NCBI RefSeq assembly: GCF_014280235.1
Contig: NZ_CP047940.1
Coordinates: 1,302,001-1,366,000, forward strand
Length of the DNA: 64,000 bases
Source: Cyanobium sp. NS01
GTDB taxonomy: Bacteria > Cyanobacteriota > Cyanobacteriia > PCC-6307 > Cyanobiaceae
Direction: 5' to 3'
Shown here in pieces: positions 1 to 64,000 of the stretch; position 1 is the first letter of the stretch; each line of letters begins with the position of its first letter. The notes under the pieces are model-generated. The model was not told where the DNA came from. It made no database searches and was given only the letters and a program-made list of their open reading frames with translations. The translations under genes were made by a program, and so were the position numbers.

Positions 1-1
1 G

Positions 2-166
2 CTGCAGCGGGCCCGCGAACAGATGCCGGCCGGAGCCACCGAGACCCGGGAGCGCTGTGAGGAGATTGAGGTGGGGATGAACAACGTGCGCTATCGCTGC
101 ACCGTGTGGTTCGACCCCGCGGCCCCCTCGCCGAGCGGCGATGGCGCCCAGGAGGCCACACCCTGA
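2..166 (+). CDS. C-terminal end of a conserved hypothetical protein (partial)
   Basis: The reading frame is open from the window edge to TGA at 164-166 and gives 54 residues, with the segment CEEIEVGMNNVRYRCTVWF. The start lies outside the window. The product was not recognised. High GC and third-position bias match the neighbouring core genes, so this is likely the end of a real gene. It converges on the YraN gene, leaving 27 bp. Confidence 0.5.
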   Translation: MQRAREQMPAGATETRERCEEIEVGMNNVRYRCTVWFDPAAPSPSGDGAQEATP

Positions 167-193
167 ACAGGGGGCCCGGCCTGCGGCGCCCGT

Positions 194-562
194 TCAGAAG
201 CTCACTTGAATCCAGCGCACCGCCCGGCGCGAGGGGGGCAGCGCCACCAGGGCATAGACCAGTTCCACGGGGCAGTCGGCCCAGGCGGGGTGGGCCTCCA
301 GCCAGCAGCTCCAGGCCCGCTGCAGCCTGAGCCGCTTGCGGGGCCCCAGGGACGCCTGGCCCCAGCCGTCGGGGCCGCAGCGGGAGCGGGCCTTCACCTC
401 CACCAGCAGCAGCCGCTGCGGCTTGCTGAGCACCAGGTCGAGCTCGCCCCAGCGGCAGCGCCACTGCCGCGAGTGCAGGGTCCAGCCGCGGGAGCCCAGC
501 AGGCGCAGGGCCCGCTGTTCGGCCCAGTCTCCCCGCCGCTGCAGGGTCGATCGCGCCGCCAT
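194..562 (-). CDS. yraN: YraN/UPF0102 family endonuclease-like protein
   Basis: The family has a restriction-endonuclease-like fold and is predicted to act on DNA; its cellular role is not settled. Visible family blocks in order are RGDWAEQRALRLLGSRGW, then CRWGELDLVL, then LLLVEVKARS. The Glu/Asp of GELD and the E-x-K of VEVKAR correspond to the PD-(D/E)xK-like site. I chose the ATG at 560-562 (start MAARSTLQRRG) because the alignable family region begins just after it. A longer frame to 646 adds a low-complexity Pro/Ala stretch. The product is about 122 aa, normal for the family. Confidence 0.85.
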   Translation of the reverse strand: MAARSTLQRRGDWAEQRALRLLGSRGWTLHSRQWRCRWGELDLVLSKPQRLLLVEVKARSRCGPDGWGQASLGPRKRLRLQRAWSCWLEAHPAWADCPVELVYALVALPPSRRAVRWIQVSF

Positions 563-710
563 TCCCTGCTCCGCTGGGGGCGCCGGCGGCCGGCGCCCGA
601 TCCTGCCGGGCAGCATTGCCACAGCCGCTGGCCAAGCGGGTGCCACAGGAGCCGATGCGGTGCATCAGCATGAGCTGTCCGATCCAGCGGCCAGCGGCCG
701 CATCAGCCCG

Positions 711-1253
711 ATGGCCGTGCCCCCCACTCCTGAGAGCCCGCTCTCTGCCGTCGCACCCGGCCGGGCCGGCTGGTGGCCCCGGCGTGGCGGGGTGTGGCTC
801 AGTCTGGTGCTGGCTCTGATCCTGTGGAGTCCGGCATCGGCCTTCGCCGCCGTGGATGTGGCCAAGCAGGTGTTGATCGGTGCCGACTATCACGGCCAGG
901 ACCTGCGCGGCGGCACCTTCAACCTCACCAACCTGCGCGACGCCGACCTCTCGGGCTCCGATCTGCAGGGAGCGAGCCTCTACGGCGCCAAATTGCAGGA
1001 TGCCGACATGAGCAACACCAACCTGCGCGAGGCCACCCTCGATTCAGCGGTGTTCAACGGCACCGATCTCACCAACGCCGTGCTGGAGGATGCCTTCGCC
1101 TTCAACGCCAAGTTCACGGACGTGATCATTGACGGCGCCGACTTCACCAATGTGCCCCTGCGCGGCGATGCTCTCAAGGTGCTCTGCGCGGCGGCCCGGG
1201 GCACCAATCCGATCACCGGGCGCGACACCCGGGACAGCCTCAACTGCGGCTGA
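711..1253 (+). CDS. Secreted (probably thylakoid lumenal) pentapeptide-repeat protein
   Basis: The product of about 180 aa starts at ATG 711. It has an Arg-containing N-terminal region, a hydrophobic signal core (SLVLALILW) and an SAFAA-like cleavage region near residue 45. About 20 tandem pentapeptides of the A(D/N)LxX type follow, for example ADLSG, SDLQG, ASLYG, AKLQD and ADMSN, which predict a right-handed quadrilateral beta helix. The tail has two cysteines (VLCAA and LNCG) that could form a disulfide. This layout resembles lumenal pentapeptide proteins of cyanobacteria and plastids. The biochemical role is unknown. The same frame is open upstream to 336, but that part overlaps yraN antisense and has no domain. 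Confidence 0.8.
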   Translation: MAVPPTPESPLSAVAPGRAGWWPRRGGVWLSLVLALILWSPASAFAAVDVAKQVLIGADYHGQDLRGGTFNLTNLRDADLSGSDLQGASLYGAKLQDADMSNTNLREATLDSAVFNGTDLTNAVLEDAFAFNAKFTDVIIDGADFTNVPLRGDALKVLCAAARGTNPITGRDTRDSLNCG

Positions 1254-1283
1254 GCGCCGACCCAGATCCGCCTCACCTGTGCC

Positions 1284-1727
1284 ATGAGTTTCGACGCCCA
1301 AAGCCTGGAGCGCCTGCGTCAGCTGGGCCGTTCGCTGCCCAAGCCCCTGCCCGTCCCCGAGCCCCCCGCGGCCCGCAGACCCAGGGCCGACCAGCCCCGC
1401 CACAAGCTGGAAACGGAGACCAATCCGGAGACGCTCTTCGCTGAGCTGATTCAGGCCAGCGCCGATGGCACCGTGCCGCCGCACCTGCTGGATCGGCTGC
1501 GGACGCTGGAGGCCGCCCGTCTGAAGCGCCAACCGGCGCCTGCGACAACGCCTGGCTCGAGGGCCGAAGCGCCATCAAATCGGGAGTCGTCCCGCCCCGG
1601 CAAAGCCAACGCCAGCAGCAACGGCAAGGGTCTGGGCCGCCCCGACCCCCGGCTGATCGGCGAACATCAGGAGCTCTACACGGCCTTCCAGCAACTGCTG
1701 CTGGAAGACGACGAAGCCCTGCCTTGA
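1284..1727 (+). CDS. Conserved hypothetical protein
   Basis: A 147-residue product starting MSFDAQSLERLRQLGRSL. It has a Pro/Arg-rich linker, a helical core (NPETLFAELIQASADG to LDRLRTLEAARL), a low-complexity Ser/Gly/Arg segment and a helical end (ELYTAFQQLLLEDDEALP). No catalytic motif or membrane segment is visible. It lies 30 bp after the pentapeptide gene on the same strand. Its stop TGA is contained in TTGA with the TTG start of the next gene, so the two are probably translationally coupled. Confidence 0.65.
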   Translation: MSFDAQSLERLRQLGRSLPKPLPVPEPPAARRPRADQPRHKLETETNPETLFAELIQASADGTVPPHLLDRLRTLEAARLKRQPAPATTPGSRAEAPSNRESSRPGKANASSNGKGLGRPDPRLIGEHQELYTAFQQLLLEDDEALP

Positions 1728-2155
1728 CCAGCCTGCGCCACCAGGCCTTCAGCGCAGGGAAAGTCACCGCCTTGGTCGGGCTCGGTTCCATCAGGCGTGC
1801 CGTGACCCGCCTGGGTTCGATCGGGCTCAGTGCCTTGGCGATCACAGTGCTCGCTGGCACTCGAGCCGCTGCCCAGGCGCCCCCCGAAGGCACCGGAGCC
1901 ACGCAGAAGGAGTCGTTCATGCTGATGTTCGGCAAGGGCAACGGGGCAATGCGCACCCTCTGTGCCCTCGAACGCGATGGCCTGATCACCGCGACGCAGC
2001 GGCAGCGCTACAGCGAACAGCTGATGGCCGTGCTCACCGAGTCTGCTGACGGCGCCACCGCCCATCGCAACGTGCGCATCGGCATGGCCTTCGCCGATGG
2101 CCGCAGCAGCCTCTGCCCGAGCGCGGTGTTCAGCCCAGGCCCGCTCAGTCCGTAG
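1724..2155 (+). CDS. Putative secreted hypothetical protein
   Basis: A 143-residue product from TTG 1724, overlapping the previous stop by 4 bp. Residues about 25-50 contain a hydrophobic stretch (IGLSALAITVLAGTRAAAQA) that ends in an Ala-x-Ala signal-peptidase-like site. The mature part contains MRTLCALERDGLITATQRQRY and two cysteines. The family was not recognised. An internal start nearer the signal peptide is possible. Base composition matches the core genome. Confidence 0.6.
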   Translation: MTSLRHQAFSAGKVTALVGLGSIRRAVTRLGSIGLSALAITVLAGTRAAAQAPPEGTGATQKESFMLMFGKGNGAMRTLCALERDGLITATQRQRYSEQLMAVLTESADGATAHRNVRIGMAFADGRSSLCPSAVFSPGPLSP

Positions 2156-3196
<1,041 letters not shown>

Positions 3197-3255
3197 ACAA
3201 CCATGGCCATGGGTGATCGGGAAGTAATTCGATGTTTTTAGAGCCGGACTCCGCC

Positions 3256-3681
3256 TTAAGGGCGCGAGCTGGCTTTGCCAGAGAGCGCTTGATAGATCAT
3301 CATATCAGCCTCTATTGGATCGGCTATCTTACGGCGTACTCTCATTTCATTTGCCTTACTACTAAACATGAGAAATGACATAAGCGGCGGAATAAACCCT
3401 AGCACCGAAAGCAGCGCAATCGCTCCAGATACATCTGAAGAAGCTGTGCTAATCGCTGCCAAATAAAAAATTGCAACTGGAACCCCAACAATGGTTGCAC
3501 ACCAAAAAGGCTTCCAATGGCCTGTCCTGATAGAATAGTAAAGTGATGCAAAGAAGCCTAAGAACAGGTGGAATGCAAACATCCATCCGATCCTTATGGA
3601 CGCAAGCTTGAGCTCTCTCAGATCTTTGACTCTCTGAGAGTATGCTCGTGCATCCTCGAGTCCCGGAGAAGACTGTTCCAT
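3256..3681 (-). CDS. Hypothetical membrane protein, atypically AT-rich
   Basis: A 141-residue product with three or four predicted membrane segments (GWMFAFHLFLGFFASLYY, FWCATIVGVPVAIFYLAAI, GAIALLSVLGFIPPLMSFLMF) and charged ends. The family was not recognised. Its codons are clearly richer in A/T than both neighbours, which suggests horizontal acquisition. It is convergent with gap, and no partner gene lies beside it on the minus strand. Confidence 0.55.
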   Translation of the reverse strand: MEQSSPGLEDARAYSQRVKDLRELKLASIRIGWMFAFHLFLGFFASLYYSIRTGHWKPFWCATIVGVPVAIFYLAAISTASSDVSGAIALLSVLGFIPPLMSFLMFSSKANEMRVRRKIADPIEADMMIYQALSGKASSRP

Positions 3682-3952
3682 AGAAGCTACACCTTCAATT
3701 AAAGATTAGCTTGAATCGGAGAGACGTCAAGCAATTGATGCAATACGCTAGGCAGCATCCCCTCATGTCATCGCTCGACTCCCAGTGGAGTCATCTAAGT
3801 CCATCCGCTTATAATCGGCTTGCTTGCTCAGTGGAGAACACGAGTAGGGGCCAGGTTTTTCATAATTGAATCGCCTTTCACCTGGAAGTGTCTTCAATGC
3901 CGAAGTACTGGGCAACCGTTGGAGGTACTCAGGTACGGGTTTGTCGTCCTAG

Positions 3953-4099
3953 CGATCCCGGCTGCCGGGGATTCTGATCTGTGTGCGGCGCCTGCGGGAC
4001 ATCGGCAAGCCCTGGCCCTGGCTGTTGCTCAGCCTGATTCCGATCGTGGGGGCTATCTGGCTGATCGTGCTGTTCTGCCAGCCCTCCGTGGCGCTCTGA
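3953..4099 (+). pseudogene. 3' remnant of a DUF805 membrane protein gene
   Basis: The frame ending at TGA 4097-4099 reads ICVRRLRDIGKPWPWLLL, then LIPIVGAIWLIVLFCQP. This matches the last conserved block of DUF805 proteins (R-R-hydrophobic-R-D-x-G followed by a membrane helix and IPxVG). An in-frame TAG at 3950-3952 cuts it off, and the N-terminal helices are not found upstream. The 270 bp between 3682 and 3952 hold no recognisable gene. Confidence 0.6.
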
Positions 4100-4150
4100 A
4101 CCCGGTTGAGACGCCCGGGGCACTGAACAGGAGATCGCTTCTGCTCCGCC

Positions 4151-4618
4151 GTGCCCCTTCGCCAGGCCGTCGCACCGACAGCCCCTTCACCTGCTGCTCC
4201 GCCCAGCGCCCTTCCGTCTGCCCCCGGGTCTTGCCCCCTAGGGTCCGGCGGAGCGCTGATCTCCCTGGTGGATCTGCGCAGTGCCGCCCAGCGCCACTGG
4301 TGGCTGGCCGGGGATGGCTTCCCCCAGCGGATCGCCGGCCTGCTGGCGGCGCCGCTGCAGGCCACGGGCCAGCCGGCGGCCAGCGCGGCGGAACTGGCCG
4401 AGATCTTTGCTCCCCTGCCGGCAATCGCTGCCGCGGAGGCCCATCCCGCCTGCCGTCAGGCGGGTTACCGCTACCTCCTCTGCCTGCGTTCCAGCGGGGT
4501 GCACCTCTCCTGCTGGCGGCAGTATCCCGGTGAGGTGGGCTGGCAGCGGCGCTGCGGGCCGATGGCCCTGGCTGCCTTCATCCGGCGCTTCGGCGCTCCT
4601 CGCGGTGCATCCAGCTGA
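4151..4618 (+). CDS. Hypothetical protein with C-terminal RCGPMxLAAFIxRF motif
   Basis: A 155-residue product from GTG 4151; the true start may be further in, near LISLVDLRSAAQRHWWLAG. The N terminus is Pro/Ala rich. The C terminus contains CLRSSGVHLSCWRQYPGEVGW and then RRCGPMALAAFIRRFGAP. An equivalent ending (RCGPMPLAAFIQRF) occurs in the unrelated-looking gene at 29717-30088, so the two may share a small family. Function unknown. It overlaps sdhB tail to tail by 41 bp. Confidence 0.5.
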   Translation: MPLRQAVAPTAPSPAAPPSALPSAPGSCPLGSGGALISLVDLRSAAQRHWWLAGDGFPQRIAGLLAAPLQATGQPAASAAELAEIFAPLPAIAAAEAHPACRQAGYRYLLCLRSSGVHLSCWRQYPGEVGWQRRCGPMALAAFIRRFGAPRGASS

Positions 4619-5330
4619 TCCAGTCGGCGGAGATCTCCTGGGGGCACACGGCCTCGCATTCCAGATGGCTGCTGCAGCTGCCGAAACCCTCCTGACCCAT
4701 CTGCTGCTGCATCGCCCGCGCCCGCCGGGCGCGCTCCGGCTGGCCCTGGGGCAGCTGGCCCAGGTGGGCCAGCTTGGCGGCCACGAACAGGCTGGCGGAG
4801 GCATTGCGGCAGCTGGCCACGCAGGCGCCACAGCCGATGCAGGTGGCTGTGTCGAAGGCGGATCGGGCCTGTTCGGCCCCCACCAGCATGGCGTTGCCAT
4901 CCGCCGCCTGGCCGGTGTTCACCGAGCAGTAGCCACCGGCGGCGATCAGGCGGTCGAGGGCGGAGCGATCCACGGCCAGGTCCTGCACCAGGGGGAAGGC
5001 CGCCGCACGCCAGGGCTCGAGGGTGAGCCGCTCACCACTGCTGAACTGGCGCAGATAGAGCTGGCAGACGCTGGTGGCGGCGCGGGGGCCATGGGCCTGG
5101 CCGTTCACCAGGAAGCCGCAGCTGCCGCAGATGCCCTCGCGGCAGTCGTGCTCCATCGACACCGGCCGCTCGCCCGCTGTGATCAGCTGCTCATTGAGCT
5201 GATCCAGCGCCTCCAGCAGCGACAGATCGGCCGACACCGACTCCAGGGTGTAGTCGCAGAAGCCGCCAGGAGCCTGGGCTGATTCCTGGCGCCAGATGCG
5301 CAGATGCAGGCAGAGGGTGCGACTGCTCAT
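4578..5330 (-). CDS. sdhB: Succinate dehydrogenase/fumarate reductase iron-sulfur subunit
   Basis: This 250-residue subunit passes electrons from the flavoprotein to the membrane cytochrome. The [2Fe-2S] ligands lie in CREGICGSCGFLVNG (about residues 63-77) with a later Cys in SVCQLYL. The [4Fe-4S] site is CIGCGACVASCRN (about 164-176) and the [3Fe-4S] region is SHLECEAVCPQEIS (about 222-235). The layout is that of the non-classical SDH/FRD group also seen in Bacillus and epsilonproteobacteria. The gene lies 9 bp after sdhA and is the last gene of sdhC-sdhA-sdhB. Confidence 0.92.
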   Translation of the reverse strand: MSSRTLCLHLRIWRQESAQAPGGFCDYTLESVSADLSLLEALDQLNEQLITAGERPVSMEHDCREGICGSCGFLVNGQAHGPRAATSVCQLYLRQFSSGERLTLEPWRAAAFPLVQDLAVDRSALDRLIAAGGYCSVNTGQAADGNAMLVGAEQARSAFDTATCIGCGACVASCRNASASLFVAAKLAHLGQLPQGQPERARRARAMQQQMGQEGFGSCSSHLECEAVCPQEISADWISWMHREERRSAG

Positions 5331-5339
5331 GGGTGGGGC

Positions 5340-7256
5340 TCAGCGGTAGCTGCGGGCACTGGGCTCGAGGCTGGTGAAGCGCAGGGGTTCAGCATGGCGA
5401 ACGGGGTCGGCGCCGCCCCGGTGCTCCCAGGCGGCGATGTGGGCGAAGCGGCTGTCATCACGCCTGGCCTCGCCGTCGGCGGTCTGGTGCTCCTCGCGGA
5501 AGTGGGCCCCGCACGACTCCTCGCGGGCCAGGGCATCACGCAGCATCAACTGGGCCAGGCCGAAGAAATCCTCCAGCCGCAGCGCCTTCTCCAGCTCCGG
5601 ATTGGGCCCCGCCGCCGTGCCCGGCAGCCGCACCTCGGCATGGAAGCGCTGCTCCAGCGCCGCCACCTCCGCCAGCCCGGCCCTGAGGCCGGCGGCGTCG
5701 CGGCTGATACCGCAGCGCTCGATCATCACCGCCCCCAGCTCCCGGTGGAAGGCATCCACGGGCCGTGGGCCCGCCACCTGCAGCAGGGCGGCGATGCGGC
5801 CAGCGGCCCGGGCGCGGGCCTCGCGGCAGGCCGGGTGGTCTGCCGCGATGGCAGGGGTGGCATGGCCCGCCAGCCAGGCCGTCACCGTGAGCGGTGCGAT
5901 GAAGTAGCCATCGGCCAGGCCCTGCATCAGGGCGCTGGCCCCGAGCCGGTTGGCGCCGTGCTCGGAGAAGTTGGCCTCACCCAGCACGAACAGCCCCGGA
6001 ATCGAACTCATCAGCCGGTAGTCCACCCACAGGCCGCCCATCGTGTAGTGGGGCGCCGGGTAGATGCGCAGCGGCGTGGTGTAGGGATCCTCGCCAGTGA
6101 TCCGCTCATACATCTGCAGCAGATTGCCGTAGCGGCTCTCGATCGTGCTGGCGCCCTGGCTGCTGATCGCATCGCGCAGATCGAGGTACACCGAGCGGCC
6201 GCCGGGCCCCACGCCATGGCCGGCCTGGCACAGCTCCCGGGCCCGCCGGGAGGCCAGATCGCGGGGCACCATGTTGCCGTAGGCGGGATAGAGACGCTCC
6301 AGGAAGTAGTCGCGCTCCTGCTCGGGAATCTCGGCCGGCGGGCGCGGATCGGCCGGCTGGAGCGGCAGCCACACGCGGCCGTCATTGCGCAGGCTCTCGC
6401 TCATCAGGGTGAGCTTGCTCTGGTAGGCGTCGCCGCTGGGGATGCAGGTGGGGTGGATCTGGGTGAAGCAGGGGTTGGCGAGCAGGGCGCCCTGGCGATG
6501 CGCCCGCCAGATGGCGCTGGCGTTGGACTTGAGCGCGTTGGTGGAGAGGAAATACACGTTGCTGTAGCCGCCGCTGGCCAGCAGCACGGCCTGGGCGGTG
6601 TGCACCTCCAGCTCACCGCTGATCAGATGGCGGGCCACCACGCCGCGGGCCACCCCCTCCACGGTGATGATCTCCAGCACATCGCGGCGGCAGAGCAGCT
6701 CCACCCGGCCGGCGGCCACCTGGCGCATGAGGGCCTGGTAGGCGCCGTAGAGCAGCTGCTGGCCCGTCTGGCCGCGGGCGTAGAAGGTGCGGCTCACCAG
6801 GGCCCCGCCGAAGTTGCGGGTGGCCAGGCTGCCGCCGTACTCCCGGGCGAAGGGCACGCCCTGGGCCACGCACTGATCAATGATGCCGCTGCTGATCTCC
6901 GCCAGCCGCCAGCAGCCCGCCTCGCGGGCGCGGAAGTCGCCGCCGCGCACGGTGTCGGCGAACAGGCGGCTGATGCTGTCGCCATCGGCGGCCCGGGGAC
7001 GGGCGGCATTGATGCCCCCCTGGGCCGCCACTGAATGGGCCCGGCGCGGGCTGTCATGGAAGCTGAGCAGCCGCACCTGGTAGCCCTGTTCGGCCAGGGT
7101 GGCCGCCGCCGAGGCGCCGGCCAGGCCGCTGCCCACCACCAGCAGCCGCAGCTGCCGCTTGCGCTGCGGGCTCACCAGGGGCAGCCCCTCCTTGCAGTGC
7201 TGCCAGGCCTGCGGCAGCGGACCACCGGGCAGCTGGGCATCGGGCAGTCCGCTCAT
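5340..7256 (-). CDS. sdhA: Succinate dehydrogenase/fumarate reductase flavoprotein subunit
   Basis: This 638-residue subunit oxidises succinate to fumarate (or the reverse) with covalently bound FAD and feeds the thylakoid quinone pool. The dinucleotide fold [21 protein letters not shown] begins near residue 38. The flavinylation His is in [10 protein letters not shown]. Substrate-site blocks are [10 protein letters not shown] and [16 protein letters not shown], and the second FAD block is [20 protein letters not shown]. The length suits the type with a single cytochrome b subunit. Its start overlaps the sdhC stop by 4 bp (ATGA), so the two are coupled. Confidence 0.94.
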
Positions 7257-7894
7257 GGCCCCGGCTGCAGAGGCAGCCCCAGGCCGAGGGCCAGCGCCAC
7301 GGATACCGCCGCGAAGCCGATGGCCACCACCAGGGCCAGCAGGCGCCCCGCCAGGCGGATGCGGGGGCCGTTGCCGGCATCGAGCAGGCCCAGGCTGCGG
7401 TGGGCGGCCTCCGAGCCATGCAGCAGATGCAGTCCCACGGCGGCGGCGGCGGCGAGGTAGAGGGCCAGCATGGCCGGCTGGCGCAGCACTGCCTCGAGGG
7501 CGGCCCGTTCGGCCCCCTGCGGCGGGCGCGGCCAGCGCAGCTGGCCCAGATGCACCGCCAGAAAGAGCAGCAGCCCCACGCCGCCGATCGCCTGGCTGCG
7601 GGCCGCCAGAGCCGCCAGCGGCTGGCCGCGACGGCTGCTGAGGCTGGCGCTGTTGCCGGCGCGACGGTTGGCGATCACCTTGGCCAGCCCCAGGCCCAGA
7701 TGCAGCAGTGCCGCAGCCAGCAGGGCCAGCTCCACCAGGGGCAGCCAGGCGGCGCGATGCAGACCGGCCGCATAGGCCTCAAAGCGCTCGGGGGCCAGCA
7801 CCGCCGGCAGCACGCCGGCCAGATGCACCAGCAGGAACAGCACCAGCAGCAGCCCCGCCCCCGCCGTGCCCAGCCTCAGCGTGGTTGCGCCCAT
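7253..7894 (-). CDS. sdhC: Succinate dehydrogenase cytochrome b558-type membrane subunit
   Basis: The product of about 213 aa has five hydrophobic helices. Histidines suitable for two b hemes and quinone contact occur in [33 protein letters not shown] and [16 protein letters not shown]. It anchors SdhA-SdhB in the membrane. I chose ATG 7892-7894 ([12 protein letters not shown]); extension to 7969 would run over the LexA box at 7972-7985 and adds no family sequence. It is the first gene of the operon and is divergent from umuD. Confidence 0.8.
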
Positions 7895-7971
7895 CCCCGT
7901 GGCCACCGTTGATCGGCTGCGGTGTTGAGCCCATGGTATGGAGAACAGCGCCCCTGACACCGCATCCACTC

Positions 7972-7985
7972 AGTACATCTGTACT
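7972..7985. promoter_or_regulatory. LexA box (cyanobacterial type)
   Basis: AGTACATCTGTACT matches the cyanobacterial LexA consensus RGTACNNNDGTWCB at every position. It lies 27 bp upstream of the proposed umuD start and 77 bp from the divergent sdhC start. Repression of umuD-umuC until DNA damage is the natural reading. An effect on sdhC is possible but not shown. Confidence 0.85.
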
Positions 7986-8012
7986 AGTCTGTGGATTGAC
8001 GATCCCCGCGGC

Positions 8013-8411
8013 GTGGCCGACATCTCCAGGCGCCGCCCCAACAGCCAGGCCAGCTCACACGCCAGCGCCCAGGCCAGAAGCCAGGCCACCGCCCAGCCAG
8101 GCCTCAACCTGCAGCGGCTGCTGGTGCCCCACCCCGGCGCCACCCTGCTGCTGCGGGTGGCCGGCGACTCGATGCGCGATGCCGGCATCCGGCACGGCGA
8201 CCTGCTGGTGGTGGACCGGCAGCTCGAACCGCGGGCGGGCCTGGTGGTAGTGGCCCTGCTCGATGGCGGCTTCACCGTGAAACGCCTGGCCGGCCGCGGA
8301 ACCCGGCAGTGGCTGGAGGCGGCCCATCCCGCCTACCCGTCCCTGCCGCTGCACCCGCATCCCGACGCCCGCATCTGGGGGGTGGCCACCCATGTGATCC
8401 GCCGCTGCTGA
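8013..8411 (+). CDS. umuD: UmuD-like S24 peptidase, SOS mutagenesis
   Basis: The product of about 132 aa has a UmuD catalytic core: LNLQRLLVPHPGATLLLRV, GDSMRDAGIRHGDLLVVD (catalytic Ser) and VVALLDGGFTVKRL (catalytic Lys). It should pair with UmuC to form a translesion polymerase. The same frame is open from ATG 7938, but that would put the LexA box inside the gene, so GTG 8013 is preferred. The N-terminal arm is low-complexity Ser/Gln/Ala/Arg, and I see no Ala-Gly or Cys-Gly self-cleavage site ahead of the core. UmuC starts 7 bp downstream. Confidence 0.85.
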   Translation: MADISRRRPNSQASSHASAQARSQATAQPGLNLQRLLVPHPGATLLLRVAGDSMRDAGIRHGDLLVVDRQLEPRAGLVVVALLDGGFTVKRLAGRGTRQWLEAAHPAYPSLPLHPHPDARIWGVATHVIRRC

Positions 8412-8418
8412 GGGGGCC

Positions 8419-9705
8419 ATGCCGACCAGCACGGCCATCGCCCTGATCGATGGCAACAACTTCTATGCCTCCTGCGAGGCGGTGCTGGAGCCCGCCCTGC
8501 TGGGCCGGCCGCTGGTGGTGCTCTCCAACAACGACGGCTGCATCGTGTCGCGCAGTGCCGAGGCCAGGCGGCTCGGCGTCGCCATGGGCCAGCCCTACTT
8601 CCAGGTGCAGCGCCAGCTGGAGCGCCTCGGCGTGGTGGTGCGCAGCTCCAACTACGCCCTCTACGCCGACATGAGCCAGCGGCTGATGGCCACCCTGGAG
8701 CGCTGGGTGGAGGAGCTGGAGATCTACTCGATCGACGAGGCCTTCGGCCTGCTGCCCCGGCCGCCGGGCAGCGATCTCACCGCCTGGGGGCTGGAGCTGC
8801 GGCGGGCGGTGCAGCGGGAGCTGGGGCTGCCGGTGGCGGTGGGCCTCGCCCCCACCAAGGTGCTGGCCAAGCTGGCCAACCGCCTCGCCAAGGGGCAACC
8901 GGCCCATGGCCATGTGTTCGACCTGGGAGCCTGCAGCGACCCCTCCGCCTGGCTGCAGCAGGTGGCGATCGAAGACGTGTGGGGCATCGGCCGACGCCTG
9001 GCCCGCTGGTGCCGGCTGCGGGGCGTCGCCCATGCCCTCGCCCTGCGCGACATGCCGAGCGGTGAGCTGCGCCAGAAGTGCGGCGTGGTGGGCCTGCGGC
9101 TGCAGCAGGAACTGCGGGGCCACCGCTGCCTGCCGCTCACCCTGGTGCCAGCGCCGAAGCAGGAAACCTGCGTGAGCCGCAGCTTCAGCCAGCCGGTGCG
9201 CACGGCCGCGGAGCTGCGCCAGGCGGTGGCCACCTACACGGTGCGGGCGGCCGAGAAGCTGCGCCGCCAACGGCAGCGGGCCGGGGCCCTGAGCGTGTTC
9301 GTGCGCAGCAACCCGTTCAACGGCACCAGCTTCTACAGCAACAGCGCCACCCTCACCCTGGCGCTGCCCAGCCAGGACACCGCCGTGCTGCTGGCGGCGG
9401 CCCTGCCCCTGGCCGAGGCCCTGTTCCGTCCCCAGCACCCGCTGCAGAAGGCCGGCGTGCTGCTGCTGCAGCTGCAGGGCGAGGAGCTGCTGCAACACCA
9501 CCTGCTGCAACCGATGCCGCCGGAGCAGCAGCAGCGCCGCGCTGCCCTGATGGCCGCCGTGGACCGGCTCAACCGCCGCTACGGGCGCGGCACCGTGCAG
9601 TGGGCCGCCTGCGGACTGCAACCGCCCTGGGCGATGCGGCGCGACAGGCTCTCCCGGGCCGCCACCACGCGGCTGGAGGCGATCCCACGGGTGCTGGCGC
9701 AGTGA
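8419..9705 (+). CDS. umuC: DNA polymerase V catalytic subunit UmuC (Y family)
   Basis: This 428-residue error-prone polymerase bypasses lesions. Y-family motifs in order are ALIDGNNFYASCEAV (metal-binding Asp), VVLSNNDGCIVSRSAEARR, YSIDEAFGLL (catalytic Asp-Glu, about residue 105), GLAPTKVLAKLANRLAK and VWGIGRRLARW (helix-hairpin-helix region). A UmuC-type C-terminal part follows (CVSRSFSQPV to FVRSNPFNG). It is co-transcribed with umuD under the LexA box. Confidence 0.94.
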   Translation: MPTSTAIALIDGNNFYASCEAVLEPALLGRPLVVLSNNDGCIVSRSAEARRLGVAMGQPYFQVQRQLERLGVVVRSSNYALYADMSQRLMATLERWVEELEIYSIDEAFGLLPRPPGSDLTAWGLELRRAVQRELGLPVAVGLAPTKVLAKLANRLAKGQPAHGHVFDLGACSDPSAWLQQVAIEDVWGIGRRLARWCRLRGVAHALALRDMPSGELRQKCGVVGLRLQQELRGHRCLPLTLVPAPKQETCVSRSFSQPVRTAAELRQAVATYTVRAAEKLRRQRQRAGALSVFVRSNPFNGTSFYSNSATLTLALPSQDTAVLLAAALPLAEALFRPQHPLQKAGVLLLQLQGEELLQHHLLQPMPPEQQQRRAALMAAVDRLNRRYGRGTVQWAACGLQPPWAMRRDRLSRAATTRLEAIPRVLAQ

Positions 9706-9749
9706 CAGGCGGGATCAGCGCTGCGGCCGGGCTCGTCGTGGGGCGGAAC

Positions 9750-10001
9750 TCAGGGCAGCTGCGCCAGGCAGGCCTCGATCATCGCCGCCGTGACCGGAAT
9801 CGTCTCCAGCTCATCGGCGTTGTCGAGGAAGGCGTCAAAGGAGGCGTAGCGACGGATGCAGGGAGCGGCGCCGGGGGCGCTGCAGGCGGCGGCCCAGTCG
9901 CCGTCGTCGGGCTTCACCAGGGCATAGGCCATCAGGGCCTCCTCCAGATCGCCGCCATCACCGATGCCCTCGCCGTGCCAGAGCACTTCGAAAAAGTCCA
10001 T
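9750..10001 (-). CDS. Small conserved hypothetical protein
   Basis: The product of 83 aa starts MDFFEVLWHGEGIGDGGDL at ATG 9999-10001. It is acidic and soluble, with AYALVKPDDGDW, RRYASFDAFLDNADEL and a helical end, MIEACLAQLP. The frame remains open to 10193, but the extra residues overlap the start of the cobalamin riboswitch antisense and look non-coding. Function unknown; no operon partner. Confidence 0.55.
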   Translation of the reverse strand: MDFFEVLWHGEGIGDGGDLEEALMAYALVKPDDGDWAAACSAPGAAPCIRRYASFDAFLDNADELETIPVTAAMIEACLAQLP

Positions 10002-10114
10002 GGACGCGGGGGGAACACGGAGCACCCAGGTTACTGAGCACGCCGGCCTCCCTGAAATCGGACACGAAACCTGAAGCGGGGCGAGAAAGAGCTGAGCCGC
10101 CATGGGTATGCTCG

Positions 10115-10240
10115 GATTCAGAACGGTTCCGGCGGGGTTCAGCCGCCGGAGGCAACAGGGAAAGTGCCGTTGAAATCGGCCGCTGTCCCGCAACTGTGTT
10201 TCAGGGTCCCAGGACCCTGATCAGTCAGAACACCTGCCGT
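10115..10240 (+). promoter_or_regulatory. Cobalamin (B12) riboswitch
   Basis: Upstream of cbiM the leader shows the cobalamin riboswitch landmarks in order: CGGTTCC, a GGCGG/CCGCC-type arm, the B12-box core AACAGGGAA followed by AAGTGCCG and TGAAATCGG, then CCGCTGTCCCGCAACTG. A strong hairpin (CAGGGTCC/GGACCCTG) and ACCTGCCG, able to close the outer helix, come after it. The position 38-163 bp before the GTG of a cobalt importer fits repression of transport when cobalamin is abundant. The boundaries are approximate. Confidence 0.9.
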
Positions 10241-10277
10241 TCTTCACAACTCAACTGTCTTACCTGCGAGGTACAGA

Positions 10278-11036
10278 GTGAAGACCACGCCAGCAAAGCT
10301 GGCCAGCCTGTCGTTGATGGCTGCGCTCAGTTTCTGCCTTGTTCTGTTAACGCCTGCCCCGGCGCAGGCGATGCACATCGCCGAGGGCTTCCTGCCGCTG
10401 CAGTGGGCCGTGGCCTGGTGGCTGATCTCGCTGCCCTTCCTGGCGGTGGGCCTGCGGTCGCTGACGCGCATCAGCCGCAGCCACCCGGAGCTGAAGCTGC
10501 TGCTGGCCCTGGCCGGCGCCTTCACCTTCGTGCTCTCGGCCCTGAAGATTCCCTCCGTCACCGGCAGCTGCTCCCACCCCACCGGCACCGGCCTGGGCGC
10601 GATGCTGTTCGGCCCCACGGTGATGACCGTGATCGGCAGCATCGTGCTGCTGTTCCAGGCGCTGCTGCTGGCCCACGGTGGGCTCACCACCCTGGGCGCC
10701 AACATCTTCTCGATGGCGATCGTGGGGCCCTTCGTGGCATGGGGCGCCTTTCAGCTCTTCAGCAGCAGCGGCCACAGGCGCCTGGCGGTGTTCGCCGCCG
10801 CCGCCCTCGCCAATCTGGCCACCTACGTGGTCACCGCTGGCCAGCTGGCGATCGCCTTCCCCGCCGCCAGCGGTGGGGTGATGGCCTCATTCCTGAAATT
10901 CGGCAGCATCTTCGCGATCACCCAGATTCCCCTGGCCATCACCGAAGGCCTGCTCACCGTGCTGGTGTGGAACTGGTTGCAGTCCTATGGCCAGCCCGAG
11001 CTCAAGACCCTCCGCCTGCTCCACCAGGAGAGCTGA
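10278..11036 (+). CDS. cbiM: Cobalt ECF transporter substrate-binding membrane protein CbiM
   Basis: The 252-residue product from GTG 10278 has an N-terminal signal-like helix ending PAQA before MHIAEGFLP. The exposed Met-His after cleavage is the metal-binding N terminus known for CbiM/NikM. About six more membrane helices follow. It has the family block [24 protein letters not shown], of which the GSCSHPTG core is diagnostic. First gene of cbiM-cbiN-cbiQ-cbiO behind the B12 riboswitch; the next gene starts 4 bp later. It imports Co2+ for cobalamin synthesis. Confidence 0.93.
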
Positions 11037-11040
11037 CCCC

Positions 11041-11352
11041 ATGACCGATTCTGGAAAGCAACGCCCCCAGGGCAACTGGCTGCTGGTGCTCGCCGTGGTG
11101 GCCCTGAGCGCCCTGCCCGTGCTGGTCGTGCGCGGCGAATTCTCCGGCGCCGACGGCCAGGGCATGGACGCCATCAGCGAGATCCAGCCCAGCTACAGGC
11201 CCTGGTTCAACGCGGTGGTGGCGTTGCCCAGCGGCGAGGTGGAAAGCCTGCTGTTCGCCAGCCAGGCGGCCCTTGGCGCCGGTGTGATCGGCTACGTGAT
11301 CGGGCTCTACAAAGGACGCGCTCTGAACAGGGGCGATGAGTCACCGGATTGA
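11041..11352 (+). CDS. cbiN: Cobalt transport protein CbiN
   Basis: The 103-residue product has two membrane helices (WLLVLAVVALSALPVLVV and AALGAGVIGYVIGLY) flanking a soluble loop with GEFSGADGQGMDAISEI. This is the usual CbiN plan (helix, acidic loop with DxxA, a second P/W-F segment, helix). CbiN is the small accessory subunit needed for CbiMQO cobalt uptake. Its end overlaps the cbiQ start by 17 bp. Confidence 0.9.
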   Translation: MTDSGKQRPQGNWLLVLAVVALSALPVLVVRGEFSGADGQGMDAISEIQPSYRPWFNAVVALPSGEVESLLFASQAALGAGVIGYVIGLYKGRALNRGDESPD

Positions 11353-12142
11353 CGCCCTGGCCTACGGCAACCGGCTGCGCTGGTTGCCCCCGGGGCAGAA
11401 GCTGGCCTTTGCGGCGGTGCTGCTGCTGCTGGGGCTGGTGGCACCTCCGCTGGTCCAGGGCCTGATCAGCCTCTGGCTGGCGCTCTGGATCGTGGTGTAC
11501 GCCGCGATCCCGGCGCGGCTCTACCTGCCGCTGCTGCTGCTGCCGCTGGGGTTCGCCATCGCCAGCCTGCCGGCCCTGCTGCTGCAGGCGGTGCCGCTCG
11601 ACGCCTTCACCGCCACCGCTCGCGGGGACGTGTGGCAGCAGCTGGCCCGGCCCCTGGCCGGCGGCTGGATGGTTTACGTGAGCCAGCAGGGGGTGGGGCA
11701 GGCCGCGCTGCTGATCAGCCGCTCGCTGGCCGCCAGCAGCTGTCTGATGTTCGTGCTGCTCACCACGCCCTTCAGTGAGCTGATCGCTGTGCTGCGGCGC
11801 CTGCGACTGCCGCCCCTGCTGCTGGAGCTGCTGGTGCTCACCTATGGCTTCATCTTCACCCTGATGGGCATCGCCAGCGAGCTGTGGGTGGCGCAGCAGG
11901 CCAGGGCCGGGAGGCGCGGCTGGAGGCAGCGACTGAAGAGTCTGGGGGTGCTGGTGGCCCAGTTATTGCATCGCTCCCTGGCGAGCTACCGGGGCCTCGC
12001 CATGGGCCTGGCGGCCCGGGGGTTTGACGGCGAGCTGCGGGTGCTGGCTGCAGAGCGACACCGGGGCTCGCCGCGCCATCAGCGAGAGGCCATCGCCGGC
12101 TGTGCCCTGCTCGGTGCCCTGTCCTTGGGGCTGGGGCGATGA
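11336..12142 (+). CDS. cbiQ: Cobalt ECF transporter T component CbiQ
   Basis: The 268-residue product has at least five membrane segments. Conserved cytoplasmic coupling helices with the A-R-G type motif are visible around SYRGLAMGLAARGFDGEL, and the FVLLTTPFSELIAVLRRLRLP block is typical of CbiQ. It couples ATP hydrolysis by CbiO to CbiM. It overlaps cbiN at the start and cbiO by 4 bp (ATGA) at the end. Confidence 0.92.
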   Translation: MSHRIDALAYGNRLRWLPPGQKLAFAAVLLLLGLVAPPLVQGLISLWLALWIVVYAAIPARLYLPLLLLPLGFAIASLPALLLQAVPLDAFTATARGDVWQQLARPLAGGWMVYVSQQGVGQAALLISRSLAASSCLMFVLLTTPFSELIAVLRRLRLPPLLLELLVLTYGFIFTLMGIASELWVAQQARAGRRGWRQRLKSLGVLVAQLLHRSLASYRGLAMGLAARGFDGELRVLAAERHRGSPRHQREAIAGCALLGALSLGLGR

Positions 12143-12936
12143 CTCCAGCGCAGCCCCCCGATGGCGGCAAGCCGGCAACAACCCTGCTGCGCTTCGAGGC
12201 GGTGGGCTTCCGCTACCCCTGCGCCCTCGAAGCGTGCATCAGCGGCCTCAGCCTGGACGTGCCCGAGGGGTGGCGCTGCGGCCTGATCGGCGACAACGGC
12301 TGCGGCAAAACCACCCTGTTCCTGCTGGCCAATGGCCTGCTGCGCCCTCAGCAGGGCCAACTCCGCTGGCGAGAGGCACCAATCCGCTACGCGCGCGGAT
12401 CCCTGCGCCGCCTGCGCCAGCAGGTGGGGCTGGTGTTTCAGAACCCGGAACATCAGCTGGTGGCCACCACGGTGGAGGAGGACCTCTCCTTCGGTCTGGT
12501 GAATCTGGGCCTGGATGAGGCTGAAATCCGCCGCCGGATGCAACAGGCGGCGGAGACCTTCGGGCTGGAGGCCTTGCTGGAGCGCCCCACCCACATGCTC
12601 AGCATGGGCCAGAAAAAAAGCCTCTCCCTGGCCGATGTGATGGTGCTCGAGCCCGAGCTGCTGCTGCTCGATGAGCCCACCGCCTATCTGAGCCCGGGCC
12701 ATGGCCGGGCGTTGCTGCAGCAGTTGCAGCGGATTCATGCCAGCGGCACCACCATCCTGGTGGCCAGCCATGACATGGAGTTCCTGAACAGCTGGGCCGA
12801 CTGGCTGTTCGTGATCGAGGGCGGGCGGCTGGTGCTGGAGGGCACACCCGCCGATATCTTCGCCCGCCGCGATCAGCTCGAAGCCCTGAATCTGGGCGTG
12901 CCACCAAGCCTTGACCATTCGTTAATCAGGCGATAG
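12139..12936 (+). CDS. cbiO: Cobalt ECF transporter ATPase CbiO
   Basis: The 265-residue ABC ATPase energises cobalt uptake. It has Walker A GDNGCGKTT (about residue 53), Q-loop VGLVFQNPEHQLVATTVEED, signature LSMGQKKSLSLA (LSMGQ in place of LSGGQ), Walker B ELLLLDEPTAYLSP and the switch His in LVASHDMEF. The FQNPxxQ block is typical of ECF-type ATPases. Last gene of the riboswitch-controlled operon. Confidence 0.93.
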   Translation: MTPAQPPDGGKPATTLLRFEAVGFRYPCALEACISGLSLDVPEGWRCGLIGDNGCGKTTLFLLANGLLRPQQGQLRWREAPIRYARGSLRRLRQQVGLVFQNPEHQLVATTVEEDLSFGLVNLGLDEAEIRRRMQQAAETFGLEALLERPTHMLSMGQKKSLSLADVMVLEPELLLLDEPTAYLSPGHGRALLQQLQRIHASGTTILVASHDMEFLNSWADWLFVIEGGRLVLEGTPADIFARRDQLEALNLGVPPSLDHSLIRR

Positions 12937-12994
12937 GGATCTGACCATTTCATGCGGCTAACAAGGGAGTGACTTCCCCGTCCACTCCCAACCC

Positions 12995-13990
12995 ATGACG
13001 TTCGCCAAGAAAGCCTGCATCGCCATCGGCGCCACGGCTGCCGGTCTGACGGCAGTCACCGCCGTGATCCATCCCTCCCTGGCCCAGGCCACGATCAGCG
13101 GTGCCGGCGCCAGTTTCCCGGCGCCCTTCTACCAGAGAGCCTTCGCCGGTGTGGCCAACAGGGTTCGCGTCAACTATCAGTCGGTGGGCTCAGGTGCCGG
13201 GGTGCGTCAGTTCGTGGCCGGCAGTGTGGATTTCGGCGCCACCGATGAGCCGATCAGGTCTGCAGAATCGGCCAAGGTGAAGCGAGGTGTGGTGCAGTTC
13301 CCCGCCGTGGGCGGCACCATCGCTGTGGCGTTCAACAAAGCCGACTGCGCCAAGCTGAATCTCACCCAGAAGCAGCTGGTGGATATCTTCCTGGGCAGGA
13401 TCACCAGCTGGGAGCAGCTCAGGTGTGGTCGCGGCAAGATCACCGTGGTGCATCGCTCCGACGGCTCCGGCACCACGTTCGCCTTCACCAATTCCCTGAG
13501 CGCCTTCTCGCCCGAATGGAAGCGCAAGGTGGGAGAGGGCAAGGCGGTGAAGTGGCCTGTGGGTCTGGGCGGCAAGGGCAATGAAGGCGTCGCCGGCGTG
13601 CTGACCAACACCCCAGGCGGCATCGGCTACGTGAACCAGGCCTTCGTGAGGGGCAAGCTGAAATCAGCGGCACTGCAGAACAGGGCCGGCAGGTTCGTGA
13701 TGCCCACCCGTGCCAGCGGCGCAGCGGCGCTGAACAACATCAAGCTGGATGGCAACCTCGCCGGCGAGAATCCCAACCCCGCCGGCGCCAACAGCTACCC
13801 CATCTCCACCCTCACCTGGATCCTGGCCTACCAGCGCGGTAACGGCGCCAAAACCAACTCGATCCGCACGGCGATGAACCACCTGCTCAGCCCGGCGGCT
13901 CAGAACCAGGCTGCCAGCCTCGGCTATGTGCCCCTGGAGGGCAACATCCTCAACCAGGCCAGGAGGGCGGTGGGTCGCATCAGTCCCTGA
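12995..13990 (+). CDS. pstS: Phosphate ABC transporter periplasmic binding protein PstS
   Basis: The 331-residue protein has a signal peptide (KKACIAIGATAAGLTAVTAV, cleavage near SLAQA). The mature start contains ISGAGASFPAPFYQRAF. Further phosphate-site blocks are VGSGAGVRQFVAGSVDFGATDEP and HRSDGSGTTFAFTNSL. It captures Pi for the PstABC importer, whose other genes are not next to it. A PhoB-type box was looked for in the 58 bp upstream but not convincingly found. Confidence 0.93.
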   Translation: MTFAKKACIAIGATAAGLTAVTAVIHPSLAQATISGAGASFPAPFYQRAFAGVANRVRVNYQSVGSGAGVRQFVAGSVDFGATDEPIRSAESAKVKRGVVQFPAVGGTIAVAFNKADCAKLNLTQKQLVDIFLGRITSWEQLRCGRGKITVVHRSDGSGTTFAFTNSLSAFSPEWKRKVGEGKAVKWPVGLGGKGNEGVAGVLTNTPGGIGYVNQAFVRGKLKSAALQNRAGRFVMPTRASGAAALNNIKLDGNLAGENPNPAGANSYPISTLTWILAYQRGNGAKTNSIRTAMNHLLSPAAQNQAASLGYVPLEGNILNQARRAVGRISP

Positions 13991-14325
13991 CACAGGCGGG
14001 ATCACTCGGCCACGAACGATGGCAGTCCCGCCACAGTTGTTCAGATGTGGTCGGGCTGTTCACCACGCTGCTGGTTTGCCGTGGCGGGCAGCCCGATGCC
14101 GACCAGAAGGATGATCGCTCGCTAGGAGCCAGTGAGCGGGAGGGCGAGGGGGAAAGTGCCCGCTTCTTTTTCGGGGCAAAGTCATGCTGATCCAGTGGAA
14201 ATCTTGCCGCGAATCCTGAGCCGCCAGTTTGGTGAATTGACACTCGGCCACCAGCTGATGTCGAAATGGCGCACGCCTTGCCCAGAAATGGCCTGACGGG
14301 TGGACAGCGGTGCTGCAGGCAGGGG
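13991..14325. other. Intergenic stretch, no gene recognised
   Basis: About 335 bp between the pstS stop and the convergent methyltransferase gene. No frame here shows a family motif or a plausible start with core-genome codon use. A short G/C-rich palindrome just after pstS might act as a terminator, but its pairing is weak. Confidence 0.4.
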
Positions 14326-14862
14326 CTAGCGCCAGTCGAGGCCTGGAACAAAGGGAATGATCGCCGGGGTGGATGCCATGAAGTCGGCATAGGTGGCGTG
14401 CATGGAGCACAGCCGCTGTTCTTCGCGACGGGCCTTCAGGCTGAGCACGGTCGCCAAGGCCAGCAGCAGGCCCAGATGCAGCAGGCTGCCGAGAGCCAGC
14501 GTCACCCCCAGGGAACAGAGCAGCAGCGACTGATACAGGGGATGGCGGCAGCGGGCGTAGGCGCCTTCGGTGACCAGGGGCGCTCCGGCGATCGGTTCGG
14601 GCAGCGGACTGAGACTGTCCCCCAGGTTCAGAGCTCCCTGGCCGCCGATGAACAGGCCGGTCAGGATCGTGAACCCACCGATCAGTCGCATCGCCAGCGG
14701 CCAGTGAATCCCCAGTGCCGCCGGGGCAGGCGTTGGTGGCAGCCAGTGGGCGGAGATCAGGATCATCTGGGCCAGCACCCACCACTCGCCATGGCGGTTG
14801 TTCCGCAGACCTTCCCAGGAGAAGCCCCATTTCTGCAGTCGTTCGTTGAGGTGGCTCGGCAT
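14326..14862 (-). CDS. Isoprenylcysteine carboxylmethyltransferase (ICMT)/PEMT-like membrane methyltransferase
   Basis: The 178-residue product has four to five membrane segments. It shows the C-terminal block of the ICMT/PEMT superfamily: LVTEGAYARCRHPLYQSLL (G-x-Y-x-x-x-R-H-P-x-Y, SAM site), then REEQRLCSMHATYADF (E-E-x-x-L...Y-x-x-Y/F-x). In this superfamily such proteins methylate lipid or small hydrophobic substrates with SAM; the substrate here is unknown. An uninterrupted run of 12 G lies 20 bp ahead of its start. Confidence 0.8.
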   Translation of the reverse strand: MPSHLNERLQKWGFSWEGLRNNRHGEWWVLAQMILISAHWLPPTPAPAALGIHWPLAMRLIGGFTILTGLFIGGQGALNLGDSLSPLPEPIAGAPLVTEGAYARCRHPLYQSLLLCSLGVTLALGSLLHLGLLLALATVLSLKARREEQRLCSMHATYADFMASTPAIIPFVPGLDWR

Positions 14863-14881
14863 CGTGAGGTTGGTTGAAACA

Positions 14882-14893
14882 GGGGGGGGGGGG
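14882..14893. repeat. Homopolymer run of 12 G
   Basis: Twelve consecutive G residues lie in the 56-bp gap between the starts of the ICMT-like gene and the end of the DUF3122 gene. The run is 20 bp upstream of the methyltransferase ATG, in its promoter or leader, and is prone to length change by slippage. Confidence 0.85.
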
Positions 14894-14918
14894 AGCTCAT
14901 GGCTTCAGCCCAGTGATG

Positions 14919-15458
14919 TCAGCGGTGCGGAGGCAGGCCATGCAGGACCTGCACCACGTCGGGTGGCAGCATCACCTTCACGGCGCCCTCCCGGTCATCG
15001 GTCGGCACCTGCAGCTGCAGCGGCAGCACCTCACTCGGCCTCGGTTCCATGGCGTCGGCGTCGAACTGGGCCGAGGTCTCAGGGAGATCCTCCGCTCCGA
15101 GGGCCACCAATTCCCCACTGCGGTTCGGCAGCAGCCAGTCGCCGCCGAGTGCATCGCTCAGCAGCAGCGGCCGCTGGTGATCCACCGCCTGCCCGGGTGA
15201 GCGGGCGTTCAGGCGCAGGCGCCAGCCGGCTGGGTAGGCGGGATCGGGCTGCTCAAACAGGGTCAGGCCCCAGAGATGGCCCGAGGAGTCGGTGAGGCTC
15301 CAGCGCAGCGGATCGTCCGCTGCCGTGGCCTGGAGTGGCAGCACCATCAACACCAGAGCAAGCAGAACAGCTGCAGCCACTGACCTCAGCAAGGGCCCAG
15401 GCGAGCAGCAGTGACCCGGGCGGCCAGCCACTCGATCCACGGCAACAGGAATGCCCAT
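14919..15458 (-). CDS. DUF3122 family secreted protein
   Basis: The product of up to 179 aa has a signal-like helix (SVAAAVLLALVLMVLPLQATA) and a mature domain. Family blocks are RWSLTDSSGHLWGLTLFEQPDP, GWRLRLNARSPGQAVDHQRPLLL and the closing region VKVMLPPDVVQVLHGLP, characteristic of the cyanobacterial DUF3122 family. Function unknown, probably periplasmic or lumenal. The start may be an internal ATG or GTG closer to the signal helix. Confidence 0.7.
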   Translation of the reverse strand: MGIPVAVDRVAGRPGHCCSPGPLLRSVAAAVLLALVLMVLPLQATAADDPLRWSLTDSSGHLWGLTLFEQPDPAYPAGWRLRLNARSPGQAVDHQRPLLLSDALGGDWLLPNRSGELVALGAEDLPETSAQFDADAMEPRPSEVLPLQLQVPTDDREGAVKVMLPPDVVQVLHGLPPHR

Positions 15459-15592
15459 AACGCCTATCGCAACATAACGTCGTTCAACGCTACTGTGTTA
15501 ACAGGAGGATCGGGTGCCAGGTCGAGCCCCCGCTGGAGCGGGGCCATCAGCGTCTCCTGCGGCTCCAGCCCATCCCGTTCTCATGTCTGACG

Positions 15593-16270
15593 ATGACGAC
15601 AACCTCCCTGCCTCCCTCACGGATGGCGATGCACGAGTGCAATGTGCACAGGAGTTTCACCCTGCAACTCCAGGGGCCGGCGTGGCCGAGCCAGGCAAGA
15701 GCAGTGAAACCGTTTCAAGACGATCATGGTCAAGACCGTCCCATCTGGCACCAGCGCATCTGGATATCACTTGAAACGGCGGTTGTTGGCCTGATCCTGA
15801 TGGCCTGCGTTCTGCTTGGCGTGGGAGCTCAGCCGATCGCCATGGCTGCTTCCACACCACCTGAGCCCACATTGGAGAGCGCCGTTGATCGTTATCTCGT
15901 TTCCATGCCGGGAGACTATTACGCTGTTCGCACAGTTCCAGCCTTGAAGCGCCTGATCGGAAGTGACGAGGCCTTGCTGGTTGATGTGCGCCAGCCCTCT
16001 GAATACCAGGCAGGACATATCTCAGGAGCCATCAACATTCCTCTCAAGGATCTCGAGCACCGCCTCAACCTCATCCCCACGGATCAAGCCGTGGTGTTGT
16101 ATTGCTCGACGGGCTACCGATCAGCGATGGGAGTGATGGCACTCCAGTTGCAGGGATTTGATCAGGTCAGGGGATTCCCGCCCAGCTTTGCCGGCTGGCA
16201 GTCAGCCGGTGAGCCCGTATCCCGATTGGATCCCTCTGGCGAGATTCAGGCTGGCGTGGCTCAGGCCTGA
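15593..16270 (+). CDS. Membrane-anchored or exported rhodanese-domain protein
   Basis: The frame gives up to 225 aa. A hydrophobic segment (AVVGLILMACVLLGVGAQPIAMA) precedes a single rhodanese domain with LLVDVRQPSEYQAGHISGAINIP and the active-site loop VVLYCSTGYRSAMGVMAL, whose Cys is intact. It may transfer sulfur or act as a thiol or redox carrier on the far side of a membrane. The first 55 residues are unlike the family; an internal GTG near 15700 giving MKPFQDDHGQ-like sequence is a plausible true start. Confidence 0.78.
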   Translation: MTTTSLPPSRMAMHECNVHRSFTLQLQGPAWPSQARAVKPFQDDHGQDRPIWHQRIWISLETAVVGLILMACVLLGVGAQPIAMAASTPPEPTLESAVDRYLVSMPGDYYAVRTVPALKRLIGSDEALLVDVRQPSEYQAGHISGAINIPLKDLEHRLNLIPTDQAVVLYCSTGYRSAMGVMALQLQGFDQVRGFPPSFAGWQSAGEPVSRLDPSGEIQAGVAQA

Positions 16271-16713
16271 CTGCTGCGCCGTCGCCCAGATCCCATGGCC
16301 AAAGATGCACCCCATGCGGCTCAGCTTTGAAAGCTTTGAGCGTCATGATCACCAGCAGCGGCCGCCTCCTGATCAGCGCCCTCAATCTGCCCACCCCCCG
16401 TCAGCTCGCTGTCATTCAGGGCCAGCAGTCTCATCCCTTCAGCGTCATCCCGTTCCAGCCGCCATGGGCGAACGCAGGTTTCGATTCAGCCTGCAATGGA
16501 GTAGCTCAGAGTTGCCGGGTTTCGGCCTGTCTCTGATCTCAAGGGCATTCCGCTGCAGCGAGTGGAGGCGGAAGCCATCGCCTACATGCAGGAGCGCATC
16601 ACGCTTAGCGCGCTTGGTTGAGCAAATCAGTGTTCGCCACAGAAGCGGAAGAAGCAAGCCATCAGACTTGATAGAAGTTTCATCGGTGAACATCCTGAGG
16701 GTTCGGGGTTTGT
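16271..16713. other. Intergenic stretch with a possible gene remnant
   Basis: About 440 bp without a convincing gene. A plus-strand frame ending at TGA near 16620 reads FRPVSDLKGIPLQRVEAEAI, then AYMQERITLSALG, which looks like the C terminus of a real protein. No start or family can be assigned, so this is probably debris. Other short frames here conflict with one another. Confidence 0.35.
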
Positions 16714-17643
16714 TCAGAACGACGCAAAAGCCACGGCACAGGCCGCATTGAGCAGTTCGGCTTCAGCCGGGGTATAGGGGCGCTCCCCATTGAGTTCCCC
16801 TCGCTGGCAATCGGCCGTGGCTGAGAAGATGCGTCCGTCGTAATCAAACAGGAACTCCACGCCCTTGCTGCCGATGGGTTGCACCGAACCGAAGCGCAAC
16901 CGGTAGGCACTGTTCGAAACAGGGATCGAATCACTGTTGGTGCTCACGGCATTGTTCACGGCGTTGGCGATGATCGCCGCCGAAGCCACCTGGCTGATCC
17001 CCCAGATCACCGAGGAGCCGTTCCACCACCACCAGCTGGGGCGGCTGTCCGTCCAGCCGCTGCCATACCAGCCATGAGACCAGGGCCGCCGGCTGGACCA
17101 GGACGGTCCCACCCAGGTGGAGCGCGAGACGTTGACGGTGTTGCCGGCAATCACCGGCCGCGAATAGATCGGCCGGCGCCAGCGGGAGGATCCCGTGGCC
17201 ACAGAGCGGCCGGTGCGGGCCGGCAGCGAGACGGCGTTGTTGCGGGACGAGCGGAAGTTGCCGGAGCCGGGGTTGCGGTCGATCCAGCCGCCGGCTGGTC
17301 TCTGGCTGCCGGAGCCCAGACCCCTCGGTGGTCGCAGCACCATGTCGTTGCCTCGGCCACTGCTGCGCCCGCTGGCCCGGCCAGAGCTGGGCCCACCGCC
17401 GCGCTCATTGCTGCGGCCTTGAGAAGGCCGACGGGGGGGTTCGGCTGAACGATTCGGCGAACGCCGCTCGCCACTTCCGCGCCGGTCGCGACCATCCCCA
17501 TCGGGACGTCGGAGGCGTTGGGACTGGGCGCGCAGCTCAGCCTGAGGCTCAGGGCGGGGGCTGAGGCCGGCGGAGAGGGCTCCAGGCTGGAGAGCGGCGA
17601 TCAGGGCCAGGCTGGCGGAGATGGTGCTGATCAAGGTGTTCAT
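16714..17643 (-). CDS. Secreted Arg/Gly/Ser-rich protein with a C-terminal membrane-like helix
   Basis: The product of about 309 aa starts at ATG 17641-17643 (MNTLISTISASLALIAAL) with a signal peptide. Residues about 30-170 are a low-complexity RG/RSP-rich region. An aromatic stretch (SWSSRRPWSHGWYGSGWTD) follows, then helix VIWGISQVASAAIIANAV and a folded end with FDYDGRIFSATADCQRGELNG and AELLNAACAVAF. Function unknown. It lies 7 bp downstream of the next gene on the same strand, so they probably form an operon. Confidence 0.65.
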   Translation of the reverse strand: MNTLISTISASLALIAALQPGALSAGLSPRPEPQAELRAQSQRLRRPDGDGRDRRGSGERRSPNRSAEPPRRPSQGRSNERGGGPSSGRASGRSSGRGNDMVLRPPRGLGSGSQRPAGGWIDRNPGSGNFRSSRNNAVSLPARTGRSVATGSSRWRRPIYSRPVIAGNTVNVSRSTWVGPSWSSRRPWSHGWYGSGWTDSRPSWWWWNGSSVIWGISQVASAAIIANAVNNAVSTNSDSIPVSNSAYRLRFGSVQPIGSKGVEFLFDYDGRIFSATADCQRGELNGERPYTPAEAELLNAACAVAFASF

Positions 17644-17650
17644 GGAGATC

Positions 17651-18208
17651 TCAGAACCCCTGATCGCAGGCTTCCCTCGTGTAGCAAATGGCCGCGATGT
17701 GTCCGTCGGCATCAAAGGTGGCCTTGATCACATCGCGTTGGAGGTCGGGAAACTGGGCACGAAGGCTGGCGAAATAATTGGGATTCAGGGTGCAGATCGA
17801 GGCGGCGTCCTTGGCCTGGAAACAGAGTTCGTTGTTGCCGAAATCCATGCTCAGCGCGCTCAGACCCGTCCAGGCCTTGGCGGTGTGATCCCAGATCTGT
17901 GCCCCCTCAGGGGAGTCGATCAGACGGATTGAGGTGACTGTGCTGTCAATGATGTGGCGGTAGACCGTGACGCCCTGGCCACCGATGGCCTCAATGCGGC
18001 AGGGCTGCTCCTCATCCCCGACGAGGCAGCGGGTGGTGAGGCTGTAGAGCGTGCCGCCGTTCGCCGCAGCCGGGAGGGCCAGGGCCAGGGCGCTGGTGGC
18101 GAGACCCGCCAGAACCGATCCAGCGCGGCGAAATCCCGAGACCAGACCGGGTGGCAGGCAGAGGGATGGATCTGTTGACGGACTGGGTTCCATGGTGCCT
18201 TCATCCAT
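17651..18208 (-). CDS. Secreted hypothetical protein with conserved cysteines
   Basis: The product of up to 185 aa has a signal helix (AGSVLAGLATSALALALPAAANG) near residue 30. The mature part contains YSLTTRCLVGDEEQPCRIEAI and ICYTREACDQGF, with four or more cysteines suited to disulfides. The family was not recognised. It is the first gene of a two-gene minus-strand unit with the RG-rich protein. Confidence 0.6.
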   Translation of the reverse strand: MDEGTMEPSPSTDPSLCLPPGLVSGFRRAGSVLAGLATSALALALPAAANGGTLYSLTTRCLVGDEEQPCRIEAIGGQGVTVYRHIIDSTVTSIRLIDSPEGAQIWDHTAKAWTGLSALSMDFGNNELCFQAKDAASICTLNPNYFASLRAQFPDLQRDVIKATFDADGHIAAICYTREACDQGF

Positions 18209-18361
18209 GAGGCAGAACGATAAGGGTTAGGGGATCAAAGAGAGCAGAACCCCACCCCCTTTCTCATCACATTCTTTCCCCGTCGAGCGCGGGATCAGCA
18301 TGGCCATGACACTGGCGCAGCAAGGGAGTGGTGGGAGCAAGCCAACCGTCCGGCTATCGGA

Positions 18362-18685
18362 ATGTCCCATCTGCGCCCTGACCAGCCCCTGGCGCGCCAC
18401 CTGGGATGGCTGGCCAGCGGCACAGGTTCGTCCACCACGGCCGTGACCAGTGACTGGATCGGTCACAACCATGCTGTCTGCGATGAGCTCACCGGGCAGG
18501 TTCCTGCTCTGGGCCGCCGTTCCTGGGCACAGGATCAGATCCAACGGCTGATGACCACCCAGGGATTCACCCTGCGGCGCGCAGCGGAGACCTGGCTTGA
18601 GATGTTCGGCTTTGATGAAGCCAGCGAGCTCCAGGATCGAAGGTTCACACCTCGGCCAGCGTCCAAGGATCAGGCCCAGCGCTGA
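18362..18685 (+). CDS. Hypothetical protein (doubtful)
   Basis: The 107-residue frame starts MSHLRPDQPLARHLGWLA and contains a helical segment, QIQRLMTTQGFTLRRAAETWLEMFGFDEASEL, which reads like real protein sequence. It overlaps the convergent P-type ATPase by 16 bp. A competing minus-strand frame (18227-18754) shows no such pattern. The family was not recognised. Confidence 0.4.
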   Translation: MSHLRPDQPLARHLGWLASGTGSSTTAVTSDWIGHNHAVCDELTGQVPALGRRSWAQDQIQRLMTTQGFTLRRAAETWLEMFGFDEASELQDRRFTPRPASKDQAQR

Positions 18686-20805
18686 CGCAGCAGGCGCAGG
18701 CCGTTGGCGATCACCAGCAGGCTGGTGCCCATGTCGGCAACAACGGCCTGCCACATGGTGGCGCTGCCCGTGAGGGTGAGCAGCAGAAAGGCCGCCTTGA
18801 TGCCGAGGGCAAGGCCGATGTTCTGCCAGAGCACCCGCCAGGTCTGCCGCGACAGAAGGATGGTGTCGGCCAGACGGTTCGGGTCATCGTCCATCACCAC
18901 CACATCGGCGGTGTCCATGGCGGTGTCACTGCCGGCGGCGCCCATGGCAAAGCCCACCGTCGCCCCGGCCAGGGCGGGCGCGTCGTTGATGCCATCGCCC
19001 ACCATGCCGGTGGGTCCCTCCTTTTGCAGAGCGAGCACCAGCTCCAGCTTCTGCTCAGGCAGCAGGCCGCTGTGAACCCGCTCGATGCCGGCCTGCCGGC
19101 CGACCAGCTCAGCCGTGAGGGCGTTGTCGCCACTGAGCATCACCAGCTTGAGGCCGAGGTGCTTCAGGCGCTCCACGGCCCTGGCGGCGCTGGGGCGAAG
19201 CGGATCGGCCGAGCCGCAGAGAGCCAGCACGCCCTGGGCATCGGCCAACAGGCTGACGCTGCGGGCCCGCCGCTGCTGCTGCCTGATCCTGTCGCTGAGC
19301 TCGGGGGTGTCGAGACCCAGCTCCTGAATCCAGCGGTGGCTGGCGAGCCAGAGGGGCCGACCCTCCACCAGGCCGCTCAGACCACGGCCGCCGCTGGCGC
19401 TCAGCTCCTCCACCGGCAGCCGCTCCGCATCCAGCCCCGCCGCGATGGCGCGGGAGATGGGGTGGTCCGAACGGCAGGCGAGGGAGGCGGCCCACTGGCG
19501 CAGCTGGCCGGCCGGGATGCGGCTGTCGATCACCTCGAAGGCCTCCAGCCTGGGCCGGCCGGTGGTGAGGGTGCCGGTCTTGTCGAAGGCCAGCAGGCGC
19601 AGGTTGCGGGCCTGCTCCAGGTGGAGGCCGCCCTTGATCACGATGCCGCGCCGGGCGGCGGCGGTGAGTCCACTCACCAGGGTGACCGGGGTAGCGATCA
19701 CCAGGGCACAGGGACAGGCGATCACCAGCAGCACCAGGGCCCGGTACACCGCCTCGAGCGGTGTGAGCCCCAGCAGCACCGGGCTCAGCAGGGCCACCAA
19801 GAGCGCCAGCAGAAACACCACAGGCGTGTAGCGCGCCGCGAAGCGATCCACAAAGCGCTGGATGGGCGCCCGTGAGGCCTGGGCCTCCTCCACCGCGTGA
19901 ATGATCCGGGCCAGGGTGCTGGTGGCCGCCGTGCAGGTGGAGCGGATCTCCAGGGCGCCGTCGGTGTTCAGAGTGCCGGCAAACACCGCATCACCGCTGG
20001 CCTTGTCCACCGGCAGGCTCTCGCCGGTCACCGGGGCCTGGTTCACGGCGCTGCGGCCGCTGAGCACCACCCCGTCGAGGGGAATCCGCTCGCCGGGCTC
20101 CACCCGCAGCCGTTGCCCCACCACCACGTGGCCCACTTCGGTGCGGGCCCACTGCCCAAGCCGCAGCTCCACCGTGGCCAGCTCGGGGGCCAGCTGCATC
20201 AGGTTGCCGATGGCCTGGCGGGCACGGTCTGCCGCCTGGGCCTCCAGCGCCTCGGCCAGGGCGTAGAGGGCCATCACCATGCCGGCTTCCGGCCAGTGAC
20301 CGATCAGGAAGGCCCCGCTCACCGCCACAGCCATCAGGGCGTTGATGTTGAGCCGCCCCTGGCGCAGGGCAGCCAGTCCCTTGAGGTACACCGCCAGTCC
20401 TGCCAGGCCAATGGCACTCGCCGACAGCCCCAGCACCAGGGCCTGCTGCGCCGCGGAGCCCGGCACCAGCACATTCACGGCCTCGGCGGCGGCAGCGAGC
20501 AGCAGGGCCAGAAGCATCCTGGCCCAGGGCACCGGAGCGGCCCGGGGAGTGGACGCCGCAGTGCCCTCCAGCCGCTGGGGCGGGTAGCCGAGACGCTGCA
20601 GGAGCAGCTCCGCCTGGGCCAGGGCCGCCGCATCGGCGCGGATCAGCAGGCTGTGGCTGGCCAGCTGGAAGCGCAGCTCAGCAATGCCGGCCACATCGCT
20701 GAGGGCCTGGCGAATCTCCAGTTCCTCCGTGGCGCAATCGAGGGCAGGGATCCACCACACCTCGCCGTCAGGTCCCAGGCCGGAGGGGGTAGGTGGGCTG
20801 ACCAT
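18670..20805 (-). CDS. P1B-type heavy-metal ATPase, Zn/Cd type (ZntA/CadA/ZiaA-like)
   Basis: The 711-residue exporter starts at ATG 20803-20805 (MVSPPTPSGLG). The N-terminal ferredoxin-like metal domain has a single Cys in ALDCATEELEIR, close to the DCASEE of Zn/Cd pumps. The intramembrane site is IACPCALVIATPV (about residue 370), the phosphorylation site FDKTGTLTTG (about 410) and the hinge VGDGINDAPALAG. The CPC motif plus the DCxxEE-type domain favours Zn2+/Cd2+/Pb2+ over copper. No metal-sensor gene is adjacent. A longer frame to 21204 adds nothing family-like. Confidence 0.88.
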   Translation of the reverse strand: MVSPPTPSGLGPDGEVWWIPALDCATEELEIRQALSDVAGIAELRFQLASHSLLIRADAAALAQAELLLQRLGYPPQRLEGTAASTPRAAPVPWARMLLALLLAAAAEAVNVLVPGSAAQQALVLGLSASAIGLAGLAVYLKGLAALRQGRLNINALMAVAVSGAFLIGHWPEAGMVMALYALAEALEAQAADRARQAIGNLMQLAPELATVELRLGQWARTEVGHVVVGQRLRVEPGERIPLDGVVLSGRSAVNQAPVTGESLPVDKASGDAVFAGTLNTDGALEIRSTCTAATSTLARIIHAVEEAQASRAPIQRFVDRFAARYTPVVFLLALLVALLSPVLLGLTPLEAVYRALVLLVIACPCALVIATPVTLVSGLTAAARRGIVIKGGLHLEQARNLRLLAFDKTGTLTTGRPRLEAFEVIDSRIPAGQLRQWAASLACRSDHPISRAIAAGLDAERLPVEELSASGGRGLSGLVEGRPLWLASHRWIQELGLDTPELSDRIRQQQRRARSVSLLADAQGVLALCGSADPLRPSAARAVERLKHLGLKLVMLSGDNALTAELVGRQAGIERVHSGLLPEQKLELVLALQKEGPTGMVGDGINDAPALAGATVGFAMGAAGSDTAMDTADVVVMDDDPNRLADTILLSRQTWRVLWQNIGLALGIKAAFLLLTLTGSATMWQAVVADMGTSLLVIANGLRLLRQRWA

Positions 20806-20952
20806 CGGATCGGGCGGGGCTGGGGTCCGTGGCCAGCCTGGTGGAACTTCAGCCTGGCTGGATGGCAGCCGCGCATCGCGGAGCTGGACCAGCCAAGGGG
20901 GGCATGTCAGCCCCACCGGAGATGATGGATGCCGTTGCCAGAAGTGAAGGCC

Positions 20953-21111
20953 ATGAAGCTGCCGGAAGGATGGACGGTGTGGCTGGCCGTGCTGGGGCTC
21001 AACGCCATGGCGGGCGCCATGTGGTTTCTGAACCGTGGCGTGGAGCGCCCCGAAGCCGGCGGCAGCCTCTGGGCCATGCTGCGCTCGCTCGGCCCGGGTG
21101 GGGTGGGATAG
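20953..21111 (+). CDS. Small single-helix membrane protein
   Basis: The 52-residue product from ATG 20953 (MKLPEGWTVWLAVLGLN) has one predicted membrane helix, WLAVLGLNAMAGAMWFLNRG, followed by a soluble Gly-rich end. Small single-pass proteins of this kind are common in cyanobacteria. No family was recognised. It is divergent from the metal ATPase gene (147 bp between starts). Confidence 0.4.
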   Translation: MKLPEGWTVWLAVLGLNAMAGAMWFLNRGVERPEAGGSLWAMLRSLGPGGVG

Positions 21112-21180
21112 GCGCTGAACGTCCACCCCTGCGAGACGAGCAAGACGAGACGCGCAAGAAGGGGGCGTTCCTTGCGGTGT

Positions 21181-21303
21181 CTTGATCAGCATCGGGGTGA
21201 TCATCTTGCTGGATCTGGCCTTCCTGGTGTCAGGCCGGAGGTCACCTTCGGGGCGATTCTGCGGCAGGCCGGTATCAGCGTGGAGGCGTTTCTAAGCCAG
21301 TAG
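21181..21303 (+). pseudogene. C-terminal remnant of a HicA-type toxin gene
   Basis: The frame ending at TAG 21301-21303 reads RPEVTFGAILRQAGISVEAF, then LSQ. This is the characteristic HicA ending (G-x-L-x-x-I-L-R-Q-A-G-I-S-V-E-E-F-L). The upstream part of the toxin is missing. It overlaps the tail of a minus-strand HicB-like remnant, so the pair has been rearranged. Confidence 0.55.
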
Positions 21304-21427
21304 TCCCGAGCTCTCGAGATGGAGTCGCATCAAGGGTGTCGGCCTCGGTGTGGATCGCGGCGGCAGCTGCGCTGGTCCGGTAGGAGCCATCCTCCGCTTC
21401 CTCGACAACGAAAAGGATTTCCGGCAT
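21275..21427 (-). pseudogene. Truncated HicB-like (UPF0150 type) antitoxin
   Basis: From ATG 21425-21427 the frame begins MPEILFVVEEAEDGSY, then IHTEADTLDA. This matches the N terminus of the small HicB-like family that is often misnamed 2-oxoisovalerate dehydrogenase E1. After TLDA the sequence leaves the family where full proteins continue with a RDAVRCHF-like end, so the gene is truncated. It faces away from repeat copy A, which starts about 120 bp further on. Confidence 0.55.
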
Positions 21428-21546
21428 AGCGCCCTCCAATGGCACCAGTCTTGCGGCGGTGAGCGGGATGCCGCCCCTGACTGGGCAAAGGGACGAGGAC
21501 GGCACAACCACGCCCGGCGCCGGGTTGCTGCATCCGGAACGCGATC

Positions 21547-21690
21547 ACGCCAGAAGCGATCCCAGCAGGGGCTCCTTCCTAACGGGCCGCCCAAAACCAA
21601 ACCGGGCCCTGGTGGCCGGCAGCCGCCAGCATCACTCCATGGCCTCCAGCCCCTCTGCTGCCTTCTTTCGCCTGCGCGCGTTCATCCAGA
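21547..21690 (+). repeat. HNH-HIT gene repeat, copy A (5' end only)
   Basis: This copy has a leader starting CACGCCAGAAG and the first codons of the HNH-HIT gene (MASSPSAAFFRLR). It matches copy D at 25229 onward in an ungapped comparison with about 17 differences in about 131 positions counted by eye. The rest of the gene is absent; a nucleotidyltransferase gene follows within about 60 bp. Confidence 0.7.
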
Positions 21691-21746
21691 CCGCAGCGAT
21701 GGTGTGCCTGCTACCGGGCGAAGCCAGTGGCCGTCAGATTGGAACC

Positions 21747-22121
21747 ATGACTTCCACGACAGCCTCCAAACCGATCGAGCCGAGGCTGGCGGGCATGCTT
21801 GCCGGCATTCGCCAGCTGATCCCTGCTGCTGATGTGCGTCTCTACTCCTGCGGAGAAGCCTGCGGCTACGGATCGAGGGCCCGCGGTGATGGCCGGGCCG
21901 ACTCCGATGTGGACCTGCTGATCACCGTGTCTGATGCCTGGCTGGCGCAGCGCGACCGCTTTGCGCTGCTCGCTGACCTCTGGGGTGCCGTGGCCCAGCC
22001 GGATCTGTCGGTCGACCTGGTGCTCCACTCGAGCAGCGAAGTGGACCGCCGAGCCAAGGAGCCAGGCTCCCTGGTGTATGAGGCCCTACGAGAGGGCGTT
22101 CGACTCGATGGCCAGGCCTGA
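21747..22121 (+). CDS. MNT-type nucleotidyltransferase (MNT/HEPN module) with a 24-nt in-frame insertion
   Basis: The 124-residue product from ATG 21747 has a minimal nucleotidyltransferase core, GYGSRARGDGRADSDVDLLI (G-S-x-x-x-G...D-x-D), and a later LSVDLVLHSS providing the third acidic residue. MNT proteins are antitoxins that modify or neutralise a HEPN RNase toxin, and a HEPN fragment follows with a 14-bp overlap. Just before the GS motif the expected Phe is replaced by YSCGEACGY, an eight-residue insertion that also occurs in other genes of this window. Its effect on activity is unknown. Confidence 0.75.
   Translation: MTSTTASKPIEPRLAGMLAGIRQLIPAADVRLYSCGEACGYGSRARGDGRADSDVDLLITVSDAWLAQRDRFALLADLWGAVAQPDLSVDLVLHSSSEVDRRAKEPGSLVYEALREGVRLDGQA
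21843..21869 (+). repeat. 24-nt micro-insertion, copy 1
   Basis: The block TAC TCC TGC GGA GAA GCC, then TGC GGC TAC, replaces a single Phe codon before GG. The same block, with one base changed, lies in the minus-strand nucleotidyltransferase remnant at 44463-44489, and a close variant at 44756-44783. Confidence 0.7.
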
Positions 22122-22269
22122 AGCGCTGCGGCTGCTGCGCATCGCCCGCCGCGACCTCAGGATGGCCCGCCGTCTGCTGGATCCAGAGGTGGAGGAAGCC
22201 AGCTGGGGCTGGGCCGCGCAGCAGTGTCTGGAGAAGACCCTCAAAGCCTGGCTGCTGCAACTCGCCTGA
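22108..22269 (+). pseudogene. Truncated HEPN-domain toxin
   Basis: From ATG 22108 the frame reads RLLRIARRDLRMARRLLD, then WAAQQCLEKTLKAWLLQL and a stop after 53 residues. It has the first two HEPN helices. In a shifted frame the sequence continues LTHELRRLRHITDSGLS, equivalent to the next HEPN helix. A frameshift and truncation have therefore removed the C-terminal half, where the usual R-x4-6-H RNase motif would lie. Confidence 0.65.
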
Positions 22270-22323
22270 GATCACCACTCACCCACGAACTGCGTCGCCT
22301 GCGCCACATCACCGATTCGGGGC

Positions 22324-22515
22324 TCAGCGGTGGCTGAGGAACTCCTCCAGGGTCATGCCGATGTCCTTGGCGATCTGACGAAGCAGCGGAGGAGAGATAT
22401 CACGTCCCCTGTGGACAGGAACTGTGGTGCAGCGTCCTCGAGGATCACGAAACTGCAGATGGGAGCCGCGTTGGCGAACCACATCGAAGCCCAGCTTCCG
22501 AAGAATGTCCGCCAC
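22324..22515 (-). CDS. hicA: HicA-type mRNA interferase toxin
   Basis: A 63-residue product from GTG 22513-22515. The dsRBD-like HicA fold is shown by ILRKLGFDVVRQRGSHLQF, with the catalytic His in GSH, then TTVPVHRGRDISPPLLRQIA and an ending IGMTLEEFLSHR. In-frame codons before the GTG (KSSE) also look family-like, but an upstream in-frame stop prevents a longer start. It lies 35 bp downstream of hicB on the same strand. Confidence 0.8.
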   Translation of the reverse strand: MADILRKLGFDVVRQRGSHLQFRDPRGRCTTVPVHRGRDISPPLLRQIAKDIGMTLEEFLSHR

Positions 22516-22550
22516 CTCAGAGGACTTGAGGACGGGGGTTCAGCCCACGT

Positions 22551-22790
22551 TCAGGCCGGCACCACGATCTGCTGCAGGCCCACGAAGTCGCTCCCCGGGG
22601 CAGGCTCGCCGTCCTCCAGGAGCATGGTGATCACCTCCTGGAGGTTGACCTGCAGCTCATCAAGGGTCTCCCCCTGGCTATGAGCGCCGGGAAAGCCAGG
22701 GACGTAGCCCACAAGCAGGCCCGTGTCCGCGCAGCGCTCGATCACGGCGGAGAACGTACGCACAGTCTCTGCTGCCTTCAGTGGATTCAT
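22551..22790 (-). CDS. hicB: HicB-type antitoxin
   Basis: The 79-residue product from ATG 22788-22790 has the HicB partial RNase H-like fold: FSAVIERCADTGLLVGYVPG, FPGAHSQGETLDELQVNL and QEVITMLLEDGE. It should bind and inhibit HicA, encoded just downstream, and repress its own promoter. Its start faces away from HNH-HIT copy B, whose leader begins about 75 bp further on. Confidence 0.85.
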   Translation of the reverse strand: MNPLKAAETVRTFSAVIERCADTGLLVGYVPGFPGAHSQGETLDELQVNLQEVITMLLEDGEPAPGSDFVGLQQIVVPA

Positions 22791-22859
22791 CGTAGGCAAC
22801 TCGCCAAGTCTTTCCGAAGGGGTGACAAAGGGCATGGCATCGCCGCAGGGCTTCTGCCC

Positions 22860-23120
22860 CACAGGTGCCACCCCCCGTCACACCCCAGCCAGGATGCCCC
22901 CATGCCCTCGCACCCCTCCCCCACCTACGAGCACCTGAGGCACACCATCGCCAAGCAGATGCGCATGAGCCCCATCGACCAACCGCTGATGCTCATGGAA
23001 CAGCTGGGCCGCCACAGCCCGGCCCCAGCGCAGGACGTGGCTCACCGGCAACGGCATCGCGGCGATCATCAGCATCCTGCAGGCGCTCTGCTTCCGCTGC
23101 AATGCCGACAAGCCATGGCC
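22860..23120 (+). pseudogene. HNH-HIT gene repeat, copy B (internally deleted)
   Basis: Leader CAGGTGCCACCC, CGTCACACCCCAGCCAGGAT, then the gene start MPSHPSPTYEHLR, MSPIDQPLMLMEQLGRHSP and APAQDVA. The sequence then jumps to LTGNGIA and straight to ILQALCFRCNADKPWP. The middle of the gene, including the HNH His residues, and the whole HIT domain are missing. A DUF5615 gene converges on it. Confidence 0.75.
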
Positions 23121-23156
23121 ATCGTTGGTCTCAGAGTTGCACCGGCAGGGATTGAC

Positions 23157-23534
23157 TCAGATGGCTGGAATCTCATGCCACACGTACACAGCTTCAGATT
23201 GGATCTCAAGCACGCGATTGATCAGATCAGTGTCTTTCCTGTGTTGGATCAGCTGCAGAGCTGATTGGACCCGGAGCCACTGCTGTTCCGCACTCAAGCC
23301 AGCCTCCCTGAGGGCGATCACCCCAGGGTGCACCTCCATGGTGGCGGCCAAGCGAATGAAATCGCCCACGTTCACCGTGACCACAATCTGACCGCGGGCC
23401 AGGGCATGGGCGAAGACCGCGTCATCCTTGGCGCCAGCAAGACCGACATGCACAGCCGCCTCTGCCGGAATTTCCTGTTCACAGGCCCAGCGGGCCAGGC
23501 GCGGACTGAGATTTTCGTCGATCAACAGCCTCAA
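23157..23534 (-). CDS. DUF5615 PIN-like toxin
   Basis: The 125-residue product begins MRLLIDENLSPRLARWACEQ, with the D-E-N-L-S motif typical of DUF5615. It continues GAKDDAVFAHALARGQIVVT, VNVGDFIRL and a C-terminal helical region. The PIN-like acidic site is present but reads VNVGDF where most members have a K-D-x-D-F form. It lies 11 bp after its DUF433 partner on the same strand; the pair is a predicted type II TA module. Confidence 0.82.
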   Translation of the reverse strand: MRLLIDENLSPRLARWACEQEIPAEAAVHVGLAGAKDDAVFAHALARGQIVVTVNVGDFIRLAATMEVHPGVIALREAGLSAEQQWLRVQSALQLIQHRKDTDLINRVLEIQSEAVYVWHEIPAI

Positions 23535-23545
23535 GGCATGATCCT

Positions 23546-24178
23546 TCAGCCGCGTTGCAGGGCGAGGGGGCGCCGAGGGCGGCCGGGAGGCTTGGGCAAG
23601 CGTGCCTGGATCTGCGCGTAATCGAGGGCCTGCCGGCTGAGCTGGGGGAAATCCTCTTCCAGCGTGCTGCGGCTGACGCCGGAGCGAAGCTGCTCCACAA
23701 CCACGGCCACGGGAATCCTTGTGCCCCGGAACACAGGCTGCCCAGAACAGACGGCCGGATCGCTCTCCACCAGGGAATGGGGCCGCCTGTAGAGCCGATA
23801 GCGGTAACGCAGGTCCCGGCTCACGCCGAGGAGGTCGAAACGGAAGGGAACGGCACCTGTCTTGCGCAGCTCACCGGGGCCACGGGACCAGCCCCCTTGG
23901 GCTACCTGCCGCCGGGGCAGGCCCTCAGGCAACCGGTGAGTCTTCACGGTCAACACACGGAAAACCTCACGCTTCTGGTCAGGGGAGAGCTGCAGGCCCT
24001 CGGCGCTCAGACTGCTGACCACCTGGAAGTAGAGGAGCTCGCGAAAGCCAAGCCGCAACGGGCCTGCAGAGGAAGGCGATCCCGAAGGAGCCAGCACGCG
24101 GCGGTATTCCTGAGCGAGCAGGCGGGCATCTGCTGCGAGCAGGGCGGCACCGACGGCGGGGGTGAGGTCAGAAGCCAT
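23546..24178 (-). CDS. DUF433 antitoxin with an N-terminal extension
   Basis: The product of about 210 aa starts at ATG 24176-24178 (MASDLTPAVGAALLAADAR). The last 75 residues are a DUF433 winged-helix domain: VESDPAVCSGQPVFRGTRIP, VVVEQLRSGVSRSTLEEDFP and QLSRQALDYAQIQAR. The first 130 residues form an extra domain (RLGFRELLYFQVVSSLSAEG, DLRYRYRLYRR). Most DUF433 antitoxins are about 75 aa, as in the other copies here. It likely represses its own operon and neutralises the adjacent DUF5615 protein. Confidence 0.78.
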   Translation of the reverse strand: MASDLTPAVGAALLAADARLLAQEYRRVLAPSGSPSSAGPLRLGFRELLYFQVVSSLSAEGLQLSPDQKREVFRVLTVKTHRLPEGLPRRQVAQGGWSRGPGELRKTGAVPFRFDLLGVSRDLRYRYRLYRRPHSLVESDPAVCSGQPVFRGTRIPVAVVVEQLRSGVSRSTLEEDFPQLSRQALDYAQIQARLPKPPGRPRRPLALQRG

Positions 24179-24298
24179 CGCAAAACCATGGTTCAGCCTG
24201 AAGCAGAGTATAGACACTCAGGACTGGCGGGGGTGCTGGTGAGCAAAGGCCGGCCTGAGGGGGCCGGCATGCCCAACCGAAGAGGGGTCCTCAAGACA

Positions 24299-24475
24299 TC
24301 AGTGCCACCCCCGTCACACCCGCCTGGATACCCCCATGCCCGGCCCCGGCGCAGGACGTGACCCGACGGATCCTGGGCAACGGATGGTGGGAAAGGTGCT
24401 CACCGGCAACGGCTTCACGACCTACGGCGATAGCCACGACAGCTTGATCGGCGGCAAGACGCCAGGGGCATGATG
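24299..24475 (+). pseudogene. HNH-HIT gene repeat, copy C (fragment)
   Basis: Leader TCAGTGCCACCC, CGTCACACCCGCCTGGATAC, followed directly by PAPAQDV-TRRILGN, then MVGKVLTGNGFTTYGDSHDS and LIGGK in a shifted frame. The first 40 codons and everything after the LIGG region are gone. The sequence then enters the promoter region of the addiction module antitoxin. Confidence 0.7.
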
Positions 24476-24569
24476 CTGCCGGTAAAGCGCAGGGGGCTGC
24501 GAGAGCAACGCATCTGCAGGCCCCCGCTACGGTGAAACCATCTGGTCTCCGGCCCTGCCGGCACGGCGC

Positions 24570-24779
24570 GTGGTGAATGACCTACTGACCCTGCCCCTGG
24601 CGCAACGGCTGGAGCTGGTGCAGACCCTTTGGGACTCCATCGCCGCCGAGCAGATCGGCCCAGAACTCACGGAACCTGATCGCCAACTGATCGATCAGCG
24701 GCTGGAGCGCTTCCTGGCGGACGGTGACCCCGGCCTTGATGCAGATGCGGTGCTGGACTCCCTGGAGCAGTCCCTCTGA
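24570..24779 (+). CDS. Addiction module antitoxin (RelB/ParD-like small helical family)
   Basis: The 69-residue product from GTG 24570 has LPLAQRLELVQTLWDSIAAE followed by ELTEPDRQLIDQRLERF. This is the short helical family found upstream of RelE/ParE toxins. It should bind the toxin encoded 2 bp downstream and regulate the shared promoter. Confidence 0.82.
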   Translation: MVNDLLTLPLAQRLELVQTLWDSIAAEQIGPELTEPDRQLIDQRLERFLADGDPGLDADAVLDSLEQSL

Positions 24780-24781
24780 AC

Positions 24782-25084
24782 ATGAGGCTTCGGCTCCGCC
24801 CCGAAGCCCAGCTCGATCTCGAGGCTGCGGCCCGCTGGTACGAAGCTCAGGAGCAGGGCCTGGGTCGGCTTTTTCTGGAACAGGTGCGCGTGACTTTCCA
24901 TCGCATCCGCAGCAACCCTGAGGCCTACGCCGTGGGCTACCGCAGCACCCGTCGAGCCCTGATCCGGCGCTTCCCCTACGGCGTCATCTACCTGCCGGTT
25001 CACGAGCAGAACAGCATCGTGGTGCTGGCCGTGCTGCATTGCGGCCGCGACCCAAAGCTCTGGCGACAACGCTCCACACCTTGA
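24782..25084 (+). CDS. RelE/ParE family toxin
   Basis: The 100-residue product begins MRLRLRPEAQLDLEAAARWY and contains EQGLGRLFLEQVRVTFHRI and RFPYGVIYLPVHEQNSIVVL, with the closing AVLHCGRDPKLWRQR. These are hallmarks of the ParE branch (L-x-x-A-x-x-x-Y ... R-R-F-P-Y/F ... V-L-A-V-x-H). It starts 2 bp after its antitoxin. Target (gyrase or mRNA) not predicted. Confidence 0.87.
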   Translation: MRLRLRPEAQLDLEAAARWYEAQEQGLGRLFLEQVRVTFHRIRSNPEAYAVGYRSTRRALIRRFPYGVIYLPVHEQNSIVVLAVLHCGRDPKLWRQRSTP

Positions 25085-25228
25085 GATGGGTGGTCTCCGA
25101 GGCCATAACCACCATCAGATGTGGCTGGAGCCCTTGTTTCCCTGGCCGAGGCGTGCTGCGAGCGTAGGACCAGCACTGGAGCAGCTCAGCCACACCCGGA
25201 GCCAGGCTCCCTGCAGCCGCTACACACT

Positions 25229-25490
25229 CACGCCAGAAGGGATCCCAGCTGGGGCTCCTGCTTGACGGGCCACCCAAAACAAAACCTGGCCCGGTCGCCC
25301 CGCAGCCGCCAGCATCGCTCCATGGCATCCAGCCCCTCTGCTGCCTTGCTTCGCCTGCGGCAGACCACCGCCCTGCGGATCCTGGCAAGCGCATGGTGGG
25401 CCGGGTTCACCTTCAACGGCATCACCGCCTAGGGCGATGGCCACGACAGCCTGATCGGCGGCGACGAGTTGAGCGATGGCGGTACCTGGC
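25229..25490 (+). pseudogene. HNH-HIT gene repeat, copy D (internally deleted)
   Basis: Same CACGCCAGAAG leader as copy A, then MASSPSAALLRLR. It skips to ALRILASAW, equivalent to the RRILG block, then GFTFNGITA, a stop and, in another frame, HDSLIGGDELSDGG. The 3' end is overlapped by the tail of the minus-strand ParE gene, which reads antisense through the remnant. Confidence 0.7.
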
Positions 25491-25818
25491 CGAAGGCCAG
25501 CGTGGCGGAGCCACGACGCGACGAGCTGCTTGAGCTCTGCCGGCGAATCCAGATCGGATCGCGACGACAATCGAGGATGGCGTAGATGTCGATACTCGTC
25601 GCCTCCATCACGTCGTAAAGCGCAAAGGGAAACCGCCTGATCAACATGCGATGAAACCCATCGACCTGAAGATGAATGCCGCCATAGACAGTCAACGATT
25701 GAACATCAGCTTCGACGGCATCCAGAAAGCGATTGCCCAGCCCCGGTGCCTGAAGTTCGTAGAACAACCAACCGTTCCGTAGATCATCGGTGGCCGCATC
25801 AAGGAGCCTGATATCCAC
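25429..25818 (-). CDS. RelE/ParE family toxin with an odd C-terminal run-on
   Basis: The 129-residue frame begins MDIRLLDAATDDLRNGWLFY and contains GLGNRFLDAVEADVQSLTVY, RMLIRRFPFALYDVMEATSI and DIYAILDCRRDPIWIRRQ, a ParE-like core of about 98 aa. The last 30 residues (SSSSSRRGSATLAFGQVPP onward) are read antisense through the HNH-HIT copy D remnant. The original stop was therefore probably lost at the junction. It overlaps its antitoxin by 20 bp. Confidence 0.75.
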   Translation of the reverse strand: MDIRLLDAATDDLRNGWLFYELQAPGLGNRFLDAVEADVQSLTVYGGIHLQVDGFHRMLIRRFPFALYDVMEATSIDIYAILDCRRDPIWIRRQSSSSSSRRGSATLAFGQVPPSLNSSPPIRLSWPSP

Positions 25819-26032
25819 GAAGCTCGGCCTTGAGGTCAGTCATGGCGTCGTTCCAAGACTGAAACCGGGCGGAACCCTGCTCCAGCTGGTTGCGGCGCCG
25901 CCGTAATTCATCGCGATGCCAGGCAGGCGATACGACCTGATCGGGCGTGGCGGAGAGATCCGCCCATAGGAGTTCCATCGCCTCAAGTTTGTCTTCCAGA
26001 CTCATCTGGCCCAGGGGAAGATTCGCCGCCAT
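25799..26032 (-). CDS. Addiction module antitoxin
   Basis: The 77-residue product from ATG 26030-26032 has MAANLPLGQMSLEDKLEAME, LLWADLSATPDQVVSPAWH, DELRRRRNQLEQGSARF and QSWNDAMTDLKAELRG. This matches the small antitoxin family (M-S-L-x-E-K-L-x-x-M-E-x-L-W ... S-P-x-W-H) paired with ParE-like toxins and sometimes misnamed acyl-protein synthetase. It is encoded upstream of and overlapping the toxin. Its start faces away from HNH-HIT copy E. Confidence 0.8.
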   Translation of the reverse strand: MAANLPLGQMSLEDKLEAMELLWADLSATPDQVVSPAWHRDELRRRRNQLEQGSARFQSWNDAMTDLKAELRGYQAP

Positions 26033-26130
26033 CAGCCGAGGCCTCCAAAGGGGCATGGCATGGATTTTAGAACCAATGCAGTCAGCAAAACGAAGCAGGC
26101 CAGAAGTCCAGAGGGCTGTTGTCCTCCCAA

Positions 26131-26703
26131 CAGGTGCCACCCCCGTCACACCCCAGCCAGGATGCCCCCATGCCCCCATGCCCCCGCCCCCGCCGCAGCC
26201 CCGCCCCCGCGCAGGACGTGGCCCGCCGGATCCTGGTAAGCCCATGGTAGGCAAGGTGCTCACCGGCAACGGCATCACCCTCTGCGAGAAGGGCACTTAC
26301 GCCCTGGTGGGCGGCGAGGAGCTGAGCGACGGCGAGCGCGACCAGCTGCTGCAGCTCTGCCGCCAGCGCCTTGATGCCTTCCGCCAGCAGCGGGGTGAGG
26401 AGGTGTTCGCCCACAGGAGCCGCCACCGCACGGCGATCAGCGGCTCGATCAAAGTCCGGGTGCTCACTCGCGCCAGAGGCCGCTGCGAGTGCTGCGGAGC
26501 CCATGAGCACCAGCGGGCCTTGGAGGTGGACCACATCGTGCCCAGCAACCACGGCGGCTCTGACGACCTCAGCAACCTGCAGGCCCTCGGCTTCCACTGC
26601 AATGCCGGCAAGCGCCATCCCGCGCGAGGCGGGCTGTGTGTTCTGCACGCTGGAGGGCAGCGGCCGGGTGCTGCTGAAGAACGAGCTGAGGTTCAGAACC
26701 TGA
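26131..26703 (+). pseudogene. HNH-HIT gene repeat, copy E (HNH domain retained)
   Basis: Leader AACAGGTGCCACCC, CGTCACACCCCAGCCAGGAT, then a scrambled start. From ATG 26244 it is open for MVGKVLTGNGITLCEKGTYA, EELSDGERDQLLQLCRQRLD, RARGRCECCGAHEHQRALEV and DHIVPSNHGGSDDLSNLQAL with FHCNAGKR. The HNH zinc cysteines and the DHIVP/N/H residues are intact. The sequence then shifts frame into a short piece of the HIT part (EAGCVFCTLEGSGRVLLKNE) and ends, so the HIT catalytic block is missing. If translated, the protein would be a lone HNH domain with a nonsense tail. Confidence 0.75.
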
Positions 26704-27046
26704 CAACCAATGCCTTCCGACTCAACTCAATGAGGACGTGGCTTTCGAACAGATGGATCAGCTCCGACAGAGCACGAAGCAGCAACGCAGTGAGATCCGG
26801 GTTGCCGATGTTGCCCGTGGCGACAACCAGGAGCCTGGCTGGAGTGCCGCGCAACAGATGACTGCGAACAAAATCAGCATCCTTGCTGAAGACAACACGT
26901 TGATCACGATCCGCGATGGCGGAAATCACCCGATCGGAGCTGCGATTGCCTGCTGGTAGATCAAGGGTATGCAGAACATCGCATCCCCATGCCTCCAGAG
27001 GCCGAACAAGAGATCGAGGCAGCTGGGCATCCAGCAGGATTCTCAT
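26693..27046 (-). CDS. DUF5615 PIN-like toxin
   Basis: The 117-residue product begins MRILLDAQLPRSLVRPLEAW, then AGNRSSDRVISAIADRDQRV and VFSKDADFVRSHLL. The conserved D-x-Q/N-L, the K-D-x-D-F acidic motif and the late VATGNIGNPDL block match intact DUF5615 proteins. Its start overlaps the DUF433 stop by 4 bp. It is the only copy in the window that clearly keeps the canonical K-D-x-D-F motif. Confidence 0.85.
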   Translation of the reverse strand: MRILLDAQLPRSLVRPLEAWGCDVLHTLDLPAGNRSSDRVISAIADRDQRVVFSKDADFVRSHLLRGTPARLLVVATGNIGNPDLTALLLRALSELIHLFESHVLIELSRKALVVRF

Positions 27047-27276
27047 GCAGAGAGAACTTCAATGCGCTGAACTCGTGACAGCTGAGTTGCGTACTCCAGC
27101 ACTGCTGTGATATCGACTGACTCAAGATCAGGGTAATCGGCAAGAATTTCCGACGCACTCATTCCTGCAGACAGCAATTCAAGTATCATCTCCACAGGAT
27201 AACGCAACCCGCGGATCGTTGGCTTCCCGTGACAGATCTCAGGGTCGATGGTGATGCGACCAAGCTGGTCTGTCAT
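27043..27276 (-). CDS. DUF433 antitoxin
   Basis: The 77-residue product from ATG 27274-27276 has ITIDPEICHGKPTIRGLRYP, EMILELLSAGMSASEILADY and PDLESVDITAVLEYA, a complete DUF433 domain. It is coupled by an ATGA overlap to the DUF5615 gene downstream. Its start faces away from HNH-HIT copy F, whose leader lies about 100 bp further on. Confidence 0.87.
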   Translation of the reverse strand: MTDQLGRITIDPEICHGKPTIRGLRYPVEMILELLSAGMSASEILADYPDLESVDITAVLEYATQLSRVQRIEVLSA

Positions 27277-27373
27277 GGCGGTTCCCTGGGTTTTCCAGCC
27301 TAAGCGGCACAGAGGCTCATGACGATCGGCTGGATTTGGCGCCGACATGGGTCCTTGGTGGGTCTCCCCTTAC

Positions 27374-28332
27374 AAGTTCCACCCGCGTCACACCCCGCAC
27401 CAGCCCTCTCCTCCCAGGCCAGGATGCCCCCATGGCCTCCAGCCCCTCCGCCACCTACGAGCGCCTGCGCGACTACATCGCCGAGCGCATGCACATGAGC
27501 CCCATCGACCAACCGCTGATGCTCCTGGAACTGCTTGGCCGCCGCAGCCCGGCCCCAGCGCAGGACTTGGCCCGGCGGATCCTGGGAAACGCGCATGGTG
27601 GGCAAGGTGCTCACCGGCAATGGCATCACCGCCTACGTCAACGGCGCCTACAGCCTGATCGGCGGCGATGAGCTCAGTGACGCCGAGCGGGGCGAGCTGC
27701 AGCAGCTCTGCCGCCAGCGCCTCGATGCCTTCCGCGAGCAGCGCGGCGAGGAAGTGTTTGCCCACCGCAGCCGCCACCGCAGCCCGGGGCCGCTGCGAGT
27801 GCTGCGGTGCCCACGAGCACCAGCGGGCCCTGGAGGTGGAACCCATCATCCCCAAAAACCAGGGCGGCTCCGACGCCATCAGCAACCTGCAGGCGCTCTG
27901 CTTCCGCAGCAACGCCGGCAAGCGCGACGGCTGTTTGCCTACGCAAGAGGGCGCACCGACTTCCGCGGCCTGCAGGACACCTACGGCCACCGCGAAGCGG
28001 GCTGTGTGTTCTGCGCGCTGGAGGGCAGCGGACGGGTGCTGCTGGAGAACGAGGGGCACAGCCTGGTGATCCCGCGGCGTCATGGGGCCGACGGGCTGGA
28101 GCTGCACCAGCCGGAGTGGAACGCCGTGGTGGAGCTGCTGAAGCTGCGGCGGGAGCAGCTGAGTGCCCAGGACGCCACGATCAGCCGCTGGAATGTGGGG
28201 CTGAACTCAGGCGAAGCGGCGGGGCAGACGGTCTTTCATGCGCACTGGCATCTGATCCCGAGGCGGGAGGGGGATTGTCAGCAGCCACGGGGTGGGGTGC
28301 GGGGGGTGATCCCGTCGAGACGGGTCTACTGA
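27374..28332 (+). pseudogene. HNH-HIT fusion gene, copy F (longest copy, frameshifted)
   Basis: This copy shows the whole plan. An N-terminal region from ATG 27432 reads MASSPSATYERLRDYIAERM, MSPIDQPLMLLELLGRRSP and DLARRILGN. After a frameshift comes MVGKVLTGNGITAYVNGAYS, then the HNH part RGRCECCGAHEHQRALEVEP in a third frame. The HIT domain closes the gene with EAGCVFCALEGSGRVLLENE, GHSLVIPRRHGADGLELHQP and GQTVFHAHWHLIPRREGD (H-x-H-x-H intact). The HNH core reads VEPIIP where copy E has VDHIVP, so the catalytic His is lost. Three frames and a short deletion mark it as dead. The HIT frame alone is open from 27535 to TGA at 28330-28332. Confidence 0.78.
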
Positions 28333-28382
28333 AGACAGCCAGCCTCACTTCGGCTACAAAGTCACAAGTACTGGCCGGATCC

Positions 28383-29324
28383 GTGCCCTCCTACTGGTGG
28401 GTGAACCACAAACAGACCTATCGGCAGGAGACCGACGGCGGCTACATCTGGTCGCCGAAGGCCAATGCCAACGGCGCCCGCAATGTGAGCTACGACAACC
28501 TCAGCCGCTGCCAGCGGGGGGATGTGGTGTTCAGCTATGCCAATGGGCGGATCAGCCAGCTGGGCCTGGTGGAAACGGCGGCGGTCACTGCAGCCAAGCC
28601 GCCGGAGTTCGGCTCAGCGGGGGAGAACTGGAGCCAGGAGGGCTGGCTGGTGCGGGTGAACTGGCAGCCGCTGCGCCAGGCGTTGGTACCCCAGACGTTC
28701 TTTGCGTTGCTGCAACCGCTGCTGCCGGAACGCCACAGCCCGATCAGCACCAGCACCGGCCGGGGCAACCAGGGGGTGTACCTGGCCGGGCTGAGCGAAA
28801 GCCTGGGGCTGCTGTTGCTCCGGCTAATCGAGGAGCACGCCGATCCGGCGGTGCGGGTGCACTTGGTGGTGCTGGCGGAAGAGGGGGAGTACACCGCCGC
28901 GCTGCTCGATGACATGCAGCGGTTGCGGGAGGTACCCAGCAGCACCGAGCGCGATGCCCTCACCAAAGCGCGGCTGGGGCAGGGATTGTTTCGCCATCGG
29001 GTGTCGGAGCTGGAGCCGGCCTGCCGGGTCACGGGGCTGGCGCGGCAGGAGTTCCTGGTGGCGAGCCACATCAAAGCCTGGCGATCCTGCGACAACAGCG
29101 AGCGGCTGAGCGGATCCAATGGCCTGCTGCTCTCCCCCCATGTAGACAAACTGTTTGACCGCCATTGGATCAGCTTCGATTCAGGCGGTGAACTGATCTG
29201 GCGGCACGAGGCGGCAGGGGAGGCCTTGCGTTGTTGGGGCATCGACGGGGCGAATCTGATCCGGCCGTTCAGCCGGGAGCAGGAGGCGTTCTTGAGTGCC
29301 CACCGAGAAGCCCTGAGGCACTGA
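28383..29324 (+). CDS. EVE-like domain fused to an HNH endonuclease (putative modification-dependent nuclease)
   Basis: The 313-residue product starts at GTG 28383. Residues 2-95 resemble an EVE/PUA-fold domain: YWWVNHKQTYRQETDGGYIW, SPKANANGARNVSYDNL and RCQRGDVVFSYANGRISQLG. EVE domains bind modified bases. The C-terminal part is an HNH domain of the type CRVTGLARQEFLVASHIKAW, SNGLLLSPHVDKLFDRHWIS, with the A-S-H-I-K-x-W, N and D-x-L-F-D blocks present. Such fusions are likely restriction enzymes acting on modified DNA; this is inferred from architecture. It appears intact and lies between the TA array and the type I restriction operon. Confidence 0.75.
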   Translation: MPSYWWVNHKQTYRQETDGGYIWSPKANANGARNVSYDNLSRCQRGDVVFSYANGRISQLGLVETAAVTAAKPPEFGSAGENWSQEGWLVRVNWQPLRQALVPQTFFALLQPLLPERHSPISTSTGRGNQGVYLAGLSESLGLLLLRLIEEHADPAVRVHLVVLAEEGEYTAALLDDMQRLREVPSSTERDALTKARLGQGLFRHRVSELEPACRVTGLARQEFLVASHIKAWRSCDNSERLSGSNGLLLSPHVDKLFDRHWISFDSGGELIWRHEAAGEALRCWGIDGANLIRPFSREQEAFLSAHREALRH

Positions 29325-29335
29325 GGCCGATGGGG

Positions 29336-29542
29336 TCAAGGGGCTTGGGTTGGTTTGGCCAGAAAAGGCTGATCCGGCTGGCCAGGGTGCTTAATCACGG
29401 CTTCAGCAAGATCTTCCTCTGTGATTTCGGGGATCTCCTCATACTCTTCGGGTTGGATGACATGGGCATCCACGCGCTGAAGATCAGAGTGGATCTTGCC
29501 TTCAGGGGAGGTTGGGGAATAAACAACGTTGTCTTCGCTCAT
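29336..29542 (-). CDS. BrnA-like antitoxin
   Basis: The 68-residue acidic product begins MSEDNVVYSPTSPEGKIHSD, then LQRVDAHVIQPEEYEEIPEI and TEEDLAEAVIKHPG. The spacing from toxin to antitoxin and the R-V-D ... E-I-P-E-x-T-x-E hallmark agree with the antitoxin partners of BrnT. It is encoded downstream of and overlapping the decayed brnT. Confidence 0.6.
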   Translation of the reverse strand: MSEDNVVYSPTSPEGKIHSDLQRVDAHVIQPEEYEEIPEITEEDLAEAVIKHPGQPDQPFLAKPTQAP

Positions 29543-29730
29543 TGGCCTTTCGCATGGAGATGATGTGCCTGATGCCGCAATCCAACGCAGACGATTCTGA
29601 CTTGACCATAGTCTCGCCTTCGATCGGGGAGCTCGATCGTTGGGCCGGCGAAGACAGTCTCAGCATCAAGGAAATCCAGGCCGCACTGCTCCAGGGCTTG
29701 CATGCGCTTGGCCGGTTCAAAGCTGATCAC
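29502..29730 (-). pseudogene. Decayed BrnT toxin
   Basis: From GTG 29728-29730 the frame reads ISFEPAKRMQALEQCGLDFL, DAETVFAGPTIELPDRRRDY and GQVRIVCVGL. This matches BrnT (K-x-x-x-N-x-x-K-H-G-L-D-F-x-x-A-x-x-V-F). It then loses the central strand; the C-terminal block GIRHIISMRKANERRQR continues in another frame. A frame-breaking deletion has removed roughly 20 residues, so the toxin should be inactive while the antitoxin gene remains. Confidence 0.65.
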
Positions 29731-30088
29731 CGGGTAGAAAGCGCTGAATGAAGGCCGCCAGCGGCATGGGCCCGCAGCGGGGGATCCAGGTGCCGCCGCC
29801 CGGCATCCGCCGCCAGCACTGCACCTCAAGGTGGGGATCGGTGCCGGGGAGCAGCTGAACCCGGTAGCGGTACTCGGCATCGGCGGCCTGCTCCGGGCTC
29901 AACAAGGGTTCGGCTTGGTGCTGGGTGCTCAGAAAAGTGGCGAGGAAGCTCGAGACGTCAGCGGTTTCGCGCTGGGCTGCCGCAAAGCGCCAGGCGGCAC
30001 CGGTGGGGTAACCGTCGTGGTGGAGGTAGAGATGGCGCTCCGTGACGCCGGAAAAGCCTGAGAAAGTGTAGGTGCCACAGGTAGCCAA
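29717..30088 (-). CDS. Hypothetical protein with C-terminal RCGPMxLAAFIxRF motif
   Basis: The 123-residue product begins MATCGTYTFSGFSGVTERHL, then YLHHDGYPTGAAWRFAAAQR and ends PRCGPMPLAAFIQRFLPGDQ. It is soluble. The ending is shared with the gene at 4151-4618. Function unknown. The YTFSG ... HHDGYP pattern suggests a conserved cyanobacterial family. Confidence 0.55.
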   Translation of the reverse strand: MATCGTYTFSGFSGVTERHLYLHHDGYPTGAAWRFAAAQRETADVSSFLATFLSTQHQAEPLLSPEQAADAEYRYRVQLLPGTDPHLEVQCWRRMPGGGTWIPRCGPMPLAAFIQRFLPGDQL

Positions 30089-30166
30089 TCTATTGAAGCA
30101 GCTGCAACTGCAAGTGCCACCGGCGTATCACCAGCGTGACTACTCAGCGAACACAAGAGCATGCCT

Positions 30167-31042
30167 TCATGCCTCCTGCGAAGCTGCTTCCGCCGCTTTT
30201 TCCTGGTGCTCCTTGAGGGTGACCCCCTTGGCGTCTTTCCATTCGGTGCGGCCATTGGCGTTGCGTGCGAGCAGCATGATCGCCGCCTGGGAGGGGGAGC
30301 TGAATTCATAGTCCTGGGCGAGGGTCAACCCGCCCGTTTCCTCCAGAAACACGCCCTGGCTCACCAGTTGTGCCCTGGCCGTCACCCAGGCGGGAGAGGC
30401 GGAGACGACGAAGTCAGTGCGGCCCCTGGCACCGCGCAGCACGGTGAAGCCTCCGGGCGACTCGAAGCCCTGTCCCGATGCATCCGGGCCCTTGAGGTGG
30501 AAGAGCCTGCGGCTCATCGCGGCCGGCTTACCCGTGGGCTGCTCAAAAGCGCGGAAGCCGAGCACTGGGCAGCAGAGAAGCAGCTCTTCGAGAAAGCCAT
30601 CGGCTTCTGCCCGGTCCATCTCCGCCAGGGTGATCGAGCGCCCCTGCACCGCGTTCTCCAGGCGGCAGCGTTTGGCCTCCTGGGCCAGACGGATCAGGCG
30701 GGCCTCCAGATGCTGGGCATGGGCCTTGTTGAGGTAGCCGTCTTTGGAGGTGAAGGCAAAGGCGGTGGTCCAGAAGTCCCTGGTCTGATGCTGCTCCAGG
30801 CGGCGGCCCAGGGGATCGGCTTCGCCGATGTAGACGCGATCGGCACCACCTTCCGGGTCTGGACCCGAGAGCACATAGACGCCCGGGCGGCTGGCCTCCG
30901 GCCGCTGGGTGAATTCCTTGAGCTGGGAGCGGGGCACAACGAAGCCGATGCCGCTCCAGTTCGTCTTCTCGACGATGCGCATGCCGTCCGGCTGACCGGA
31001 GGGCACGAACAGGCGCAGAGCGAAGGGACGGGCGGGGGTCAT
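30167..31042 (-). CDS. GIY-YIG nuclease family protein (with DUF4357-like C terminus)
   Basis: The 291-residue product starts at ATG 31040-31042. The central GIY-YIG module reads PGVYVLSGPDPEGGADRVYI, then GEADPLGRRLEQHQTRDFW, with the later helix HAQHLEARLIRLAQEAKR carrying the Glu expected for metal binding. The C-terminal region (GRTDFVVSASPAWVTARAQL to FSSPSQAAIMLLARNANGRT) resembles the DUF4357 tail found in such proteins near type I restriction genes. Its start overlaps the stop of the metallopeptidase gene by 4 bp; it is the last gene of the restriction operon. Confidence 0.75.
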   Translation of the reverse strand: MTPARPFALRLFVPSGQPDGMRIVEKTNWSGIGFVVPRSQLKEFTQRPEASRPGVYVLSGPDPEGGADRVYIGEADPLGRRLEQHQTRDFWTTAFAFTSKDGYLNKAHAQHLEARLIRLAQEAKRCRLENAVQGRSITLAEMDRAEADGFLEELLLCCPVLGFRAFEQPTGKPAAMSRRLFHLKGPDASGQGFESPGGFTVLRGARGRTDFVVSASPAWVTARAQLVSQGVFLEETGGLTLAQDYEFSSPSQAAIMLLARNANGRTEWKDAKGVTLKEHQEKAAEAASQEA

Positions 31043-31374
31043 GGGGTGGGATGGAGTGGTTGGAGCGATCCGGCATGACGCCTCAATTGTTCCTCCGCCT
31101 GTTCCCACTCACCCAGATGGGCCCGCATCAGGGATTTCCAGAGCCTGCCGTGGTTGGGAACGCTGAAGTGGAGCAGTTCGTGGACGATCACGTAGTCCCA
31201 CAGGGCCTGATCGAGCGAGAGAAGGTCGACGCTGAAGTTGAGATGGCCGTTGGTGGAGCAGGAGGCCCACTTGTGGCGCATCGGGCGCATGCCGAGCCAT
31301 ACCACCTGCACATCAAGCTTCTGCGCCCAGTCGCGCACCCGGTCCTTGAAGGCCGCTTTGGCGTTGGTGGTCAT
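31039..31374 (-). CDS. YgjP/M48-like metallopeptidase
   Basis: The 111-residue product has VIVHELLHFSVPNHGRLWKS, with the zinc site H-E-L-x-H and a downstream H, the signature of the YgjP (DUF45) family. The preceding part (MRHKWASCSTNGHLNFSVDL) is the family's W-G-S/A-C block. The domain is N-terminally shorter than free-standing members. Such genes are regular neighbours of type I restriction operons; the role there is unclear. It overlaps hsdR by 1 bp. Confidence 0.82.
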   Translation of the reverse strand: MTTNAKAAFKDRVRDWAQKLDVQVVWLGMRPMRHKWASCSTNGHLNFSVDLLSLDQALWDYVIVHELLHFSVPNHGRLWKSLMRAHLGEWEQAEEQLRRHAGSLQPLHPTP

Positions 31375-34334
31375 CAGATGCGGTCCGCCTTCTCCAGCAT
31401 GGTGAACAGCTCATCGACGATTGGTGTGACCTGCTCCAGCTCATCGCACTCGGCATAGATGGCGAAGGTGACCTGCTTACGCAGCTCACGCAGTGCGTTT
31501 TCGCTTCGCTTCCAGTTCGGGTAAGACACGAAGGCGGCCTTGATCCTGGTGCTCACGGCCTCTGGATTGTTGACCTTCGCATTGAGCAGGGAGCGGTACA
31601 CGAAGAACGTGAGCCCATCGAAGCCCTTCTCGGCTTGCTCCTGCTTGCGGGTTTCGTTCTGACGCACCTCGGCCAGCAGTGCCTCCATTGCCTCGGACGT
31701 GGAGGTCTGACGCTGCTCAAAGCTCTCCTGCACCAGCCGGGCCCGCTCGGCCATGGCGATCAGGAAGGGGTCGTCGCTGTGGTCATCGGCGAACTTCTCG
31801 ATGCTTTTGACCAGGTTGATCACTTTGCTGCCGTCACCACCCTGTTGATTCTTGATCAGTTCAATCGTGTCGCTGTTGATCAGCACGGCCTCGAGAATGC
31901 CGCGGGCCTGAAGCTGGCTCGCGCTCACGCTCTGCTGCACCAGGTCATTGGTTTTACGCTGAAACTCACGATCCACCGACACAGTGGTGCTGTAGGCCTT
32001 GCGAACGATGGAATAGGTGGCTGAGAGCGTGGCGAAATCATCCAGGAAAGGCCGCAGGAAGGCATCGGGTGAGATGATCTCGTAGAGCATCTCGATCTCC
32101 TTGTAGTCCTTGAAGAACTCCTTGCGCCGCTCGGGATCGCGAAAGTGCTGGATCAGGGTGTCGACGTCCTTGTCGTTGAAGTTCTGCTCGATCAGGCCAA
32201 TGTAGACAGGTGCCTTGCTCTCCATCTTGTTCAGGAAGAGCACTTTCAGCAGCTTGAGGTCTTTGACGATGGCGTTGATCTCGTCGCTGTCGAAGGCAAG
32301 GGCCTTTTCGAGCTTGTCGAAGATGCCCACGAAATCAAGCACGAAGCCGTGGGGCTTCACCATTTTCTGGGCCTCGTTCTCGTAGGGGCGGTTCACCCGG
32401 GCGATGGCCTGCAGCAGGGTGTGATCGCGCATCGGTTTATCGAGATACATCGCATAGAGCACGGGCGCATCGAAGCCGGTGAGTAGTTTCTCGGTGACGA
32501 TCAGGATCTTGGGCTGCTGATCGAGCTTGCCAAAGCTCTTGCGGATCTGGCGTTCCTTCTTCTGATCGAGGTGGAACTCCTTGAGCAGGGCTGAGTCGTT
32601 GTTGTTGCCGGTGTAGACGATCTCCGAAAGCTCAGTGGGCAGGCCCATCTCGGTGAACACGGCATCGAGGGCATGCTTGTAGAGGGCGCAGGCTTCACGG
32701 TCGACACCCACCAGGAAGGCCTTGTAGCCGAGGGGCTCCACGTTCTGCAGATAGTGGTTTGCCACGAAGCGTGCCACTTGCTGGATGCGGTCTTTGCCCT
32801 TGAGGAAATTCTTGAGGTTCACCGCCCGCTCAAGGATTTTGTTGAGCTCCTCAATGTCGGCCACCCCCTCGGCTTCGGCGAGGGAGAGAAACTCGGCGTC
32901 GAGCGTCTCGTGGGGCACGAGCATCTCGTTGGGGGCGAGCTGGTAGTAAAGGGGCAGGGTGGTGCCGTCTTCGATGCTGTCGGCGATGGAGTACTTGTGC
33001 AGGTAACCCTTGTCGTCTTCGCAGCCGAAAGTTTTGAAGGTGCCCTTGCCGTAGACGGTTCTGTCGACGGGGGTTCCGGTGAAGCCAATGAAGGTGGCAT
33101 TCGGCAGGCCGGCCATGAGGAAGGTGCCGAGGTCACCGCCGGTGGTGCGGTGGGCTTCGTCGATCAACACATAGATGTTGGAGCGGGTGTTGAGATCCGC
33201 CGGCATGTCGCGGAACTTGTGGATCATCGTCACGATGATGCCCCGGTAGTCATCGCGTAGGAGCTGGTTGAGGCGGGCGATGCTGCTGGCGTGTTCCAGG
33301 TTGCCCAGGCCGAGGGCTGCGAGGTTCTTGAGCATCTGATCTTCCAGCTCATTGCGGTCGATCATCAGCAGCACAGTGGGCTTGTCGGCTTCCGGTACGC
33401 GGAAGAGTCGCTCGGCGGCCTTGATCATGGTGAAGGTCTTGCCGCTGCCCTGGGTGTGCCAGATCAGGCCGCGCCGGCGATGGGGATCCAGGGCACGGCC
33501 AACGGACGCATCGACAGCTGCGGTCTGGTGCTGGCGCAGGATGTATTTGTTGAGTTCTTCGTCTTTCTCAGCAAAGACGATGTAGTGCTGCAGGAAATCG
33601 AGAAGCTGCGGGATGGCGCAAAAGCTCTTGATCTTGCCCTCCAGCTGGCCCACCTGCTCATGCTTCCAGTTGAAGAGGTTGCGCCGCACCGTGTTCCAAC
33701 TCACGCCATAGGAAAAGCCGATGGCATCGGTGGCGGTGAACAGCTGCTGGCTCACGAACAGCTCGGGCGTTTCGCGGTGGTAGCGGCGGATCTGATCGAT
33801 GCCCAGATCGATGGCTTCCTGCTTATCGGCGTTCTTGCACTCGATCACCAGCACCGGGATGCCGTTGATCAAAAAGACCACATCCTCTCGTGTGCCGTAG
33901 TGGCCGTTGTGAAAGGCCCACTCCTCGGTAACTTCATAGATGTTCTTGCGTGCCTCCGGCACCCTGTCACGGTCGTCGTAATCGATCAGGATCAGGTCGC
34001 GCTCTCGCTTCTCCTCGTGGTCGAAGAACTTGCCACGGTTGCGCAGGTGCTCCACGAACTCCCGGTTGCCGTAGATGTCGGTGTGGAGATGGCGGAACTG
34101 CCCGAGTAAGGCGCCCACCGCCTCGGCGTAGCGCGGGTTGAATTCTCGGACCTTGGCGTCGAGCAGGACGTCGAAGAAGAGGGATCGGTTCTTGGCGCGG
34201 TCGCTGTTCGGAACCTCTTGATCAAAGCCCCGTCGCTGCTCGGCTTCTTCTTGGGACACAATTGTCCAGCCGATGGCCTCAGCGTAGGCGAGGATTCGCG
34301 ATTGGACAGTTTTATGCTCTCCAGGCGTTGGCAC
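31374..34334 (-). CDS. hsdR: Type I restriction enzyme R (motor/nuclease) subunit
   Basis: The 986-residue subunit translocates and cuts unmodified DNA. The N-terminal nuclease has a PD-(D/E)xK-like site in GIPVLVIECKNADK (about residue 175). SF2 helicase motifs follow: Walker A HTQGSGKTFTMIKA (about 295), DEAHRTTGGDLGTF, GFTGTPVDRT, and the second RecA lobe with GFDAPVLYAMYLDKP and LLQAIARVNRPY. A long helical C terminus (DLVQQSVSASQLQARGILEA) contacts the methylase core. Intact over its whole length. Confidence 0.93.
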   Translation of the reverse strand: MPTPGEHKTVQSRILAYAEAIGWTIVSQEEAEQRRGFDQEVPNSDRAKNRSLFFDVLLDAKVREFNPRYAEAVGALLGQFRHLHTDIYGNREFVEHLRNRGKFFDHEEKRERDLILIDYDDRDRVPEARKNIYEVTEEWAFHNGHYGTREDVVFLINGIPVLVIECKNADKQEAIDLGIDQIRRYHRETPELFVSQQLFTATDAIGFSYGVSWNTVRRNLFNWKHEQVGQLEGKIKSFCAIPQLLDFLQHYIVFAEKDEELNKYILRQHQTAAVDASVGRALDPHRRRGLIWHTQGSGKTFTMIKAAERLFRVPEADKPTVLLMIDRNELEDQMLKNLAALGLGNLEHASSIARLNQLLRDDYRGIIVTMIHKFRDMPADLNTRSNIYVLIDEAHRTTGGDLGTFLMAGLPNATFIGFTGTPVDRTVYGKGTFKTFGCEDDKGYLHKYSIADSIEDGTTLPLYYQLAPNEMLVPHETLDAEFLSLAEAEGVADIEELNKILERAVNLKNFLKGKDRIQQVARFVANHYLQNVEPLGYKAFLVGVDREACALYKHALDAVFTEMGLPTELSEIVYTGNNNDSALLKEFHLDQKKERQIRKSFGKLDQQPKILIVTEKLLTGFDAPVLYAMYLDKPMRDHTLLQAIARVNRPYENEAQKMVKPHGFVLDFVGIFDKLEKALAFDSDEINAIVKDLKLLKVLFLNKMESKAPVYIGLIEQNFNDKDVDTLIQHFRDPERRKEFFKDYKEIEMLYEIISPDAFLRPFLDDFATLSATYSIVRKAYSTTVSVDREFQRKTNDLVQQSVSASQLQARGILEAVLINSDTIELIKNQQGGDGSKVINLVKSIEKFADDHSDDPFLIAMAERARLVQESFEQRQTSTSEAMEALLAEVRQNETRKQEQAEKGFDGLTFFVYRSLLNAKVNNPEAVSTRIKAAFVSYPNWKRSENALRELRKQVTFAIYAECDELEQVTPIVDELFTMLEKADRI

Positions 34335-34343
34335 TACAGAACT

Positions 34344-37142
34344 CTAGAAATTGTATTTCTTTCGGCGCAGTTCGAACGCGACTCTGCCACCCTCCATAGT
34401 ATTGGTAATCGCATCGCAGACAGGTTCTTCGTCTATCGCACCGCCTGCAGCTTGTCGCCCCAACACCATCTGAATCACATTCTCCGAATCCCCATTAACC
34501 GCGATATTCGCATTATGCGTCGCGAGAATTAGTTGTCTGTTGTCCTTAGCTGCGCGAATCGTTTTGATAATTTCATTAATGATCATGTTGTCAAGATCCT
34601 CTTCGGGCTGATCTATGATAAGGGGTCCATGGGTTTGATTCATAAGAATGTTCAGCAATGTCGCAGCCTGCTCACCCTGCGAAGCCTTCCTAAATTCAAT
34701 TGGGCTCCCGTCACGAATATGAAATACCTCCACGCGAGGACGCAGAATCGCCCTTAAAAGCACCGAAACTCGTTCGGTGGAGATTGCCTCCTTCAATCGT
34801 TCCATAAACTCTGGCCCAAGAGCTTCACTCAGGATCGGAGTTAATGGAGCATCACCCTTGTCTTCGGCAGCCCCTTCTTTCCACTTTAACAACTGAAGTG
34901 CCTCGTCCTGGATTTCCTTCCATTTCGCCGGCTTCTCTGGAACATTCTGAACATTTTTTAAAATTCGTTCAATACGTAATCCACGCAAACGTGGCAACTC
35001 AAATGCCTGCTGAATAGCCTCCTCAATCTCAGAGTAGTTTGGATCCTGTGCTAGACGGCCATTTGCCAATTGTGATGAAGCTTCTTCGATTGTGGCTATC
35101 TGATTTTGCACAACAGCCGAAAGCTGTACTTCCAACTCAGCTCTCTGATGCCGCAGTGCCACCAGTTCGGAGTCAGCATTCCGTAATTCGTTAACTTCAA
35201 CTTCGGCAGCCTCTAACTGCTCCTCGACTTCACTAAGCTGCCCTCTTAGTCGTTCAATGCTTTCCAGAACAGCCTCCTTACCCGCTAGAAGTTTCTTTTG
35301 CTCTTCATATTCTCTGATGTGAGCTTCCAGTATTGGCGCCCAATCCTTCTCGGCGGAGGAAATCTTCCCCAGTTCAGAGTCAAACCAAGCTGTCGCAGAC
35401 TCAAGGATGGTCTGTAGCGATCCACCTGGCAAGATCGCAGTCTGTAGCGAATTAAATACCTGCCTTAGAGTTTCGTTCTCAAGAAAGACCGGTTGTCCTG
35501 TGGTGGCTACGTTCAGTTTTGAAATCAGATCAGATAGAGAATCGCCAATTGTTTCCTTGCTGCGCTCTAGAACTCTGCGAGCTGAGGCAAGAGCCTCACC
35601 TTGGCGGGTGAAGTTCTCGTGCTCTGTGATCGCGGTCGCAGGCACTTGCCCGTCAGCAGAAAGTTGTTTCTCTAAATTCTCAATTTGTGACTTCAGTAGT
35701 AATATTTTTGTCTGGGCATGACTCTGGGCATGTTGAGAAGCCGACAGCCTCACAGCTTTCGACAGTGCATCTGTCAGAGATTGAGCATTACGCTTTAATT
35801 TCGTCTCAATCTCACTTAGCTGATGCGATGCAGGGGCGGTCACAAGACGCAATAAGCGCTCTTCAGCATCTCCTCTCGCCAGGTCAGATAGCTCCCCCTG
35901 GCGATACTGTTGAGTAGGAACAAGCATCCTGACATCTGCAACTGAGCTGAGGCTTACTGATCCTTCAGTTTCTACAGAAATGACATCCTGCCTGGCGACT
36001 GTACGGGTAAGGGTAATAGGAGTGCCGTTCAGGAGAACCTTCAGAGATATCTCACCTATTTCATGATCAAGAGTGCCTTCTAGGATTTCTTTAAGCCGCT
36101 GGGTTGCAGTAGTTTGTGTGTCTTGGTCGTCGTCGATTGCCGAACAACCCAAGGCAAAACGAACATACTCAATGAGAGTTGATTTACCAGCACCGCGCCC
36201 ACCAATTATCGAATTCATCTGCGGATTGAACAAATATGTACCATCGGTTAGATACTTTGATCCACTAACCGATAGCTCGCTAATTAGCGCTTCTGGCAAA
36301 GCTGGTTCTGAATGGCGAATACGTGAATCAGGCGCAAGCATCGCTTGGCGTAGGGATTCCGCTTTGGGAGACGCCAACTTAATCCATGTTGCATGATTGC
36401 CGATTAACCGAAAATCAGCGTGCCGAGCATCAGAGCATGAAACCACTCCTCGCTTTTCCGATGCCCATGCAGGAATTTCTCCGTCCAGGATTCTTCGATC
36501 TCCTGGTTTAAGGTCATCTGGACGGGCCTTGTCCATGTAGCCCCCGACATATGGCATGTCCTTGAAGCGTTTATGAAAGCCCCTCCTGAGGACCGTCTTG
36601 TGTCCGTCTGGTTTTACATGAGGAAGAATGATAAAGCGGCCTTGCAATTCATCGTCACCATCCAATAAAGATTGAAGTTCTTCCAGATTATGGTTAAGCA
36701 ACTCAACCTGAATGCCAAGTCTCTCTTCTGGCTTTACGTCTGCAGGAAGGCTAAGTCTTGATCTTGCTTTCTCGAATAGATTTTGGGCTAGATCTACATC
36801 GAATATGATTAATGCCTGACACGAATCCTTGCAAGTCAGTTCCATGCCGGGAAAAATCCAGAAATTGAGGTCAGGATCCGCCTCTTGCATTTCCGCAAGA
36901 GCTTGTAATGCCTCATAGACATAGACACCTTCATGATGATCAGTTATCGACACAGCTGTAAGGCCTTTCTCAATACATCTGCCGATAAATTCTTTGCAAT
37001 AATCTCGTCGCACCGTTTGCAGATCAGCGTCTGTGTCTTCGCATGACAAGTGATCCTCCGGTCTTGCTCCATCCCAACTTCCATCTCGTGGCGAGTGGAC
37101 TTGGAGATCCGTCTTTCGAAATTGCGCTCCGCGGGAACTCAT
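34344..37142 (-). CDS. PHP-domain/SMC-like ATPase (TrlF-like) in a type I restriction operon
   Basis: The 932-residue product has an N-terminal PHP-type metal domain (residues about 10-250): TDLQVHSPRDGSW, LTAVSITDHHEGVY and FWIFPGMELTC. Walker A is NSIIGGRGAGKSTLIEYVRF (about 312-330). Long coiled coils span about 420-730 (QLSEVEEQLEAAEVEVNELR). The C-terminal ABC half has signature KASQGEQAATLLNIL, Walker B GPLIIDQPEEDLDN and switch His LILATHNANI. This is an SMC/RecN-like plan with a fused phosphoesterase-type domain, consistent with what databases call TrlF-like. Substrate unknown. GC content is visibly lower than in its neighbours. It overlaps hsdS by 4 bp (ATGA) and ends 9 bp before hsdR, so it is an integral operon gene. 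Confidence 0.85.
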   Translation of the reverse strand: MSSRGAQFRKTDLQVHSPRDGSWDGARPEDHLSCEDTDADLQTVRRDYCKEFIGRCIEKGLTAVSITDHHEGVYVYEALQALAEMQEADPDLNFWIFPGMELTCKDSCQALIIFDVDLAQNLFEKARSRLSLPADVKPEERLGIQVELLNHNLEELQSLLDGDDELQGRFIILPHVKPDGHKTVLRRGFHKRFKDMPYVGGYMDKARPDDLKPGDRRILDGEIPAWASEKRGVVSCSDARHADFRLIGNHATWIKLASPKAESLRQAMLAPDSRIRHSEPALPEALISELSVSGSKYLTDGTYLFNPQMNSIIGGRGAGKSTLIEYVRFALGCSAIDDDQDTQTTATQRLKEILEGTLDHEIGEISLKVLLNGTPITLTRTVARQDVISVETEGSVSLSSVADVRMLVPTQQYRQGELSDLARGDAEERLLRLVTAPASHQLSEIETKLKRNAQSLTDALSKAVRLSASQHAQSHAQTKILLLKSQIENLEKQLSADGQVPATAITEHENFTRQGEALASARRVLERSKETIGDSLSDLISKLNVATTGQPVFLENETLRQVFNSLQTAILPGGSLQTILESATAWFDSELGKISSAEKDWAPILEAHIREYEEQKKLLAGKEAVLESIERLRGQLSEVEEQLEAAEVEVNELRNADSELVALRHQRAELEVQLSAVVQNQIATIEEASSQLANGRLAQDPNYSEIEEAIQQAFELPRLRGLRIERILKNVQNVPEKPAKWKEIQDEALQLLKWKEGAAEDKGDAPLTPILSEALGPEFMERLKEAISTERVSVLLRAILRPRVEVFHIRDGSPIEFRKASQGEQAATLLNILMNQTHGPLIIDQPEEDLDNMIINEIIKTIRAAKDNRQLILATHNANIAVNGDSENVIQMVLGRQAAGGAIDEEPVCDAITNTMEGGRVAFELRRKKYNF

Positions 37143-38431
37143 GTGTTTGCCTCAGGATTAAACATGAGAGAATTCACCCGAATCTTTGCAGCCATCAGTT
37201 CGTGAAGTAGGGTGCGGAAGAGGACTTGGAGTTGGGCCTTCTTGTTCGCTGCGACGTTGATTTTCTGCTGAGTCGCCGAAAGTGCTGAAGCGATCTCCTC
37301 CTGCTCGTCCACTGTGGGCGGAATCCCGACTTTGACGGCTCGGAGTTTCGTTGGGGAGGTGTGCTTCACCTTGGATCCAGTGGAGGTCTTTGCGACTTCA
37401 ACTCGCAGGTGTGGAAGGTTGAAGATGTGGAAGAGACACTGCTTGCTCAGGCGTTCTGTGTCCAAGTCGACGATTAGTCCGAGTCGTTGATTGTGGAGAT
37501 AGCGGTTGCCCTCCGGAACGAACGCCGCGCTGCCAAGTAGACCTGATTTTTGCTCTGTCATCGCCACCACGAGATCGTCTTTGGCCAGGACATAATCCTG
37601 GGGAATGTCGCCAGTGAAAAACTTGGTCTTCTCCCTTTGGTCGCGGAAGCCACCTTCCTCGTGAAAGTGGCCGGGGGTCATCAGAATGTAGTCGCCTGAC
37701 GGCTTGAAGAACTCGCCGTCGAAAGCGAAGCCATGCTTAACTTGGAAGAATTCGCCAAGCGGTATCACCTCCCAGCTTTCGGGGATAGGACCGATATCCG
37801 TTTGCTTCTGGGGTTCGTGGCGGATGCCTTCGGTGAAGAGCTTGTGCATGAGAGCCTTTTTCATCTCGGTGGTGGTCTGAATAATCCGCTCCTGCATTTC
37901 GATCGCCCGCTGCACTGTCGAAATGATGTGCGCGATCTTCTTCTGTTCGGGGAGTGGGGGGAGCGGGAACCAAGACGCCATTACGTCTGAATCGCGGACC
38001 GCCGGATAACTCGCACCACGCTCCAATCCTGCCATCCGAGCGTTGAAGTGGTCGGTGACCAGAAACGAGTAGAGGAAACCCGGTTCCGCCTTCGCCTTGT
38101 CGCACCGCAAAACACAGTATCCGGTGCTGGCAATTGCCCCGTCGAGTTCGGGGGGAACCAACGCAACTCGCCTTAGTGTCGGGCGAACTGTCGCAAACAG
38201 AACATCGTCAGTTTGAATTGATTTTCGTGCTCTGCTTGGAGCTTCAGCGCCAAGTGTGGGCGTAGCGCTCGTAATTTTGAAAGATGTGTTGGAGACAGCC
38301 GAGACATCGACGTATTGAAAAACCTCGTCGGGTATCTTTCGTGGATCGCGCAGCTTGGTTTTGACAATGACTCTGTTGATGGTCGAATCCGACCAAGTCT
38401 CGGGAAGCGGATAGGGTTTGCCGTCCATCAT
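37139..38431 (-). CDS. hsdS: Type I restriction enzyme specificity subunit
   Basis: The 430-residue subunit has two target-recognition domains separated by conserved helices. TRD1 runs about 1-165 (YPLPETWSDSTINRVI to WFPLPPLPEQKKIA), spacer helix HIISTVQRAIEMQERIIQ follows, then TRD2 at about 215-385 (IGPIPESWEVIPLGEFFQ to KVGIPPTVDEQEEIA) and a second helix, LQVLFRTLLHELMAAKI. It sets the bipartite DNA target for HsdM and HsdR. The recognition sequence cannot be read from this. It overlaps hsdM by 4 bp upstream and the PHP-ATPase by 4 bp downstream. Confidence 0.92.
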   Translation of the reverse strand: MMDGKPYPLPETWSDSTINRVIVKTKLRDPRKIPDEVFQYVDVSAVSNTSFKITSATPTLGAEAPSRARKSIQTDDVLFATVRPTLRRVALVPPELDGAIASTGYCVLRCDKAKAEPGFLYSFLVTDHFNARMAGLERGASYPAVRDSDVMASWFPLPPLPEQKKIAHIISTVQRAIEMQERIIQTTTEMKKALMHKLFTEGIRHEPQKQTDIGPIPESWEVIPLGEFFQVKHGFAFDGEFFKPSGDYILMTPGHFHEEGGFRDQREKTKFFTGDIPQDYVLAKDDLVVAMTEQKSGLLGSAAFVPEGNRYLHNQRLGLIVDLDTERLSKQCLFHIFNLPHLRVEVAKTSTGSKVKHTSPTKLRAVKVGIPPTVDEQEEIASALSATQQKINVAANKKAQLQVLFRTLLHELMAAKIRVNSLMFNPEANT

Positions 38432-39345
38432 ATTCCGATTTTCTCCAGAATTTCCTTCAGCGCCTTGTCCGTGTCGCGCGCCTCGGCTTCGATATCATCC
38501 AGCTCCTCAACGATCTCCGAGATGGGCCGGTAGGTTTCGGCGTCGCTGGTGTGAATGAAACGGCTTGGGGAAATGTTGTAGTCGTTCTTCTTCAGCTCGT
38601 CATGCTCCACGATGCGGCTGAGTTTCTCCTCCTCCTGCCAGCTGATCAGGGTGTCGGCAATTCGCTGGATGCCACCCTCAGGGATGAAATTCTTGGGATC
38701 CCCCTTTTCGAACATCTTGCTGGCGTTCACCAGGAACACCTTGCCCTGGCGCTCCGTTTCCTTGGCCTTGTTCAGGAACAGCACGATGCCCGGAGCCGTG
38801 GTGTTGTAGAAGAGGTTTTCAGGCAGGTAGAGCACGCTCTCAATCACGTCGTTCTCCACGAACCACTGGCGCACAGTCTTTTCCTTGTTGGAGCCCGCAT
38901 TGCCCGAGCCGCGGGAGGCGGCGCCGGTGTCGAGCACCACGGCGGCGCGGCCGTTGGCCTTGAGGCTGGCGTGCATGTGCTGCACCCAACCCCAGTCCGC
39001 CGACGACTTTCCCGGGAACCCGGCCCCCGGTGGAAAGCGGTCGAATTCGTCGCTGTCATAGTCGGCCTCCGTGAACCAGTCCTGGTTCCACATCGGATTG
39101 GCCACAACGCGATCGAACGTGCGCAGCTTGCCTGCCTGGTTGCGGAACTTCGGGTTCTTGAATGTGTCGCCAATCTCGATCTGACCCTCCATGTCATGGA
39201 TGATCATGTTCATGTTGGCCATCGCCCAGGTTTCGGGCACATACTCCTGGCCGAACAATTTCAGTGGTGCAATGGCGGCTCCGTTCGAGCACCGCACGCT
39301 CTCTTCCATGGCGATCTCGCATTTCACCAGCAGGCCGCCGGACCC
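38428..39345 (-). pseudogene. hsdM: Type I methyltransferase subunit, 3' part (split by IS)
   Basis: The frame continues from the IS junction as GLLVKCEIAMEE after CCGSG, then VVANPMWNQDWFTEADYDSD (the N-P-P-F-like motif IV, here NPMW) and VVLDTGAASRGSGNAGSNKE. HsdM-typical blocks FLNKAKETERQGKVFLVNAS and YNISPSRFIHTSD and the helical C terminus end at 38428. A short ATG-containing frame formed by IS sequence could start upstream, but the N-terminal half needed for folding is on the other side of the element. Confidence 0.88.
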
Positions 39346-39355
39346 GCAGCAGGGG
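39346..39355. repeat. Left target-site duplication of the IS
   Basis: GCAGCAGGGG at this place is repeated exactly at 40615-40624 on the other side of the element. In hsdM it encodes the DPCCG methylase motif region. Confidence 0.9.
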
Positions 39356-40614
39356 CAGGGTCTATTAGAAGTCACCCTGAGGGTCGTTCTTCCGCCGGTT
39401 CCCGCCACCCCAGCAGTCTGAGCAGTCCCTTGATGTCGTGAGCCAGGGCGGCGATGCCCTCGGTGATCGACCAGATCCCATCGAGCCGCAGGGCATTGAT
39501 CGCCAGGCTGCGGAGGGTGGCCAGGATCTGGACGCCGTTGTCCTCCCGGTAGCGGTGGGCGTCTTCCCTTAGCGGCACGTCGCGCACCCAGTGCCAGCTG
39601 TTCTCGATTGACCAGCGGTCTCTGACGTGCCGCAACAGGGCCATGGCTCCGGTCCGCAGACTTGAGACGTAGTAACGGGTCTCGTCTGTCGCCTTGCCAT
39701 CACGGATGCCATGGCTGCGCACGGCGATGATTGTCGCGCTGCCCGGCCACTGCTCCACCACCCACTCCGGCGCAGGCATCGCCCGCAGGGTCCAGGTGAT
39801 GTCACGGCCCCGTTTCAGCTCCCGTCTGCTGGTGCGCCACGGGATTCGCCGGCCATAGGTGAGCCGGTCTCTGATCAGCCGAAACCCCTTGCGGCGGCTG
39901 TGTTTGACGGCGATCAGGAAGTCGGCGCCGCGCTGGGCGAGGTAGAGGAAAAAGGGCGGTTGGCATGCAGCGCGTCGGCCTGCACCAGCACCCCGTCGAG
40001 CTCGACGGCCTCCAGCAGCTGGCGCAGCGCCTGGATCTCGCCACTGGCATCGGTGGCGTAGGTGGTCTGGGCGATTGCCACGCCCAGCGATTGGGAGTAG
40101 AGGCTCACCTGGGCAATGAACTTCGCTGCGCCGGAGGCGGTTTCATCGATGGAGCCCCGCAGCGTCTTGCCGTCACACACCAGGGTGTCGAGCTCCTCGG
40201 CCACGCCCGTCTGGGCCGCCATCCAGTCGCGGAGCAGGGTTTCAAAGCCCGCCACATCCAGCTGGGCCAGCAGCAACCGGAAGGTCGAATCCGACGGCGA
40301 CTTGCCGAAATCAGTACCCAGCAGTTCGTTGAGCGTCTGGCGATGCCGTTTGGCAAAGCGCTCCATCCCCACCAGCGAGCCCTGGCCGCTGAGGATCGCG
40401 AGGATCGCCACCAGCAGCATCCACCACTGGGGGAAGCGGATGCCACGTCGCATGCGGCAGTCCGGCAGCGCCTGGAGAAAACTGATCAGATCGCCTGCTG
40501 CAGCAGGCGTGGTGGCGGGCTCAGAGGCCAAGGGTCAAGAGCGGGTCCCGCGCACGACACCGTAGGCGGGAGGCCCCGGCCAGGGCTATTGAGACAGACT
40601 TCTAATAGGCCCTG
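39356..40614 (-). mobile_element. ISAs1-family-type insertion sequence, 1259 bp, inside hsdM
   Basis: The ends form inverted repeats: left CAGGGTCTATTAGAAGTC (39356-39373), right end reversed CAGGGCCTATTAGAAGTC (40597-40614), with one mismatch in 18. A 10-bp duplication GCAGCAGGGG flanks it, within the 8-10 bp range known for ISAs1 elements. IS plus one repeat is 1269 bp, a multiple of three, and both hsdM halves are in the same frame, so precise excision would restore the gene. The transposase is read on the minus strand, as is hsdM. Confidence 0.93.
39372..40531 (-). pseudogene. ISAs1-type DDE transposase, frameshifted (or read by -1 frameshifting)
   Basis: The first frame (40531 down to about 39940) gives DLISFLQALPDCRMRRGIRF, HRQTLNELLGTDFGKSPSDS, TLVCDGKTLRGSIDETASGA and VQADALHANRPF; the D-G-K-T-L-R-G catalytic block is clear. 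The second frame continues FLIAVKHSRRKGFRLIRDRL, RDRWSIENSWHWVRDVPLRE and DAHRYREDNGVQILATLRSL with the catalytic Glu. The two halves meet at a run of five T in CGC CCT TTT TCC; a -1 shift there joins them into about 385 aa, normal for the family. Most ISAs1 transposases are single frames, so a one-base loss is the simpler view. Confidence 0.85.
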
Positions 40615-40624
40615 GCAGCAGGGG
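40615..40624. repeat. Right target-site duplication of the IS
   Basis: Second exact copy of GCAGCAGGGG, flanking the right inverted repeat. Confidence 0.9.
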
Positions 40625-41508
40625 TCGTAGATCTCCATGCCGGGCTCCGGCTGCAGCACCTTGCTCATGATGCTGGCCACCTCGGGCGGTGTGTAGAACT
40701 CACCGGCGCTCTGGCCGCTGCCCTCGGCGAACTTGCGGATCAGGTATTCGTAGCTCTTGCCGATGATGTCGGCCTCCACGTCGCTCAGACCCAGGCGCTT
40801 GGTGCTGATCGCCTCGATCAGGTTGGAGAGGCGGTCGTCGTCGAGGTCGCGCTGGCCGTGCGTGGTGGCGTTGAAGTCCACCCGGTCGATGATGCCCTGC
40901 AGCAGCGGGTTCTCCCGGGCAATGGCCCGCATCTGGGTGGTGACCCCTTCGCCGATCTTGTCCGACAGCTTGCGGATCACGCTCCACACCGGCTGCTCCG
41001 GGTCGCCTGGCACCAGCGGCAGGTAGAAGCGCACCAGCTTGTGATCGGCGGCCACCAGTTGGAAGGCCTTCTGACGCGAACCCACCTCGGCGGCGATGCG
41101 GTTCAGCTCGTCGTCGAACACATCGCAGAGCCGCTTCGTGAAGATCAGCGGCAAGATGTAGTCCTTGTATTTCGGCGCGTCCTTGGCGCCGCGGATCGAG
41201 CAGGCCGCGTCCCAGATCCAGGATTCGAGGGATTTGTCTTTGGGGGTGCCGTTGCCGGCGGCTTTCCCATGGCGGGGGGCTTTGGCTTGCGTGGCCTGTT
41301 GCACGACCTGCTCGGCGTCTGCAAGGAACACCGTGTCGCTGCGGCCCTGGCCGCGTTTCACGATCCCCTTGGCCACCAGTGCCGCCTTCACCTCCTCGTA
41401 GAGGGGCTCCTCCCAGCCGAGGGCTTCGCGCAGGGCAGGGTTCTTGGCGGGGCTACCGGCCTCTTCCACGGCTTCGAGGAAGTCGTCCAGGTGCTCCTGA
41501 TCGGGCAT
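40615..41508 (-). pseudogene. hsdM: Type I methyltransferase subunit, 5' part (split by IS)
   Basis: From ATG 41506-41508 (MPDQEHLDDFLEAVEEAG) the first 95 residues are an extra helical region ending in a linker. The HsdM N-terminal domain follows (SWIWDAACSIRGAKDAPKYK, YILPLIFTKRLCDVFDDELN) and the methylase entry FAEGSGQSAGEFYTPPEVAS with SAM motif I, IYDPCC, cut by the IS. With the 3' part it makes about 603 aa, longer than typical because of the N-terminal extension. The N6-adenine methylase made by the operon should be absent while the IS is in place. Confidence 0.88.
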
Positions 41509-41596
41509 CGAGGGATCAGGTCGGTCCACGCTGGGGGAAGTCTGCCTGCGGTGGCGCGGTTTTGGGTTGAATTCAGGCAAGTTCTGGGCGACACAG

Positions 41597-43116
41597 GCCC
41601 ACCTTCAACCTCACCACCGACGACGCCCGCCTGCGCCTGATCCTGCGCGAACTGGCCGACAAGATCACCCACCTGGCCTCGATGCGGGCCCTGGGCTTCT
41701 GCGTGAGCGTGGAGCACGCCCGCTGGATGGCCCGCAAGTTCGTGGCCGCCGGCCTGCGCGCCGCCGCCCTCGATGCCTCCAGCCCCCGCGACGAGAGCGC
41801 CGAGCAGATCCGCCGGCTTCGCGACGGCCAGCTGCAGATCCTGTTTGCCGTGGATCTGTTCAACGAAGGCCTCGACATCCCCGAGATCGACACGGTGCTG
41901 TTCCTGCGCCCCACCGAGAGCGCGATTGTGTTCCTGCAGCAGCTCGGCCGCGGGTTGCGCCTCTGCCGGGGCAAGAGCTGCCTCACGGTGCTGGGCCAAA
42001 AAACGCAACCAGCATCGGCCAGGCCCACCGCCGCTTCCGCTTCGACCTCCGCTACCGCGCCCTGCTCGGCGGCACGCGCGACCAGCTGCGCCAGCAGATC
42101 GAAACCGGCTTCCCTTCCCGCCGGCCGGCTGCAGCCTGCAGCTCGATCGGGTGTCCAGTGAGGGGGTGCTGGCCAACCTGCACGAGTCGCTGCCCAGCCG
42201 GCGGCCCCAGCTGGTAGCCGAATGCCGCAGCCTCGGGCGCTGTTCGCTGGCGGGGGTGTTGGAGGGGCTGGGGATGGAGCTGGGGGAGTTTTACAGGGTG
42301 GCGAAGTCGTGGGCGTTGCTGCAGCGGGAGCTGGGGTGGTTGGCGCTGGGCGAGGCCAGCGCCGATGAGCAGCGGCTGGGGCGAGGGATCGCCGGGGGCC
42401 TGCTGCATCTGGATGACCCCGAGCGCTTGTGCTGGCTGGCGGATCAGCTGCAACTGCCCATGGCGCCTGATCCGGTGGGCTTCGATTCCGCCACCGAACG
42501 CAGCTGGCGCATGCTGATGGTCCAGCTGTGGGGCAGCGGCCGGCACCACGTGCCCCTGGCCGAGGCCCTCGTCCGGCTCTGGGTTGCCGCCCACCTCCGC
42601 GCCGAACTGGTGGGCGCCCTCGACTGGGGCCGCGCCGAACCACCTCCCATTCCCCTGAAACTCCACGGCCGCTACTCCCGCTCCGAGGTGTTCGCCGCCT
42701 TTGGGTTGTTGAACGAGGCCCGCCCCTTCCCCGGCCGTGAGGGGGTGGGCTTTGACGAAGCCACCCAGTGCGACGTCTTCTTCATCACCCTCAACAAATC
42801 CGAGCGCCTGTTCTCACCCACGACCCGCTACAACGACTACGCCATCTCCCCATGGGAGTTCCACTGGGAGAGCCAGAGCCTCACCAGGGAAGCCTCCGCC
42901 ACCGGGCAGCGCTACATCCACCACCGCGAGCGGGGCAGCAAGGTGCTGCTGTTTGTTCGCGAGGAAAACAAAAGGGGCGGCGTCAGCATGCCGTTCCACT
43001 GCCTCGGTTTTGCCGACTACCTGAGCCACGAGGGCGAGCGGCCGATGGCGATTCGCTGGCGGCTGCAGCAGCCGATCCCGGCGGCGTGGCTACCGGTGAT
43101 GGGGTTGGCGGTTTAG
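41597..43116 (+). pseudogene. SF2 helicase with DUF3427 C terminus, 5'-truncated and frameshifted
   Basis: The sequence enters in the middle of a helicase. The second RecA lobe reads ASMRALGFCVSVEHARWMAR, QILFAVDLFNEGLDIPEIDT and FLRPTESAIVFLQQLGRGLR in one frame to about 42000. Then SIGQAHRRFRFDLRYRALLG comes in a second frame to about 42115, and LQLDRVSSEGVLANLHESLP onward in a third frame to TAG 43114-43116. The DUF3427 part is complete (HGRYSRSEVFAAFGLLNEAR, SPTTRYNDYAISPWEFHWES, LSHEGERPMAIRWRLQQPIP). The nuclease and DEAD-box half is missing at the 5' side, next to hsdM. Two frameshifts make it a dead gene. Confidence 0.85.
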
Positions 43117-43125
43117 CGTTAATCC

Positions 43126-43359
43126 ATGGACATCCAGTCCCGGATCACCATCAACCCGGCGGTGCGCTTCGGCAAGCCCTGCGTGCGCGGCACGCGCCTC
43201 ACCGTGGGGGTCGTGCTCGGTTCGCTGGCCAGCGGCATGAGTGAAGCGGAATTGCTGGAGGATTTCCCTCAGCTCAGCCACGACGACGTGCTCGCCTGCC
43301 TTGCCTATGCGGCAGATCGCGAGCGTTGCCTGGTCACGCTGTCTTCATCGGTGGCGTGA
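43126..43359 (+). CDS. DUF433 antitoxin
   Basis: The 77-residue product from ATG 43126 has ITINPAVRFGKPCVRGTRLT, VGVVLGSLASGMSEAELLED and FPQLSHDDVLACLAYAA, a full DUF433 domain. It starts only 9 bp after the DUF3427 stop. The stop overlaps the toxin GTG by 4 bp. Confidence 0.87.
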   Translation: MDIQSRITINPAVRFGKPCVRGTRLTVGVVLGSLASGMSEAELLEDFPQLSHDDVLACLAYAADRERCLVTLSSSVA

Positions 43360-43644
43360 GCGTCTGCCTGCTCCTGGACGAGAACCTCTCAGAACGGCTT
43401 CTACCAATGATCCTGGATCGGTTTCCCGATTCCAGCCATGTGCGGCTGCTCGGCCTGGGTGGCGCTGATGATCTGGTGATCTGGGAGAAGGCCCGCCCCC
43501 AAGGTGATCTGCCTGGCTATCGGCAACGCCGGCAATGCTGCAACAGCGGCCCTGTTGCTTGCTCACGTCGAGGCCATCGAGGGATTCTCCACCCATCCTG
43601 AGGCTGGGTTCCTCCTCCTGCGGCCAGCAGGCCAGGCCCTATAG
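43356..43644 (+). pseudogene. DUF5615 toxin with its active-site segment deleted
   Basis: From GTG 43356 the frame reads VCLLLDENLSERLLPMILDR, HVRLLGLGGADDLVIWEKAR. It then passes to a shifted frame, KVICLAIGNAGNAATAALLL, AHVEAIEGFSTHPEAGFLLL. The intervening segment with K-D-x-D-F is absent and the frame is broken. The other toxin copies here show what is missing. The downstream DUF3427 fragment begins about 10 bp after the natural end. Confidence 0.72.
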
Positions 43645-43654
43645 AACCTTCAGC

Positions 43655-43772
43655 GCCACCAAGGCGAGCGGCCGATGGCGGGGCCCTTCCCGGGGTGGCG
43701 GCTGGAACGGGAGATCCCGGCGGCGTGGCTGCCAGGCTGTTGCTTGGCATAACGGCGGGGTGGGCGGTTAGA
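43655..43772 (+). pseudogene. 3' end fragment of a DUF3427 gene
   Basis: Reads QGERPMAGPFPGWRLEREIP, AAWLPGCCLA, with the closing DNA GGGCGGTTAGAGGGGGGCTG nearly the same as at the end of the copy at 45152. Only the last 35 or so codons are present, with a short insertion. An antitoxin/Doc module follows. Confidence 0.65.
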
Positions 43773-43833
43773 GGGGGGCTGTTCGGAGCTCTGGCATCGG
43801 GTTTCACCTAGGCTCAGGCCAGTGAGGGTCGCC

Positions 43834-44028
43834 ATGGTCTTTGCCATCCAGCTCAGCGACGAGCAGACCAGAGCCCTGGCTGAAACGGCCCGTCGACTGA
43901 ACGTGCCCCAGGAAGACCTGGCAGCTGCAGCCATTCGGGATCTGCTCAGTCGCCCTTCCGCCGATTTCGAAACCATCGCTGCGAGAGTTCTCTCAAAGAA
44001 TGAGGAGCTCTACCGTCGTCTGGCGTGA
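43834..44028 (+). CDS. Antitoxin of a Doc/Fic module
   Basis: The product of about 64 aa from ATG 43834 (or the upstream GTG at 43822) has MVFAIQLSDEQTRALAETAR, RLNVPQEDLAAAAIRDLLSR and VLSKNEELYRRLA. It is a small helical protein of the kind encoded upstream of Doc toxins (the L-S-K-N-x-E-L-Y-R-R-L-A ending is typical). It overlaps the doc start by 3 bp. Confidence 0.75.
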   Translation: MVFAIQLSDEQTRALAETARRLNVPQEDLAAAAIRDLLSRPSADFETIAARVLSKNEELYRRLA

Positions 44029-44400
44029 TCCGCTTTCTTCAACTTGGTGAGGTGCTGGAGCTTCATCACCAGCGGCGGCTCACCAGGACTGAGAGATCTT
44101 GGCCTGCTGGAAGCTGCACTGAGCCAGCCTCGCCAAACCTTTGCCGGGGATGATCTTTATCCAACGATCATCAATAAAGCCGCCTGTCTCGGTTTTTCAC
44201 TCATCACCAATCATCCCTTCGTGGATGGTAACAAACGAATTGGTCACGCCGCCACGGAGGTGATGTTGATGCTGAACGGCCATCAACTCAGGACCTCAGT
44301 GGATGCGGCAGAAGCCACAATCCTTGCTGTGGCCTCTGGTGGCCTTGATCGAAGGGCATACACAAGCTGGGTTGAGCGGCATAGCCATCCCCTGACGTGA
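44025..44400 (+). pseudogene. Doc/Fic family toxin with an N-terminal frameshift
   Basis: From GTG 44025 the frame gives IRFLQLGEVLELHHQRR and then loses the family. The next frame continues GGSPGLRDLGLLEAALSQPR, LYPTIINKAACLGFSLITNH and PFVDGNKRIGHAATEVMLML. The Fic motif H-P-F-x-x-G-N-x-R is intact in the second frame. The break lies around 44080, where a few codons also seem missing. A protein from an internal TTG/ATG at 44044 would retain the Fic core but not the first strand. Confidence 0.78.
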
Positions 44401-44607
44401 CCATCATCCAGTGCTAGGCACAAATCGGAATCCCAGCGCTCCTCACCACGCGCCAGGGAACCGTAGCCGCAGGCTTCTGCGCAGGAGTACTGGATCACCT
44501 TCTCGGGGGCGTAGCGCTCCACCAGCCGCTGCGTGAATGCCGGCAGCGCCTCGCGGCCTCGCGGCTCACCAGTGGGGGCGGTGTGGTGGTCATGGGCTTC
44601 ATCATCA
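44400..44607 (-). pseudogene. Nucleotidyltransferase (MNT) remnant with a micro-insertion
   Basis: The minus strand reads ALPAFTQRLVERYAPEKVI, then QYSCAEACGY and GSLARGEERWDSDLCLALDD before running into antisense of doc. The start lies in another frame (MKPMTTTPPPLVSREA). The G-S-x-A-R-G motif is preceded by the same eight-residue insertion as in the gene at 21747. The second half of the domain is missing. Confidence 0.65.
44463..44489 (-). repeat. 24-nt micro-insertion, copy 2
   Basis: On the minus strand: TAC TCC TGC GCA GAA GCC, then TGC GGC TAC. It differs from copy 1 at one base. It replaces one Phe codon of the expected VILFGSLARG motif, which is found uninterrupted in the remnant at 45790-45866. 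Confidence 0.7.
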
Positions 44608-44639
44608 CGATGCCACGAAGACCAGGCCGTGCTCTGGCA

Positions 44640-45152
44640 GGCCGGAGCCTGGCGCCGGGTGTGCCGATCACCGCCTCCACCCCCTGCCCTGGGCGCTGCC
44701 GGTGCCCCTGCTGCGCGTGCACGGCCGTTACAGCCGGGCCGAGATCGAAGCCGCCTACTGCTTCGCAGAAGCCTTGCGGCTACGGCGTGCTCACCGATCA
44801 CGCCCCCTGGATCCATCGCGAAACCCTCAGGAAGAGCGAAGCCCTCTTCTCCCCCACCACCCGCTACCGCGCCCTGGCCCTCGGGCCGTCCCCGTTCCAT
44901 TGGGAGAGTCAGAGCACCACCACAGCTGCTTCCGCCACCGGCCAGCGGTATGTCAACCACCAGGCGCGCGGCTCACGGGTGCTGCTGTTTGTGCGGGAGC
45001 AGCGCCAGCAGGGCACGGTCACGGAGCCGTCTGTTTGCCTCGGGTTTGCCACGTATGCAAGCCACGAAGGGGAGCGGCCGATGGCGATTCGCTGGCGGCT
45101 GGAGCGGGAGATTCCGGCGATGTGGATGCCGGTGATGGCGCTGGCGGTTTGA
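44640..45152 (+). pseudogene. 3' fragment of a DUF3427 gene
   Basis: Reads LPVPLLRVHGRYSRAEIEAA in one frame. A micro-insertion follows, then KSEALFSPTTRYRALALGPS, HWESQSTTTAASATGQRYVN and FVREQRQQGTVTEPSVCLGF in another frame, ending SHEGERPMAIRWRLEREIPA, MWMPVMALAV and a stop. It corresponds to the last 170 or so residues of the copy at 41597-43116. The middle contains frame changes. A DUF433/DUF5615 pair starts 28 bp downstream. Confidence 0.75.
44756..44783 (+). repeat. 24-nt micro-insertion, copy 3 (25-nt variant)
   Basis: TAC TGC TTC GCA GAA GCC, then TTGC GGC TAC. It sits between EAA and G-VLTDH of the DUF3427 domain, where the parent copy at about 42695 has AAFGLL without an insertion. 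It has one extra base compared with copies 1 and 2, which shifts the frame. Confidence 0.65.
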
Positions 45153-45180
45153 GGGGGGCTGGAGCCACTAACTTGAACCC

Positions 45181-45399
45181 ATGGATCATTCACGCATCAC
45201 CCACAACCCAGCCCAGTGCGGGGGCAAGGCCTGCATCAGAGGCATGCGGATCCGCGTCAGCGATGTGCTCGATCTGTATGCCGCTGGCCTTTCCCCCGAT
45301 CAGATCCTTGCCGAGCTACCTGATCTTGAGCCCGACGATCTGCAGGCGGCTCTCAGCTACGCCGGACGCGAGTTGGATCATCCCGTGCTGGTGGCGTGA
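45181..45399 (+). CDS. DUF433 antitoxin
   Basis: The 72-residue product from ATG 45181 has ITHNPAQCGGKACIRGMRIR, VSDVLDLYAAGLSPDQILAE and LPDLEPDDLQAALSYAGREL, a complete DUF433 domain. It overlaps the toxin GTG by 4 bp. It follows a DUF3427 3' end in the same arrangement as at 43126. Confidence 0.87.
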   Translation: MDHSRITHNPAQCGGKACIRGMRIRVSDVLDLYAAGLSPDQILAELPDLEPDDLQAALSYAGRELDHPVLVA

Positions 45400-45791
45400 T
45401 TCTCTGGCTCGATGCCCAGTTGTCGCCAGCCCTGGCACATTTGATCACAGCACAGTTCGCCCCGATCAAGGCGGTGCCAGTCAGAGAGCTCGGCCTCAGG
45501 GATGCCGATGACCATGTGATCTCCGTGCAGGGCCCGCCACCTCAGGTGATCTGGCTCCGTGTGGAGAACAGTTCCAACGAGGCTCTTCAGGCCGTGCTCC
45601 TCCGCACCCTTGAGCAGGCGGTGGCCAGCCTTGGCGAAGAGGATCCTGGGTCGAAATTCGCTCGCCAAGCTGAAGCCCCAGCCACCCATGCCGTTCCACT
45701 GCCTTGGTTTTGCCGACGACGTGAGCCACGAGGGCGAGCGGCCGATGGCGAGTCGAGCGCCTCGCGCACGACCGGATCCCCCCCCCTGTAG
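45396..45791 (+). CDS. DUF5615-like protein lacking the active-site segment, fused to helicase debris
   Basis: From GTG 45396: MILWLDAQLSPALAHLITAQ, VRELGLRDADDHVISVQGPP, PQVIWLRVENSSNEALQAVL and LRTLEQAVASLGEEDPG. Between DADD and GPPP about 25 residues that should contain K-D-x-D-F are missing, in frame. The family part ends near 45645. The remaining codons to TAG are read out of frame through a DUF3427 fragment and are not a real domain. The product is unlikely to be an active toxin but might still bind the antitoxin. Confidence 0.7.
   Translation: MILWLDAQLSPALAHLITAQFAPIKAVPVRELGLRDADDHVISVQGPPPQVIWLRVENSSNEALQAVLLRTLEQAVASLGEEDPGSKFARQAEAPATHAVPLPWFCRRREPRGRAADGESSASRTTGSPPL
45687..45765 (+). 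pseudogene. Small DUF3427 fragment
   Basis: Reads MPFHCLGFADDVSHEGERPM, then AS, identical in pattern to FHCLGFADYLSHEGERPMAI at the end of the helicase gene. It overlaps the 3' end of the DUF5615-like frame and is followed by a nucleotidyltransferase scrap. Confidence 0.65.
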
Positions 45792-45866
45792 CGACCCTCG
45801 AAGGGCATCACCACGGGCTAACGAGCCGAACAGGATGACCTTCTCGTAGGCGTCACACTCCACCAC
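45790..45866 (-). pseudogene. Nucleotidyltransferase remnant
   Basis: The minus strand reads VVECDAYEKVILFGSLARGD and A, the start and the G-S-x-A-R-G motif of an MNT domain, and then leaves the family. It serves as an uninserted comparison for the micro-insertion found in the other two nucleotidyltransferases. Confidence 0.55.
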
Positions 45867-45896
45867 CGTGCCCAGCCCGCGCCGGGTCTACATCCT

Positions 45897-46277
45897 TCAG
45901 CCCTGCCCCAGCAGCTGCCGCACCAGAGCAATCAATTCCTTCTTCGTGAAGCTCTCCAGGGGCGGCGATGGGGGCGTCACGCCATGGCGTTCGAGAACCT
46001 TGGCCAGATCAGCCTTCCTGAGCTTGGAGGTGCCCTTGATCCTGTGCTCCTTGCACAGCCGCTTGAGGCTGGCCACCGACTGCTGCAGAAAACTCCCCTT
46101 GCCCAGCAAGGCCCTTGGGTTGCTGTGGTCTACAGGCTGGGGATCCCGGAGGTCATCCAGGGCAGCACTGGAGCGCTGCAGATGGTCTGCCATCCGGCGG
46201 TACACCCGGGCATCGGTGCCAGCCAGTTCCCTGTTGGTCTGCTCCAGCAGATCGGCGATCGAAGGCCGAGCGCTCAT
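45897..46277 (-). CDS. Hypothetical protein with SAP/Rho-N-like C-terminal helices
   Basis: The 126-residue product begins MSARPSIADLLEQTNRELAG and contains SVASLKRLCKEHRIKGTSKL, RKADLAKVLERHGV and FTKKELIALVRQLLG. The two L-x-x-L-C-K/K-K-E-L-I segments resemble SAP or Rho N-terminal helix-extended-helix motifs, which bind nucleic acid. Function unknown. It overlaps the upstream coiled-coil gene by 4 bp (ATGA). Confidence 0.6.
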   Translation of the reverse strand: MSARPSIADLLEQTNRELAGTDARVYRRMADHLQRSSAALDDLRDPQPVDHSNPRALLGKGSFLQQSVASLKRLCKEHRIKGTSKLRKADLAKVLERHGVTPPSPPLESFTKKELIALVRQLLGQG

Positions 46278-46714
46278 GGCGTTTCACCGAGCTGGTCGTA
46301 GCCGCCAGGCTGGATCGCAGCGGCCTTGGCTTTCACCGTGCGCCAGCGTCTCGCCTGCTGGATCAACCGCCGGAACATCTCCACCAGCCAGAAGCCGCTT
46401 TGGCGTTCGCTCTCCTCAATCAGTCCCACCATCGCATCGCCCGTTTCCTCCAGCTCGCGGATCACGCTGCCGAGCCTGGCGTTGAGGGCATGGAGCCGCG
46501 CCTTGGTCCGGGCCTCATCAGCCAGATCTCTCTCCAGCTCCACCAACTCCCGTTGCAGCTCAGAGATCACCACCCCACGGCGATCGCTCTGGGCCTTGAG
46601 GATCCCGCGGGAGCGGTTGGCCGACACCAGGGCCGCGCGACAGTCCTGATAGGTGTCCTGCAGCGCCTCAGGCTCTGGACTCACAGGAAATTCGCTGGCT
46701 GAGCGGAGTGGCAT
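46274..46714 (-). CDS. Hypothetical coiled-coil protein
   Basis: The 146-residue product has a long predicted coiled coil (VISELQRELVELERDLADEA, RTKARLHALNARLGSVIREL) and a basic C terminus (QQARRWRTVKAKAAAI). The family was not recognised. It forms a two-gene unit with the SAP-like gene, at the edge of the accessory block. Confidence 0.6.
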   Translation of the reverse strand: MPLRSASEFPVSPEPEALQDTYQDCRAALVSANRSRGILKAQSDRRGVVISELQRELVELERDLADEARTKARLHALNARLGSVIRELEETGDAMVGLIEESERQSGFWLVEMFRRLIQQARRWRTVKAKAAAIQPGGYDQLGETP

Positions 46715-47073
46715 CGAAGATCGAACGGGTGGCGTCAGATCTACCGATTCTGGGCACTGCCGCCTTGCTGTCTACCCAGAAGGCAGGAACGGCCAGCTGT
46801 CGCTGACCCTGAGATTCCGTTTCACATTGATCGACGAATTCATCTCATTGATGTTGTAAGCGCCCCGGAAGTCGTCAGGCAGCATCAATGAGATGCTCAA
46901 GAATGGCATCCTCCCGATCGCCCGCCAGCACCCGCTCGCCCTGGTCCGGGCCGCCGAAGTCAAGGGGCGCCAGGCAGGTCACCGCATGGCCATGGTCAAC
47001 CCGCAGCACCACAGCTGCCAGGAATGCAGGGTCGGCCCAAGCCCCCTCCAAGCCTTCGTTGCTGCCGAGGCCC
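46715..47073. other. Intergenic stretch with a possible minus-strand remnant
   Basis: About 360 bp. A minus-strand frame ending at TGA 46875-46877 reads LEGAWADPAFLAAVVLRVDH, GHAVTCLAPLDFGGPDQGER and VLAGDREDAILEHLIDAA, which looks like the end of a real protein but has no start. The same stretch also has AT-rich sequence around 46800-46860. No gene is called with confidence. Confidence 0.35.
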
Positions 47074-47398
47074 GTGGTTCGGACCCTGACGCCATTGTTT
47101 GGGCTCGCCGCCCTGGCTCTGGCAGCCCCCCTGCCCGCCGCCCTGCCCGCCGCCCGGGCCGGCGACGGTCTGCCGGGCTATGCCCCCGGCAGTGGGGTGG
47201 ACGCCGCAACCAGAGAACCCCCTGTTCGGCACCTGGACGGTGGCAGAGCAGGAGGGAGCCCTGGAGGTGCTGGCGGGAGCGGCCCGCTACCGGGCCCCAC
47301 TCACCCCCTGGGACGGCGAGACCTTCAACACCAGCCCCGACGGCCGGGCGACCAGCTTCAGCTACGACGGCTACCGGTTCCAGCGGCGGGAGCCCTGA
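47074..47398 (+). pseudogene. Small secreted protein gene, apparently frameshifted
   Basis: From GTG 47074 a signal peptide is read (RTLTPLFGLAALALAAPLPA, ALPAARAG). The continuing part GTWTVAEQEGALEVLAGAAR, DGETFNTSPDGRATSFSYDG and YRFQRREP lies in another frame and ends at TGA 47396-47398. Both halves look coding, so either a one-base error or a real frameshift separates them near 47200. The family was not recognised. Confidence 0.45.
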
Positions 47399-47453
47399 GC
47401 GTTGGCCAGCGGCCATGATGCCGCCACCCGCCCCTGCCCAGGAGACCTTCCCC

Positions 47454-48503
47454 ATGCCCCTGCCCTCCGGCCTGCCCCGCCCGCTGGTGCTGGGGCTGTC
47501 CTTCCCGCTCGTGGTGCTGAACCTGTGGGTGTTCGCCTCGCTCTACAGGGCCTTTGAGGGCATCGCTTCCACCTTCATCCTCGCCGGGGTGATCGCGTTG
47601 ATCCTCAACCTGCCGGTGCGCCTGCTGCAGCGGCGCCTGGGGCTGGGGCGCAGCTGGGCGATCGGTTTGGTGGTGGGGCTGTTCCTGGCCCTGGCCGGCC
47701 TGATCGCCGCCACCCTGCTGCCGCTTCTGGTGGTGCGGTTTCTGGCCTTCACGCAGGTGCTGCCGGAGTGGATCTCCGCCACCGCCCAGCAGCTCGACGC
47801 CGTCAGTGGCAGGGCCTCCTATCTGGGCGTGCCGATCGAGGTCAGCGAAATCATCGAGGGCCTGGCGGCGGGGCTCACCGCGCAGCTGGAGGGATTGCTG
47901 CTCAACATCCCCGCCTTCATCACCGGATCGCTGGGGAACTTCTTCAGCCTCTTCTTCCTGTTTGTGCTCACGATCTTCTTCCTGATCTATGGCGGTGATT
48001 TCGTGCGCAACTGCCTCACCTCCTGGCTGCCTGGCGACAACGGCGTCAAGGTGCTGGCGGTGCTGCGCCGCAACTTCAACAGCTACATCTTCAACCAGCT
48101 GATTCTCGCCGCTGTGCTGATGGCTGTACTCACACCCACCCTCTGGTTGCTGAGGGCGCCGTTTCCCATTCTCTCGGGGGTGAGCATCGGCCTGATGGGC
48201 TTCATCCCGTTCGGAGCCATCCTCGGCATCCTGTTGTTCAGTGTGCTGTTCATGCTCAAGAGCTTCTGGCTGGGGCTGCGCATCTTCGCCGTGCTGATCG
48301 TGGTGGATCAGGTGATCGAAAACGTGCTGCCGCCGCGGCTGCTGGGCAAGCTCACCGGCCTCAACCCGATCGTGATCCTGTTTTCGGTGATGGTGGGCGC
48401 CACCCTCGCCAGTTTCTACGGGGTGATCACCGCCGTGCCGATCGCCGCCACCGTCAAGTCGCTGCTGCTCGACTCTGCCGAGCCGCCCTCCAGCTCGGCA
48501 TAG
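47454..48503 (+). CDS. AI-2E family transporter (PerM/TqsA-like permease)
   Basis: The 349-residue product from ATG 47454 has about eight membrane segments. Family features are the early pair GIASTFILAGVIALILNLPV, the central soluble region (LPEWISATAQQLDAVSG) and the helix FLFVLTIFFLIYGGDFVRN. The closing block has GVSIGLMGFIPFGAILGILL and VVDQVIENVLPPRLLGKLTG (x-Q-x-x-E-N-x-x-x-P). Substrates of this family vary, so no specific solute is claimed. It overlaps the dnaG end tail to tail by 88 bp. Confidence 0.85.
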   Translation: MPLPSGLPRPLVLGLSFPLVVLNLWVFASLYRAFEGIASTFILAGVIALILNLPVRLLQRRLGLGRSWAIGLVVGLFLALAGLIAATLLPLLVVRFLAFTQVLPEWISATAQQLDAVSGRASYLGVPIEVSEIIEGLAAGLTAQLEGLLLNIPAFITGSLGNFFSLFFLFVLTIFFLIYGGDFVRNCLTSWLPGDNGVKVLAVLRRNFNSYIFNQLILAAVLMAVLTPTLWLLRAPFPILSGVSIGLMGFIPFGAILGILLFSVLFMLKSFWLGLRIFAVLIVVDQVIENVLPPRLLGKLTGLNPIVILFSVMVGATLASFYGVITAVPIAATVKSLLLDSAEPPSSSA

Positions 48504-50566
48504 CCCGCCCGACGCCGGGCATCGAGGGCCTCGAGGTAGCGGCGCTCGTTGTAATACAGCTCCTGAAAGCGCAGGGCGTCGCTGTTGAGCTCGGCGAACA
48601 GCTGTTCGATGCGGCCCTCCATGTCGCTGATCGGCACCAGGCCGGCATCCTCTTCGCTGCGCTCCAGCTGCAGCAGGCGGGCGATGCAGCGCTCCAGGGT
48701 TTCCAGCCGCTGGCTGCTCCAGGCGTCGAGCAGATGCCGGCAGCGCTTCAGGCTGCGCTGGCGCTCCAATGAGGCCAGGGCGCCGCGCAGCTGCAGTTGC
48801 GGCTGGCCCAGCTGCAGCTGCTGCAGTTCGCTGGGCTCGATCAGGGGCGTGAGCCGTGTCAGCAGGCTGCTCTCCTCCACCAGCAGCTGGTCGCTGAGCA
48901 GGCGGGGCAGCTCCAGGTCGGCCAGATCGAGGCCAGGATCGAGGCCGCGGCTCACCGCCTCCAGCCGGCCGGCGCCCAGGTTGTCCTCCTCCAGGGAGCA
49001 GATGGCGGCCCAGAGCTGGCGGTGGTGGGCCAGGCCGAAGTCCTCCAGCTCATGGCGGCGCAGCTCGGCGCGGATGCGGGGCCGTTCCGGCGGGCAGTGC
49101 AGGTAGAGCCGCAGCACCTCCGCCTCGGCCCGCTCCCGCAGACCCGCCTCACCGGGCTGCTCCCACTTCTGGGAGCGGCCGTGCCAGCGCTGGCCCTTCA
49201 CCTGCTGGCGCAGGTCGTCCTCCAGCTGGATCGCCAGCCTCGCCTGGCCGCCGCTGAGCCGCTCGGCCACCTGCTGCAGGTAGTGGCTGCGCACGGCGCT
49301 CTGGGGCAGCTTGCCGAGCAGGGCCACCAGGGCGCTCACCGCCTGCTGGAACTGATCCGAGCGGGCCAGGTCCTTGCCCTCCAGCACCTGGGCGATCTGC
49401 CAGTCGAGCCACTGGGGCGCCTGATCCAGCAGGGCGCGGTAATCACCGGCGCCGTTCTGCTTCAGGAACTCATCGGGATCCTTGCCGGCGGGCAGGTGCA
49501 GCACCCGCAGCTCCAGCTGCCCCTGCAGCGCCAGCTGCTCCACCTCGCCGATCGCCCGCTGGGCCGCCCTCACGCCGGCGCCGTCGCTGTCGAAGTTGAG
49601 GATCAGGCGGCGGCTCTCGCAGCAGCGGCACAGCTGGGTGATCTGCTGGCGGCTGAGTGCCGTGCCCAGGGAGGCCACCGCATTGGTGATGCCGGCGGCA
49701 TGCAGGGCGATCACATCGAAGTAGCCCTCCACCACCACCGCCCGGTCATCGCGGCGGATCTCGTTGGCGGCCCGATCCAGGCCGAACAGGTGCTGCCCCT
49801 TCTCGAACACCTCCGTTTCCGGGGAGTTGAGGTATTTGGGCTCGCCGCCCTCAAGGCTGCGGCCGCCGAAGCCGATCACCCGCCCCTGGCGGTCGCGGAT
49901 CGGCACCATCACCCGGCCGCGGAAGCGGTCGTAGTGCCCACGGCGGCTGTCGCCGGCCTCCCCCTTGCGGGCCGCCACCAGACCGGCGGCCTCCAGCCAT
50001 TCCGGGGCCACCCCCTCCACCTGCACCAGGTGGTTCAGCAGCCCATCCCAGCGGTCGGGGGCAAAACCCAGCTCGAAGCTCTCGATCGTGCCCTCACTGA
50101 GGCCCCGCTGCTCGCGCAGATAGGCCAGGGCGGCCGCCCCGCCCGGGGCACGCAGCTGGCTGCGGAACCAGCCCGAGGCCAGGCTCAGCACCCGGTGCAG
50201 CTGCTCGCGCCGGGAGAGCTGCTTGCGCAGCCGCTCCTGCTGGGGGCCATCCAGCGTTTCCACCGGCAGCTGGTACTTGCGCGCCAGCTCCAGCACCACA
50301 TCACTGAAGCTGTGGCGCTGCAGCTCCATCAGGAACTTGATGGCGTTGCCGCCGGCGCCGCAGGAGAAGCAGTAGTAGAACTGCTTGGCGGGCGACACCG
50401 TCATCGACGGCGATGTGTCGTCGTGGAAGGGGCAGATCCCCACGAACTCGCGCCCCTTCTTCTTGAGCACCACGTGCTCTCCCACCACATCGACGATGTC
50501 CGCACGCTCCTTGACGGCCTCGATCGTGCGCGGATGCAGGCGGGGATGGAGCGCGGGCTGGCTCAA
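48416..50566 (-). CDS. dnaG: DNA primase
   Basis: The 716-residue enzyme makes RNA primers at the replication fork. The N-terminal zinc-binding domain has VGICPFHDDTSPSMTVSPAK, then YYCFSCGAGGNAIKFLMEL. The RNA-polymerase-like core follows (FRGRVMVPIRDRQGRVIGFG, then the TOPRIM domain with VVEGYFDVIALHAAGITNAV, FDSDGAG and AGKDPDEFLKQNGAGDY). The C-terminal helicase-binding region is long and Leu/Glu-rich. Starts with ATG 50564-50566, divergent from a transporter gene. Confidence 0.95.
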   Translation of the reverse strand: MSQPALHPRLHPRTIEAVKERADIVDVVGEHVVLKKKGREFVGICPFHDDTSPSMTVSPAKQFYYCFSCGAGGNAIKFLMELQRHSFSDVVLELARKYQLPVETLDGPQQERLRKQLSRREQLHRVLSLASGWFRSQLRAPGGAAALAYLREQRGLSEGTIESFELGFAPDRWDGLLNHLVQVEGVAPEWLEAAGLVAARKGEAGDSRRGHYDRFRGRVMVPIRDRQGRVIGFGGRSLEGGEPKYLNSPETEVFEKGQHLFGLDRAANEIRRDDRAVVVEGYFDVIALHAAGITNAVASLGTALSRQQITQLCRCCESRRLILNFDSDGAGVRAAQRAIGEVEQLALQGQLELRVLHLPAGKDPDEFLKQNGAGDYRALLDQAPQWLDWQIAQVLEGKDLARSDQFQQAVSALVALLGKLPQSAVRSHYLQQVAERLSGGQARLAIQLEDDLRQQVKGQRWHGRSQKWEQPGEAGLRERAEAEVLRLYLHCPPERPRIRAELRRHELEDFGLAHHRQLWAAICSLEEDNLGAGRLEAVSRGLDPGLDLADLELPRLLSDQLLVEESSLLTRLTPLIEPSELQQLQLGQPQLQLRGALASLERQRSLKRCRHLLDAWSSQRLETLERCIARLLQLERSEEDAGLVPISDMEGRIEQLFAELNSDALRFQELYYNERRYLEALDARRRAGYAELEGGSAESSSSDLTVAAIGTAVITP

Positions 50567-50588
50567 GGAGTGGCGCTACCGATGGGGG

Positions 50589-51470
50589 TTGGATCGCCCC
50601 CATTCTGCCGGACACCACCACAACTGGGCGCCCCTGTGGATGCTGGCCAGTGCCCTGGCCTTCAGCCTGATGGGGGTGTGCGTCAAGGCCCTCGGCGGGC
50701 GCCTGCCGGTGTCGGAGGTGGTGCTGGCCCGGGCCGTGGTGAGCGTGCTGATCAGCTGGTGGCTGCTGGGCCGGGCCGGGATCGATCCCTGGGGCAACCG
50801 CCGCGGGCTGCTGATGGGGCGGGGTCTGCTGGGAACAGCGGGGCTCTACTGCATCTATCAGGCGATCGCCGGCCTGCCCCTGGCGGTGGCCACGCTGCTG
50901 CAGTACCTCCATCCCACCTTCACGGCGGTGCTGGCCTGGCCGCTGCTGGGCGAACAGCCCGGCTGGCGGGTGGGAGGGGCTGTGCTGCTGGGCCTGCTCG
51001 GGGTGGGGGTGCTCACCATCCCGGCCGGTGATGGGCTGGCGGCCCTCTCCGACCAGCTGCCCACGCTGCCCCTGCTGCTGGCCCTGGCCGGAGCCCTGCT
51101 CTCGGCCCTGGCCTACGTGAGCGTGCGGGCCCTGCGCCGCAGTGAGCATCCCCTGGTGGTGGTGTTCTACTTCCCGCTGATGGCCCTGCCGATCAGCCTG
51201 CCCCTGGTGCTGCTGGATCCGGTGCAGCCCACGGCCGTGGAGTTCGCCTGGCTGCTGGGGGTGGGCCTGTTCACCCAGCTGGGGCAGCTGGGCCTCACCT
51301 ATGGGCTGATGGGCATGGCCGCGGGCCGGGCCACGGCGATGAGCTACGTGCAGGTGCCCCTGGCGGCGCTGTGGGGCGTGTTCTGGTTCCAGGAGACGCT
51401 CGCTCCCTCCCTGCTGCTGGCCGCCGCCCTGGTGCTGGGTGCGACCCTGCTCAGCATCCGGGCGGGCTGA
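50589..51470 (+). CDS. EamA/DMT family transporter
   Basis: The product of about 293 aa (TTG 50589) or 276 aa (ATG 50640) has ten predicted membrane helices in two EamA repeats. Repeat one includes FSLMGVCVKALGGRLPVSEV and PLAVATLLQYLHPTFTAVLA; repeat two includes LLSALAYVSVRALRRSEHPL and ATAMSYVQVPLAALWGVFWF. The E-x-x-x-x-R block near TM2 and the Y/L-x-P-V/T-F loop are family hallmarks. Substrate unknown. A 1-bp spacing leads to the next MFS gene. Confidence 0.83.
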   Translation: MDRPHSAGHHHNWAPLWMLASALAFSLMGVCVKALGGRLPVSEVVLARAVVSVLISWWLLGRAGIDPWGNRRGLLMGRGLLGTAGLYCIYQAIAGLPLAVATLLQYLHPTFTAVLAWPLLGEQPGWRVGGAVLLGLLGVGVLTIPAGDGLAALSDQLPTLPLLLALAGALLSALAYVSVRALRRSEHPLVVVFYFPLMALPISLPLVLLDPVQPTAVEFAWLLGVGLFTQLGQLGLTYGLMGMAAGRATAMSYVQVPLAALWGVFWFQETLAPSLLLAAALVLGATLLSIRAG

Positions 51471-51472
51471 GG

Positions 51473-52696
51473 ATGACCACCAGAACAGAGCTGGGCATCG
51501 GGGAGGACGTGCTGGCGGGCACCTGTGCCATCGCCATCGGCATCGGCCTGGCCCGTTTCGACTTCTCGATCCTGGCCAAGCAGATGGCCACCGCCGGCTG
51601 GATCGACACAGCCTCGATCGGCGACCTCTCCGGCGGCAATCTGATCGGCTGTTTTCACCAGTCGCGGCTGCGCCGGCACCAGCATGTGCTTGGCGTGATT
51701 GCCCTGGCCCTGGTGCTGACCGTGGTCTCGATGCTGGCCGAGGGGTTCTGGAGCAGCACCGGCTCCCAGGCCGTCTGGCGGTTTGTGGGGGGCTGGGCGG
51801 CGGCCCAGCTGATGACCGGGGTGCCGAGCCTGGCGTTGCGGCGGGTGCCGGCCAGGCAACTGCGCCTGAGCACGGCCATCGTGATGGGAGGAGCGGGCCT
51901 GGGTGGCCTGCTGGGGGCCCTGGCGGTGGGGCTGTTCGCCCCCTCCTCGCCCCGGCTTGCCTGGATCCTGCTGGCCGGCCTCAGCCTGCTGCTCTCCCTG
52001 CCGATCGTGGCCCTGCTGCTGCGCAACCGGCGGCATCCGCCGGTGTCCCCAGCCAGTCCCAAGGGCCAGCCGGGGCTGTCCCCGGGCCAGACCCACCGCG
52101 CCGTCTGGCCCGCCGGCCTGATCCTGTTGGCGGCGGCCTACGCCGTGGCGGCGATGGGATCGGTGCCCAGCGTGTTCTACGAGCCGCTGCTGCTCAGCCA
52201 GCGCTTCGGCGCCGGACCGGTGGCGGACAGCCACGGCCTGGCGATCTTCGGGGCCGGTGCCATGGGCGGCTCCCTGCTGGTGGTGTGTTTGCCGCGCGCC
52301 TGGGCCACCCGGCACTGTCTGGTGGGGGTGGCCCTGGCCGGGGTGGCGGCGGCGGCCCTGTTCGCCTGGGGAGAGAGCCAGGAGCTGGTGGTGCTGGGCT
52401 CCTTTCTGCTGGGTTGCTGGACCTGGATGATCGTGAGCCTCACCCACCTGCGCATCCACGACTTCGTCCCCAGCCAGGCGCACCGCCGCTGCTGGGCCAC
52501 CTGCACCCTGCTCTATGGCCTGGGCCTGATGCTGGTCTCCTTCGCCAGCTCCGGCCTGGCCAGCAGCAACCTGCAGCTGGTGCTGGTGATCTGTTTGGGC
52601 CTGATCCTCCTGCACGCCGTGCTCGAGCTGGTGCAGTGCCGCGCTCCAGCCCTGCCGGATCAGGGGCTCCCGCTCAGGACGGCAGGGGATCGGTGA
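51473..52696 (+). CDS. YbfB/YjiJ-type MFS transporter
   Basis: The 407-residue product from ATG 51473 has about twelve hydrophobic helices. GIGLARFDFSILAKQMATAG near the N terminus resembles the YbfB/YjiJ (G-I-x-R-F-x-x-x-x-L) start. FVGGWAAAQLMTGVPSLALR and VPSVFYEPLLLSQRFGAGPV are further clues. It is likely an exporter of a small compound; substrate unknown. It overlaps the lipoprotein gene by 23 bp tail to tail. Confidence 0.7.
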   Translation: MTTRTELGIGEDVLAGTCAIAIGIGLARFDFSILAKQMATAGWIDTASIGDLSGGNLIGCFHQSRLRRHQHVLGVIALALVLTVVSMLAEGFWSSTGSQAVWRFVGGWAAAQLMTGVPSLALRRVPARQLRLSTAIVMGGAGLGGLLGALAVGLFAPSSPRLAWILLAGLSLLLSLPIVALLLRNRRHPPVSPASPKGQPGLSPGQTHRAVWPAGLILLAAAYAVAAMGSVPSVFYEPLLLSQRFGAGPVADSHGLAIFGAGAMGGSLLVVCLPRAWATRHCLVGVALAGVAAAALFAWGESQELVVLGSFLLGCWTWMIVSLTHLRIHDFVPSQAHRRCWATCTLLYGLGLMLVSFASSGLASSNLQLVLVICLGLILLHAVLELVQCRAPALPDQGLPLRTAGDR

Positions 52697-53120
52697 GCCA
52701 GAGCTGGGTGTCGCCGCCGATGGCGCCGCTGGGGCGGGCCAGCCGCCAGCTCTCGCCCCGCTCGCCGCGCTGCAGGTAGAGCTCGAAGGGGCTGTCCACC
52801 CGCACCCGGTCCCCCGGCAGACGCCAGTCGAAGCTGCCGCTGAGCCGCAGGCCGCGGGCCTCGCCGATCGCCACCGCCTGCTGCTCACTCACCCGCACCC
52901 GGCTCACCTCCGGAACGCCGTCGGGCTCAAGACCCAGCGACTGGGCAATCGACCCCTGGGTGAGCTGGATCTGCAGGGCCAGGGCGCTCAGCAGCACCCC
53001 CCGGGGCGGCTGGCCGACGCCGCCGCAGCCGCTGATCGGCAACAGCAGCAGCAGGCAGAGCAGCGGTGAGAGCAGCGGTGGCAGCAGCCGCTGGGCAAGG
53101 GTCCGCAGGGCGGGCAGCAT
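52674..53120 (-). CDS. Conserved lipoprotein
   Basis: The 148-residue product from ATG 53118-53120 has a signal helix ending in the lipobox LPISGCGG (Cys about residue 32). The mature part contains LSALALQIQLTQGSIAQSLG, VSRVRVSEQQAVAIGEARGL and DWRLPGDRVRVDSPFELYLQ. A conserved cyanobacterial family is likely, of unknown function. It is divergent from ruvA, 21 bp apart. Confidence 0.7.
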   Translation of the reverse strand: MLPALRTLAQRLLPPLLSPLLCLLLLLPISGCGGVGQPPRGVLLSALALQIQLTQGSIAQSLGLEPDGVPEVSRVRVSEQQAVAIGEARGLRLSGSFDWRLPGDRVRVDSPFELYLQRGERGESWRLARPSGAIGGDTQLWLTDPLPS

Positions 53121-53141
53121 GGGGGCGGTTTCACTTCCCCC

Positions 53142-53786
53142 ATGATCGGCTGGCTGCAAGGGGACATCACCGATCCGTGGCAGCACGACAAGCGCTGCGG
53201 CCTGCTGCTGGTCTGCGGCGGCGTGGGCTACGAGGTGCAGGTGAGCCAGCGGCAGTGGCAGCGGCTGCCGCCCCAGGGCGGCAGCCTGGGCCTGCACATC
53301 CACCAGAGCATCCGCGAGGACGGCTGGACGCTGTTCGGCTTTGCCGAGCGCCAGGAGCGGGATCTGTTCCGGGAGCTGGTGGGCGTGAGCGGGGTGGGGC
53401 CCCAGATGGCCCTGGGCCTGCTGGGGGTGCTGGAGCCCACCGCCCTGGTGCTGGCGATCGTGCAGGCCGACCTGCGCCAGCTCTGCCAGGCGCCTGGGGT
53501 GGGCAAGCGCACCGCCGAGCGGCTGGCGGTGGAGCTGCGGGTGCGGCTGCAGGAGCGCTTCCTGGGCGGGCCAACACCGGGTAGCGAGGCCGAGCTCGAA
53601 CCCCTGCCCGCCCTCAGCGACGGCAGCCGCGACGACCTGCACGCCACCCTCGCTGCCCTGGGCTACGAGGGGCTGGAGATCCACCGGGCCGTGCGGGGCG
53701 TGGCCGCCCAGGGGCTGGCCGCCGACGCCAGCGCCGAGGAGTGGATCCGCTGCTGCCTGCGCTGGCTGGCCCGATCCGCCGCCTGA
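53142..53786 (+). CDS. ruvA: Holliday junction helicase subunit RuvA
   Basis: The 214-residue protein binds four-way junctions and loads RuvB. The N-terminal OB fold is [13 protein letters not shown] to [20 protein letters not shown]. Two helix-hairpin-helix motifs are [20 protein letters not shown] and [20 protein letters not shown]. The C-terminal domain III ([20 protein letters not shown]) binds RuvB. Complete. rpsO follows after 97 bp. Confidence 0.94.
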
Positions 53787-53883
53787 CAGGGCGGTAAAGT
53801 ATCGGTTTGCACCGCAGAGGCCGGGGCAGGCCCTGCCGGGGCCACCAGGCTGCAGGCTCGCGCTCCGCCACTTCCCACACTCC

Positions 53884-54153
53884 ATGCCGCTCACCACCGC
53901 CCAGAAGCAGGACCTGATCAACGGTCACCAGACCCATGGCACCGACACCGGTTCCGTGGAGGTTCAGGTGGCGATGCTGAGTGAGCGGATCAGCCAGCTC
54001 ACCGGCCATCTGCAGCAGAACAAGCACGACTTCTCCTCCCGCCAGGGGCTGCTCAAGATGATCGGCCGCCGCAAGCGGCTGCTGGGCTACCTCAAGGGCA
54101 TCAGCCAGCAGCGCTACGCCGATCTGATCGCCAAGCTCGGCATCCGCGGCTGA
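53884..54153 (+). CDS. rpsO: 30S ribosomal protein S15
   Basis: The 89-residue protein has [60 protein letters not shown] and [20 protein letters not shown], matching S15 along its length. It binds 16S rRNA during 30S assembly. The leader before it contains a short GC-rich hairpin (GGCAGG/CCTGCC around 53826-53838) that might be involved in autoregulation, as rpsO is in other bacteria; this is only suggestive. Confidence 0.96.
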
Positions 54154-54188
54154 GGCCGTCCAGCAGCACGCCACCGCAGAGCAAGTCC

Positions 54189-54635
54189 ATGGCCGGTAAG
54201 GGGTTGGGAGATGACGCGGCCGCCCGCGCGAGCCGCAAGGGGTCATCCTCCGGCCGCTCCAAGCCGTCGGCTGTTCCGAGCAAGAAAGCCGCCGCGGTGC
54301 CGAGCAAGAAGGCCCCGGCCCGGGCCATTCCCGATGTGGTGGCCAATCGCATGGCACGCCGGGTGGCCATCGCCACCGGCATCCCCACCGTGATGGGCAT
54401 GGGGGTGTTCGTGGGCAGCTACCTGCTGGTGAGCCGCCAGATCGCTGACATCTCCCCCGGCCTCACCCTGGCCGCCTCCGGCGGCTGCTTCCTGCTGGGG
54501 CTGGTGGGCCTGAGCTACGGCGTGCTCTCCGCCAGCTGGGAAGACCAGCCCGGCAGCCTGCTGGGCCAGGAGCAGCTGGGTCTGAACATCGGCCGTCTGC
54601 GCCAGTCGCTGCGCAGCCTGCGCAGCGGCAGCTAG
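54189..54635 (+). CDS. PAM68 family photosystem II assembly protein (DUF3464)
   Basis: The 148-residue product has a Lys/Ser/Ala-rich N terminus ([20 protein letters not shown]) followed by [20 protein letters not shown] and two membrane helices ([16 protein letters not shown] and [20 protein letters not shown]), then [20 protein letters not shown]. This order is characteristic of PAM68, which helps assemble the CP47/D1 modules of photosystem II in thylakoids. It ends by overlapping dnaE by 4 bp tail to tail. Confidence 0.87.
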
Positions 54636-57600
54636 GCCGCCAGCAGGGGCGCGCTGATCCGCGCCTGAAACGCCGCAGCCGTGAGCGTGTCGAGGGCGGC
54701 GGCGGGATCGGAAACGCAGAACTGGGGGCCGAGCCGCACGAAGCGCACCGCCTCCCCCTGCTGCACCAGGGCCACCACCGGCACCCGCTGGCCGGCTTCG
54801 TCCTGGGGCGGACGGTGCCGGTGCAGGCATTCGCGCAGGCGGTGCTGGATGGCGATGTCGCCGGCCTGGTCGGCGGGCAGCTCCACCATCAGCAGCTGCA
54901 GGTCATCGATCGAGCGGCAGTCATCCACGATCAGCTGCACCCGGTCATCGCGGCGATCCACCGTGGCCCACACCAGCAGGCGGGCATCCACCATCAGGTG
55001 GTCGGCCAGGCGGGCGTAGCTGCGCGGGAACACCACGGCCTCGCAGCTGCCGGTGAGGTCTTCGAGCTGCAGCACGGCCATGCGATCGCCCTTGCGGGTG
55101 TTCACCTGGCGCAGCTCCGGCACCATCACCACGGCACTCACCTTGGCCTTGTCGGCCTGCTCCTCCAGGTGGGCCAGGGCCAGCGGTGAGAGCAGTTTCA
55201 CCGGCCGGGCCAGCTGCTTGAGCGGATGGTCCGAGAGGTAGAAGCCCACCAGCTCCTTCTCCAGCCGCAGCTTCTCGGTGGGGGGGTAGTCCTTCACCGG
55301 GGCGGCCTTCGGGGCCGTGCTCAGGTCGGCCCGGCCGGCGGCGGCGTCAGGGCCCGGGTCGCTGGCGCTGCCCATCAGGTCGAACAGGTTGCCCTGGCCG
55401 CTGGCCCGGTCCTTGGCCCGGGAGCTGGACCAGTCGAGCACCAGATCCAGATCGGCCATCAGCTGGGCCCGGTTGGCGGCGGGCTCCAGGGCATCGAGGG
55501 CGCCGGAGTGGATCAGGGCCTCGAGGGCGCGGCGGTTGAGCTGGTGGCCGGGGATGCGGTCGCAGAGATCGGCGAGGCCCTGGAACGGGCCGTCGCTGCT
55601 GCGGCTCTCCAGCAGCTGGCGGATGGCGCCATCGCCCAGATTGCGCACGGCGGAGAGGCCGAACAGGATGCGATCACCCACCGGCGTGAAGTCGATACCG
55701 GAGGCATTCACATCGGGGGGCATCACCTCGATGCCCATGGCATTGCAGTTGGCGATGTAGCGCTGCACCTTGTCGGAGGCGCCGGCATTCACCGTGAGCA
55801 GCGCCGCCATGTAGGCCACCGGGTAGTGGGCCTTGAGGTAGGCGGTCTGGAAGGTCACGGCGCCATAGGCCGTGGAGTGGCTCTTGTTGAAGCAGTACTC
55901 GGCGAACAGCACCATCTGCTCGAACAGGGTTTCGGCCACCCGGGGCTCCACGCCGCGATCGGTGGCCCCCTTCACAAACAGGCTCTGGTGTTTCTCCATC
56001 TCACTCTTCTTCTTCTTGCCCATCGCCCGGCGCAGCAGATCCGCCTCGCCGAGCGAATAGCCGGCCAGGTCCTGGGCGATCTTCATGATCTGCTCCTGAT
56101 ACACCATGATCCCGTAGGTTTCGCTCAGGATCGGCTTCAGGGCCGCGTGCACCACCTCAATCGCTTCGCGGCCGTGCTTGCGATTGATGAATTTGGGAAT
56201 CAGCCCCGCATCCAGGGGGCCCGGCCGGTAGAGCGCCAGGATCGAGGAGATGTCCTCCAGGGATGAGGGCTTCAGATCGCGCACGATCTGGCGCATGCCA
56301 CTCGATTCCAGCTGGAAGATGCCCTCCAGATCGCCGCGGGCCAGCAGGCTGTAGGTGGCGGGATCATCGAGGGGAAGGCGGTCGGGGTCCACCCGGGCGC
56401 CGGTGCTCTCCTCCACCAGGGCCAGGGTCTTGTCGATCATGGTGAGGTTCTTGAGGCCGAGGAAGTCCATCTTCAGCAGCCCCATCGACTCCACGTCTTC
56501 CATGAAGTACTGGGTGATCACCTGGCCGTCGTTGTTGCGCTGCAGCGGCACCAGCTGATCGAGGGGATCGGCGGCGATCACCACGCCGGCGGCGTGCACG
56601 CCGAAGGTCTTGTTGGTGCCCTCGATGCGCATCGCCATGTCCACCCAGCGGCGCACCTGCGGATCCCTCTCGTACTTCTCGCGGAATTCCGGCGCCGGCG
56701 ATTCAGGGCCGATCATCTCCTTGAGCTTGGCCGGTTTGCCGCGCACCACCGGGATCAGCTTGGCCAGCCGGTCGGCGTCGCCATAGGGAATATCCAGCAC
56801 CCGGGCCACGTCCTTGAGCACGGCCTTGGAGGTCATGCGGTTGAAGGTGATGATCTGGGCCACCTTGTCTTCGCCGTAGCGCTGGGTCACGTAATCGATC
56901 ACCTCGCCGCGGCGCTCGATGCAGAAGTCGGTGTCGATGTCAGGCATCGACTTGCGCTCCGGGTTGAGGAACCGCTCGAACAGCAACCCATGCACCACCG
57001 GATCGATGTTGGTGATGCCCAGGGCATAGGCCACCAGGGAACCCGCCGCCGAGCCCCGTCCCGGCCCCACCGGAATGCCACTGTCGCGGGCGAAGCGGAT
57101 GTAGTCCCACACCACCAGGAAATAGGTGGGGAAGCCCATCTGCTCCATCACCTGCAGCTCGAAGTGCAGCCGTTCGCCATAGGCAGGATCGAAAGGCGCC
57201 CCGGCGGCCAGCTCCAGCCGATCGCGCAGGCCCTGCTCCGCCACGCTGGTGAGATAGCTCACGGCGGTGTGGCCCTCCGGAATCGGGAAACGGGGCATCT
57301 GGTAGCGGCCCAGGATGTCGTAGTCGTCCACCTTCTCGGCCACCCGGACCGTGTTGGCCACCGCCCGCTGGATCAGCTCCGGCTCCAGGTGATCGGCGAA
57401 CAGGCCGAGCATCTCGGCCTCGCTCTTGATGTATTCCGTGCCGGTGTAGCGCAGCCGCTTCTCATCGCTGATCAGCTTGCCGGTGAGCACGCACAGCAGG
57501 GCATCATGGGCCTCCACATCCCCCACGCTGAGGTAGTGGGCGTCGTTGGTGGCGATCAGCTCAATGCCCAGCTCGGCGCCGATGCGGGCGATGCCGCTGT

Positions 57601-58180
57601 TGACGATGCGGTCTTCAAGGCCGCCGTGGTCCTGGATCTCGAGGTAGAAGTCGTCGCCGAACACCTCCTGGTACCAGGCCGCCACCTCGCGGGCCACCTC
57701 GGGCCGGCCCCGCAGGATCGCCTGGGGGATCTCGCCGCCCAGGCAGGCCGTGGCCACGATCAGCCCCTCGCTGTGCTGGCGCAGCAGCTGCTTGTCGATG
57801 CAGGCCCTCGCGAAGATGCCCCGGCCGCGCATGCCGCGCAGGTGGCTGAGGGAGGTGAGCTTCACCAGATTGCGGTAGCCCACCGCGTTCTTGGCCAGCA
57901 CCACCAGGTGATACCGCCGCTCCTTCTTGGGCGGGTTGGGATCGTCCAGAGAGCCGTTGATCACGTACATCTCATTGCCGATGATCGGCTTGATGCTGGC
58001 CTTGGCGCAGAGCTTCAGCAGTTCAATGGCGCCATACATGACGCCGTGGTCGGTGAGGGCCAGGGCCGGCATGCCCAGGGCCACGGCCCGCTCCACCATG
58101 GCCGGCAGCTGGCTGGCCCCATCCAGAAGGCTGTAGTCGCTGTGGTTGTGGAGGGGGACGAAGGCCACGGACAACCGCAT
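54632..58180 (-). CDS. dnaE: DNA polymerase III alpha subunit
   Basis: The 1182-residue replicative polymerase has an N-terminal PHP domain ([20 protein letters not shown] and [13 protein letters not shown]). The palm has catalytic Asp blocks [20 protein letters not shown] and [20 protein letters not shown], with a third Asp region around [15 protein letters not shown]. The C-terminal OB fold ([20 protein letters not shown]) and beta-binding parts follow. Cyanobacterial versions often start [11 protein letters not shown], so GTG 58168 is an alternative start. Divergent from no other gene; gatA lies upstream on the same strand. Confidence 0.95.
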
Positions 58181-58229
58181 CTGTGGTGGTCAGAGTAGGG
58201 CCGCACCACCAGATCTGGGGTGGTGCAGT

Positions 58230-59690
58230 TCAGACGGCCAGGGCCGCCTCGGGACGGCGCTCCATGACCCTGGCGGCCAGCTCGTAGTGGTGCGCCACCT
58301 GCAGCAGCAGACCCTCCTCCAGCACATTGGTGATCAGCTGCACGCCGATCGGCAGGCCGCGCTCGTCAAAGCCGCAGGGCAGGCTGATCGCCGGCAGGCC
58401 GGCCATGTTGGCCGGGATCGTGAGCAGGTCGGCCAGGTACATGGCCAGGGGGTCGTCGGTGTGGGCGCCGAAGCCGAAGGCGGTGGTGGGGGAGGTGGGG
58501 GTGAGCAGCACATCCACCGCCTCGAAGGCCCGGTCGAAGTCGCGCCGGATCAGGGTGCGCACCTGCTGGGCCTTCTTGTAGTAGGCATCCACATAGCCGG
58601 CCGAGAGGGCGTAGGTGCCGATCAGGATGCGGCGCTGCACTTCATCGCCGAAGCCCTCGGCGCGGCTGCGGGCGGTCATCTCGGCCAGGTTGGCGGCCCC
58701 TTCGGCCCGATAGCCATACTTGACGCCGTCGTAGCGGGCCAGGTTGGCCGAGGCCTCCGACGGGGCAATCACGTAGTAGGTGGCGATGCCGTCGTTGAAG
58801 CGGGGGCAGCTCACCTCCACCAGCTCGCAGCCCTGCCGCTCCAGGGTGGCGGCGGCCTCCAGCACCGACGCCTTCACCTCGGGGGCCAGGCCCTCGGCCT
58901 CCAGGCACTCGCGCACGATGCCCACCCGCAGCCCCGCCACCGGCTGCTGCAGCGCGGCGCGGTAGTCGGGCACCGGCAGGCGCAGGCAGGTGGAGTCGCG
59001 GGGATCGGGGCCGGCGATCACCTGCAGCAGTTCCGCCGCATCGGCAACGCTGCGGCTGAAGGGGCCCACCTGATCCAGGGAGCTGGCGAAGGCCACCAGC
59101 CCGTAGCGGCTGACGCGGCCGTAGGTGGGCTTCAACCCCACCACGCCGCAGAAGGAGGCGGGCTGACGGATCGAACCGCCCGTGTCGGAGCCGAGGGCAC
59201 CGAGGCACTCGCCGGCGGCCACGGCGGCGGCGCTGCCACCCGAACTGCCACCAGGAACCGTCTCGGGGTTCCAGGGGTTGTGGCTGGGCCCGAAGGCGGA
59301 GGTCTCGGTGGAGCTGCCCATGGCGAACTCATCGAGATTGGTCTTGCCGACCAGCACCGCGCCGGCCTGCCAGAGCCGTTCGGTCACGGTGGACTCGTAG
59401 GGCGGCACGAAGCCCTCCAGCATGCGGCTGGAGCAGGTGGTGGCGATGCCGGCGGTGCAGAGGTTGTCCTTGATCGCCAGCGGAATCCCGGCCAGGGGCG
59501 GCAGCGGCTCGCCCGCGGCCCGGGCGGCATCGACGCGGTCGGCATCGGCCCGGGCCCGTTCAGCCGTCACGGCGAGGAAGGCCTTCACGGTGCCGTCCAC
59601 CGCGTCGATCCGGGCCAGGTGGCGGTCCGTGAGCTCCCGGGCCGACACCTCGCCCCGCTCCAGCTGCCCACGCCATTCGGCGATACCCAT
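58230..59690 (-). CDS. gatA: Glutamyl-tRNA(Gln) amidotransferase subunit A
   Basis: The 486-residue amidase releases ammonia from glutamine for Gln-tRNA formation. The catalytic triad blocks are [20 protein letters not shown] (Lys), [20 protein letters not shown] (Ser) and [20 protein letters not shown] (nucleophile Ser). A long amidase signature region is intact. Starts [20 protein letters not shown]. The partners GatB/GatC are not adjacent, as usual in cyanobacteria. Confidence 0.95.
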
Positions 59691-59720
59691 CCAACCGCTC
59701 AGGTGCTTGCGGCGACGCTA

Positions 59721-59960
59721 TCAGCCAACCTCAGTGAGCGGCTCGCCGCGGCGGAGGCGCAGCAGCTGCACGTCCAGGGAACCGGGCGCTTCGGCCTGCA
59801 GGTCGGCCACAAAGGCCGGCAGCCGGGCCTCGAGGCTGCTGCGCCGCAGAAAGGGGCCGAACCAGTACGTGACCTCGGGAGACTGGGTACGAACCCTTCC
59901 CCACCAGGCCAGACCCAGACCGTTGGCGCAGCTGCGCAAAGGCCAGAGCAGCAGGTTCAT
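59721..59960 (-). CDS. DUF1816 family protein
   Basis: The 79-residue product has LGLAWWGRVRTQSPEVTYWF, GPFLRRSSLEARLPAFVADL and QAEAPGSLDVQLLRLRRGEP. The W-W-x-x-V-x-T-x-x-P-x-x-T-Y-x-F-G-P-F core is diagnostic of DUF1816, a small cyanobacterial family related to phycobilisome-linker-like short proteins. Function not established. Confidence 0.82.
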   Translation of the reverse strand: MNLLLWPLRSCANGLGLAWWGRVRTQSPEVTYWFGPFLRRSSLEARLPAFVADLQAEAPGSLDVQLLRLRRGEPLTEVG

Positions 59961-60023
59961 GCACAGAAGCCTCTCAAGCGCCCATTGTGCCCCTCCGCTG
60001 GGACGGCTCCTCCCAGACCGGGC

Positions 60024-61715
60024 TCAGAGGGTGATGTCGGAGCCGAAGGCCGGATCGGAGCGGGGGGAAGCGTCCGCCTGCACCAGCTCGGGAGTGGCTT
60101 GGGGCAACTCCGGAACGGGCCGCTCAGGGGGCTCGGAGCTGGGCTCAGCCATGGGCTGGGGCCCAGAGCTGGGCTCAGACAGGACTTCGGGCTGCTCCAC
60201 GGAATCGGCCTGGATCAGCCCTTCTGACTCGAGCACCGACGACACCTCTGAGAGAGCCTCTGGCAAGGCTGCCGAGAGCTCCTGCGGTTCGGTCGCCTCA
60301 GGCGCAACCCACTCCAGGGCCTGTTCCTCAGCAGGAGTCGCATCGAGAGCAGAGGGCTGGGCCTCGGCGAGCGGCTGGGGCACCGGCAGCTGGGGCCGAC
60401 GCAGCCGGGGCGCGGGTTGGCCCCCCTTGAGGCCCTGCATCCAGCCGCGGCGGGCCACCTCGTACAGCAACATCGCCGTGGCCACCGAGGCGTTGAGGCT
60501 GGGGGTGGCGCCCCGCAGCGGGATGCTCACCAGCTGGTCGCAATGCTTGCGGGTGAGCATCGCCAGGCCGTCGGATTCGGAACCGGTGACGATCACCAGC
60601 GGACCCTCCAGGTCGGCCTGCTCCAGGCTCACCGTGCCCTCGGACGCCAGGCCCACCACGCGGTAGCCCTCCTCCTTCAGGGTCTCGAGGGCCCGGTTGA
60701 GGTTCACCACCCGGGCTACCGGCAGGTGCTCCAGGGCGCCGGCGGCCACCTTGGCCACCGAGCCGGTCAGGCCGGCACTGCGGCGTTGGGGCAGCACCAT
60801 GCCGTGGGCTCCCAGGGCCTCGGCGCTGCGGGCGATGGCGCCGAGATTGTGGGGGTCGGTGATGCCATCGAGGGCCATCAGCAAGGGCGGCTCGCCCACC
60901 GTGCGGCAGCCCTCGATCAGGGAGGTGAGGTCGAGGGTTTCGGCGGCAGCGACCTGCAGCACGATGCCCTGGTGCACGGCGCCGCCGGTGAGCTGGCCGA
61001 GCCGGGCCCAGGTGACCTCCTCCACCAGCACACCCGAGGCCTTGGCCTCCCGCAGCAACTGCAGAAAGCGTGGGCTGAAGCGCAGCTCCGGCGTGCACCA
61101 GATGCGGTGCACCGGCCGACCGCCCTCCAGGGCCGCCTGGGCTGGATGGCGGCCCCAGATCAGGTCATCTGGGGTCCTGTCCTCGCCATGGCGCTCGGCC
61201 TCCGGCAGGGGACGGGCCTGGTCGGCGTCCACCGCCACCACCCGGGCGGGGCGTTCGGAGCTTCCGGGGCGACGTGGGCCGCTATAGCTGCGGGCCGGAC
61301 CACGGCTGCTGCTCTCACGGCGGGCGGGCGGGCGGCTCCAGTCGCGGCTGCCGCCGGCGGCGGCGCCGTCTCGGGGCGGCCCCTCCCGGTTCCAGCTGGA
61401 ACGGCCCGCGCTGCCAGGGCGATCCGGACTGCGGCGCGAGAAGGAGCTGCGCTCCCCCTGGCTGCGGGGGCCTCCGAGCCGGCGGGCGGCCGCAGGACGG
61501 GCGCGCTCCCAGCCCGAGTCGGCTGCTCGGCTGCGACCTTCCGCCGCGTCGTCCCGGCCAGGGCGACTGCCCTCGCGGGGCCCCTCTCTGGAGCCCCCCT
61601 TGGAGCGCTCCCGGTCGCGGCCATACAGACGCCCTCCATCCCGGCCCGGGCGCGCGGCCCCTCGGCCCCCACTGCCCGTCCGCTTGTCCGGACGGCGATC
61701 AAATCGAGGGCTCAT
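60024..61715 (-). CDS. rlmB: 23S rRNA 2'-O-ribose methyltransferase, RlmB/TrmH (SpoU) family, with long tails
   Basis: The 563-residue protein contains a SpoU domain at about residues 175-420. The substrate-binding start is DLIWGRHPAQAALEGGRPVH; the trefoil-knot motifs are LMALDGITDPHNLGAIARSA, VIVTGSESDGLAML and SIPLRGATPSLNASVATAML. It should methylate G2251-type ribose in 23S rRNA. The N-terminal 175 residues are an Arg/Gly/Ser/Asp-rich, presumably disordered RNA-binding extension. The C-terminal 140 are Glu/Pro/Ser-rich. Normal RlmB is about 250 aa. Overlap with MrnC is absent; the gap is 11 bp. Confidence 0.9.
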   Translation of the reverse strand: MSPRFDRRPDKRTGSGGRGAARPGRDGGRLYGRDRERSKGGSREGPREGSRPGRDDAAEGRSRAADSGWERARPAAARRLGGPRSQGERSSFSRRSPDRPGSAGRSSWNREGPPRDGAAAGGSRDWSRPPARRESSSRGPARSYSGPRRPGSSERPARVVAVDADQARPLPEAERHGEDRTPDDLIWGRHPAQAALEGGRPVHRIWCTPELRFSPRFLQLLREAKASGVLVEEVTWARLGQLTGGAVHQGIVLQVAAAETLDLTSLIEGCRTVGEPPLLMALDGITDPHNLGAIARSAEALGAHGMVLPQRRSAGLTGSVAKVAAGALEHLPVARVVNLNRALETLKEEGYRVVGLASEGTVSLEQADLEGPLVIVTGSESDGLAMLTRKHCDQLVSIPLRGATPSLNASVATAMLLYEVARRGWMQGLKGGQPAPRLRRPQLPVPQPLAEAQPSALDATPAEEQALEWVAPEATEPQELSAALPEALSEVSSVLESEGLIQADSVEQPEVLSEPSSGPQPMAEPSSEPPERPVPELPQATPELVQADASPRSDPAFGSDITL

Positions 61716-61726
61716 GGTCTGTGCGA

Positions 61727-62161
61727 TCAGGGGTTGTGGTGCTGCAAGTGATCTAGCAGCACGACCAGCCGGGCCGGATCGTGCAGGAACAGCCAGCCCA
61801 GCAAGGCCTCAAAACCCGTGGCCCTGGCATAGGTGGCTGGGTCGCTGCCGCGCGGTCCGCGGCCGGCGCGGTTGCGGGCCCGGCGCACCAGATCCGCTTC
61901 CGCCGGCGTCAGCCGAGGCTCCAGCTTGGCCAGCAGCCGTGCCTGGGCTTCAGCGCGCACCTCGTCCACCACCTGCCGATGCAGATCCCTGGCCCGGCCC
62001 GGCGTGCGGCAGCGCTCCAGCCGCTGGTGCAGTTCCCACACGGCATCGCCGAGCCAGGCCAGCTGCAGCGGGCCCAGGTCTGAGTCAGGGGGGCGGGCCT
62101 GCAGATCCGCCAACCAGCTCAACCGGGCTGGGACGGCCGGCTCAGGGGGCGAGGCGCTCAA
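61727..62161 (-). CDS. mrnC: Mini-ribonuclease III (MrnC)
   Basis: The 144-residue RNase III domain lacks a dsRBD. The signature is LGPLQLAWLGDAVWELHQRL (Gly-Asp-Ala-Val) with basic helix VRRARNRAGRGPRGSDPATY and the second half ARATGFEALLGWLFLHDPAR (Glu of the E-A-L-x-G motif). In Bacillus it matures 23S rRNA ends. Downstream of a STAS gene (20-bp overlap) and 11 bp ahead of rlmB, another 23S rRNA enzyme, so joint regulation makes sense. Confidence 0.88.
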   Translation of the reverse strand: MSASPPEPAVPARLSWLADLQARPPDSDLGPLQLAWLGDAVWELHQRLERCRTPGRARDLHRQVVDEVRAEAQARLLAKLEPRLTPAEADLVRRARNRAGRGPRGSDPATYARATGFEALLGWLFLHDPARLVVLLDHLQHHNP

Positions 62162-62564
62162 GGGCTGTGGGCAGGTCGGGCTGCAGGTGCAGGAACTCCT
62201 CGAGGCGCACCAGCTTCACGGTCTGCACCACCCGTGCATTGCCCACCACCAGGAACTGCTGCTTGTCGGTGTTGCACTGTTTGGCGAGCTGCACCAGGGC
62301 GCCGAGTCCTGAGGAATCGATGAAGTCGATGCTGCTCAGATCAACCACCAGGGGCTGGCCCGGGCTGCGGTGCTCGGCGATGAACGTGCCGAATTGCTTG
62401 TCGGAATAGGCATCCAGCTGGCCCGTGAAACGGAACAACTGACAGCGGGCCTGCTGCTCAAAGCCGCCGCGAAGAGACACCGTGAGACGCTGCAGGTCGG
62501 TGATAGCACTGCCCCCAAGACGTGACTGCGGGGAGTGTAGAGAGGTCCACCGCTCTTGCAGCAA
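62142..62564 (-). CDS. STAS-domain anti-sigma factor antagonist
   Basis: The frame gives up to 140 aa from TTG 62564; GTG 62480 (VSLRGGFEQQARCQLFRF) would give 112 aa and suits the domain better. The STAS core is FTGQLDAYSDKQFGTFIAEH, VVDLSSIDFIDSSGLGALVQ and QFLVVGNARVVQTVKL. The D-S-S-G-L-G contains the Ser phosphorylated in SpoIIAA-like proteins, so it likely acts in a partner-switching or slr1859-type pathway. Its partner kinase is not in the window. Confidence 0.85.
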   Translation of the reverse strand: MLQERWTSLHSPQSRLGGSAITDLQRLTVSLRGGFEQQARCQLFRFTGQLDAYSDKQFGTFIAEHRSPGQPLVVDLSSIDFIDSSGLGALVQLAKQCNTDKQQFLVVGNARVVQTVKLVRLEEFLHLQPDLPTALERLAP

Positions 62565-62595
62565 GCCACAACAAAAGTGCGCCTGGGCTGGGGCT

Positions 62596-63735
<1,140 letters not shown>

Positions 63736-63899
63736 GGCCTCGGGCAGAGCGGTGTCGAGAAGGGCGGTGTCGGGCACGGGCTGGCGGACGGAGGGTGGCG
63801 GGAAGCAACGGGCGCAGCGGAAGCGTTCTCCCTGCATCGATCATGCCCTGGGTCACCACCGCCGCCGGTGTGCATGGGCACTTCAGGGCTCAGCGGGGC

Positions 63900-64000
63900 T
63901 CAGCCCGGTGCCAGGGCCTCCTGCAGGGCCTCGAGGCTGCGCCAGGCGGCGCCGTCGGCCAGCGCCCGCCGGGCCGGTTCACAGCCCGCTGCCGGGGTCT
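63900..64000 (-). CDS. trpD: C-terminal end of a probable TrpD (anthranilate phosphoribosyltransferase), partial
   Basis: The last 33 codons before TGA 63900-63902 read CEPARRALADGAAWRSLEAL, QEALAPG. This matches the usual closing helix of TrpD in these bacteria (A-x-x-x-L-x-S-G-A-A-W-x-x-L-E-x-L). TrpD is a common neighbour of carA in picocyanobacteria. The fragment is too short for certainty. Confidence 0.5.
   Translation of the reverse strand, partial: TPAAGCEPARRALADGAAWRSLEALQEALAPG

Follow-up and report, generated by a model that had tools for sequence, protein, structure and literature searches.

TrlF proteins are widespread and often encoded beside restriction or BREX genes, and no published mechanism for them was found in the literature searched. 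The family takes its name from a temperature restriction locus of Photorhabdus, the trl locus, for which a role in temperature tolerance and not against phages was reported, and in which none of the selected mutations fell in trlF (PMC7554251). A second description comes from the RptR paper, in which four gammaproteobacteria have a gene pair for an AAA-like ATPase and an RNA-binding protein inserted after hsdS and before hsdR (PMC12255303). Considering this description together with the RefSeq names 'TrlF family AAA-like ATPase' and 'RNA-binding domain-containing protein', the pair is very probably TrlF with TrlG, and the Photorhabdus TrlR and RptR, both of 79 aa, may be one and the same regulator.

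Two other kinds of system are relevant. A 2026 review presents Ppl as an ssDNA exonuclease of 3'-5' polarity, encoded by a single gene and switched on by NTP depletion and 3'-OH ends (PMC12904381). Like TrlF, Ppl combines an N-terminal PHP domain with a C-terminal SMC-like NTPase in about 900 aa, carries a DQPED Walker B and can be aligned with TrlF from end to end; identity in this alignment is 22%, and Ppl keeps the HxH...DxH metal site whereas TrlF has QxH...DxR. The gene of the latent anticodon nuclease PrrC lies within a type IC RM operon, and the protein senses inhibition of the enzyme (PMC3874165, PMC12707154). Both PrrC in EcoprrI and DarTG2 in the EPEC RRDM island are accessory effectors encoded within a type I operon, as TrlF would be here, although their domains (anticodon nuclease and DNA ADP-ribosylation toxin-antitoxin, respectively) are unrelated to it. 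The hsdS-hsdR gap is already known as a variable slot, occupied by PrrC, DarTG2 or the ATPase/RNA-binding pair.

Here we analyzed a window of 64,000 nucleotides from Cyanobium sp. NS01, whose genome is 2.75 Mb in a single contig. Photosystem II reaction-centre and phycobilisome proteins are encoded in this genome, as expected for a cyanobacterium. The window encodes a new, divergent cyanobacterial TrlF; both its family and the kind of slot that it occupies were known before, and trlF is a poorly understood gene with a presumed anti-phage role. It matches the family over its full length and has the same PHP plus SMC-like ATPase architecture as members from E. coli, plasmids and Vibrio, whose genes neighbor type I, type III or BREX systems; it differs in standing alone between hsdS and hsdR, with no visible TrlG (AlbA_2) or TrlR partner. 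The slot is the one described for the gammaproteobacterial pair, but TrlF is here alone, in a cyanobacterial host and next to a broken hsdM. Our analysis adds a quantified link to RM and BREX genes, evidence for repeated recruitment into different modification systems, the alteration of the PHP site and, in this strain, a partner RM system that was lost naturally.

The trlF gene and its interrupted type I operon

A sequence-only reading of the window had placed this gene in an operon hsdM-hsdS-ATPase-hsdR, with a 4-bp overlap with hsdS and a 9-bp gap before hsdR. Both junctions were confirmed: the start of trlF and the end of hsdS have 37139-37142 (ATGA) in common, and 9 bp separate the trlF stop from the GTG of hsdR. 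The order hsdS-trlF-hsdR also stood, while hsdM turned out to be not intact but two fragments split by an ISAs1 element (Table 1).

Table 1. Features of trlF and of the surrounding operon in the window.
Feature	Coordinates	Strand	Description and basis
hsdM 5' fragment	40615..41580	-	HsdM_N and start of N6_Mtase (PF12161, PF02384); stops inside motif I DPCC
Target-site duplication CCCCTGCTGC, left copy	40615..40624		
ISAs1-family element	39356..40614	-	1259 bp; NF033564
Target-site duplication CCCCTGCTGC, right copy	39346..39355		
hsdM 3' fragment	38428..39355	-	PF02384, 234.6 bits; picks up at motif I CCGSGG; 4-bp overlap with hsdS
hsdS	37139..38431	-	specificity subunit, 430 aa; PF01420, 87.3 bits
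trlF	34344..37142	-	intact ORF of 932 aa coding for a PHP/SMC-like ATPase protein of the TrlF family
PHP domain (predicted), residues 1-280	36303..37142	-	Foldseek; count of motifs in 57 homologues
Walker A GGRGAGKS, residues 314-321	36180..36203	-	(near-)invariant in 57 homologues, except position 318
Coiled-coil/helical insertion (predicted), residues 426-688	35079..35867	-	AF2 secondary structure
Walker B LIIDQPE, residues 841-847	34602..34622	-	DQPE invariant in 57 homologues
hsdR	31374..34334	-	restriction/translocase subunit, 986 aa, GTG start; TIGR00348, 467.4 bits
YgjP-like metallopeptidase	31039..31374	-	111 aa; PF01863, 93.0 bits
DUF4357 protein	30167..31108	-	start uncertain; PF14267; the GIY-YIG gene of the sequence-only reading

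The proposed TrlF assignment is correct, as NF045780 (TrlF family AAA-like ATPase) was matched at 440.7 bits over profile positions 1-944 of 944, above its curated cut-off of 350 bits. Ppl (NF042955, 161.9 bits, cut-off 1000) and Spaf_1101 (158.9 bits, cut-off 475) are, judging from these scores, distant relatives; membership of the Ppl family was ruled out both by the score and by the incomplete HxH and DxH motifs of TrlF. MADS was rejected as well, considering that the Mad3 match (51.5 bits) was confined to the ATPase part and that Mad5 (38.8) and Mad2 (25.1) stayed far below their cut-offs of 400 and 720.

In agreement with the sequence-only reading, trlF is more AT-rich than its neighbors: its GC content is 48.0% (GC3 0.44), whereas hsdS has 54.3%, hsdR 58.9% and the whole window 66.0%. 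As the PHP part and the ATPase part are AT-rich to the same degree, the whole gene probably arrived as one piece. The idea that it was acquired separately is supported by this composition and by the absence of trlF from the closest relatives of the same RM operon.

The ISAs1 element has the inverted repeats CAGGG(C/T)CTATTAGAAGTC and is surrounded by a perfect 10-bp duplication, CCCCTGCTGC. It splits the catalytic motif I DPCCGSGG of hsdM, and its removal in silico gives a single hsdM frame running through motif I (YDPCCGSGGLL). Five copies at 100% were found in the genome with a 1251-bp probe, so the insertion in hsdM looks recent. We also observed that all five copies share one transposase frame break, with ORFs in two frames, suggesting programmed frameshifting or mobilization in trans.

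The type I enzyme is HsdR2M2S1, and without HsdM neither modification nor restriction is expected. In this strain HsdS and HsdR are intact and HsdM is broken, leaving the functional set incomplete; because motif I is interrupted by the ISAs1 element, the type I restriction system is probably inactive, and the earlier picture of a working restriction operon was not supported. Other N6-methylases are encoded in the genome and cross-complementation of HsdM by one of them is possible, though nothing points to it. A scan of the IS/hsdM region gave no match to a sigma-70-like promoter, a result of little weight. The upstream IS may silence trlF, or trlF may act alone in this strain.

PHP domain and ATPase of TrlF

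Profile searches for the two proposed domains found SMC_N, AAA_21 and AAA_23 in Pfam, while PHP stayed below its threshold (20.9 against a cut-off of 26.4) and was recognized as a fold by Foldseek. An AF2 model of the whole protein, built with 57 aligned homologues as input, had a pLDDT of 88.5 and a pTM of 0.77. A sequence search of the PDB returned no solved TrlF or Ppl structure, the only matches being SMC/Rad50-type heads and coiled coils.

From profiles and predicted structure, which agree with the SMC-like ATPase with coiled coils of the sequence-only reading, the C-terminal part is predicted to be an SMC/Rad50-like ABC ATPase. Walker A (GGRGxGKS), the signature, Walker B (DQPE) and the H-loop (HNxN) are all present and invariant or nearly so among the 57 homologues. 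Walker B is flanked by the signature ASQGEQA (820-826) and by the H-loop THNAN (875-879), in which S821, G823, H876 and N879 show no variation. The best PDB matches of the whole model were mostly SMC, MukB, Rad50, Jet, Lamassu and RecN heads. TrlF shares the ATPase head and coiled-coil fold of Lamassu, Wadjet/Jet, Rad50 and RecN but is a single polypeptide with a PHP domain, and TM-scores to these heads were low (0.18-0.34 over the whole query).

The PHP part, modeled alone, reached a pLDDT of 92.9. Its top PDB match in Foldseek was EndoQ (5zb8, E 3.9e-8); RNase AM, the PHP domain of Pol III alpha and putative PHP phosphoesterases were also matched, so that the N-terminal part of TrlF is predicted to adopt an EndoQ/Pol III-like PHP fold. 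The PHP phosphoesterase-like domain that had been proposed therefore holds as a fold, with the signatures LQVHSPRD, SITDHHEG and PGMEL all present; caution is needed for its metal site, which reads Q14xH16, D68-H69, E101, H175 and D238xR240, thus QxH...DxR and not HxH...DxH. In the alignment with E. coli Ppl, the QVH and DAR of our TrlF stand against HNH and DAH. This substitution is shared by most of the aligned proteins: 39 of the 57 homologues have QxH and DxR, and only 2 (L130 and L143) keep both HxH and DxH. H69, E101 and D238 do not vary in any of the 57, which suggests that the site is retained for some role. The PHP site of TrlF is thus constrained yet atypical for a PHP nuclease, and nuclease activity is uncertain because the metal site is altered. 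Its consistent alteration raises the question whether TrlF is a nuclease at all.

Restriction and BREX partners of trlF, and its slot in type I operons

We scanned 84,980 species genomes and kept the best 80 relatives with flanks of up to 10 kb; 79 of these loci had a recognizable gene, and 152 genes from the same loci served as controls. In 19 of the 79 loci, trlF shared its operon with a gene of a type I, type III, type IIG or BREX system, which was the case for none of the 152 controls (Fisher 2.8e-10). RM genes were recognized with our own profiles, making this linkage a lower bound, and the sample consists of the closest relatives, with some type III-linked members already inside the query alignment. 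In about three quarters of the sampled homologues, no recognized RM gene was found in the operon. Independent Pfam counts gave a similar picture: the nearest upstream neighbors (n = 73) included ResIII (7), N6_N4_Mtase (3), Eco57I (2) and HSDR_N (2), the downstream neighbors (n = 68) included AlbA_2 (10), and the families listed for 65 control genes included no RM family. A TrlG (AlbA_2) partner accompanies TrlF in 10 of the 79 relatives, and none was found beside trlF in the window. The earlier remark that TrlF-like proteins occur near restriction genes is thus borne out, the homologues not being scattered without a link to such loci. In these gene neighborhoods the TrlF-RM/BREX link is genuine yet loose, and it arose repeatedly.

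The arrangements are diverse. In type I loci, trlF is nested between hsdM and hsdS (L074), follows hsdR (L082 and L123) or follows hsdS at a contig end (L113), and L093 and possibly L109 are also type I-linked. In two type III loci (L143 and L132) it is nested between mod and res, and it is adjacent to BREX in L061, L118, E. coli cq9 and Vibrio. Annotated records add type III-linked genes in Sphingobium and E. coli 0H26 and a type I-linked one in E. coli ET915. Separately, plasmid Spl of Novosphingobium sp. PP1Y (L054, 3049-8799) contains a 1916-aa ORF joining a type III Res (86% to L058) to TrlF (67%), which is not annotated in PLSDB and may reflect a small frameshift or a real fusion. We set it aside as Rosetta-stone evidence, as the ORF is unannotated and due to a small change at the end of res; a long ORF in L127 was discarded as a similar fusion because its N-terminal part is non-homologous.

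A tree of 71 rows, made with a quick method, ruled out a single origin of type I-linked TrlF, as the type I label required 5 changes for 5 rows, all five forced by starred branches, which also forced at least 8 changes of the type III label. Near-sister pairs include L082 (type I) with L083 (type III) and L123 (type I) with L061 (BREX). Considering the quick method and the long branch of the window TrlF (1.37), its exact placement is unsure.

This exchange is also visible at the DNA level in E. coli. ET915 (type I) and ET896 (BREX) have in common a 2932-bp block at 93.5% identity, which runs from about 220 bp before trlF to about 50 bp after it and holds trlF and little else; 0H26 (type III) has the trlF block at 87%. 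ET245 lacks trlF but has the type I operon of ET915, with 95.8% identity over 6.5 kb that stops at the last base of hsdR, where another nuclease gene takes the place of trlF. A block shared across type I, BREX and type III systems shows that TrlF is mobile by itself and accepts several RM types.

The slot between hsdS and hsdR was examined separately. The sequence-only reading had proposed surveying how often the gene lies there; we searched for HsdR relatives in 292 genomes of the phylum and inspected 23 such operons, and TrlF filled the slot in none of the others. About half of the 23 had at least one gene in the gap and about half had none, the occupants being PIN, HepT, TrlG-like, DUF1828 and unknown proteins. 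The closest operon (G274; HsdM 63-73%, HsdR 64%, same YgjP gene downstream) has a PIN-domain gene at this position, G310 (HsdR 62-65%) an AlbA_2/HATPase protein of TrlG type, and G260 an empty gap. Among other cyanobacterial type I operons (L187, L174, L176, L184, L195, L191 and L196), we noticed PIN, HepT, DUF1828 and DUF559 genes in the gaps, and the hsdS-hsdR or hsdM-hsdS gaps of these operons look like an accessory toxin/nuclease slot. A conserved cyanobacterial hsdS-trlF-hsdR type was not supported, only 2 of 149 relatives passing the TrlF cut-off, own genome included, and a tblastn of HsdR against plasmids at 1e-100 gave no match. The TrlF homologues of two further genomes from the family of this strain (L033, 10866-13688; L034, 7198-10106) are broken, the defects being an in-frame TGA and a frame break, suggesting that TrlF decays frequently.

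Possible roles of TrlF and the neighborhood of the operon

The explanation that we favor, and to which we would give an even chance, is that trlF is a self-contained, Ppl-like accessory effector cassette in the hsdS-hsdR slot, adding a second layer that complements restriction. TrlF would be no subunit of HsdRMS and would need no particular RM type. The cassette would have entered the slot of the type I operon and be translated together with it; its SMC/Rad50-like ATPase would engage invader DNA, probably at ends or at repair or replication intermediates, under a nucleotide control that might resemble that of Ppl, and the PHP domain would be either the effector or a binding site for nucleotides or DNA ends. 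The protein would have an anti-phage function. As Ppl is distant and has an intact HxH...DxH, absent from TrlF, the catalytic analogy may fail. The Photorhabdus locus, with its temperature role and no selected mutation in trlF, also speaks against this reading, as do the roughly three quarters of sampled homologues in whose operon no RM gene was recognized. A second effector, as first suggested by the sequence-only reading, is kept as the best general description. A broader version, tentative and in our view rather unlikely, makes TrlF a general second-layer module reading a signal common to type I, III, IIG and BREX systems, be it DNA ends, a stalled translocation or a first layer that has failed, and therefore compatible with any of these systems, with QxH...DxR as a new functional state of the PHP fold.

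TrlF could instead guard the restriction system as PrrC does in EcoprrI, silenced by intact HsdRMS and freed as a toxin once a phage inhibits restriction. This is unlikely: prrC occupies the same kind of slot in its type IC operon (PMC3874165, PMC12707154), and likely toxins or RNases (PIN, HepT) also fill the slot in relatives, but the broken hsdM leaves no silencing complex here while trlF is intact in the cell, unless the IS is polar. Moreover, TrlFs that are sisters in the tree are partnered with type I, type III and BREX systems, a poor fit with sequestration by one enzyme, and the Pfam scan found no PrrC/anticodon-nuclease domain in TrlF. We consider still more doubtful the earlier suggestion of a dedicated end-sensor or second nuclease for DNA ends made by HsdR, since TrlF changes partners among type I, type III and BREX systems, and no RM gene was recognized in the operon for roughly three quarters of the homologues sampled. 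The tight 4-bp and 9-bp junctions in the operon, the SMC/Rad50-like head and the nesting between mod and res in two type III loci would suit such a sensor; the TrlFs of L061, L118 and E. coli cq9, however, adjoin BREX, which has no HsdR-type nuclease, and HsdR is probably inactive here without HsdM. The least probable of these possibilities, and to us a clearly improbable one, is that TrlF is an ATPase for regulation or stress whose PHP domain has lost catalysis, and that it clusters only passively with defense genes. It could account for the QxH...DxR site conserved in 39 of 57 homologues and for the influence of the trl locus on Photorhabdus temperature tolerance (PMC7554251), but the invariant H69, E101 and D238, the strong RM/BREX enrichment and the variable-slot behavior, typical of defense cargo, argue against it.

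The broken hsdM of this strain is a natural experiment on whether an effector encoded inside an RM operon needs that RM system. As in E. coli the same trlF DNA lies beside type I, BREX and type III systems, partner dependence is directly testable with ET915, ET245 and ET896. The natural matched set comprises ET896 (L197, BREX), 0H26 (L198, type III) and ET915 (L202, type I), with ET245 (L203) as the same type I system without trlF.

Around the operon, the YgjP-like gene adjoins hsdR also in the close relatives L174-L176. The DUF4357 protein encoded after ygjP matches the PADLOC phage-defense candidate PDC-S14 at 302.1 bits. Beside the operon, positions 25800-28332 of the window contain repeated HNH/HIT-domain gene fragments and toxin-antitoxin-like genes, and this region looks like a decaying defense island.
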